Shown here one piece after another: positions 1 to 36,098 of a DNA stretch of 36,098 nucleotides. Positions within the stretch are counted from its first letter, which is position 1. Each line of letters starts with the position of its first letter. The notes below the pieces were generated by a model. It searched no databases. It was not told the origin of the DNA and saw only the letters and a list, made by a program, of their open reading frames with translations. Made by a program: the position numbers and the translations under genes. This DNA is from Caldilineae bacterium (GTDB lineage: Bacteria; Chloroflexota; Anaerolineae; DUEN01): NCBI GenBank assembly GCA_011176545.1, contig DUEN01000026.1, positions 1 to 36,098 of the forward strand, read 5' to 3'.

Positions 1-1514
1 TCCGGCACCGGTACCCCCAGCAGATGCAACACCGTCGGGGCGATGTCCATTAGACCAGCATCCATCTGCTTTCCCGCAGGGATGCCCGGCCCCCAAGCGA
101 TGAAAAGGCCTTCTGGTGTGTGTGTGCCACTACGGATTGGATTAGGATTGAAGAGGTCCCCAAAACCTAGCTCGGCCATGACCTCGGTTTGATAGTTATC
201 CATCACCACAATGAGATCCGGCGCGTCCTGGAGGAAGGGGCCGTTGTAGATCTCCTCTTTCCGGAATAGGCGAACGGGGACGGGTCTCCCGGTTGCGGGG
301 TCGGGGATATGGCGCAGGCCTTCTTCGATCTCCGTCAGGAGGCATTCCGCCTCTTCCCCTGGCTGTACCACGCCTTCCGGATCGCGCCCCTGAAGATTCA
401 GATAGAGGCTGGCCTCGTCGGGGCAATAGGCCCGGGTGCGCCCCCAATCCACAGGGAGATGGTTCAACCGCACCAGGCCTTGCTCCTTCATCCGGACGTA
501 CTCATCGCGCAGGAAATTTGAGAGCGCCCGTTTCTTCAAAGGAGCGATCAAGCGGCGAAAGGCGGGTGAGGCCTGGTTAAGCCAAAAGAGCGGAGCGCTC
601 AGCCGTCCCACTAGACGCGTGCGCCAATTCACCCTCCCAATCTGCTCTTCATCCTTGAGCACCAGGTATCCCTGCTCTCGCAGCCACTCGTTGAGGTAAA
701 AGGTACGATAGGTAGGACCAAAACCATGATCCGACACCACAAACACCCAATCTCCAGTATCTAATATCCCCAACAATCGTCCCACCTGCTCATCGCTCGC
801 TTGGTACAATCGCTTTAACGCGTCACTGAAGCGCACTGCCTGCTTTGGATCGTGCTGAGGATGGGTCGGATCCATGTGCTTCCAGAATTGATGACTGGCC
901 CGGTCCAACGGGCTGAAGACAACCAGGGCCACCTGCCAGGGACGGCTCTCCAACAGGCGTGCAGCCACATCACCATGCATCAGGAGCACGCGAAGCCGCT
1001 CGGCCAGCATCTCAGCGTCGTTCTCTCGCTCGATCGGTTTAGGGCTGACGAACTCAAAGGGGCGTCCCAGGAAGCGATCCACCTCTCGGCTGAGCTCAGG
1101 AGGGTGAGTGTAGATCAGGTTCCCGCGGTTCAGCGGGGCAGGCCAGCCGGAGAGGAGGAATCCCTGCACCGGGCGAGGTGGGAATGTCCCTGGCATGTGG
1201 ATGACAGCCGTCGTGATGCCGTAGCGGTTCAGCCATTCCCAGAAGGAAGGCGCCTGACAGAAAGAGAAATTGGCAAAGGTATAGTCATAGGTGCCCGGCC
1301 GGCGCTGGCTAAAGCCAAAAACACCCAGCTTGGCCGGATTCATCCCGGTAGCGAAGCAATACCAGGCGGGGATTGAGCGCGGCGGGATCACGCTCCAAAG
1401 GATGCCCGATGTGCCTTCAGTCATCAAGCGCCGGAGGTTGGGCAGGTCGTCCTGCCACTGTCGGACCAGATGGGGTGAGGCGCCGTCTAAGCCAATAATG
1501 AGAATGCGATTCAC
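1..1514 (-). CDS. Alkaline phosphatase-fold phosphodiesterase/nucleotide pyrophosphatase family protein (C-terminus beyond window)
   Basis: The frame is open for about 504 codons and leaves the window before its stop. I place the start at a GTG (1514-1512) that forms a GTGA overlap with the GT2 stop and has AGGAG just upstream. The N-terminus reads NRILIIGLDGASPH; Asp10 is the first metal ligand expected in this superfamily. IPPRSIPAWYCFATG places Ser47 where the family nucleophile (Thr/Ser) lies. SDHGFGP and GTHTPEG supply the later Asp/His metal ligands, so the protein looks catalytically intact. Family members hydrolyse or transfer phosphoester groups. The substrate cannot be told from sequence, but position at the end of a flippase/glycosyltransferase operon suggests a phosphorylated glycan or lipid-linked intermediate (inference). 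A paralogue lies at 3687-5288. Confidence 0.85.
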   Translation of the reverse strand, partial: MNRILIIGLDGASPHLVRQWQDDLPNLRRLMTEGTSGILWSVIPPRSIPAWYCFATGMNPAKLGVFGFSQRRPGTYDYTFANFSFCQAPSFWEWLNRYGITTAVIHMPGTFPPRPVQGFLLSGWPAPLNRGNLIYTHPPELSREVDRFLGRPFEFVSPKPIERENDAEMLAERLRVLLMHGDVAARLLESRPWQVALVVFSPLDRASHQFWKHMDPTHPQHDPKQAVRFSDALKRLYQASDEQVGRLLGILDTGDWVFVVSDHGFGPTYRTFYLNEWLREQGYLVLKDEEQIGRVNWRTRLVGRLSAPLFWLNQASPAFRRLIAPLKKRALSNFLRDEYVRMKEQGLVRLNHLPVDWGRTRAYCPDEASLYLNLQGRDPEGVVQPGEEAECLLTEIEEGLRHIPDPATGRPVPVRLFRKEEIYNGPFLQDAPDLIVVMDNYQTEVMAELGFGDLFNPNPIRSGTHTPEGLFIAWGPGIPAGKQMDAGLMDIAPTVLHLLGVPVP

Positions 1515-2437
1515 GTTTCTCCTCTCGCTCTTCGTCGTCTTGCCTTCTCGCCCATTCGCCCACGAGCTGCTTGCAATTGCCCAAGGCAATCCGCGACCCG
1601 GCTTAAGTAGATAATACCAGCTACCTGCCAGGGGAGTGTCCATAGATCAGACATAAATAGCAGCGTTCGCTTCAGAAAGCGGAAAAGGATACGCCCCATG
1701 CCCGGTGCTTTCCCATGTTTGGCTTCAAAATAGTATGCCCCAACGCCGCGTCGCCAGTGCATTTGCCACTGGGCTTGTATTGTATACTCCCGGTAATGAC
1801 ATACCTTTAGAGGCAGATAGAGCAGCCTGTAGCCGCGCTGAGCAATGCGTAACTTCAAATCGGCATCCTCCCCTGCTGCAACAGGAAACGTCTCATCAAA
1901 GCCGCCCACCTCTATCAGAACGTCGCGACGATAGGCTACGTTATTGGTGCCCAGGCCGGGGACCTCATCCCCACCCAATTGCTCCACCTGAGCCTGCTTT
2001 CCCCAGCGACGTAGCCGCATCACGTGCTCGGCAAAAGCCACTTTGTTCGTGCGCAGGAGATCGTCCGGTGCTTCTTGATACCCGCCCACACCTGCCACAT
2101 CAGGCCATCTGTGGAATCCATGGGAAATTTTCGCCAGCCACTCCGGTGGCACCACACAATCGTCATCGGTGAAGGCGACGATCTCACCGCTGGCTGCCGC
2201 TATGCCTCGGTTGCGGGCTGCCGCCGGGCCGCGATTTGCATCCTGGCGCACATAGCGTACCTGTGGGAAAACGCGTTGGATCATCTCCCCCGTGTTGTCA
2301 GTGGAGCCATCATCCACAACGATGACTTCATAATTGGAATACGTCTGCCGTAGTACCGCAGTCAGACTGCAGCGCAACTGTGCCCAGCGATTATAAGTGG
2401 GAATCACGACAGAAAAGCGTATCTCGGCCTTGTTCAT
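1511..2437 (-). CDS. Family 2 glycosyltransferase
   Basis: This is a 308-residue GT-A fold transferase. SVVIPTYNR opens the nucleotide-binding fold. VDDGSTDNT (about 41-49) contacts the nucleotide sugar, FTDDD (about 89-93) is the DXD-type metal site, GTNNVAYRR and GGFDE form the acceptor region, and GEDADL carries the catalytic-base-type acidic pair. It should move a sugar from a nucleotide donor to a growing glycan at the inner membrane face; donor and acceptor are not predictable. The start is an ATG (2437) after GGGGG, overlapping the stop of a possible micro-ORF. The stop overlaps the next gene by 4 nt, which indicates translational coupling within the operon. Confidence 0.9.
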   Translation of the reverse strand: MNKAEIRFSVVIPTYNRWAQLRCSLTAVLRQTYSNYEVIVVDDGSTDNTGEMIQRVFPQVRYVRQDANRGPAAARNRGIAAASGEIVAFTDDDCVVPPEWLAKISHGFHRWPDVAGVGGYQEAPDDLLRTNKVAFAEHVMRLRRWGKQAQVEQLGGDEVPGLGTNNVAYRRDVLIEVGGFDETFPVAAGEDADLKLRIAQRGYRLLYLPLKVCHYREYTIQAQWQMHWRRGVGAYYFEAKHGKAPGMGRILFRFLKRTLLFMSDLWTLPWQVAGIIYLSRVADCLGQLQAARGRMGEKARRRRARGET

Positions 2438-2532
2438 ATCAGGCCCCCACGGCCCCTGTAACCAATCATTCTGCTAGTAGGCCAGATCGTCCACGCGGGC
2501 ATCATCTTCTCCCAGACGACCAGCGGCATCAT
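2434..2532 (-). CDS. Possible 32-residue micro-ORF between the two glycosyltransferase genes
   Basis: In an otherwise compact operon, the 111-nt gap between the GT4 and GT2 genes contains a small frame starting MMPLVVWEKMMPAW. Its TGA overlaps the GT2 ATG (ATGA). GAGGG lies a few bases before the paired ATG codons. The peptide is Met- and Trp-rich with no recognised family. It could be a translated coupling peptide, a gene remnant or chance. The only support is its position and stop/start overlap. Confidence 0.2.
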   Translation of the reverse strand: MMPLVVWEKMMPAWTIWPTSRMIGYRGRGGLI

Positions 2533-2548
2533 GTACGCCCTCACTTCC

Positions 2549-3682
2549 TCAAGTCATGGCATACTGTTGATAGGCCGTCACCAAAACATCGCCGTAGCGT
2601 TCCCATGTGAAATCCTCTGCGCGTCTGCGAGCCGCCTTCCCCATCTCACAACGCAGCTTTTCATCTGAGCGTAGGCGCTCTAACCGCTCAGCCAACCCTT
2701 CTACGTCTCGGATAGGCACGATAAACCCTTCTAAACCGTCTCTCACAACCGACCCAGCGTTAGGGGTGGTAACAACAGGCAATCCGGAAGCTAATGCCTC
2801 ATAGGTCACTAGCGCACTACCCTCTTGTAGGGAAGGAAAAGCGAAGATTTCCGCCTGTTGATAGATCGCCGCCGGATCGGATACATAGCCCACCCAACGG
2901 ATAGTATCGGCGGTATAGCGCCGCAACAGGGGGCGGATCTCCCGCTCTACACGCCCCACAACCCAGAGTTCTGCATCCCGCCAGCGAAGTAGCTGCCACG
3001 CCTCTAGGAGATAGAGCACGCCCTTCTGGAGGCTTACCTGCCCTACGTACAGCACTCGAAACGGTTTTCTCGCCCCCGACCGGGAGATGGGCCAGAAGCG
3101 ATGGATGTCTACCCCAAAAGGCACTTGAATGAGTTTCTCATCGGCTACCCCTTGGTCCAGAAAAGAGCGTCGTACGAAATCCGAGGGAATCAATACATAG
3201 TCGGCTTGTGCTATTTCCTCAAGGGATCGTTGAATGGAACCGCGCGGCATCTTGAAGCGCATTCCCCAACGAGCATATTCCTCTTGGAGGATGGCCTGTT
3301 GAGTAAGGGGATGGGAGGAGGCGCGTTCCACAATGGTGACCGCACCTATGGCCTTCGCCCACCTCAGTGAGCGTAGACAGAAATTCCCCCATCCGTGGAA
3401 CACATCACAAGGCTCCATGTGCCGGGCTGCCCAGAGGTCATAGAGCTGGTTATACACGTGATTCAGCCGACGGCTTGAGTCGTAAACCGCCAATCGCCGT
3501 AGAACGCGACTCAACAATCCCATTGCCCGAATACGCTCTGTCGGGATTTCCGTAGGCCGATAGGATCCACACAATAGAAGATGGAGCATTCTGTGCCGAT
3601 GAATCCCTCTGACCGCGTAATAAGCCGTGGTACCGATGCCCCCACCAGCAAATTTCGCCCCTAGAGAATAAATCACTCGCAC
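2549..3682 (-). CDS. Family 4 (GT-B) glycosyltransferase
   Basis: This 377-residue protein has the two-lobed GT-B layout. The N-terminal acceptor lobe starts MRVIYSLGAKFAGGGIGTTAY, with the glycine-rich GGGIG loop. The C-terminal donor lobe starts near FRVLYVGQVSLQKG. The diagnostic EX7E element is in EGSALVTYEALASGLP, which holds the nucleotide-sugar phosphate in GT4 enzymes. It probably extends a lipid-linked glycan in the cytoplasm as part of the operon; sugar specificity is unknown. Only 4 nt separate its ATG from the upstream phosphodiesterase stop, so co-transcription is very likely. Confidence 0.9.
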   Translation of the reverse strand: MRVIYSLGAKFAGGGIGTTAYYAVRGIHRHRMLHLLLCGSYRPTEIPTERIRAMGLLSRVLRRLAVYDSSRRLNHVYNQLYDLWAARHMEPCDVFHGWGNFCLRSLRWAKAIGAVTIVERASSHPLTQQAILQEEYARWGMRFKMPRGSIQRSLEEIAQADYVLIPSDFVRRSFLDQGVADEKLIQVPFGVDIHRFWPISRSGARKPFRVLYVGQVSLQKGVLYLLEAWQLLRWRDAELWVVGRVEREIRPLLRRYTADTIRWVGYVSDPAAIYQQAEIFAFPSLQEGSALVTYEALASGLPVVTTPNAGSVVRDGLEGFIVPIRDVEGLAERLERLRSDEKLRCEMGKAARRRAEDFTWERYGDVLVTAYQQYAMT

Positions 3683-3686
3683 ACCT

Positions 3687-5288
3687 TCACTCCAAATACC
3701 CCAGAGCCCGAAGTCGGTCTAACACCTCCCGGGAGCTTTCATCCAAGACCATCGTCCTGCGTTCTCCGCCAGATGCGATCCTTCGCTCTTTCAGTGGCCG
3801 AGAGAAAGCTTCCATCAGCACACGTCCATCGGCTTCCTCCGGTATCGGTAGCCCCCATGCCGCTAACACGGTCGGCACTACATCTACAATATGTACGCTC
3901 CCCAGACGCGCGCCAGCGCGGACGTTCGGCCCGGCTAGGAGTAAGATACCATCGGGGGTGTGAGTGCCGTACTCTCGCTCCGGGGGAATGGGCCGGACCA
4001 GCGGGTCGATCGGGTAGCCTGTGATGATGTGATCACTCCACCGCGCGGGTTCCACCACCAAATCCGGAGGAGTATCCTCCGCGCGGGCATCTGGATAAAG
4101 CTCCTCCAATCGCCACACCCGAGCGAACAAAGGGCTGCCTTCAGCATCTTTCAGCCCCAGGAGATACCGACGAACCTCCTCTCGGAGCGCAGGCATTTCC
4201 TCAGGAAACACACAACCTCGAGGCAAGCGGCCCGCTTTGTTTATGTAAAGCATCCCCATCCCCGTGAGGGCAAAGACCCGCGTGTGTTCCCAGTCCAGGT
4301 TCTCGTAAGCGACAGCCAGGCGCTCGTCCCATCGCAGAAGAGGCCAGGATATGAGGCGACGCACGGGAGTGGGGAAACGCGGCCAAACCGCTGCGGCGGT
4401 TCCCCCTAACAGGCCCGGCAACCGCCGCCAAAAGCGCAACGCCACCTCGGGCCGGAAACGTAGCCAGCCAGCATCGGAGAGCACCCGATAGAGGGCTACG
4501 TATCGCTTCGCCGGCGTCGAACCGTGATCCGAAATCAAGCAAATCAGTGTATCCTCATCCACAACTTCCAATATCCAACCCAACGCTCGATCGGCGGCCA
4601 CATAGGCCCTTCGGATCGCTTCCCAGTCCCACGTGCGGTGGTTCACTGAGTCGGTCACGGAGAAGACAACGAAGAGTAAATCGACCGGTTCAGCCTTCCA
4701 TAGCCACGCTACAAACTCCCCCTGCTCGATCGTCAATCGCTCCCAGCGCTGCAGAAACAACCCCAGAGCCATTCGCCGTTGATGAGGGTTCTGGCGATTC
4801 ATCAACTCAATCTCTTCTTCTAACACTCGATAAGGATGCCCCCGCCTATCCCATTGTTGAAGCAAATCGGGAGGATAAGCGATATGCGAGGAGCGTCGCG
4901 GGCTATCGAAGCCAGTGACCATATACCCTTCCAGAGGGGAAGCCGGATAAGTCATCGGCACGTTTAACACACCAGCCCGCATCCTAAAGCGATTGACCCA
5001 TCGCCAGATCGGTACGCCGCGATAACCGACGAGGTTAGACGGGATGAACGTATATCCGCCGGGCACCCTGCGAACCCCGTCGAAGATCCCCGTCTTCGCC
5101 GGGGAGAGCCCCGTCATTAACGAGGGCCAGGCGATGTTAGTGTAAGGGGGAATAGTGGAACGGAGGGTAGCTCGCGTCCCCCGCCGTATCAGCGCTTCCA
5201 GATTAGGTAGCGCTCCCTCTTCTAACAACGGGTCGATGTAATCCCACGTCGCGCCGTCCCATCCGACGATCAGAACCCTGTTAATCAT
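3687..5288 (-). CDS. Alkaline phosphatase-fold phosphodiesterase family protein
   Basis: This full-length paralogue of the gene at 1-1514 has 533 residues from the chosen start. The frame can extend to a TTG at 5321, but the family N-terminus is MINRVLIVGWDGATWD, and this ATG has GGAG six bases upstream. Asp11 is the metal ligand, and Thr50 in IPPYTNIAWPSLMTG is the predicted nucleophile. LISDHGSTP and YGTHTPDG give the remaining metal ligands. No signal peptide or membrane segment is evident, so a cytoplasmic or peripheral location is likely. It lies between the flippase and the GT4 gene. The 132-nt gap to the flippase has no recognised gene and may hold a weak internal promoter. Confidence 0.85.
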   Translation of the reverse strand: MINRVLIVGWDGATWDYIDPLLEEGALPNLEALIRRGTRATLRSTIPPYTNIAWPSLMTGLSPAKTGIFDGVRRVPGGYTFIPSNLVGYRGVPIWRWVNRFRMRAGVLNVPMTYPASPLEGYMVTGFDSPRRSSHIAYPPDLLQQWDRRGHPYRVLEEEIELMNRQNPHQRRMALGLFLQRWERLTIEQGEFVAWLWKAEPVDLLFVVFSVTDSVNHRTWDWEAIRRAYVAADRALGWILEVVDEDTLICLISDHGSTPAKRYVALYRVLSDAGWLRFRPEVALRFWRRLPGLLGGTAAAVWPRFPTPVRRLISWPLLRWDERLAVAYENLDWEHTRVFALTGMGMLYINKAGRLPRGCVFPEEMPALREEVRRYLLGLKDAEGSPLFARVWRLEELYPDARAEDTPPDLVVEPARWSDHIITGYPIDPLVRPIPPEREYGTHTPDGILLLAGPNVRAGARLGSVHIVDVVPTVLAAWGLPIPEEADGRVLMEAFSRPLKERRIASGGERRTMVLDESSREVLDRLRALGYLE

Positions 5289-5420
5289 CAAGGACTCCAT
5301 ACCTTGTTGGATTTCGGACAAACCACGATCGACACACTATATGTTGTGATCATAGCAAAAGAAGCCACTAGATATAACAGAAATCCTCGGGGCCAAAGTC
5401 CCAAAATATAAGCCCGGGTA

Positions 5421-6926
5421 TTACATAACCCGCGCGCGTTGGCCCCACAGGGCTTGCCACATGAGACGAAGACCTTTAGCGTAGTCTTCCCGCTCGCTTA
5501 TCAGGAGAAACCCGCCAAAGATGGAAAGAAAGACTCCCGTTTTGAGAAGCAAAGCCTGCCATGACGGGTCAGGAAAGGTCTGCTCTAACCCAAAGCCGAC
5601 GGTCCAAGCCAGGGTCATAGCAACACAAGGGTGAACGACCAGGCGCCGCCACGAGAAATCCACCATCTCACGTAGTGGGCGATAAAGCCGCCAACCGCCG
5701 ACCAACAGCATCGCATCGGCGGCCACCGCGACGCCATTGATCCCCGCCAGCGAGGCTCCCACGATGACGGCGGGAATGAAGAAAACGGTTTGGACGATCC
5801 GGGCATCTCGCATCGCATCCGGCCGACCGGTGGCGAATAACAGGTTACCGATGAGCATCAATATAGGATCCAGCACGATATAGACAAGCATTAACCGAAA
5901 CGTCCACAACATGGGCCACCACTTCTCGCCGATGACGTAGTGGATAAATTCCGGCATGGCCAATCCGAATACACCCGCGATGAGGAAGCCCGTGCGCAGG
6001 ATGACGAGAGCCGAGCGGTAGAAAGCCCGCGACAATTCCACGCGCTTATCCTGCACTCTGGCGAAAACGGGGCCGAAGACGGTTACCAACGGATTGGCGA
6101 ACACCCGACGTGGATAACGTGCGAACTCATAGGCCTTGGCATAGTATCCCAACGGCGTTTTCCCCAGCGCGGTTCCCACCCAGAAGTCATCAAAGGTGTC
6201 CAAAAGATAGGTCAAATTAGCGGCTACCCAACTCGGCCTGCCATATCGCCACAGCCACCGGACGACCTCACGATCCCACCCGAAACGCGGCCGCCATAGG
6301 CGGAATGGCCCCCAGGAAAGGAGGAACCTCATACCCAAACCGCTGAGCCGTTCGGCGACCAACGCCCAGATCCCCCAGCCGCGCCAGGCCAAATAGGGCG
6401 CCACAAGTGTCATGACGGCCGAAGCCAGGATATCCATCCAGGCGAGATAGGAGAAGGCCAATCGTTTACGTAGGAGGGTCTCCTGGAGGCTACTCAAGTC
6501 GGATAAGATGTAGGCTACGATGAGCACGGCGATCACACTTCCCAGACCAGGCATCTGGGGATACATCCTTTGCAGGAAGGGCGCCACCATCAACAACAAT
6601 CCGGATGTGGCCAGGTCTAGCCCGATGCGGAGGGTGAAGAGCGTCCGCAGGAAGGTCTCATCCACTTCCTGCCGATGAATGAGGGCCATGTTCAGCCCAA
6701 AGCCTCGCAGGCGGGAGGCCAACCCCAGATAGAACAACGCCAGCGCCACGACGCCGAAATGCTCAGGCAATAACAACCGGGCGAGCAGAATCGATCGTGT
6801 AATGCCCAACACCAAGGTCACCATCGAGGCGCCGACGCTATACAGCGAGCCGCGCACAGCCCGAACAGCAACAGGCGAGATATCCGAATCCACTGGGGAC
6901 GCCTCCAGAGGGCCCTCCTCACACAT
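5421..6926 (-). CDS. Lipopolysaccharide/exopolysaccharide flippase, MOP superfamily (Wzx-like)
   Basis: This 501-residue multi-pass protein has a short polar N-terminus and then roughly twelve or more hydrophobic segments. The first reads GSLYSVGASMVTLVLGITR, followed by the RSILLARLLLPEHFG region typical of polysaccharide export flippases. It is expected to flip a lipid-linked oligosaccharide across the cytoplasmic membrane. As the first gene of the operon it agrees with the downstream glycosyltransferases and phosphodiesterases. The ATG at 6926 lies about 20 nt downstream of a TATAAT on the same strand, so the message leader is short. The glycan is not identifiable. Confidence 0.88.
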   Translation of the reverse strand: MCEEGPLEASPVDSDISPVAVRAVRGSLYSVGASMVTLVLGITRSILLARLLLPEHFGVVALALFYLGLASRLRGFGLNMALIHRQEVDETFLRTLFTLRIGLDLATSGLLLMVAPFLQRMYPQMPGLGSVIAVLIVAYILSDLSSLQETLLRKRLAFSYLAWMDILASAVMTLVAPYLAWRGWGIWALVAERLSGLGMRFLLSWGPFRLWRPRFGWDREVVRWLWRYGRPSWVAANLTYLLDTFDDFWVGTALGKTPLGYYAKAYEFARYPRRVFANPLVTVFGPVFARVQDKRVELSRAFYRSALVILRTGFLIAGVFGLAMPEFIHYVIGEKWWPMLWTFRLMLVYIVLDPILMLIGNLLFATGRPDAMRDARIVQTVFFIPAVIVGASLAGINGVAVAADAMLLVGGWRLYRPLREMVDFSWRRLVVHPCVAMTLAWTVGFGLEQTFPDPSWQALLLKTGVFLSIFGGFLLISEREDYAKGLRLMWQALWGQRARVM

Positions 6927-6954
6927 CGCCTATCTTCCCTCATCGCGTGCATGG

Positions 6955-6983
6955 ATTATATCCCACATGCAACCGAGAGACCA
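6955..6983 (-). promoter_or_regulatory. Possible sigma-70 promoter for the glycan operon
   Basis: On the minus strand a perfect TATAAT (6960-6955) lies about 30 nt before the flippase ATG. The matching -35 position (6983-6978) reads TGGTCT, a poor match, so the promoter would be weak or activator-dependent. Confidence 0.4.
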
Positions 6984-7029
6984 GCCATCTTCTTACCCCC
7001 ATGCTGAGCGGTGACGCAGTCAAATTCCT

Positions 7030-7058
7030 TTGACTTCCCCCTGGACTTGGGCTATAAT
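7030..7058 (+). promoter_or_regulatory. Near-consensus sigma-70 promoter upstream of yvcK
   Basis: TTGACT (7030-7035), a 17-nt spacer and TATAAT (7053-7058). It points at yvcK and predicts a transcript start near 7065, leaving a leader of about 180 nt. Confidence 0.8.
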
Positions 7059-7064
7059 CGCCCT

Positions 7065-7247
7065 CTGGGGGAAAGACCGCCAAGCACCAGCTTATAGGCA
7101 GGCAAGCCGCGTGGGGCTCACTGCGATGTCTGGTGAGGGCTGCAGGCCAGGCCTCACATGTCATGCCTGGTTCCATCATCGCCCCCCACTATCTATCGGC
7201 TCAGCCTGATATCGCTCTTTTGACAATCGATCTCATCTGGGAGCGCT
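7065..7247 (+). other. Long 5' leader of yvcK with candidate hairpins
   Basis: This stretch between the predicted start site and the yvcK GTG codes for nothing recognisable. It contains CCAGGC-12 nt-GCCTGG (within 7146-7171) and a CTCAC/GTGAG pair just before it. No known riboswitch class was recognised and there is no clear U-run, so attenuation is not supported. The rest of the 321-nt gap (6927-7029) holds the opposite-strand TATAAT only. Confidence 0.3.
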
Positions 7248-8249
7248 GTGCCTGAAAATCTCTCTCTTCAAGGTCAGCCCAAGGTCGTGGCTATCGGCGG
7301 CGGGACGGGGCTATCCTCCCTGTTACGGGGCTTAAAGGCTTACACGCATCACATCACGGCCATCGTCACAGTCGCCGATGACGGGGGAAGCTCCGGCCGC
7401 CTGCGGGAGGAGCTGGGTGTCTTGCCGCCCGGCGACTTTCGTAACTGCATCGCCGCCCTCGCCGACGATGAGGCGCTCATGACCAAGCTGTTTCAATATC
7501 GCTTCGGCGAGGGGAACGGGCTCGGCGGCCACAACTTCGGGAACCTGTTCATCGCGGCCATGGCCGCGGTGACGGGCAGCTTCGATCGAGCGCTTGTGGA
7601 ATCCAGCCGGGTTCTGGCGGTGCGGGGACGGGTGCTCCCCTCGACGATGAAAAGCGTGACCCTGTGCGCGGAAGTACGCGAGGAAGGCTCTGAAGGAGAA
7701 CCCCGCTGGCGGCGCGTCCAGGGGGAGTCTCGCATCCCTCAGGCGGCCCAGGGGCACGTCATCGAGCGGGTGTTCCTGCAACCGGAAGACCCTCCCGCGT
7801 ATCCCGAAGCTGTGCGGGCCATCCTGGAGGCCGATCTCATCGTCGCCGGACCGGGCAGCCTCTTCACCAGCGTGCTGCCCAATTTGCTGGTCCCCGACAT
7901 CGCCGCGGCCATTCGTGCCTCCCGGGCGGTCAGAGTGTACGTCTGCAACGTGGCCACGCAGCGCGGCGAGACGGACGGCTTCGGCGTCCATGAGCATGTG
8001 CAGGCGCTCCAGGCTCACGTGGGATGGGATCTCTTCCCCCTGGTGTTGGCGAATGATCACTTCCCCCACGAGCATCCCCCCGGCAAGGGGGTCACATGGG
8101 TGCATCTACCAACAGCCGAGGCTATGGCCACCGGGGGATATCGCGTAGTAACGGCCAGCCTCGTTGACCCGGAACGCCCATGGCGACACAATCCGGACAG
8201 GCTGGCGAAGGTCCTACTGGCGCTGTATCAGAAGGAAATCGCCACATAA
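7248..8249 (+). CDS. yvcK: YvcK/CofD-like gluconeogenesis and cell-envelope factor
   Basis: This 333-residue protein is close to the usual size for the YvcK family. [19 protein letters not shown] is the glycine-rich UDP-sugar-binding start; [18 protein letters not shown] and [12 protein letters not shown] are family signatures. [20 protein letters not shown] and [12 protein letters not shown] mark the C-terminal half. In other bacteria YvcK binds UDP-GlcNAc and is needed for growth on gluconeogenic carbon sources and for normal wall synthesis. Start is GTG with GGGAG upstream. There is no rapZ or whiA neighbour as in Firmicutes. It precedes gap by 69 nt, consistent with co-expression with central carbon genes. 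Confidence 0.93.
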
Positions 8250-8306
8250 CGTCCATGGGCGTCACCCTCCCAAATGCATAGCTTCACATCGCCTATCACA
8301 ACATGA

Positions 8307-9332
<1,026 letters not shown>

Positions 9333-9363
9333 GAGCCGGGTATCGCCTTATCTGACTCCTGAC

Positions 9364-9417
9364 GAGCTGGAAGCTGGGTGAGAAGCTGGTCATCGGCCAG
9401 CCTCCAGCTTCCAGCTC
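9364..9417 (+). terminator. Probable terminator after gap
   Basis: GAGCTGGAAGCTGG (9364-9377) pairs perfectly with CCAGCTTCCAGCTC (9404-9417) across a 26-nt loop that can fold further, followed by TTTAT. The T-run is short, so efficiency is uncertain. Confidence 0.55.
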
Positions 9418-9511
9418 TTTATGTCTGCCTATACTCGCAAGGGATGGGAACCGCAGAGAGACCGAGAAGATAGAGACGAAGCATGCCTCGCCCTTTATAG
9501 GACAGCCGAAC

Positions 9512-9540
9512 TATTGGGGCGACGTATGCGTTGCCCCATA
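9512..9540. repeat. Palindromic hairpin repeat, copy 1
   Basis: Arms GGGGCGACG and GCGTTGCCCC, with TAT/ATA outside and TAT at the axis, give a hairpin with one G-T wobble and one mismatch. It resembles the copies at 9606, 9802, 16885 and 16959. Around it, the 9333-9860 gap has no convincing gene. Confidence 0.6.
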
Positions 9541-9605
9541 GGCATCAAGTTAAGTGAAATATGGAAGCACATCCTTGCTTCTGTTCAGAGAAGCACCAAG
9601 CCCCT

Positions 9606-9633
9606 GTAGGGGAGACCGGCCGGTCGCCCCTAC
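9606..9633. repeat. Palindromic hairpin repeat, copy 2
   Basis: This 28-nt element has arms starting GTAGGGG and ending CCCCTAC around the central GACCGGCCGGTC. A single A/G mismatch interrupts the symmetry. It is followed by smaller inverted pairs (GCGGATA/TATCCGC; GCCGC/GCGGC), so 9600-9760 is unusually rich in hairpins. Confidence 0.65.
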
Positions 9634-9801
9634 TTCAGAGGCGGATAACCTGAGCGGTGGATTCTATCCGCTTGGGCGGGCAACCCAGATGCCGCGTGCA
9701 TGCGGCGCGATTGATCCGACGAGGGCTTCCACACTTATGTGGTCCTCCTTGGAGAGAGGAGGTAGCAGGAGATAGCCTCGCCCGCACTGTTAAGTTGACG
9801 C

Positions 9802-9830
9802 GTATAGGGCGACGTATGCGTCGCCCTTAC
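9802..9830. repeat. Palindromic hairpin repeat, copy 3
   Basis: GTA-T-AGGGCGACG pairs with CGTCGCCCT-TAC with one bulged base. The centre CGTATGCG is the same core as copy 1. It ends 30 nt before the pgk ATG, so it would lie in the pgk leader. Confidence 0.6.
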
Positions 9831-9860
9831 AGCCACCAGTGAGCGACAAGGGAGGAGCTT

Positions 9861-11036
<1,176 letters not shown>

Positions 11037-11056
11037 GCTCACACGGAGACGAAAAA

Positions 11057-11090
11057 AGAACAGAGGCGCACGACTGTGCGCCTCTGTTCT
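11057..11090 (+). terminator. Intrinsic terminator-like hairpin after pgk
   Basis: This is a 15-bp perfect stem whose left arm starts AGAACAGAGGCG, with a GACT tetraloop. It is preceded by a run of As and followed by a short T-rich stretch. The same GACT loop caps the hairpin at 23284-23315. Confidence 0.75.
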
Positions 11091-11103
11091 TACCTCGAAC
11101 TAA

Positions 11104-14550
<3,447 letters not shown>

Positions 14551-14575
14551 GGGTCCACGAAACTCATCTGAAGCC

Positions 14576-14593
14576 GCCCCCACGTGGGGGGGC
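14576..14593 (+). terminator. Possible terminator after lacZ
   Basis: GCCCCC-ACGT-GGGGGGGC hairpin starting 25 nt after the lacZ stop, followed by CTCCTTATTTTC. The rest of 14594-14737 shows no gene. Confidence 0.5.
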
Positions 14594-14737
14594 CTCCTTA
14601 TTTTCGACATGCATTCCCCCTACGATTCTTTCCTCCTCTGTGCTCTCCGCGCCTCTGCGGTGAAGTGTCTGAATCGCGCTTGTCAGAGGCCGGATTTCGT
14701 ATTACAATTTGTTTAACCTATGATCAATTGTACATCG

Positions 14738-14784
14738 ATGGTGATCCGCAAGCCCAATGGATGTGAGCTTCGTCGGATCACCAT
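14738..14784 (+). repeat. Long inverted repeat upstream of acsA
   Basis: ATGGTGATCCG (14738-14748) pairs perfectly with CGGATCACCAT (14774-14784). An inner AAGC/GCTT pair sits in the 25-nt loop. It lies about 190 nt before acsA, as a leader structure or a repressor site. Nothing else is recognised between 14785 and the acsA ribosome site. Confidence 0.5.
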
Positions 14785-14976
14785 GGCTTTCATTGTCCCC
14801 TCTAAGGCATCGTAGCCGACGCCTTCCAGCCACCGTTGGTGTCACTACTCCCCCAGTCCTCTCCCCCTGAGATCTCTTGGATCCCGAGACGATCTCGTGG
14901 GCATGGCGGCGGATTGAATGTCGTCCGTACGCCTGAAGTAAGGGCATACCAAAGTTCATACCCGGGAGGTCAAGAG

Positions 14977-16872
14977 ATGGCGGATCGGCAGTTCGTGGAC
15001 GGTGAGGTGGTCTATCCCTCCGAGGAGGTCATAGCCAAGGCGCGCCTGAAGGACTGGGACGCGATGGCCCGTCGCGCAGCCGAGGACCTCGAGGGCTTCT
15101 GGGCTCAGGAGGCCGAGGAGCTCGAATGGTATCGCAAATGGGACAAGGTGTTGGACGACAGCGGGAAGCCATTCTACAAATGGTTCACCGGCGCCAAGGT
15201 CAACATCGTTCACAACTGCCTGGATCGATACCAGAAAAGTTGGCGCCGCAATAAGCTGGCTCTGATCTGGGTCGGCGAGCCCGGGGATGTACGCACCTAC
15301 TCCTATTATGCCCTCAACCGGGAAGTGAATCAATTCGCCAACATCCTCAAGGCCATGGGCATTCAAAAGGGAGACCGTATCACCATCTACATGCCCCGCG
15401 TGCCCGAGATCGTGATCGCCATGTTGGCCTGCGCTAAAATCGGCGCCGTACATTCCGTGGTCTACGGCGGATTCAGCGTGGACGCCTTACAGGGACGGAT
15501 CGAGGATTCGCAGTCCCGCATGGTGATCACGGCCGACGGCGGATGGATGAACGGCAAGATCGTCCGGCTGAAGGATACGGTGGACGAGGCCCTGAAGCGC
15601 TGCCCATCGGTGGAGACGGTCATCACTGTGCGACGCACGGGACACGAAGTCCGTATGGAGCCAGGGCGCGACTATTGGTATCATGACCTGATCGGGCTAC
15701 CCATCGCCACGGGGAAATGCCCAACGGAGCAGCTGGACGCGGAAGATCCCCTCTTCATCCTGTATACCTCAGGCACGACCGGGACCCCCAAGGCGATCTT
15801 ACATACACACGGCGGGTATATGGTGGGGATCTATACCACGCTCAAGTACGTCTTCGACATCCAGGATGAGGACCGATGGTGGTGTGCGGCGGACCCGGGG
15901 TGGATCACTGGCCATTCCTACATCGTCTATGGCCCCCTGTTGAACGGGGCGACCACTTTTATATATGAAGGGGCGCCTACGTATCCCTATCCGGATCGCT
16001 GGTGGGCCCTGATCGAGAAATATGGAATCACCATCCTCTACACCGCCCCCACAGCGATCCGCGGGCTGATGCGCTTCGGCGAGTCCTGGCCGAAGCGCCA
16101 CGATCTGTCCTCCCTGCGCCTACTCGGCTCGGTGGGCGAGCCCATCAACCCCGAGGCGTGGCGCTGGTACTATGAAGTGATCGGCGGCGGACGATGCCCC
16201 ATCATGGACACCTGGTGGCAGACGGAGACGGGCATGTTCATGATCACGCCGACGCCAGTGGTGCCCCTCAAGCCCGGCTCCGGCACTCGCCCCTTCTTCG
16301 GGCAGGAGGCCGAGATCGTGGATGAGGACGGCAACCCGGTACCTGACGGCGAGGAAGGCTACCTGGTGCTCAAACGCCCCTGGCCGGCCATGATGCGTAC
16401 CATCTACAACGATCCCGATCGCTACGTTGACCAGTATTGGAGCCGCTTCCCCGGCAAGTACATGACGGGCGACTCGGCGAAACGGGATCGGGATGGATAC
16501 TTCTGGATCATCGGTCGGGTGGATGATGTGATCAAGGTCTCAGGATACCGGCTGGGTACGGCGGAGATCGAGAGCGCCCTGGTGAGCCATCCTGCCATCG
16601 CCGAGGCCGCGGCCATCGGCCTGCCGCACGAGGTCAAAGGGAACGCCATCCACGCTTACTGCATCCTCCGCACCGGCTATGAGCCCTCGGAGAAGCTGGC
16701 GGAGGAGCTACGACAGCACGTGCGGGAGCACATGGGGCCCATCGCCCGGCCGGAGAAGATTCACTTCGTGGATAAGCTACCTAAGACTCGCTCCGGGAAG
16801 ATCATGCGTCGCGTGTTGAAGGCGCAAGCCCTGGGCCTGGACGTGGGGGATACCTCCACGATGGAGGATTAG
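14977..16872 (+). CDS. acsA: Acetyl-CoA synthetase (AMP-forming)
   Basis: This 631-residue enzyme makes acetyl-CoA from acetate, ATP and CoA through acetyl-AMP. The frame stays open upstream to 14836. I choose the ATG at 14977 because GGGAGG lies 7 nt before it and family homology begins near here. FWAQEAEELEWYRKWDKVLD is the N-terminal signature. YTSGTTGTPKAILHTHGG is the phosphate-binding loop; DTWWQTETGMFM, SGYRLGTAEIES and PKTRSGKIMRR follow. Lys608 in the last motif is the catalytic lysine that is reversibly acetylated in studied homologues. No acetyltransferase or deacetylase gene is nearby. Confidence 0.95.
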   Translation: MADRQFVDGEVVYPSEEVIAKARLKDWDAMARRAAEDLEGFWAQEAEELEWYRKWDKVLDDSGKPFYKWFTGAKVNIVHNCLDRYQKSWRRNKLALIWVGEPGDVRTYSYYALNREVNQFANILKAMGIQKGDRITIYMPRVPEIVIAMLACAKIGAVHSVVYGGFSVDALQGRIEDSQSRMVITADGGWMNGKIVRLKDTVDEALKRCPSVETVITVRRTGHEVRMEPGRDYWYHDLIGLPIATGKCPTEQLDAEDPLFILYTSGTTGTPKAILHTHGGYMVGIYTTLKYVFDIQDEDRWWCAADPGWITGHSYIVYGPLLNGATTFIYEGAPTYPYPDRWWALIEKYGITILYTAPTAIRGLMRFGESWPKRHDLSSLRLLGSVGEPINPEAWRWYYEVIGGGRCPIMDTWWQTETGMFMITPTPVVPLKPGSGTRPFFGQEAEIVDEDGNPVPDGEEGYLVLKRPWPAMMRTIYNDPDRYVDQYWSRFPGKYMTGDSAKRDRDGYFWIIGRVDDVIKVSGYRLGTAEIESALVSHPAIAEAAAIGLPHEVKGNAIHAYCILRTGYEPSEKLAEELRQHVREHMGPIARPEKIHFVDKLPKTRSGKIMRRVLKAQALGLDVGDTSTMED

Positions 16873-16884
16873 CGGTAAGAGCAG

Positions 16885-16926
16885 ACAGCTGGTAGGAGCG
16901 ATTCATGAATCGCTCCTACCAGCTGT
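16885..16926. repeat. Palindromic hairpin repeat, copy 4 (42-nt perfect palindrome)
   Basis: This perfect palindrome has a half-site that reads ACAGCTGGTAGGAGCG then ATTCA to the axis. GCAGA and TCTGC outside can extend the stem. It lies between the converging acsA and kinase genes and could terminate both. The inner GTAGGAGCGATTCA matches the half-site form of the other copies. Confidence 0.75.
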
Positions 16927-16958
16927 TATCTGCGGATAGGCAGTGATAGATCAGACCG

Positions 16959-16986
16959 GTAGTGGCGATTCATGAATCGTCGCTAC
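16959..16986. repeat. Palindromic hairpin repeat, copy 5
   Basis: This 28-nt element has half-sites GTAGTGGCGATTCA and TGAATCGTCGCTAC. The two departures from symmetry (T63/G82 and G65/T80, last two digits) are both G-T wobbles on the plus-strand RNA, so that RNA hairpin is intact. It ends 6 nt from the kinase stop. Confidence 0.7.
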
Positions 16987-16992
16987 CTGCCT

Positions 16993-18495
16993 CTACCTGT
17001 GGGTGGGCAAGGGTAGGGAGAAGGAAACCCTCGTCCCATACGTGGATCCGTTCGCGTCCGTGAAGATCGGGCTCTCGGCCCAAACCCGGCCGCCATGAGC
17101 CTCCACGAGGTACTTCACGATGGCTAACCCTAGGCCAGAGCCCCCGCTGGATCGAGAGCGGAACTTGTCCGCCCGATAAAATCGATCGAAGATGTGCGGC
17201 AAATCCTCGGGCGCGATGCCCGAACCGGTGTCCGTCACCTGGACGATGACCGCCTGTCCTCTCTCGCCCGGCGGCCTTCCCTTAAAGGCTTGGATGTGCA
17301 CCCGGCCGCCCTCCGGTGTGTATCGGAGCGCGTTGCTGATCAGATTCCCGATGACCTGATGGATGCGGTCGGCATCTATCAACAGCCAGGGGAGATCTTC
17401 GGCTACCTGCACCTCCAGTTGGATCGCCTTCTCCTGAGCACGGGGGGCCATCAATTCGACCGCCCTTTCGATCACCTCGCGAAGGTCCGTCTCCGTTCGC
17501 TCCAGTTTGAGCTGCCCGGCCTCCGCCAGGGAAAGCAGCCTCAGATCGGCCACCAGACGATTCAACAACAGCGTCTCCTCGTGGAGCGAGGCGATCCGCT
17601 CCGCGTCCAGGGGGAGCACCCCATCGAGCATGGCCTCCAGGTTGCCCTGAATGACGCTCAGGGGAGTACGCAGCTCATGCGCGATGTCTGCCATGAGATG
17701 GCGCCGTTGAGCCTCCGCCTGAGCAAGGCTCTCGGCCATGGCATTAAAGGTCTGGGCGAGCTCACCCAGCTCATCCTCCGAGTTCACCCGGACCCGATGA
17801 TCCAGCTTACCCTCGGCGATGGCACGGGCGGCAGCCTGTAGCTGTCGGATAGGCGCCGTGAGGTGGAAGAAGAGAATCGCCCCCAGGACGAGAGCGACCA
17901 CGCCCGAGATCACCCCGGCGAGCAGGATGCTGCGATTCAACTCGGTCAGGAACTGACCGGCCGGGGTGGCTGCGCCAGGTGTATCCAACGCGGCGATGAT
18001 GAGCGTTCCCACCTGACGTCCATCGACCATGATGGGAACGCCTGCGGCCAGCTCCTGCGGAGAAAACCTGCGCCCCTGCCACTCACCGCTTGTGTCAACG
18101 ACTACCTGCCCTGAGGCATCGACCAGGATGAGCCGCTGCCCCATCATCGTCCACATGTCCCACCCGGTCTTCGTGCTCTGCCCTCTCCATCGCTCCATCA
18201 TGCCCCATCCCATCATGGGGCCCATCATGCCGCGCCCCATCATGTCCGGGTGGGACATCATCATTCCCATAGGGTTCTGAAGCGCGGCCGTTACCCCCTC
18301 CCAGCTGCCGGTTTGGGCGTAATACTCAGCCAAGACCGGGGCCAGCTGGCGCGCCCAAACCAGCCCGCTCCGGGTAGTATACAGGCGAAACTCACTCGTA
18401 GCCGCCAGTCTCGTCGTCACCAGCACGAGCGTTCCGTAGATCACGATGATCAAGACGAAGGCGCCCAGCAGTTTGACGAACAAGCTACTTCGCAT
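16993..18495 (-). CDS. Sensor histidine kinase with Met-rich extracytoplasmic loop
   Basis: This 500-residue membrane kinase starts at the ATG at 18495, which overlaps the regulator by 11 nt and has GGAGG upstream. TM1 is about residues 8-27. The extracytoplasmic sensor (about 30-187) contains a Met-rich stretch at 76-118 (NPMGMMMSHPDMMGRGMMG and onward). TM2 is about 190-210. HAMP is about 211-265, then HisKA with His273 in ADIAHELRTPLS. HATPase boxes are GNLISNALRYTP, DTGSGIAPEDLP and GGSGLGLAIVKYL. Met-rich motifs often bind Cu(I) or Ag(I), so metal sensing is inferred. It pairs with the overlapping upstream regulator. It could instead sense another envelope stress. Confidence 0.9.
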   Translation of the reverse strand: MRSSLFVKLLGAFVLIIVIYGTLVLVTTRLAATSEFRLYTTRSGLVWARQLAPVLAEYYAQTGSWEGVTAALQNPMGMMMSHPDMMGRGMMGPMMGWGMMERWRGQSTKTGWDMWTMMGQRLILVDASGQVVVDTSGEWQGRRFSPQELAAGVPIMVDGRQVGTLIIAALDTPGAATPAGQFLTELNRSILLAGVISGVVALVLGAILFFHLTAPIRQLQAAARAIAEGKLDHRVRVNSEDELGELAQTFNAMAESLAQAEAQRRHLMADIAHELRTPLSVIQGNLEAMLDGVLPLDAERIASLHEETLLLNRLVADLRLLSLAEAGQLKLERTETDLREVIERAVELMAPRAQEKAIQLEVQVAEDLPWLLIDADRIHQVIGNLISNALRYTPEGGRVHIQAFKGRPPGERGQAVIVQVTDTGSGIAPEDLPHIFDRFYRADKFRSRSSGGSGLGLAIVKYLVEAHGGRVWAESPIFTDANGSTYGTRVSFSLPLPTHR

Positions 18496-19180
18496 CGGGC
18501 GCCCCCTCCAGCTTGTATCCCACGCCATAGACGGTGGTGATGTAGCGAGGGTGCTTGGGATCCGGCTCGATCTTGGCGCGCAGATTCTTGATATGAGCGT
18601 CTATGGTGCGCTCATACCCTTCATAGGCGCTGCCCTGGACCTGTTCCAGGAGCTGTAATCGGGTGAACGCCCGGCCAGGATAGCGGGCCATGGCCGCCAG
18701 AAGCTGGAACTCGGTAGGGGTCAGATCCACAGGTCTGCCCGCCACCTCCACCGTGTGTCGGGCCAGGTCGATCACAATGTCGCCCACGCGCAGGATCTCG
18801 GGGGGAGGCGCGTCGCCGGAGGCGCGGCGTAATACCGCCTTCACCCGGGCCACTACCTCCCTCGGACTGAAAGGCTTGACCACGTAATCATCGGCGCCCA
18901 GCTCCAGGCCGATGAGCCGATCCACCTCCTCCGCCCGCGCGGTGAGCATAATGATGGGCACGCTCGACTCGCGACGGATCATCCGACACACATCCAGCCC
19001 ATCGAGCCCGGGCAGCATCAAATCCAGGATCACCAAGTCCGGCTTCTCGTGACGGAAGACATCCAGAGCTGCCTGCCCATCGCGGGCGGTGACCACGTCG
19101 AAGCCAGCCTGCTTCAGGTATGCCGAGACCACCTGCAAGATCTTCCATTCATCATCAACGACCAAGATCTTCTTAGCCAT
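18485..19180 (-). CDS. OmpR/PhoB-family response regulator
   Basis: This is a 231-residue regulator from MAKKILVVDDEWK. The frame extends to 19240, but the receiver fold begins here. Acidic pocket Asp9/Asp10, phospho-acceptor Asp53 in VILDLMLPG, Thr in MLTARAE and Lys in VVKPFSP are all present. The C-terminal winged-helix DNA-binding domain has LTPTEFQLLAAMARYPGR and ERTIDAHIKNLRAKIE. It overlaps the kinase gene, so the two are translationally coupled. The Met-rich protein gene lies about 140 nt upstream on the same strand, and direct repeats at 20143-20161 are a candidate binding site. Confidence 0.94.
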   Translation of the reverse strand: MAKKILVVDDEWKILQVVSAYLKQAGFDVVTARDGQAALDVFRHEKPDLVILDLMLPGLDGLDVCRMIRRESSVPIIMLTARAEEVDRLIGLELGADDYVVKPFSPREVVARVKAVLRRASGDAPPPEILRVGDIVIDLARHTVEVAGRPVDLTPTEFQLLAAMARYPGRAFTRLQLLEQVQGSAYEGYERTIDAHIKNLRAKIEPDPKHPRYITTVYGVGYKLEGAPDAK

Positions 19181-19317
19181 AAGCCACAGCCTTCGATAAA
19201 GGTACATAATCATCGCGGGATAAGGGCACGGCGATGCCATGCCCTTATCCCGCTCAGGCGGACATATCCCCGTAAACCGGGCTCGTCCGCTATGACCTTC
19301 AGCACGTCGTCCGACGC

Positions 19318-20082
19318 TTACTCCTCATCCAATGTCTGCATGCCGATGAACTCACCATGCCACGTATGATACCATACCTGGCCTGTATATCCATTCACGC
19401 TGAGCATGCCGACGATCTCGTCATCCTGCAAGACATGGATGGTGTAATAGCCGTAGAAGGCATCCGCCTCATCTGCCACGGTCGTCCCAGGCATGTACCG
19501 ATCCAGATATCGCTGAGCGTACTCCAACGCCCGCTCCGGAGTGATGGGCATCTCGGCCTCAGACGGGCCTCCCCACCAGCCTCCCATCATACCACGCCAG
19601 CCCCCCATATGTCCATATTTGGTGTTCCACATCATATTGGGGCCAGGCTCAGGATAGACCGCGCCTGTGTAACGATCGACCAACAGTTCGAAGGCGTGGA
19701 TGCCTGTGTCCTTCTCCTCGACCTCGACGTAGAAATGATTGGAGAATTCCATGATCTCCGCCAGGGCCAGATCGGGATCGCCATAGGCGGCCACATACTG
19801 CTCCGCACGCTCGATGGCCTCATCCATGGTGAGCGGCGTCTCATCCCCTGGGACGCCCCAACCGCCCATCCCTGGGCATCCATTCACACCGGGACCTCCC
19901 ATCATACCGCCAGGCCCCCATCCCATCATACCAGGGCCGCCCATCATGCCGGGCCCCCTCCAACGACCATATGGCTGATAGCGAGGCGGCTCATCCTGTG
20001 CCAGGCTCGTGCCCACCAGCACCGCGCTCACGACCAACAAAGCGATGGCCGATGCTACTATGAAGCGTACCCACCGATTCAT
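19318..20082 (-). CDS. Secreted Met/Gly-rich protein with two PepSY-like domains
   Basis: This 254-residue protein starts at the ATG at 20082, 8 nt after AGGAGG. Residues 1-28 form a signal peptide (RFIVASAIALLVVSAVLVG then TSLA, cleavage likely before QDE). Residues 44-76 are Met/Gly-rich (GPGMMGGPGMMGWGPGGMMG) with a lone Cys69. Two PepSY-like units follow: about 82-146 (TMDEAIERAEQYVAAYG; VDRYTGAVY) and about 178-245 (ITPERALEYAQRYLDRYMPG; VNGYTGQVWY). A second Met/Trp/Gly patch sits between them (about 149-172). PepSY domains are extracytoplasmic; metal chelation by the Met patches is inferred. It heads the gene set with the two-component pair. Confidence 0.8.
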   Translation of the reverse strand: MNRWVRFIVASAIALLVVSAVLVGTSLAQDEPPRYQPYGRWRGPGMMGGPGMMGWGPGGMMGGPGVNGCPGMGGWGVPGDETPLTMDEAIERAEQYVAAYGDPDLALAEIMEFSNHFYVEVEEKDTGIHAFELLVDRYTGAVYPEPGPNMMWNTKYGHMGGWRGMMGGWWGGPSEAEMPITPERALEYAQRYLDRYMPGTTVADEADAFYGYYTIHVLQDDEIVGMLSVNGYTGQVWYHTWHGEFIGMQTLDEE

Positions 20083-20102
20083 CTTACACACCTCCTGAAA
20101 TG

Positions 20103-20161
20103 GTTATAGTTTTTCGCTTGCGGGCGTATCATCGCGCGAGGGTGTGAAGAACCTGTGAAGA
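20103..20161 (-). promoter_or_regulatory. Candidate activated promoter with 11-bp-spaced direct repeats for the Met-rich/two-component genes
   Basis: On the minus strand TCTTCACA occurs twice, at 20161-20154 and 20150-20143, exactly 11 bp apart. This is the helical-phase spacing typical of PhoB/OmpR-type tandem sites. TATAAC follows at 20108-20103, 34 nt downstream. The -35 region is a poor match, as expected for an activator-dependent promoter. The AGGAGG and ATG follow. Confidence 0.5.
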
Positions 20162-20198
20162 CGCCATGAGGATATCTTGAAGCCTGCCGATCGCGCCT

Positions 20199-20227
20199 TT
20201 GACGGGCCTCTTTCGCGCGTGTAAGAT
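20199..20227 (+). promoter_or_regulatory. Sigma-70 promoter for the GH127 gene
   Basis: TTGACG (20199-20204), a 17-nt spacer and TAAGAT (20222-20227), reading toward the gene at 20281. It is back-to-back with the promoter of the Met-rich gene, so a regulator at 20143-20161 could in principle affect both. Confidence 0.6.
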
Positions 20228-20280
20228 GTGGCCCATCTATCAGGGTAATCGCCAGGAAAGCCCATGCTGAGGAGGTCACA

Positions 20281-22158
20281 ATGCCCCAGTTTTATCCTGC
20301 CAATCGCGATCCATTGCTCCCCTCCGCGTTCATCCCACTGCCGTTGGGCAGCGTCAGGCCGCGCGGATGGCTATTACGTCAACTCAAGATTCAGGCCGAC
20401 GGTCTGACGGGCCACCTGGACGAATTCTGGCCGGACGTGGGCCCCAACAGCGCCTGGCTCGGGGGCACGGGCGAAGCTTGGGAGCGGGGGCCATACTACT
20501 GCGATGGCCTGCTCCCCCTCGCCTATCTACTCGAGGACGAGAAGCTGCTGGCTAAGGCCCGACGTTGGGTGGAAGCCATGCTTGCCAGCCAACGCGAAGA
20601 TGGCTGGTTCGGCCCATCTCTCAACCAGGACACATGGCCACTCATGATCGCCCTCAAGGTGCTAGCCCAATACCACGAGGCGACGGGGGATGAACGCGTG
20701 ATCATGTTGATGCGTCGCTATTTCCGACGCCAGCTCGAGATGCCCGCCGATCTCCCCCCCGATACGTGGCGGGGCGTCCGGTACGCCGATAACGTGCTCT
20801 CGATCTACTGGCTATATAACCGTACTGGAGATACCTGGCTGCTAGACTTGGCGCGCAAGCAGTATGAGGCCGGATTCGACTGGACGACCTGGTTTATCGA
20901 GTTCCCCTGGCGAGCCAAGATCGAGCCGTTCCAGTTCCGACACGAACATCACGTCGTGAACGTGGCCATGGCCGTGAAGAACCCGGCCGTGTGGTACCAG
21001 CAAAGCCACGAGGAGCGCCACCGGCAGGCGGTCTACGCGGCGTTGGAGAACCTGGATCGCTATCACGGCCAGGTGACCGGCGTGTTCACCGGGGATGAAC
21101 ATCTGGCCGGCCTGGATCCCACCCAGGGCACCGAGCTGTGCGCGGTAGTGGAATTCATGTTCTCCCTGGAAAATCTGATCGCCATCCTGGGCGATCCCGC
21201 GCTCTGCGATCGATTGGAGAAGGTGACGTACAACGCGCTCCCGGCCGCGTGCACGCCGGACATGTGGGCTCATCAATACGATCAGCAGGTGAATCAGGTG
21301 CTATGCACGGTGGCCGAGCGTCATTGGACCAACAACGGTCCGGACGCCAACATCTTCGGCCTGGAGCCTAACTTTGGCTGTTGCACAGCTAACATGCACC
21401 AAGGCTGGCCCAAGTTCGTCAAACACCTGTGGATGGCAACCAGGGACGGCGGGCTGGCGGCCGTAGCATATGGCCCTTCGGAGGTCCGGACAATCGTAGG
21501 GTCAGGGACAAACGTCACCATCATCGAGGAGACGGATTACCCGTTCTCGGAATGCCTGCGCTTCCGCATCTCATGCGATGAGCCCGTCTCATTCCCGCTG
21601 TGGCTACGCGTCCCGGCCTGGGCCACGAAGGCTCACATACAGATCGGGGAGGCGGCCCCGGAGACCGTAGAGGCGGGACGATTCCACGTCATCAGGCGCA
21701 CCTGGCATCCCGGCGATGAGGTGACCCTCACGCTGCCCATGTCCGTGCGAGTCACATCCCGATATCGAGGTGCCGTAGCGCTGGAATACGGCCCCCTAGT
21801 CTTCGCCCTTAAGATCGCGGAGGAGTGGCGACAGATCGGAGGAGAGCTCCCTCACGCCGACTGGGAGGTATACCCCCGATCGGCGTGGAACTACGGGCTG
21901 ATCCTGGATCGGGAAAAGCCGGAACGCTCGGCGACAGTGCTCACGCGGCCGCTCGGCGATGTCCCCTTCCATCCGGATCAGGCGCCGGTACAATTGAAGG
22001 TATACGGTCGGCGCATCCCGGAATGGGGCCTGGCGATGAACTCGGCTGGCCCGGTGCCGGAGAGCCCGGTGGCCTCCTCCGAGCCGGTGGAGGAGCTGAC
22101 CCTCATCCCGTATGGCAGCACCCACCTGCGCATCACCGAGTTCCCTGAGGTCTTTTAG
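20281..22158 (+). CDS. GH127 (DUF1680) beta-L-arabinofuranosidase-like glycoside hydrolase
   Basis: This 625-residue protein begins with IPLPLGSVRPRGWLLRQL, the usual GH127 start. An alpha/alpha barrel holds GGTGEAWERGPYYCDGLLPL. Glu285 and Cys287 in TELCAVVEFMFSLE, and Cys367/Cys368 in NFGCCTANMHQGWPKF, correspond to the Zn-site Glu and Cys residues of characterised GH127 enzymes; the first Cys of the CC pair acts as nucleophile there. C-terminal beta-sandwich domains follow. It should release beta-linked L-arabinofuranose, for example from hydroxyproline-rich glycoproteins, although family members vary. No signal peptide is seen, so it probably acts inside the cell on imported oligosaccharides. 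AGGAGG precedes the ATG, and a hairpin follows the stop. Confidence 0.9.
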   Translation: MPQFYPANRDPLLPSAFIPLPLGSVRPRGWLLRQLKIQADGLTGHLDEFWPDVGPNSAWLGGTGEAWERGPYYCDGLLPLAYLLEDEKLLAKARRWVEAMLASQREDGWFGPSLNQDTWPLMIALKVLAQYHEATGDERVIMLMRRYFRRQLEMPADLPPDTWRGVRYADNVLSIYWLYNRTGDTWLLDLARKQYEAGFDWTTWFIEFPWRAKIEPFQFRHEHHVVNVAMAVKNPAVWYQQSHEERHRQAVYAALENLDRYHGQVTGVFTGDEHLAGLDPTQGTELCAVVEFMFSLENLIAILGDPALCDRLEKVTYNALPAACTPDMWAHQYDQQVNQVLCTVAERHWTNNGPDANIFGLEPNFGCCTANMHQGWPKFVKHLWMATRDGGLAAVAYGPSEVRTIVGSGTNVTIIEETDYPFSECLRFRISCDEPVSFPLWLRVPAWATKAHIQIGEAAPETVEAGRFHVIRRTWHPGDEVTLTLPMSVRVTSRYRGAVALEYGPLVFALKIAEEWRQIGGELPHADWEVYPRSAWNYGLILDREKPERSATVLTRPLGDVPFHPDQAPVQLKVYGRRIPEWGLAMNSAGPVPESPVASSEPVEELTLIPYGSTHLRITEFPEVF

Positions 22159-22185
22159 AGCATGTCGGAAAATACATTACGAAGT

Positions 22186-22218
22186 CGCCAAGACGTTAAG
22201 GAAGGAAGCGTCTTGGCG
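22186..22218 (+). terminator. Hairpin after the GH127 gene
   Basis: CGCCAAGACG (22186-22195) pairs with CGTCTTGGCG (22209-22218) over a 13-nt loop, followed by TCCTCCTC. The U-run is weak. Confidence 0.5.
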
Positions 22219-22518
22219 TCCTCCTCATCCCTTAGTACGGGTGGGACTCAAACCCTACGGGAGACCATGAGTGCACCCTAAGGTGGGATGATCTCCCATT
22301 TTTGGCCTTCTATACGCCGCTTCGTGGGACGATTGCATAATTCAAGTAAATTCACACAGTTGATTGCTTCCCGCCCTCCAGGCATCGCGCGGAGATGGAT
22401 TGTACGCGGCATATTGTGGTTTGGACCTTCTCCAACGCGAGATGTCGTGGCTCTATATTGACCATAAAGCGATTTTCTTAGCAGAGGCACATGGTAACCC
22501 GAGATTCTCAAATACCCA
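22219..22518. other. Intergenic stretch without a recognised gene
   Basis: Only short frames with no family resemblance occur here. CCTTAG (near 22230) and CTAAGG (near 22280) can pair around an inner segment rich in CCC/GGG, giving a possible minor structure. Otherwise nothing is seen. Confidence 0.4.
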
Positions 22519-22547
22519 TTGCTGCCGGGCGATCCTTGCGTTATAAT
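22519..22547 (+). promoter_or_regulatory. Sigma-70 promoter for the orphan response regulator
   Basis: TTGCTG (22519-22524), a 17-nt spacer and a perfect TATAAT (22542-22547). The predicted leader is about 40 nt. Confidence 0.6.
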
Positions 22548-22592
22548 AGAGCGCGCGGTATGGGCGGTGTATGATGGAGTACAAGGCCGAGA

Positions 22593-23303
22593 ATGGGCAG
22601 ACACATCCTGTTCGTTGGCAAGAGCGATTCCAGTTTGGACCGCATGTGGCCACGGTTAGAAGACCGTGGCTTACATGTCGTATTGGCTGCTAGTCAGCGC
22701 CACGCTATAGACTACGCTCGTGAGCATACGCCCGATCTGATCATCGTTGATGGGACCGTCTCCCGATCCAGTAACCGCCTGTGCCGCTCTCTGCGACGGG
22801 CGTCCCCACACAGCGCTTTAATGCTTCTGACGGATGAGAACGGCTTGGCTGAAAATGTGCCGTGCGACGCACAACTGCGCAAGCCGTTCACATCACGGAA
22901 GTTGATCGCGCGTGTCGAGAAGATGCTGGAGCAGCACTCCCCTAAAGTGCTGCAGGTAGGCGGACTCATCCTAGACCCGGCGACGCGCGTGGTTCAGGGC
23001 GCACGCGGTGAACAGCGCCTCACGCCCAAGGAATGCGAGATCCTGACCCTGCTGATGGAGCGGGCGGGAGAGGTCGTCAGCCGCGAGGAACTCATGGAGA
23101 GGATCTGGAACACAGAGTTCATGGGGGACACCCGCACGTTGGAGGTACACATCTGCTGGCTACGGAAGAAGATCGAGGCCGATCCGAGACGGCCGCAGTA
23201 TATCATCACCGTGCGAGGTGAGGGCTATCAACTGAACGCCTGCCCCCGATGGCGAAGCTCGCGAGTCGGAGGAGTACATCAAAAAAGAGGCCGACCTGAC
23301 TAG
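22593..23303 (+). CDS. Orphan OmpR-family regulator with degenerate receiver domain
   Basis: This 236-residue protein has an N-terminal receiver-like domain (about 1-115) and a C-terminal winged helix (LTPKECEILTLLMERAGEVV; TRTLEVHICWLRKKIEADP; ITVRGEGYQL). The phospho-acceptor Asp53 (IIVDGTVS), Thr (LLTDE) and Lys (LRKPF) are kept. The acidic pair that should follow the first strand is replaced: FVGKSD, with Gly9-Lys10 in place of Asp/Glu. Magnesium-dependent phosphorylation may be impaired, so it may work unphosphorylated or respond to another input (inference). No kinase is adjacent. The last codons run into the terminator hairpin, and the stop is in the loop. Confidence 0.88.
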   Translation: MGRHILFVGKSDSSLDRMWPRLEDRGLHVVLAASQRHAIDYAREHTPDLIIVDGTVSRSSNRLCRSLRRASPHSALMLLTDENGLAENVPCDAQLRKPFTSRKLIARVEKMLEQHSPKVLQVGGLILDPATRVVQGARGEQRLTPKECEILTLLMERAGEVVSREELMERIWNTEFMGDTRTLEVHICWLRKKIEADPRRPQYIITVRGEGYQLNACPRWRSSRVGGVHQKRGRPD

Positions 23304-23315
23304 GTCGGCCTCTTT
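23284..23315. terminator. Shared bidirectional terminator between regulator and rpsT
   Basis: 14-bp stem (left arm AAAGAGGCCGACCT, right arm AGGTCGGCCTCTTT) with a GACT loop, As before and Ts within the stem end. It serves the plus-strand regulator and the converging rpsT. It overlaps the regulator stop codon (23301-23303). Confidence 0.8.
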
Positions 23316-23332
23316 CATGAATAATATATGCG

Positions 23333-23617
23333 TCATCCTGCCTGAGCCTGCTGTTGAAACGCCCGGTTAAATGCCCTCATGAGACGGGATTTATGTCGCG
23401 CTGCGTTGTTGCGATGGATCACGCCCTTCTCCGCCGCCTTATCCAGCGCGCTGACGGCCAGCCGTAAATATTCCCGTGCAGCCTCTAAATCGCCGGTCTC
23501 AATGGCACGCCGGGCACGCTTCTCGAACGTACTAGCCCGCCCGCGGATGATACGATTGCGAAGCCGTCTCTTCTCCGAGCTGCGAATGCGCTTCTGCGCA
23601 GATCTGGTATTCGCCAC
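23333..23617 (-). CDS. rpsT: Small ribosomal subunit protein bS20
   Basis: This 94-residue, strongly basic protein is of usual S20 length. It starts ANTRSAQKRIRSSEKRRLRN, with LAVSALDKAAEKGVIHRNNA in the middle and ARHKSRLMRAF near the end. It is an early 16S rRNA-binding protein that helps fold the 5' domain of the 30S subunit. The start is GTG, 7 nt after GGAGGA. It has its own promoter (23719-23691) and a shared terminator, so it is monocistronic. Confidence 0.96.
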   Translation of the reverse strand: MANTRSAQKRIRSSEKRRLRNRIIRGRASTFEKRARRAIETGDLEAAREYLRLAVSALDKAAEKGVIHRNNAARHKSRLMRAFNRAFQQQAQAG

Positions 23618-23690
23618 CTGTATCTCCTCCTCAAATCAGGACTTCCGACTTGCCATCCTGGTTCGTTACCAAATCCATTCACGAGCTGCC

Positions 23691-23719
23691 ATTATAATGG
23701 TCAAGGCGATTTTTGTCCA
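23691..23719 (-). promoter_or_regulatory. Strong sigma-70 promoter for rpsT
   Basis: Minus strand: TGGACA (23719-23714, 5 of 6 consensus), a 17-nt spacer and a perfect TATAAT (23696-23691). The predicted leader is about 65 nt. Confidence 0.75.
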
Positions 23720-23731
23720 ATCAATAGGGCC

Positions 23732-24400
23732 TTATCGCGTCCTCTCATGGCGACGCTCCCGCATCTCCCGTGTCACATCACGCATGGCCGCATCTATCCT
23801 GGGATAGGCAAGCCACACCGACCCGACACCGAACAGCCCGCCCGTCAGCGTACGTATCCACCAGTTGCTCTCATGGAGCCCTACCAACTGCACCAGGCCA
23901 TCCACGCCCAAGGGCACCAAAAACAACACGTAGATCTTTAAGGGGAGTGGCGAGATCCGGATAAAGCGACGCGACAACCCGTAAGCCAGGCCGGCGATGA
24001 GGATCGCACCGTAGATCGCCAGATCCCGCTCGCAAAAGGCCATCTTATACCCCACCACCTCGTTCCCCAGAAAGCGACGGCGCTGGAAAAGGGAAAGCCC
24101 TTCCGCCATGCCGCGCGCCTCTAACTCCTGGATGGTGTATACCCTTTTCTCACCGAACAGGAAATACGAGCGCTCGGGCAGTTGATGACAGGCGGGCATG
24201 TAGGCCAGGTAGATCCATCGCGCTGGCGTCTCCGCGCCGTGGGCCATCAACACGGGCGCGGCCACAGGCAGCGCGATAAACAGGGCGACGAGCACGTTAA
24301 ACAGAGCCAGCCAATGGGAGGCGAGCCTATATACCAGCCGATCGATTGCTTCCATCCAGCGGGCCGCCCAGGCAGCTCGCCCCGAATCCGTGCTCAACAC
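23732..24400 (-). CDS. DUF2085 integral membrane protein
   Basis: This 222-residue protein has about four or five hydrophobic segments. The DUF2085 signatures are PACHQLPERSYFLFG (Cys71), MAFCERDLAIYGAIL (Cys123), PLGVDGLVQLVGLHESNWWI and RTLTGGLFGVGSVW. Its biochemical role is unknown. It is the last gene of a thiol-redox set (CcdA, TlpA-like, glutaredoxin-like) and overlaps the glutaredoxin-like gene by 7 nt. Its two family-conserved cysteines make it a plausible redox client or partner (inference). Start is GTG. Confidence 0.85.
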   Translation of the reverse strand: MLSTDSGRAAWAARWMEAIDRLVYRLASHWLALFNVLVALFIALPVAAPVLMAHGAETPARWIYLAYMPACHQLPERSYFLFGEKRVYTIQELEARGMAEGLSLFQRRRFLGNEVVGYKMAFCERDLAIYGAILIAGLAYGLSRRFIRISPLPLKIYVLFLVPLGVDGLVQLVGLHESNWWIRTLTGGLFGVGSVWLAYPRIDAAMRDVTREMRERRHERTR

Positions 24401-24633
24401 GATGCCGCCTCTAACGCGCTCCGCAGCTTTCGAGGATCGATGGGGGCATAAAGCCGAACGTCCCCGATCTCGATCACCGGGATGAAGTACCGGTAGCGGC
24501 GAAAGAGCCGCGCATCCTGAGTGATGTCCACCTCGCGCAGCTCAAAGTCGAACTCAGCCGCCAGCTCCTCCAGAAGCTCTCGCGCTTCATCACATAACGG
24601 GCAGTCCGATTTCTCGTACAGCGTTACGATCAT
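24394..24633 (-). CDS. Glutaredoxin-like (DUF836-type) thiol oxidoreductase
   Basis: This 79-residue thioredoxin fold starts IVTLYEKSDCPLCDEARELL, with the CxxC redox pair at Cys11/Cys14. VDITQDARLFRRYRYFIPVI gives the cis-proline region (Ile-Pro-Val). This small family exchanges disulfides in the cytoplasm. The ATG overlaps the TlpA-like stop (ATGA), and the end overlaps the DUF2085 start, so all three are translationally coupled. A C-terminal Cys79 is unusual for such a short protein but may have no function. Confidence 0.88.
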   Translation of the reverse strand: MIVTLYEKSDCPLCDEARELLEELAAEFDFELREVDITQDARLFRRYRYFIPVIEIGDVRLYAPIDPRKLRSALEAASC

Positions 24634-25250
24634 CGCTGCAAAATGCTCCCTAAATGTCTACGCAGCATGCTCGGGGTAAGCGCCCCCACCCAGCGGGCCA
24701 CGATGATGCCGTCACGGTCAATGAAGATGCTGCTGGGCAGGTGACGCACCTGGTATTGATCCGACACACGCCCCTCGGTGTCCAGGATGATCTGGAACGA
24801 GATGCCGAACTCCTCCGCAAAAGCCAGGACCTGTGAAGGGGACTCCTGCACGTTCACGGCCAGGATGACGAACCCCTCATCTCGATGGGCTTCATAAGCC
24901 TGGATCAGCTCTGGCATCTCCCGTCGGCAGGGAGGACACCATGTGGCCCAAAAGTTGATCAACACCGGTCGGCCCCGCAGTTCACTCAAGAGCGTCCGGC
25001 GTCCATCGGGATAGATCATCTCGAAGTCCGGCGCCGGATGTCCCGCCACCGGCGGACCTGTATCCGGTAACGGGCGCCCCTCGGGCAGATCCGCCACGGC
25101 CGCGTTCGTCTGAGCCCCCTCGGCCCGACGATGCCACCATGAGACGCCCGCCACGACGGCCAACACAATCAGCAGGCCGAGAACAACCTCTCCCCACAGA
25201 CGCGACACGCCAGGACGGGAGGAGCCATGCGTCCGTACAGATGAGCCCAT
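24630..25250 (-). CDS. TlpA/ResA-like membrane-anchored thioredoxin
   Basis: This protein has 206 residues from the ATG at 25250. The frame extends further up, but into ccdA, and GAGG lies 8 nt before this ATG. An N-terminal anchor (VVLGLLIVLAVVAGVSWW, about 22-39) faces the thioredoxin domain outward. The active site is WATWCPPCRREMP (Cys105/Cys108), and LPSSIFIDRDG carries the cis-proline. It would reduce extracytoplasmic disulfides, for example in apocytochromes c or secreted proteins, with electrons from CcdA encoded 8 nt upstream. Confidence 0.92.
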   Translation of the reverse strand: MGSSVRTHGSSRPGVSRLWGEVVLGLLIVLAVVAGVSWWHRRAEGAQTNAAVADLPEGRPLPDTGPPVAGHPAPDFEMIYPDGRRTLLSELRGRPVLINFWATWCPPCRREMPELIQAYEAHRDEGFVILAVNVQESPSQVLAFAEEFGISFQIILDTEGRVSDQYQVRHLPSSIFIDRDGIIVARWVGALTPSMLRRHLGSILQR

Positions 25251-25258
25251 TACTGACC

Positions 25259-26131
25259 TCACCTCTGCGCCGGAGAAGTGGCGGAGCCTCGAGCCATGCC
25301 GAGAGCGCTCGACGTCCCAGCCAGTGAAGCCCCGCTCAGATACCCGATATAGCCCGGGATCAACGGCAACACGCACGGCGAGAAGAAGGACAGCAGTCCG
25401 GCGAGAAAGGCCAACGGCATCGTCACCCCGGACGTGCTCAGGTCAAACCGAGATTCCACAGCGATCAACCCCTGGCCGAACCGCCCCAGGAAGACGTCGG
25501 ACAGGACGCGCATCTGATCCGTGAGCAGCAGCCAGCCCACGAAGATGAGGAAGAGGCCGCTGAGTAAAGACACGATCCCCGCATATCGGTTCAGCCGCCG
25601 AAGCAGCGGCGTCACCGTGCTAAAGGCGGCGCCCGTGGCCAGGAAGGGGATGCCCAACCCCAGAGAATATACGGCGAGCAGGATCGTACCCTGGGCGACG
25701 GTTTGCTCCTGCGAGGCCAGCAACAGGATGGCGGCCAGAATAGGCCCGACACAGGGCACCCATCCCGCGGAGAAGAAGATCCCCATCATGAAGGATGAGA
25801 GATATCCCCGGCGGCTCACCTTCATCTGCGCCCGACGCTCCGTATAGAGCAACGAGGTGAAGAAGTCCAGCACACTTACCAGCGCCGCGCGCCACCATTG
25901 CCTCCGCCAGTCCGGCCGCGCCCGAAGGCGACCACTCAGCCAGCTAAACAGCCCCATGGTGACCAGACCGAAGATGATCAGCAACACGCCGCCGACCTGC
26001 TGGACGAAAGGCAGGAATTGATACAACACATATCCTATGAGCCCCACAGAGGCTCCCAGTAACGTGAAGACCAGCCCGAACCCGGCTACGAAAGCCGCCG
26101 CGTGCAGGAACGTACTATTCCCCCGAAGCAT
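25259..26131 (-). CDS. ccdA: CcdA-family thiol-electron transporter, apparently circularly permuted
   Basis: This 290-residue membrane protein passes electrons from cytoplasmic thioredoxin to outside thiol proteins in its family. Normal CcdA starts with a helix containing SPCVLPLIPGYIGYLSG, then the helix beginning FLHA. Here the protein begins with the second: STFLHAAAFVAGFGLVFTLL. It continues through GGVLLIIFG, SAGWVPCVGPILAAIL (Cys127), YSLGLGIPFL and LSGLFLIFVGW. A linker of about 35 residues follows, and it ends with LAFLAGLLSFFSPCVLPLIP (Cys253). Both catalytic cysteines are kept. No copy of the first helix is encoded upstream in the frame. The TlpA-like gene follows directly. Confidence 0.88.
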   Translation of the reverse strand: MLRGNSTFLHAAAFVAGFGLVFTLLGASVGLIGYVLYQFLPFVQQVGGVLLIIFGLVTMGLFSWLSGRLRARPDWRRQWWRAALVSVLDFFTSLLYTERRAQMKVSRRGYLSSFMMGIFFSAGWVPCVGPILAAILLLASQEQTVAQGTILLAVYSLGLGIPFLATGAAFSTVTPLLRRLNRYAGIVSLLSGLFLIFVGWLLLTDQMRVLSDVFLGRFGQGLIAVESRFDLSTSGVTMPLAFLAGLLSFFSPCVLPLIPGYIGYLSGASLAGTSSALGMARGSATSPAQR

Positions 26132-26188
26132 TCCCGACGTTCCCCCTTGATGACTGGACTTTGATAGAAGAAGGACGCGAAGTTATGA

Positions 26189-27343
26189 TCACGATCGGCT
26201 GAAGACAAGCTCCCCGCCGACCCACGTCTGCCAGACTTGACCGTCCTCCTCCACGATGGCGATATCGGCCGCGTATCCCGGCGTCAACCGGCCAAGCTGA
26301 TCCCCATACCCGATGGCGGTCGCTGGGGTCTGGGCGGCCGCCATTACCGCCTCAGCGAAGGGCACGCCCACTCGCTTAACCAGGGTCATGATATTCTGAT
26401 TTAACAGCGTCACCGCCCCGGCCAGCGTCCCATCCTCCAGACGCGAAGTCTGCCCGTCCAGGATCAGCCGATACCCTTCCCACAGATACTCTCCCGGCGA
26501 CATCCCGGCGTAAGGGATGGCGTCACTGATCACTGCCGTCCGCTCCGGCCCCTTCAGCCTCCACAGCAACGCCATGGCACCCGGATGCACGTGATGCCCA
26601 TCGGCGATCAACTGAGCCACGATCTCATCATATAAGAGCACAGCTCCTAGCGTGCCTGGCTGACGATGGTGGAAGCCGCGCATGGCGTTGAACGCATGAG
26701 TAGCATGATTCAACCCCAAACGCTTCACCCAGTCGGACACCTGCTCGAAGGTAGCATCTGAGTGACCGAGGACGGGGAGCACCCCCTTCTCCCGCAGGCG
26801 GGGGATGAGCTCAGCCGCCCCCTGCTCCTCAGGCGCGAAGGTGATCATGCGGATATGGCCGCGGGCGGCCTTTTGCATCTCCAGGAATTCAACCCAGGTC
26901 AGAGGGTGCTGTAGCTTCGGATCGGCCATCCCGGGCCGCCTGGGAGAGAGATGTGGCCCCTCGATGTGGATCCCGAGGATGCGGGCGCCACGTGGCGGCC
27001 GATCGATGATATCAGCCAGCTCAGCTAGGGCACCAAGGACGCGATCCATCGGTGCGGTGATCGTCGTGGCACAGAATCCCGTCACTCCAAAGCGAGGCAG
27101 CTCGGTGGCCACCTGGGCCACTTCCGCCCCCATGCAACTATATCCCAGGAGGCCATGGATATGGATATCCACCAGCCCTGGGATCACCCGCCGTCCACCG
27201 ACATCGATGATCTCCGCGCGCGGCGGGATGCTGACCTCCGCCGCCGGGCCCACAGCCGCAATACGCCCCTCATCACCGATAAGGAGCACGCCCTCATCGA
27301 TGGGATGAGGAGCGAACACCTCCCCGTTGACGATCGCTTTCAC
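26189..27343 (-). CDS. nagA: N-acetylglucosamine-6-phosphate deacetylase
   Basis: This protein has 384 residues from a GTG (27343) preceded by GGGAGG; the frame can extend 10 codons further. It removes acetate from GlcNAc-6-phosphate, feeding amino-sugar carbon into glycolysis and supplying acetate. GLVDIHIHG holds His61 and His63, and HIEGPHLS holds the metal ligand Glu129. His194 (LGHSDAT) and His216 (NHATHAFNAM) are further ligands, and Asp274 (VISDAIPYAG) is the catalytic base. No nagB or nagE lies in the window. It has the same strand as ccdA with a 57-nt gap. Confidence 0.93.
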   Translation of the reverse strand: MKAIVNGEVFAPHPIDEGVLLIGDEGRIAAVGPAAEVSIPPRAEIIDVGGRRVIPGLVDIHIHGLLGYSCMGAEVAQVATELPRFGVTGFCATTITAPMDRVLGALAELADIIDRPPRGARILGIHIEGPHLSPRRPGMADPKLQHPLTWVEFLEMQKAARGHIRMITFAPEEQGAAELIPRLREKGVLPVLGHSDATFEQVSDWVKRLGLNHATHAFNAMRGFHHRQPGTLGAVLLYDEIVAQLIADGHHVHPGAMALLWRLKGPERTAVISDAIPYAGMSPGEYLWEGYRLILDGQTSRLEDGTLAGAVTLLNQNIMTLVKRVGVPFAEAVMAAAQTPATAIGYGDQLGRLTPGYAADIAIVEEDGQVWQTWVGGELVFSRS

Positions 27344-27453
27344 GCGTTGACCTCCCGATCCTAACCTTTCCACAGGGCGATTAAAAACACGTCTTTTGGG
27401 AAGCTAAGGCCCCACCCATGAGGAAGCAAGTGTATCACTATGCCCCACCATCG

Positions 27454-28515
27454 TCAATTATTCGTAAGATCGCCCGCGATGGGCTCCAGCCGCGGCCCCC
27501 GTGGGGTATCCAGCACCCGCCACCCCAGAGCGAGGATCTGGTCCCGCAGCGCGTCGGCCGTGCACCAGTCCTTACGGGCACGCGCCTCCTCCCGCTTCCT
27601 AACCAGATCTTGAATCTCCGGCGGCGGCTTCCGCTCTTGGGTTGCCTCTGCGCTGGCGGCGACGGTCCTCCACACCTCAGGAGGAAGCCCCTCACCAGGT
27701 CTCGGCATCCGAAACGGTCCCAGCTCGGCCAGGGCAAACGTTTGACCTCTCGTGAACCGTCGCGTCCCCCCTCCATGGATCAGCACCACGCCATGGCGGC
27801 CTAATACCTCGCAAGTCTCCGCCGCGAAATCCACCGCCAAAGCCGTGTGCTCATCGATCCCGATCATCCGCACATCAGAGGGCAACATCTCCATCAACCG
27901 GCTGAAGCGCGCCTGTCCCATGAAACATCGGCTGGTATCCAGCTCCTCACCGCCCTCCGCGTTGTCCCAATGGGGGATGAACGTCAACCTCAATCCATAA
28001 GGGCTGAAGAAATCCAATCCCTCCTGCCAGTGAAGCTCCTCTCCTACCTTGTAAATCTCGTATACCGGTAGAGCATGCGTACTGACGGCGATCGAGGCCG
28101 CGCTGGCCAGGACGATGGCGGCCCCCAGCCTGTGACGGGCGAGCAGCATATGCCATGCCAGGCTTCCTCGAAGCTGACGCACCGCGTATGTAGGGCTGCC
28201 AGGCCCAAGGAAGATCACGTTCGCCTGCAGAAGCGGCTCCAGGATCCGGGGATCATCCGGGCTGAAGGGCGTCCCCCGCTTGCGGGCGGGGATGACAGTA
28301 ACCTGCGGGTGGTAGTTCTGCAGATGATGGCGCACGAAGTCGGCCACGCGCTCGGCTACCCGGGCCGAGTTAGGCTGAAATCCGGCAGGCGTCTCCAGGA
28401 TGGCCACCCGGATGGGCTCATACAATCGTTGGAACAGCCAATCCCAGGCACGACGCCCGCTGGGGGAGGTCTCTCCAGAGCCGAAGAGGATGATGAAACC
28501 AGGATGTCGGACCAT
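27454..28515 (-). CDS. S51 peptidase/cyanophycinase-like protein with CysRS-type C-terminal tail
   Basis: This 353-residue protein is cytoplasmic. Residues 1-290 look like the class-I glutamine-amidotransferase-like fold of peptidase S51: IILFGSGETSPSG, then FLGPGSPTYAVRQLRG. AIVLASAASIAVS puts Ser138 where S51 enzymes have the nucleophile, although the usual GxSAGA is altered to LASAAS. IGIDEHTALAVD and GGTRRFTRGQTF follow. About residues 297-345 (PPPEIQDLVRKREEARARKD; TADALRDQILALGW; DTPRGPR) match the end of cysteinyl-tRNA synthetase. Its substrate is unknown. It lies 9 nt from the epimerase gene in one operon. Confidence 0.75.
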   Translation of the reverse strand: MVRHPGFIILFGSGETSPSGRRAWDWLFQRLYEPIRVAILETPAGFQPNSARVAERVADFVRHHLQNYHPQVTVIPARKRGTPFSPDDPRILEPLLQANVIFLGPGSPTYAVRQLRGSLAWHMLLARHRLGAAIVLASAASIAVSTHALPVYEIYKVGEELHWQEGLDFFSPYGLRLTFIPHWDNAEGGEELDTSRCFMGQARFSRLMEMLPSDVRMIGIDEHTALAVDFAAETCEVLGRHGVVLIHGGGTRRFTRGQTFALAELGPFRMPRPGEGLPPEVWRTVAASAEATQERKPPPEIQDLVRKREEARARKDWCTADALRDQILALGWRVLDTPRGPRLEPIAGDLTNN

Positions 28516-28524
28516 GGCAAGCCT

Positions 28525-29445
28525 CTACCGGACACGATGGAAGAGATCACGCAGCGCGGCCTCCGCCTCCGGGAAGCGGAACGTGAATCCAGCCTCTAAC
28601 AGACGCCTGGGCACGGCGCGCTGTCCCTCCAACAGGATCGTCGCCATCTCGCCGAAGAGCAGGCGCAAGACCACGGCCGGCGTGGGCAACCAGGCGGGTC
28701 GTCTCAATACCCGCCCCAGGACTTGACTGAACGCCGCGTTGGTCAGCGGATGGGGAGCCGTCAGATTAAAAGGTCCCCTCGCCTCCTCATGTGCCATGAG
28801 GAAACGGATGGCAGCGACCTCGTCGGTGATGTGAATCCAGGGGAACCATTGACGGCCACCTCCCAACGAGCCTCCCGCGAACAACTTGAAGGGCAACGAC
28901 AGACGCGGCAGGGCGCCTCCCTCCATACTCAGCACCACCCCGGTGCGGATCACGACCCGACGCACCCCCATCGCCTCGACCGGCGCCGTAGAGGCCTCCC
29001 ACTCAACGCATACCTGCGCCAGGAAGTCATCTCCCGGCGGCGTATCCTCAGTGACCACCTCGTCGCCTCGCGGCCCGTAATAGCCGACGGCCGAGGCCTG
29101 CACCACGACGCGCGGCTTCTGCTTGGCGTCCTCAACGGCCTGAACGACCGCGCGGCCCGCGTTGATCCGGCTCTCATGGATACGCCGTTTGCGCTCGGCC
29201 GTCCAGCGGCCCGCGCCGATGTTCTCGCCAGCCAGGTTCACGATGGCATCCGCGCCATCGGCCAGATGTCCCCAACCGCTGGGCGTGCGCGCATCCCATC
29301 TGACCATCTTCACGTTGGACGGCAGGTTCGTCGTCCGCCTTGGAGCGCGGCTGAGCACGACCACCTCATGTCCTTCACCAACCAGGTATACCGCCAATAC
29401 TCGTCCGATCAGCCCGGTCCCGCCTGTAATGAGCACTCGCATCAT
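28525..29445 (-). CDS. TIGR01777-family NAD-dependent epimerase/dehydratase (SDR, DUF1731)
   Basis: This 306-residue extended SDR protein has [20 protein letters not shown] as its Rossmann start and [19 protein letters not shown] as its family signature. [14 protein letters not shown] has the catalytic Tyr region, [14 protein letters not shown] follows, and [13 protein letters not shown] comes after it. [13 protein letters not shown] leads to the C-terminal DUF1731 ([19 protein letters not shown]). The substrate of this family is not established. It heads a two-gene operon with the S51-like gene. Two ATG codons are in tandem; either may be used. Confidence 0.9.
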
Positions 29446-29511
29446 CTACCCCATCCCTCGAGCTTCTGGTCATCATCGTACCACTCACAGCCGTTTGGGG
29501 CAAGAAGGTCA

Positions 29512-29540
29512 TTGACACAACCTCTTTTCCATGCTATAAT
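29512..29540 (+). promoter_or_regulatory. Perfect-consensus sigma-70 promoter
   Basis: TTGACA (29512-29517), a 17-nt spacer and TATAAT (29535-29540), an exact match to both hexamers. It predicts a transcript start near 29547 and reads into a short RNA and nfeD. Confidence 0.85.
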
Positions 29541-29546
29541 CCCTGC

Positions 29547-29664
29547 AGAAATTGGTCCTGCTGCTTCCTGTCCATGCGGGGAGCCAGGCCTGTCTTATTA
29601 CGTACAGGTTTCCTTCCGCTTTTCTCATTAGACGGGCGTCTCTCGCGCGGGAGACGCCTTTTTT
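29547..29664 (+). ncRNA. Candidate small RNA or attenuated leader upstream of nfeD
   Basis: Transcription from the perfect promoter would give an RNA of about 118 nt ending in a strong intrinsic terminator 16 nt before the nfeD ATG. Inside, CCTGT (29610-29614) and ACAGG (29623-29629 region) form a hairpin with a further pairing segment before it. No known RNA family is recognised. It could be an independent sRNA or a regulated leader that allows read-through into nfeD. Confidence 0.45.
29635..29664 (+). terminator. Intrinsic terminator in front of nfeD
   Basis: GGCGTCTCTC (29635-29644) pairs with GGGAGACGCC (29649-29658) with one wobble and a GCGC loop, followed by six Ts (29659-29664). This is a textbook structure, placed between promoter and gene. 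Confidence 0.8.
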
Positions 29665-29679
29665 ACAGGAGCCTGAGCG

Positions 29680-31035
29680 ATGCAACGTTCGCATCGTGGG
29701 CAATCACATATCCGGCCGCGATCTCGCTGGGTTCAATACCTTGTGCTTCTTATTCTCTCATTCTCCCTCCTCACCTCTGCCCTGGCTGAGTCTCCAGACC
29801 TCATTATGGTTCTGGAGGTGCGCGGCGTCATCGATCCCGTCGTGGCCCAATACGTCGAGCGGGGAATCCGCGCGGCCCACGATGAAAACGCCAGCTTAGT
29901 GGTCATCCAATTGGATACGCCTGGCGGCCTCGATACCGCTATGCGCAAAATCGTGCAAGCCATCCTGAACTCCGACATTCCCATAGTTGTCTCCGTCGCC
30001 CCCTCTGGTGCACGGGCGGCCTCCGCTGGCGTCTTCATCACCATGGCCGCGCACGTCGCGGCTATGGCGCCGGGCACGAACATTGGCGCTGCTCATCCCG
30101 TTGACATGAGCCAGGGAGAGATGCCGGCTACGATGGAGGACAAGGTGACCAACGACGCCGTAGCCTATGTGCGGGCCATCGCCGAGCAGCGCGGCCGCAA
30201 CGCCGATTGGGCAGAGCAGGCCGTCCGCCAGAGCGCGTCCCTGACGGCACAGGCGGCGCGAGAGCAAGATGTGATCGATCTCATGGCCGAGGATTTGCCC
30301 GCGTTGCTGAAGATGCTGGACGGGTATCCCGTCTCTCTCAACGGAGAGGAAGTTGTCCTGCAACTTGAATCCCCCACGATCGAGCCGTATGCCATGACCT
30401 GGTTCGAGAGGGCTGCCCACGGTCTCATCGATCCCAACATCGCCTACATCCTGCTCACGTTGGGCACTCTGGCGCTGATCGCCGAGTTCTACAATCCCGG
30501 CGCTATCCTCCCCGGCGTGAGCGGGGTGATCGCCCTTGTGCTGGCCTTCATCGCTCTGGGCAGCCTGCCCGTCAATTGGGGCGGCGTCGTACTCATCATT
30601 ATCGCGCTGGCCTTCTTCCTCGCCGACATCAAGGTGCCTGGGTTCGCGCTCAGCGTGGCCGGCGTGATCAGCTTTATCCTGGGATCCCTCTTCCTCTTCA
30701 GCCCGTTCACGCCCACGCCCCCCACCATGCCTCGGCTCTCGGTCAGCCCCTGGTTGCTGGTGACCATGACGGCCATCATCGTTGGGTTCTTCACTATCGC
30801 GGTGACTGCTGGGCTGCGGGCCCAGCGCCGCGCGTCGCTGACGGGCACTCACATGTTAGTAGGCCAAACCGGTATCGTCCTCTCCGACCTGAACCCACGC
30901 GGCGTGGTCCAGGTACAGAGTGAGACATGGACCGCCATCACAGCCGAGGGACCGATACCTGCCGGTGAAACGATAAAGGTCATCGGAGTGGATGGCCTGC
31001 ACGTGCTAGTGCGCCCTCTACAACAGAAAGATTAG
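29680..31035 (+). CDS. nfeD: NfeD-family membrane serine protease (long form)
   Basis: This 451-residue protein has an N-terminal signal/anchor (QYLVLLILSFSLLTSALAES). The ClpP-like domain (about 40-230) has IQLDTPGGLDTAMRKIV, Ser115 in SGARAASAGVFI and Lys155 in EDKVTNDAVAYV as the Ser/Lys dyad. Four or five hydrophobic segments follow (about 250-390). The last part (HMLVGQTGIVLSDLNPRGVV) is the OB-fold NfeD domain. Long NfeD proteins typically pair with a stomatin-like protein and are thought to cleave it. The slipin gene starts 11 nt downstream, as expected. AGGAG precedes the ATG. Confidence 0.94.
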   Translation: MQRSHRGQSHIRPRSRWVQYLVLLILSFSLLTSALAESPDLIMVLEVRGVIDPVVAQYVERGIRAAHDENASLVVIQLDTPGGLDTAMRKIVQAILNSDIPIVVSVAPSGARAASAGVFITMAAHVAAMAPGTNIGAAHPVDMSQGEMPATMEDKVTNDAVAYVRAIAEQRGRNADWAEQAVRQSASLTAQAAREQDVIDLMAEDLPALLKMLDGYPVSLNGEEVVLQLESPTIEPYAMTWFERAAHGLIDPNIAYILLTLGTLALIAEFYNPGAILPGVSGVIALVLAFIALGSLPVNWGGVVLIIIALAFFLADIKVPGFALSVAGVISFILGSLFLFSPFTPTPPTMPRLSVSPWLLVTMTAIIVGFFTIAVTAGLRAQRRASLTGTHMLVGQTGIVLSDLNPRGVVQVQSETWTAITAEGPIPAGETIKVIGVDGLHVLVRPLQQKD

Positions 31036-31046
31036 GAGTACAGACC

Positions 31047-31943
31047 ATGCAAGAGATGCTCAGTTCCATCATCGCGATCCTTGTGCTGCTCGTTCTGCTT
31101 ATTCCGCTAGTATACTTGTCCGTTAAGATCGTACGTGAATACCAGAGGCTGGTCGTGTTCCGACTCGGCCGTTGCATTGGGGAAAAGGGGCCGGGCTTGG
31201 TATTGCTGATCCCCTTCGTCGATCGCCCCGTATGGGTGGACCTGCGAGAGGTGTATCTGGAGGTTCCCAAGCAAACCTGTATCACTAAGGACAACGCCCC
31301 CATCGACATCGACTTTCTCATTTACTGGAAGGTCATCGACCCGACAGCCAGTGTGGTGCAAGTGGGCGACTTCGCCGGGGCCTCCCAGGGCATCGCCACT
31401 ACCACCCTGCGCGCTGTCATCGGTGATATCTCGTTAGACGACGTGTTGGCGAAGCGCGAGGACATCAACCAGGTGCTGCGGGTGAAGCTGGATGAAGTCA
31501 CTGAGCGCTGGGGCGTCAAGGTGACCAGCGTTGAGATCCGGGAGATCACGCCGCCGCGCGAGGTACAGAGCGCGATGAACCGCCAGCTCGCAGCCGAGCG
31601 AGAACGCCGCGCCATGGTGACGGAGGCCGAAGGCAAGCGCGAGGCGGCGATCAGGGTAGCAGAAGGCCAGAAGCAAGCAGCCATCCTGAAGGCTGAAGGC
31701 GATCGGCAAGCCGCCATCCTCCGGGCGGAAGGGTTCGCCCTGGCTCTGGAGAAGATCTACAATGTGGCGCGCACCATCGACAACAAGACCATGAGCTTGC
31801 AATACCTAGAAACGTTGAAGGCCATCGGTGCCGGCCCCGCCACCAAGTTCGTCCTGCCTATGGAATTCACCAGCCTACTGCGCCCGTTCCTGGCCCATAC
31901 CAGGCAGGCTCCAGAGGATCAGGAAGACGGCACAGCGACTTAG
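31047..31943 (+). CDS. Slipin/stomatin-like SPFH (band 7) membrane protein
   Basis: This 298-residue protein has one N-terminal membrane segment (IIAILVLLVLLIPLVYLSVK). The SPFH domain follows: IVREYQRLVVFRLGRCIGEK, GPGLVLLIPFVD and PIDIDFLIYWKVIDP. A charged coiled coil comes next (about 180-245) with repeats such as AEGKREAAIRVAEGQKQAA and LKAEGDRQAAILRAEG. It should form ring-like scaffolds on the inner membrane and is the usual partner of NfeD, with which it shares an operon. The short tail after FVLPMEF is typical of bacterial slipins. Confidence 0.95.
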   Translation: MQEMLSSIIAILVLLVLLIPLVYLSVKIVREYQRLVVFRLGRCIGEKGPGLVLLIPFVDRPVWVDLREVYLEVPKQTCITKDNAPIDIDFLIYWKVIDPTASVVQVGDFAGASQGIATTTLRAVIGDISLDDVLAKREDINQVLRVKLDEVTERWGVKVTSVEIREITPPREVQSAMNRQLAAERERRAMVTEAEGKREAAIRVAEGQKQAAILKAEGDRQAAILRAEGFALALEKIYNVARTIDNKTMSLQYLETLKAIGAGPATKFVLPMEFTSLLRPFLAHTRQAPEDQEDGTAT

Positions 31944-31971
31944 AAAGACCAGCAACGAGACGGATATGAAA

Positions 31972-32013
31972 CACATCACGCCGCCTGAAGAAAGGTTTAG
32001 GCGGCGTGATGTG
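31972..32013. terminator. Bidirectional terminator between slipin and the PHP gene
   Basis: 15-bp perfect stem (CACATCACGCCGCCT / AGGCGGCGTGATGTG) around a 12-nt loop, between two converging genes. T-runs are poor, so it may act as a 3'-end stabiliser. Confidence 0.65.
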
Positions 32014-32035
32014 AGCTCGTTGAATACAACCTTGT

Positions 32036-32923
32036 TCATATAAGCATAAACGGGTTGCTCCAGGCATGACGGCCTTCAACGTCTACACATTCCACGCGCA
32101 CATAGCGTGTCTCCTGCTCTATCTGGTACTCGGCCTCGGTCAGCACCTGGCCTGGGGCAGCGCGCACTACTTGGCCGTGCCAGCGATCGCTGATGAAGTT
32201 GATCTGCGCGCAGGGCGAGCACCTTACCCACACCCGCTGGCCATCTATCTCCAAATCCTCAATAGTTGGGCCACAAGAAGCGTAGAAATGTCCGGCCTCC
32301 AGCGCCTGCAAAATGGCCTGCTGCGTGAGGGCTGCCGCCTTGACCATCACCCAGCCCTGTCCGACATCAGGCCGCTGTGGACGCCAGTGGGTATCGTCAA
32401 CGGCCAGCCCCCACACTCGCCGTCCGGCCGCCAGCAGCTCGTCCCAATGGACGTTCGAGAATCCCTTGGCGTTGAGCAACTGGCAGGTGGCATTAAAGAT
32501 CTCAATCCCCATGTATCCGTTGACCGCCAGTAGATCCCCGGACATCTGGCCGCACCAGTAGGGGTGCGCGATGGAGACAATGGCCTGGCGCTCCCGGAAT
32601 GCGTCGATGACCTGTTGTAGCGGCATCGATTCAGAGTGAGGCGGCAGCTCCGTCATCCCCCAGGCCACCACATGGTACGGCCCCACGTCAGGATCCTCGC
32701 CATGGTACTCGGTTCCAGGGATGGTCAGGAAGTCGGAAGTACTCAGATGTGCTGTCTGGGTCAACTTCACGTGATCGGTCACGCTGACGAAGTCATACCC
32801 ATGCGCTCGATACCAGGCCACCGCGTCCTCCGGTGTCCGCTGGCCATCGCTCATCGTGGTGTGCATGTGCAAATTGCCCTTGAACCATCGACCAGATACG
32901 GCGAAAGGGGTTCCAGCAGTCAT
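32036..32923 (-). CDS. PHP-domain metallophosphoesterase
   Basis: This 295-residue protein starts at the ATG at 32923, 7 nt after GGAGGAG; the longer frame to 32974 lacks such a site. The PHP metal ligands are visible in order: His19 and His21 in GNLHMHTTMSDG, Asp50/His51 in VTDHVKL, Glu72 in GTEYHG, His120 in SIAHPYW, and the Asp/His of AVDDTHW. A C-terminal part of about 80 residues (after FYASCGPTIEDLEIDG) looks like an accessory beta domain, as in CehA/McbA-like PHP hydrolases. The substrate is unknown. No DNA polymerase or histidinol context is present. Confidence 0.88.
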   Translation of the reverse strand: MTAGTPFAVSGRWFKGNLHMHTTMSDGQRTPEDAVAWYRAHGYDFVSVTDHVKLTQTAHLSTSDFLTIPGTEYHGEDPDVGPYHVVAWGMTELPPHSESMPLQQVIDAFRERQAIVSIAHPYWCGQMSGDLLAVNGYMGIEIFNATCQLLNAKGFSNVHWDELLAAGRRVWGLAVDDTHWRPQRPDVGQGWVMVKAAALTQQAILQALEAGHFYASCGPTIEDLEIDGQRVWVRCSPCAQINFISDRWHGQVVRAAPGQVLTEAEYQIEQETRYVRVECVDVEGRHAWSNPFMLI

Positions 32924-32949
32924 GCGGACTCTCCTCCTGGACAGAGAGA

Positions 32950-32992
32950 ACGCGCCAGAGTCCCTCGCGTCCATTCCGGGACTCTAGCGCGT
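32950..32992 (-). terminator. Probable terminator after queF
   Basis: ACGCGC-C-AGAGTCCC pairs with GGGACTCT-A-GCGCGT, a 14-bp stem with one mismatch and a 13-nt loop. On the minus strand it is followed by TTCTCTCTGT. It separates the queF operon from the PHP gene. Confidence 0.55.
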
Positions 32993-33085
32993 CCCCAAAA
33001 CGCATTCGACTCGCGAACGTTCACACGCCTCCAAATTCAATATCGATCGTATCCGGCACGATCTTCATAGAGCAGCCCAACGATC

Positions 33086-33529
33086 CTATCCTGCCGTGCC
33101 CTCTTCCAATCGATCGTATTTCGCCTCCACCGTGATTGCGATCCCGCCGCGCACGTTAAACTTGCCCACAACCTCGCAATACAACGGATCCAGTGCCTTG
33201 ACCAGATCATCGAGAATTTGATTGACCACATGCTCGTGGAAGACTCCCTCTTCCCGATAGGACCATAAATACAGCTTGAGCGACTTGGACTCCAGGATCC
33301 GCTGATCCGGGATGTAGCGAATGATGATCGTGGCGAAGTCGGGCTGGCCCGTCATCGGACAGACACAAGTAAACTCGGGGCATTCCAACGTCACCAGATA
33401 TCGGCGGCCTGGATGCGAGTTCGGGAATGTCTCCAGTTTGCGCACCGGTTGCGTGACCTTGCGCCCTAGCAAGGTCAATCCCTCCGTCAACTTCTCCTGC
33501 ATCATTGCTTGATCCTTTTGCTCCTCCAT
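33086..33529 (-). CDS. queF: preQ0 reductase (NADPH-dependent 7-cyano-7-deazaguanine reductase)
   Basis: This 147-residue enzyme is of the short, single-domain QueF type. It reduces preQ0 to preQ1 on the way to queuosine in tRNA. FTCVCPMTGQPDFATI holds catalytic Cys57 and Asp64. ESKSLKLYLWSYREEGVFHE is the QueF-defining NADPH motif with its glutamate. FNVRGGIAITVEA ends the fold. The ATG follows GGAGGAGTAGAGG. It lies 13 nt after the precursor-transporter gene and is co-transcribed with it. Confidence 0.96.
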   Translation of the reverse strand: MEEQKDQAMMQEKLTEGLTLLGRKVTQPVRKLETFPNSHPGRRYLVTLECPEFTCVCPMTGQPDFATIIIRYIPDQRILESKSLKLYLWSYREEGVFHEHVVNQILDDLVKALDPLYCEVVGKFNVRGGIAITVEAKYDRLEEGTAG

Positions 33530-33542
33530 CCTCTACTCCTCC

Positions 33543-34244
33543 TCACGCCTGCAACCGGAACGGATTGAAGTCCGTATCGTAGTCGTAGTAATCCTCCTGC
33601 TCCGCTCGCTTCAGGAACCGCACGATCATGTAAGTGAAGGGCGTCGCCAGCGTCTCGTATGCGCACTTAAAGAGCCATTGGGTGATGATCACCCGGAACA
33701 ACTGGCCGGTGGTCATGGTCCCGATGAACGCCAGCGTGATGAACACCAGTGAGTCGGCGCCCTCCCCCACCAGCGTGCTGCCGATCGTCCGTGTCCACAG
33801 CCAGCGCCCTTTGGTGGCGATCTTCATCTTAGCCAGCACAAAGGAGTTGAGGAACTCTCCCACCAGATACGCCACGAAGGAGGCCCCCAGCAGCCGGGGG
33901 CTGTAGCCCAGGATGCGCATGTATGCGTCCTGAGCATCCCAGAAGCCAGCGGACGGCAGCCAGCCGCCGATGGTGATGGCCAGGACCGCCAGCGCATTGC
34001 ATCCGAAGCCGATCCAGATTACCTGACGCGAGCGGCTATACCCATACACCTCGGTCAGGATATCGCCGAAGATGTAGCTGATGGGAAAGATGATGACGGC
34101 TGCCGGGACGATGATACCACCCACGTCGATGATCTTCACTGCAATGATGTTGGCCGTGATCAGACACGTCACGAACACCGCCGTCACCAGATTCAGATAA
34201 CGATATCCTGTACGCTGCAATTTCCCCCTCCTGCAATCAGCCAT
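33543..34244 (-). CDS. yhhQ: Queuosine precursor transporter (YhhQ family)
   Basis: This protein has 233 residues from the ATG at 34244. The longer frame is ruled out because the promoter TATAAT (34268-34263) lies inside it. It has about six hydrophobic segments. Family features are YLNLVTAVFVTCLITANIIA, FPISYIFGDILTEVYGY, AYLVGEFLNSFVLAKMK, RTIGSTLVGEGADSLVF and ITQWLFKCAYETLATPFTY. YhhQ imports preQ0/preQ1. Pairing with queF suggests salvage of preQ0 followed by reduction. AAGGGA lies unusually close to the ATG, and the leader is only about 12 nt. Confidence 0.93.
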   Translation of the reverse strand: MADCRRGKLQRTGYRYLNLVTAVFVTCLITANIIAVKIIDVGGIIVPAAVIIFPISYIFGDILTEVYGYSRSRQVIWIGFGCNALAVLAITIGGWLPSAGFWDAQDAYMRILGYSPRLLGASFVAYLVGEFLNSFVLAKMKIATKGRWLWTRTIGSTLVGEGADSLVFITLAFIGTMTTGQLFRVIITQWLFKCAYETLATPFTYMIVRFLKRAEQEDYYDYDTDFNPFRLQA

Positions 34245-34262
34245 TTCCCTTGGATGAAACGT

Positions 34263-34291
34263 ATTATACATGGCAAGCCCCAGGAGAACAA
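34263..34291 (-). promoter_or_regulatory. Sigma-70 promoter of the yhhQ-queF operon
   Basis: Minus strand: TTGTTC (34291-34286), a 17-nt spacer and TATAAT (34268-34263). The leader is too short for a preQ1 riboswitch. Confidence 0.65.
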
Positions 34292-34336
34292 TAACAGCAA
34301 CTGAATCGTGTCCACATTTGAAAAGCGCAAAGTGAA

Positions 34337-34376
34337 GCGAAGAGCCTCTTGCTGGCGTGAGCAAGAGGCTCTTCGC
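34337..34376 (-). terminator. Terminator hairpin after the GH51 gene
   Basis: 17-bp perfect stem (left arm GCGAAGAGCCTCTTGCT, right arm its complement) with a 6-nt loop, starting 39 nt past the GH51 stop and followed on the minus strand by TTCACTTTGCGCTTTT. Confidence 0.75.
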
Positions 34377-34415
34377 TCTGAGCAACCGGGCTCAAAAGTG
34401 GAACTATTGCCTCGC

Positions 34416-35891
34416 CTACGATGCAGGACCTGTGGCCAACTTCATCACCGTGATCGAGTGTGCCGGGAAGGTATAAGTGAAGATGGCGGCCGCATCCGTC
34501 ACCTGTTTCTCTGTGACTCCCACCTGCTCCGATCCGAAATCGTTCACCGCATTGAGGTCAGGCCCGCTGACCTCGTAGACCTGAGCCGCAGGCATGGGCT
34601 TAAAGTCCGTGAACTGGATCGTCGCCTCCACGTCATCGGCGGCGTGCCGATTGACGACGAAGAGGGTCACCGTCCGCCCCGCCTCGTCACAGGTGGCGGA
34701 GACGTCCAGATAGGGCAACGGCATCAGCGGAGCCAGAAAGTGGCGATCCTCCGGGTCGATCTCGGCCGTGAACGTCTCTGACGCCACCCACACATCCAGC
34801 GAGATGGGTTGCGCGTGGGCGGCATAGAGCCGGAGCGGCCAGTAGATGGTCTGGCGGAACAGCCCCTCGGGGCTGGTGAAGATCGGGGCGATGACGTTGA
34901 CCAGTTGCGCCAAGTTGGCCATCCCCACCTCGCGAGGATGCCGCTGGAAGATGTTAAGATACGTGGCCACCGCCAGCGCGTCGGAGAGGTTATATCGCTC
35001 CTCCAACCCATCGGTGCGCTCACGGAACCACACGTTCCACTCATCGTAGGCGATGCGGATATCGTGGCCCAGCCGTTGCTTGTACTTCACCTCTTGAATC
35101 AGCGCCCAGGTGGCCCGGATGCAGCGTTCGGCCTGGTGGACCTGGGCGATGTTGAGGTAGTGATCGTCGGAGCCGGTGTAGATGTGAATGGAGTGATAGT
35201 CCACATACGGCGCCAGGATCTCCAGCACGATCCGATCCCAGTCGTGGAGGCCGTCCCAGCCACAGCTCACCAGCTTGATGGAGAGATCCACTCGCTTCAT
35301 CAGCTTGGCCGCCTCTCGGGCGAAGAGCGCATACTCGCGCGCCTCCTTTTGGCCGATCTGCCAGGGGCCGTACATCTCATTGCCCAGCCCCCAGTATTTA
35401 ACGCCGTAGGGCTCGGGATGGCCATTTTGGCGACGCAGATTGGCATAGTAGGTATCCCCTGTGCCGTTGCAATATTCCACCCAGGCTGCCGCCTCATCGA
35501 GCGTCCCGGTCCCCAGGTTGACGCAGATGTATGGCTCGGCCCCGATAGCCCGGCAGTACTCGATGAACTCATCGGTGCCAAAGCGGTTGGACTCCTCCGC
35601 CAGCCATGCCAGCTCCATACGACGGGGACGTTGCTCTTTAGGACCGATACCGTCCATCCAGTGATAGCCAGAGACGAAATTCCCTCCGGGCCAGCGCAGG
35701 ATCGGCACCCTCAACCCTCGTACTGCCTCCAGCACATCGGTGCGGAACCCTCGCTCATCGCTAAGGGGCGATCCCTCCTCGTAGATGCCGCCGTAGATAC
35801 AGCGCCCCAAGTGCTCGATGAAATAGCCGTAGACGAACGGATCGATCCGTCCCAACCGGCGGTCCATATCGATCTTGATGCGAGCGGACAT
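34416..35891 (-). CDS. abfA: GH51 alpha-L-arabinofuranosidase
   Basis: This 491-residue, retaining glycosidase releases terminal alpha-L-arabinofuranose from arabinan, arabinoxylan or arabinogalactan. It begins DPFVYGYFIEHLGRCIYGGI. LRWPGGNFVSGYHW follows. Acid/base Glu172 is in WGLGNEMYG, and nucleophile Glu284 is in IAYDEWNVWF. NLAQLVNVIAPI then leads to the beta-sandwich domain (LFVVNRHAADDVEATIQ; YTFPAHSITVMKL). No signal peptide is seen, so it is probably cytoplasmic. GGAGG precedes the ATG by 7 nt. Fragment 35949-36098 just upstream appears to be a second family member. Confidence 0.95.
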   Translation of the reverse strand: MSARIKIDMDRRLGRIDPFVYGYFIEHLGRCIYGGIYEEGSPLSDERGFRTDVLEAVRGLRVPILRWPGGNFVSGYHWMDGIGPKEQRPRRMELAWLAEESNRFGTDEFIEYCRAIGAEPYICVNLGTGTLDEAAAWVEYCNGTGDTYYANLRRQNGHPEPYGVKYWGLGNEMYGPWQIGQKEAREYALFAREAAKLMKRVDLSIKLVSCGWDGLHDWDRIVLEILAPYVDYHSIHIYTGSDDHYLNIAQVHQAERCIRATWALIQEVKYKQRLGHDIRIAYDEWNVWFRERTDGLEERYNLSDALAVATYLNIFQRHPREVGMANLAQLVNVIAPIFTSPEGLFRQTIYWPLRLYAAHAQPISLDVWVASETFTAEIDPEDRHFLAPLMPLPYLDVSATCDEAGRTVTLFVVNRHAADDVEATIQFTDFKPMPAAQVYEVSGPDLNAVNDFGSEQVGVTEKQVTDAAAIFTYTFPAHSITVMKLATGPAS

Positions 35892-35948
35892 GCGATTTCC
35901 TCCCTGCCAGGATTGCTCCTCGTTCTAGCTACTGGGTAGTGCTACCCG

Positions 35949-36098
35949 CTATCCCTTCTTCCTGCCAAATGTGAGCAGCACGATGGAATGGGCCGGGACC
36001 GAGCAGCTCAGGCTCGCGCCGTCGATCCGTAGACTGGACTCCCGCAGCGTCACCTCATCGGGCTCATCCCACGTGTTCTGCGACATGAAGCTCTCCCC
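35949..36098 (-). CDS. C-terminal end of a second probable GH51 arabinofuranosidase
   Basis: The last 49 codons and TAG stop of a gene that begins outside the window. The visible end reads ESFMSQNTWDEPDEVTLRES and closes with SVPAHSIVLLTFGRKKG. This resembles the final beta strands of GH51 enzymes, and the neighbouring gene ends similarly (FPAHSITVMKL). The catalytic part is not visible, so another family with the same end domain is possible. A short GGGTAG/CTACCC hairpin just after the stop may end the transcript. Confidence 0.6.
   Translation of the reverse strand, partial: GESFMSQNTWDEPDEVTLRESSLRIDGASLSCSVPAHSIVLLTFGRKKG

Follow-up and report, generated by a model that had tools for sequence, protein, structure and literature searches.

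What is the role of a protein which features a cyanophycinase-like body at one end and a piece of cysteinyl-tRNA synthetase (CysRS) at the other? The question is raised by a gene of a Caldilineae bacterium (Chloroflexota), found in a window, i.e. the whole stretch of DNA analyzed, of 36,098 nucleotides (contig DUEN01000026.1, assembly GCA_011176545.1). The gene spans positions 27454-28515 of the minus strand, as reported in the first-pass annotation, starts with ATG at 28515, stops at 27454, and encodes 353 residues plus the stop. Residues 1-270 (27706-28515, minus strand) form an alpha/beta body of the S51 (cyanophycinase/peptidase E-like) type, identified by the family profile and by superposition of a structural model. 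Residues 271-297 (27625-27705, minus strand) are a linker, in which the secondary structure of the model includes a helix at 279-292. Residues 298-346 (27478-27624, minus strand) fold into two helices and a beta hairpin, and correspond to CysS_C, the anticodon-binding domain of CysRS, by match to PF23493 and superposition on 1u0b. The AlphaFold2 model, built from a 63-sequence alignment, has a mean pLDDT of 94.5 and a pTM of 0.89. In the window protein, an S51 fold is followed by a genuine anticodon-binding domain of CysRS.

The CysRS identity of the tail, originally read from motifs in the last 50 or so residues, is supported by sequence and structure. Pfam CysS_C (PF23493) matches residues 298-337 (E 4.4e-7, 30.3 bits vs the curated 23), and the tail alone scores 34.9 bits. 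The match to the NCBIfam cysS profile (TIGR00435) is limited to the C-terminal end of the latter (413-463 of 466). CysRS has a synthetase catalytic domain; in contrast, the class I catalytic domain tRNA-synt_1e is not among the Pfam matches up to E 10 on the window protein. Searched by phmmer against solved structures, the tail residues match the CysRS structures 3tqo (7e-6) and 1li5 (0.0024). Profile searching, set beforehand as a possible refutation of the relationship, does link the tail to CysRS: with a family profile made of 63 relatives the matches improve to 4e-12 (3tqo) and 1.1e-11 (1li5, E. coli CysRS). Residues 294-346 of the model superpose on residues 401-461 of E. coli CysRS as solved in complex with tRNACys (1u0b, chain B; rmsd 1.7, 52 aligned residues, 31% identity), with a Z of 7.8, a score which is middling alone on the aligner's own scale, and stands together with the sequence evidence. 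A second member with a longer linker (model pLDDT 84.5) fits the same chain with Z 8.2 and rmsd 2.4 over 56 residues (45% identity). Sequence, fold and four residues contacting G34 are shared with the CysS_C domain (E. coli CysRS 403-461). The idea that the tail was copied recently from the complete CysRS of the same genome was rejected, since the two tails are only 43% identical over 42 residues, and tails group by protein type in a 48-residue tree (23 label changes vs a shuffled mean of 73). Residues after the DT.G motif are mostly Pro and Leu in the fusions, mostly Gln/Thr and Trp in CysRS.

The fusion is not confined to one genome. Near-full-length, tail-bearing matches, counted by hand as those which start no later than residue 6 and reach at least residue 340, were found in 47 of 199 genomes of the class; an automatic tally of 102 class genomes includes matches to CysRS tails alone. 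The body family is present in 106/400 genomes of the phylum (profile search, E 1e-20), six of these being weak matches. An orthologue is found in Oscillochloris sp. ZM17-4 (L042:4001-5041). Proteins of the family come in three builds. The window type is made by body and tail (about 350 aa), separated by a linker of only about 30 residues. In 17 proteins roughly 100 mostly helical residues are interposed between body and tail. In a third type (L064, L065, L067, L070, L071, L153) the body has no tail. The middle part of the 17 longer relatives was considered as a CysRS DALR domain and rejected, the probability in profile comparison being 0.2-0.3%; Pfam DALR_2 scores below cut-off on one long-build member (E 0.013, 16.4 bits vs 22), and the middle part in the model of one such member has no CysRS match. 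The gene is absent in the nearest relatives surveyed, G058 (the sole genome of the same genus), G023 and G086 (same family), and hence is dispensable.

The long build is found also outside the phylum, in large replicon records from Nonomuraea and from three Streptomycetaceae, two of which are Streptomyces. Actinobacterial relatives with a CysS_C-like tail lie at L207:4992-6353 and L209:4983-6329, both annotated only as hypothetical proteins, and at L208:4938-6191, all on the plus strand. CysS_C scores 24.6 bits, above the cut-off, in WTX01040.1, and 11.6 bits, below it, in WP_207565538.1. Presence in the class, the phylum and actinobacterial relatives indicates that the fusion is old and extends beyond one phylum. 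The notion that the gene reflects a chance resemblance, a contig error or a fusion in a single genome counts as refuted by this spread, as by the Pfam, profile and superposition data, and no evidence supporting it was found. On a Paraburkholderia plasmid, too, a stretch without any listed gene (L210:2501-2662, plus strand) resembles the tail, with 46% identity across 54 residues.

The S51 body is less readily recognized than the tail by curated profiles. Pfam Peptidase_S51 scores 11.7 bits on the window protein, below the cut-off of 23.9, and the cyanophycinase profile TIGR02069 17 bits, below the curated 126.6. Among six S51-body relatives, four score 14.0-21.6 bits with Peptidase_S51, and two (L157, L144) have no match. 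Against solved structures, the cyanophycinase-like protein 6nqc is matched at 4e-5 by single-sequence phmmer, and at 4.6e-36 by the profile of 63 relatives. Residues 1-265 of the model superpose on 6nqc with Z 26.1 (rmsd 2.5, 236 aligned residues), and the body fits 7uqw and the pseudo-CphB 7uqv (both Z 23.9), cyanophycinase 3en0 (Z 23.8) and peptidase E 1fy2 (Z 18.8). The fold is therefore shared with S51 peptidases (3en0, 7uqv, 6nqc, 1fy2; Z 18.8-26.1; MccG was left out of the comparison), as are the Ser-His-Glu positions. Unlike the window protein, the matched S51 chains carry no CysRS tail.

The triad of peptidase E is Ser120, His157, Glu192, as given in PMC9239234. The corresponding residues of the window protein, all encoded on the minus strand, are Ser138 (28102-28104), at the nucleophile position in LASAAS, aligned with GCSAGA of 6nqc; His182 (27970-27972), in a PHWD/NN motif; and Glu222 (27850-27852), in GIDEHTAL. 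Ser138 and His182 are conserved in 63/63 sequences of alignment A1, Glu222 in 61/63, and in 46/46 of A2. A1 was built from 71 candidate family sequences, minus 9 truncated, near-duplicate or extended ones (L020, L033, L045, L046, L047, L056, L057, L076, L078). Ser, His and Glu match the triad positions of 6nqc, and an S51 catalytic arrangement appears to be present, as judged by superposition of the model and by triad residues assigned by alignment. Asp as third triad residue, which in the same source defines clade V (MccG-type) S51 proteins, is not found in the window protein.

The elbow letters LASAAS had been taken in the first-pass annotation as a sign against peptidase-type chemistry. The letters are as described, and Ser138 is there the invariant S51 nucleophile position; the conclusion drawn from them is not supported. 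S51 peptidases feature a G-x-S-A-G elbow, the window protein A-S-A-A, and Gly is found at position 140 in 1/46 class A members. By alignment, the change is a trait of the whole subfamily, in which only the small residues flanking Ser differ. Catalytic residues look complete, so the elbow is no argument against hydrolysis. The departure from GxSAGx might also denote a pseudoenzyme, i.e. a body which hydrolyses nothing, and acts as a small-molecule sensor on tRNACys use via the tail; PMC9239234 reports proteins of S51 clade II which are devoid of peptidase activity. This reading is improbable, given that Ser, His and Glu are retained in a family of 63 aligned sequences reaching down to about 25% identity, and that the pocket motifs ETPAGF, GPGSPTY, LPVYEIYKVG are near-invariant. 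With the triad retained, and the elbow change subfamily-wide, the fusion would denote a tRNA-linked hydrolase, rather than loss of a hydrolase.

What the tail may bind is suggested by the residues which in CysRS read the anticodon. In E. coli CysRS, G34 of the GCA anticodon is hydrogen-bonded by Arg427 and Asp436 and stacked upon by Trp432, and a water network at G34 involves Asp436 and Arg423, according to the structural description in PMC12684709. Equivalent residues of the window protein, established by sequence and profile alignments to solved CysRS, are Arg308 (27592-27594; Arg423, water-mediated contact), Arg312 (27580-27582; Arg427, hydrogen bond), Trp317 (27565-27567; Trp432, stacking) and Asp321 (27553-27555; Asp436, hydrogen bond), all on the minus strand. 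Both arginines are found in 46/46 class A fusions and 86/86 S51 tails; Asp321 in 46/46 and in 85/86, with one gap; at position 317, W is found in 43 and F in 3 of the 46 fusions, and the 86 tails have W69/F12/Y5. The 86 distinct S51-fusion tails were gathered from all collected ORFs by searching with a tail profile at E-values up to 0.01, a procedure which favours conserved tails and would overlook degenerate ones. For comparison, 52 tails of CysRS proteins from this phylum all feature Arg423, Arg427 and Asp436, with Trp432 as W35/F14/Y3. Positions 313, 319, 322, 326, 328, 333, 335 and 339 are among those varying freely in the 46 class A fusions. Conservation of the contact residues may partly be structural. 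The first-pass annotation had proposed a tRNA- or RNA-linked role in place of simple peptide cleavage. Of this proposal the link to tRNA is the favoured part, given that the fusion keeps the residues reading G34 as tightly as CysRS does; the support sought in the elbow falls.

CysS_C domains are joined in Chloroflexota also to a different partner, a glycosyltransferase of family 2 (GT2). The GT2 family associated with the CysRS tail is found in 117/400 genomes of the phylum. In short tail-GT2 proteins (L080, L121-L123, L178-L180, L183, L184) the tail is N-terminal to GT2; many other proteins retain a full CysRS. An example of the latter is the 807 aa CysRS-tail-GT2 protein encoded at L114:425-2845 (minus strand), in which tRNA-synt_1e, CysS_C and Glycos_transf_2 all score above cut-off. 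Complete CysRS and GT2, a combination widespread in Chloroflexota, are similarly joined at L167-L177, L181, L182, L185, L186. Twenty GT2 places examined comprise 15 CysRS-GT2 (14 flagged by motif, and L175 by eye) and 5 tail-GT2 genes. Forty places with unusual frame lengths, taken from a longer list, correspond to 30 plain CysRS, 5 S51 fusions, 3 tail-GT2, 1 CysRS-GT2 and 1 CysRS fragment. S51 body, tail and GT2 are found in one frame of 618 residues at L157:2237-4090 (minus strand), where CysS_C scores 17.0, below cut-off; this triple fusion is one more link of S51 enzymes to CysRS. In genome G259, in addition to CysRS-GT2, CysS_C matches another frame of 506 aa, probably an ordinary CysRS. 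At L131 and L137 a GT2 gene is convergent with a separate CysRS gene, and close to its end.

Since the tail is found also on the unrelated GT2 enzyme, and there on the N-terminal side, it behaves as a mobile module. It may then have been repurposed for binding RNA or proteins in general (ribosome, mRNA hairpin, self-association) without specificity for tRNACys, the body being an ordinary S51 exopeptidase. Replacement of Ile/Val, typical of CysRS, by a residue which is mostly Trp at position 332 of the fusions fits this alternative. We regard it as unlikely on the whole, as the G34-reading side chains are constant as in CysRS, and docking of proteins would need no such constancy.

S51 genes are also found next to CysRS-GT2 genes. 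An S51 gene lies just downstream, on the same strand, at 5/15 CysRS-GT2 loci (L169, L173, L174, L181, L182), and at 4 of 20 further GT2 3' flanks (L190, L191, L196, L198); the 20 flanks, 18 of which have frames of 700 aa or more, were classed by the GT2 match alone. The resulting adjacency, 9/35, is a raw count, and the nine loci fall in three genome families (f62, f83, f88). At L181 and L182 there is a 4-nt overlap between the S51 gene and the one before it; at L176 an S51 gene lies nearby on the opposite strand. Where the letters were read, the S51 genes beside CysRS-GT2 show the GxSAGA elbow in its canonical form, and fall in a subfamily distinct from that of the window protein. Two unlike S51 subfamilies are thus tied to CysRS, one through fusion to the tail, the other through its gene order alongside CysRS-GT2.

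S51 hydrolases, CysRS (or its tail) and the dedicated GT2 might all be components of a single, so far undescribed pathway in Chloroflexota and their relatives, making and cleaving a cysteine-sugar or tRNACys-linked conjugate. Such a pathway would parallel mycothiol metabolism, with its glycosyltransferase, CysRS-derived ligase and amidase; the tail would keep the enzymes on tRNACys, and the window protein would act as hydrolase in a branch devoid of GT2. We hold this scheme to be a long shot. Over 400 genomes, S51 body and GT2 families occur together in 18, S51 only in 82, GT2 only in 99, neither in 201 (six genomes with weak S51 matches being counted as S51-negative). The association is negative (odds ratio 0.45, p 0.005, kinship ignored), and argues against a simple pathway common to both. 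The genome of the window has general GT2 relatives, and no member of the GT2 family at E 1e-25. A CysRS paralog of mycothiol synthesis, MshC, is described in PMC2922099 and PMC9437257 as tRNA-independent. Like the window tail, it is a CysRS-derived part serving outside translation; MshC retains the catalytic part, in contrast to the window protein, which retains only the tRNA-reading part.

Taken together, the ties of S51 proteins to CysRS, by fusion and by gene order, and the conserved G34-reading residues make a tRNACys-linked hydrolase the best reading. From these data we infer RNA binding, specificity for tRNACys and hydrolase activity of the window protein. The latter is probably a two-domain serine hydrolase of S51 fold, with Ser138-His182-Glu222 as putative triad, and an old CysRS-derived tail most likely binding the anticodon stem-loop of tRNACys. 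The C-terminal domain would have been taken long ago from a cysteinyl-tRNA synthetase, would contact the anticodon stem-loop through G34, as in CysRS, and would tether or gate the putative hydrolase at the anticodon loop. Points against this explanation are the existence of tail-less body members, the missing gene in the three nearest relatives, and the lack, in the loci scanned, of tRNA-Cys genes and of CysRS genes beside the fusions.

The anticodon and the 3' CCA end of tRNA are far apart, at opposite ends of the molecule. As the tail would read the anticodon end, the most likely substrate would be presented close to the anticodon loop, or would be a free small amide or ester hydrolysed under a tRNACys switch, rather than an aminoacyl ester on the same tRNA, an argument derived from the known geometry of tRNA. 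A trans-acting hydrolase of aminoacyl- or peptidyl-tRNACys, involved in quality control at the 3' end, would combine a triad of the serine esterase type with a tRNACys-reading domain; in addition, the S51 enzyme MccG can act on aminoacyl-nucleotides, as mentioned in PMC9239234. The distance between anticodon and CCA, compared to the short linker, makes this alternative very improbable, as the CCA could be reached only through dimerization or by way of a second tRNA.

As a rule, the appended domains of synthetases are not found apart from these enzymes. A precedent by analogy for an orphan synthetase anticodon domain steering an enzyme to tRNA may be seen in DALRD3-METTL2, in which, as summarized in PMC7237682, a synthetase-type anticodon-binding domain, devoid of the catalytic portion, guides a different enzyme to selected tRNAs. 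The two systems are alike in principle, and no homology is claimed: DALRD3 features an ArgRS-type DALR domain, is a separate subunit, serves a methyltransferase, and is found in animals. In the literature searched, which covers few subscription journals and preprints, no paper deals with cyanophycinase and cysteinyl-tRNA synthetase together, so that within these limits no description of the fusion was found. Cyanophycinase and aminoacyl-tRNA synthetase co-occur in two papers, apparently a review on short-peptide biosynthesis and the MccG study (PMC9239234). Among papers on CysRS paralogs, on CysRS and glycosyltransferases and on CysRS in Chloroflexota, no title or abstract describes these fusions, related papers being PMC2922099, PMC9437257, PMC8762117, PMC9976931. 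The fusion, old and widespread, points to a possible enzyme so far undescribed, which would act on cysteine tRNA or by way of it. If so, it would be a tRNA-addressed hydrolase, whose tRNACys-reading surface has been kept through at least two phyla, and the tie to CysRS-GT2 gene fusions provides a concrete set of proteins for finding the chemistry.

Genes flanking the fusion were also inspected. No tRNA genes are present in the window, and tRNA-Cys was found in none of 56 loci scanned. A defence role was considered and rejected, as three proteins had no PADLOC match. The upstream neighbour (28525-29445, minus strand), 9 bases away, encodes an epimerase-like oxidoreductase of the TIGR01777 family (350 bits vs 207), and is possibly co-transcribed with the window gene; a TIGR01777 gene adjoins the orthologue in L053 and L059, and is about 2.7 kb off in L060. 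The downstream neighbour is nagA (TIGR00221, 263 bits vs 226). Neither gene explains the function. Conserved neighbourhoods were discarded as a functional clue, since neighbours differ between families, the TIGR01777 gene is the only one to recur around the window's kind, and the sets found elsewhere are lineage-bound. Further upstream, the plus strand matches the sigma-70 promoter consensus perfectly (12/12) at 29512-29540, where a TG is placed ahead of the second hexamer; this sequence precedes a weakly SppA-like gene at 29680-31035.
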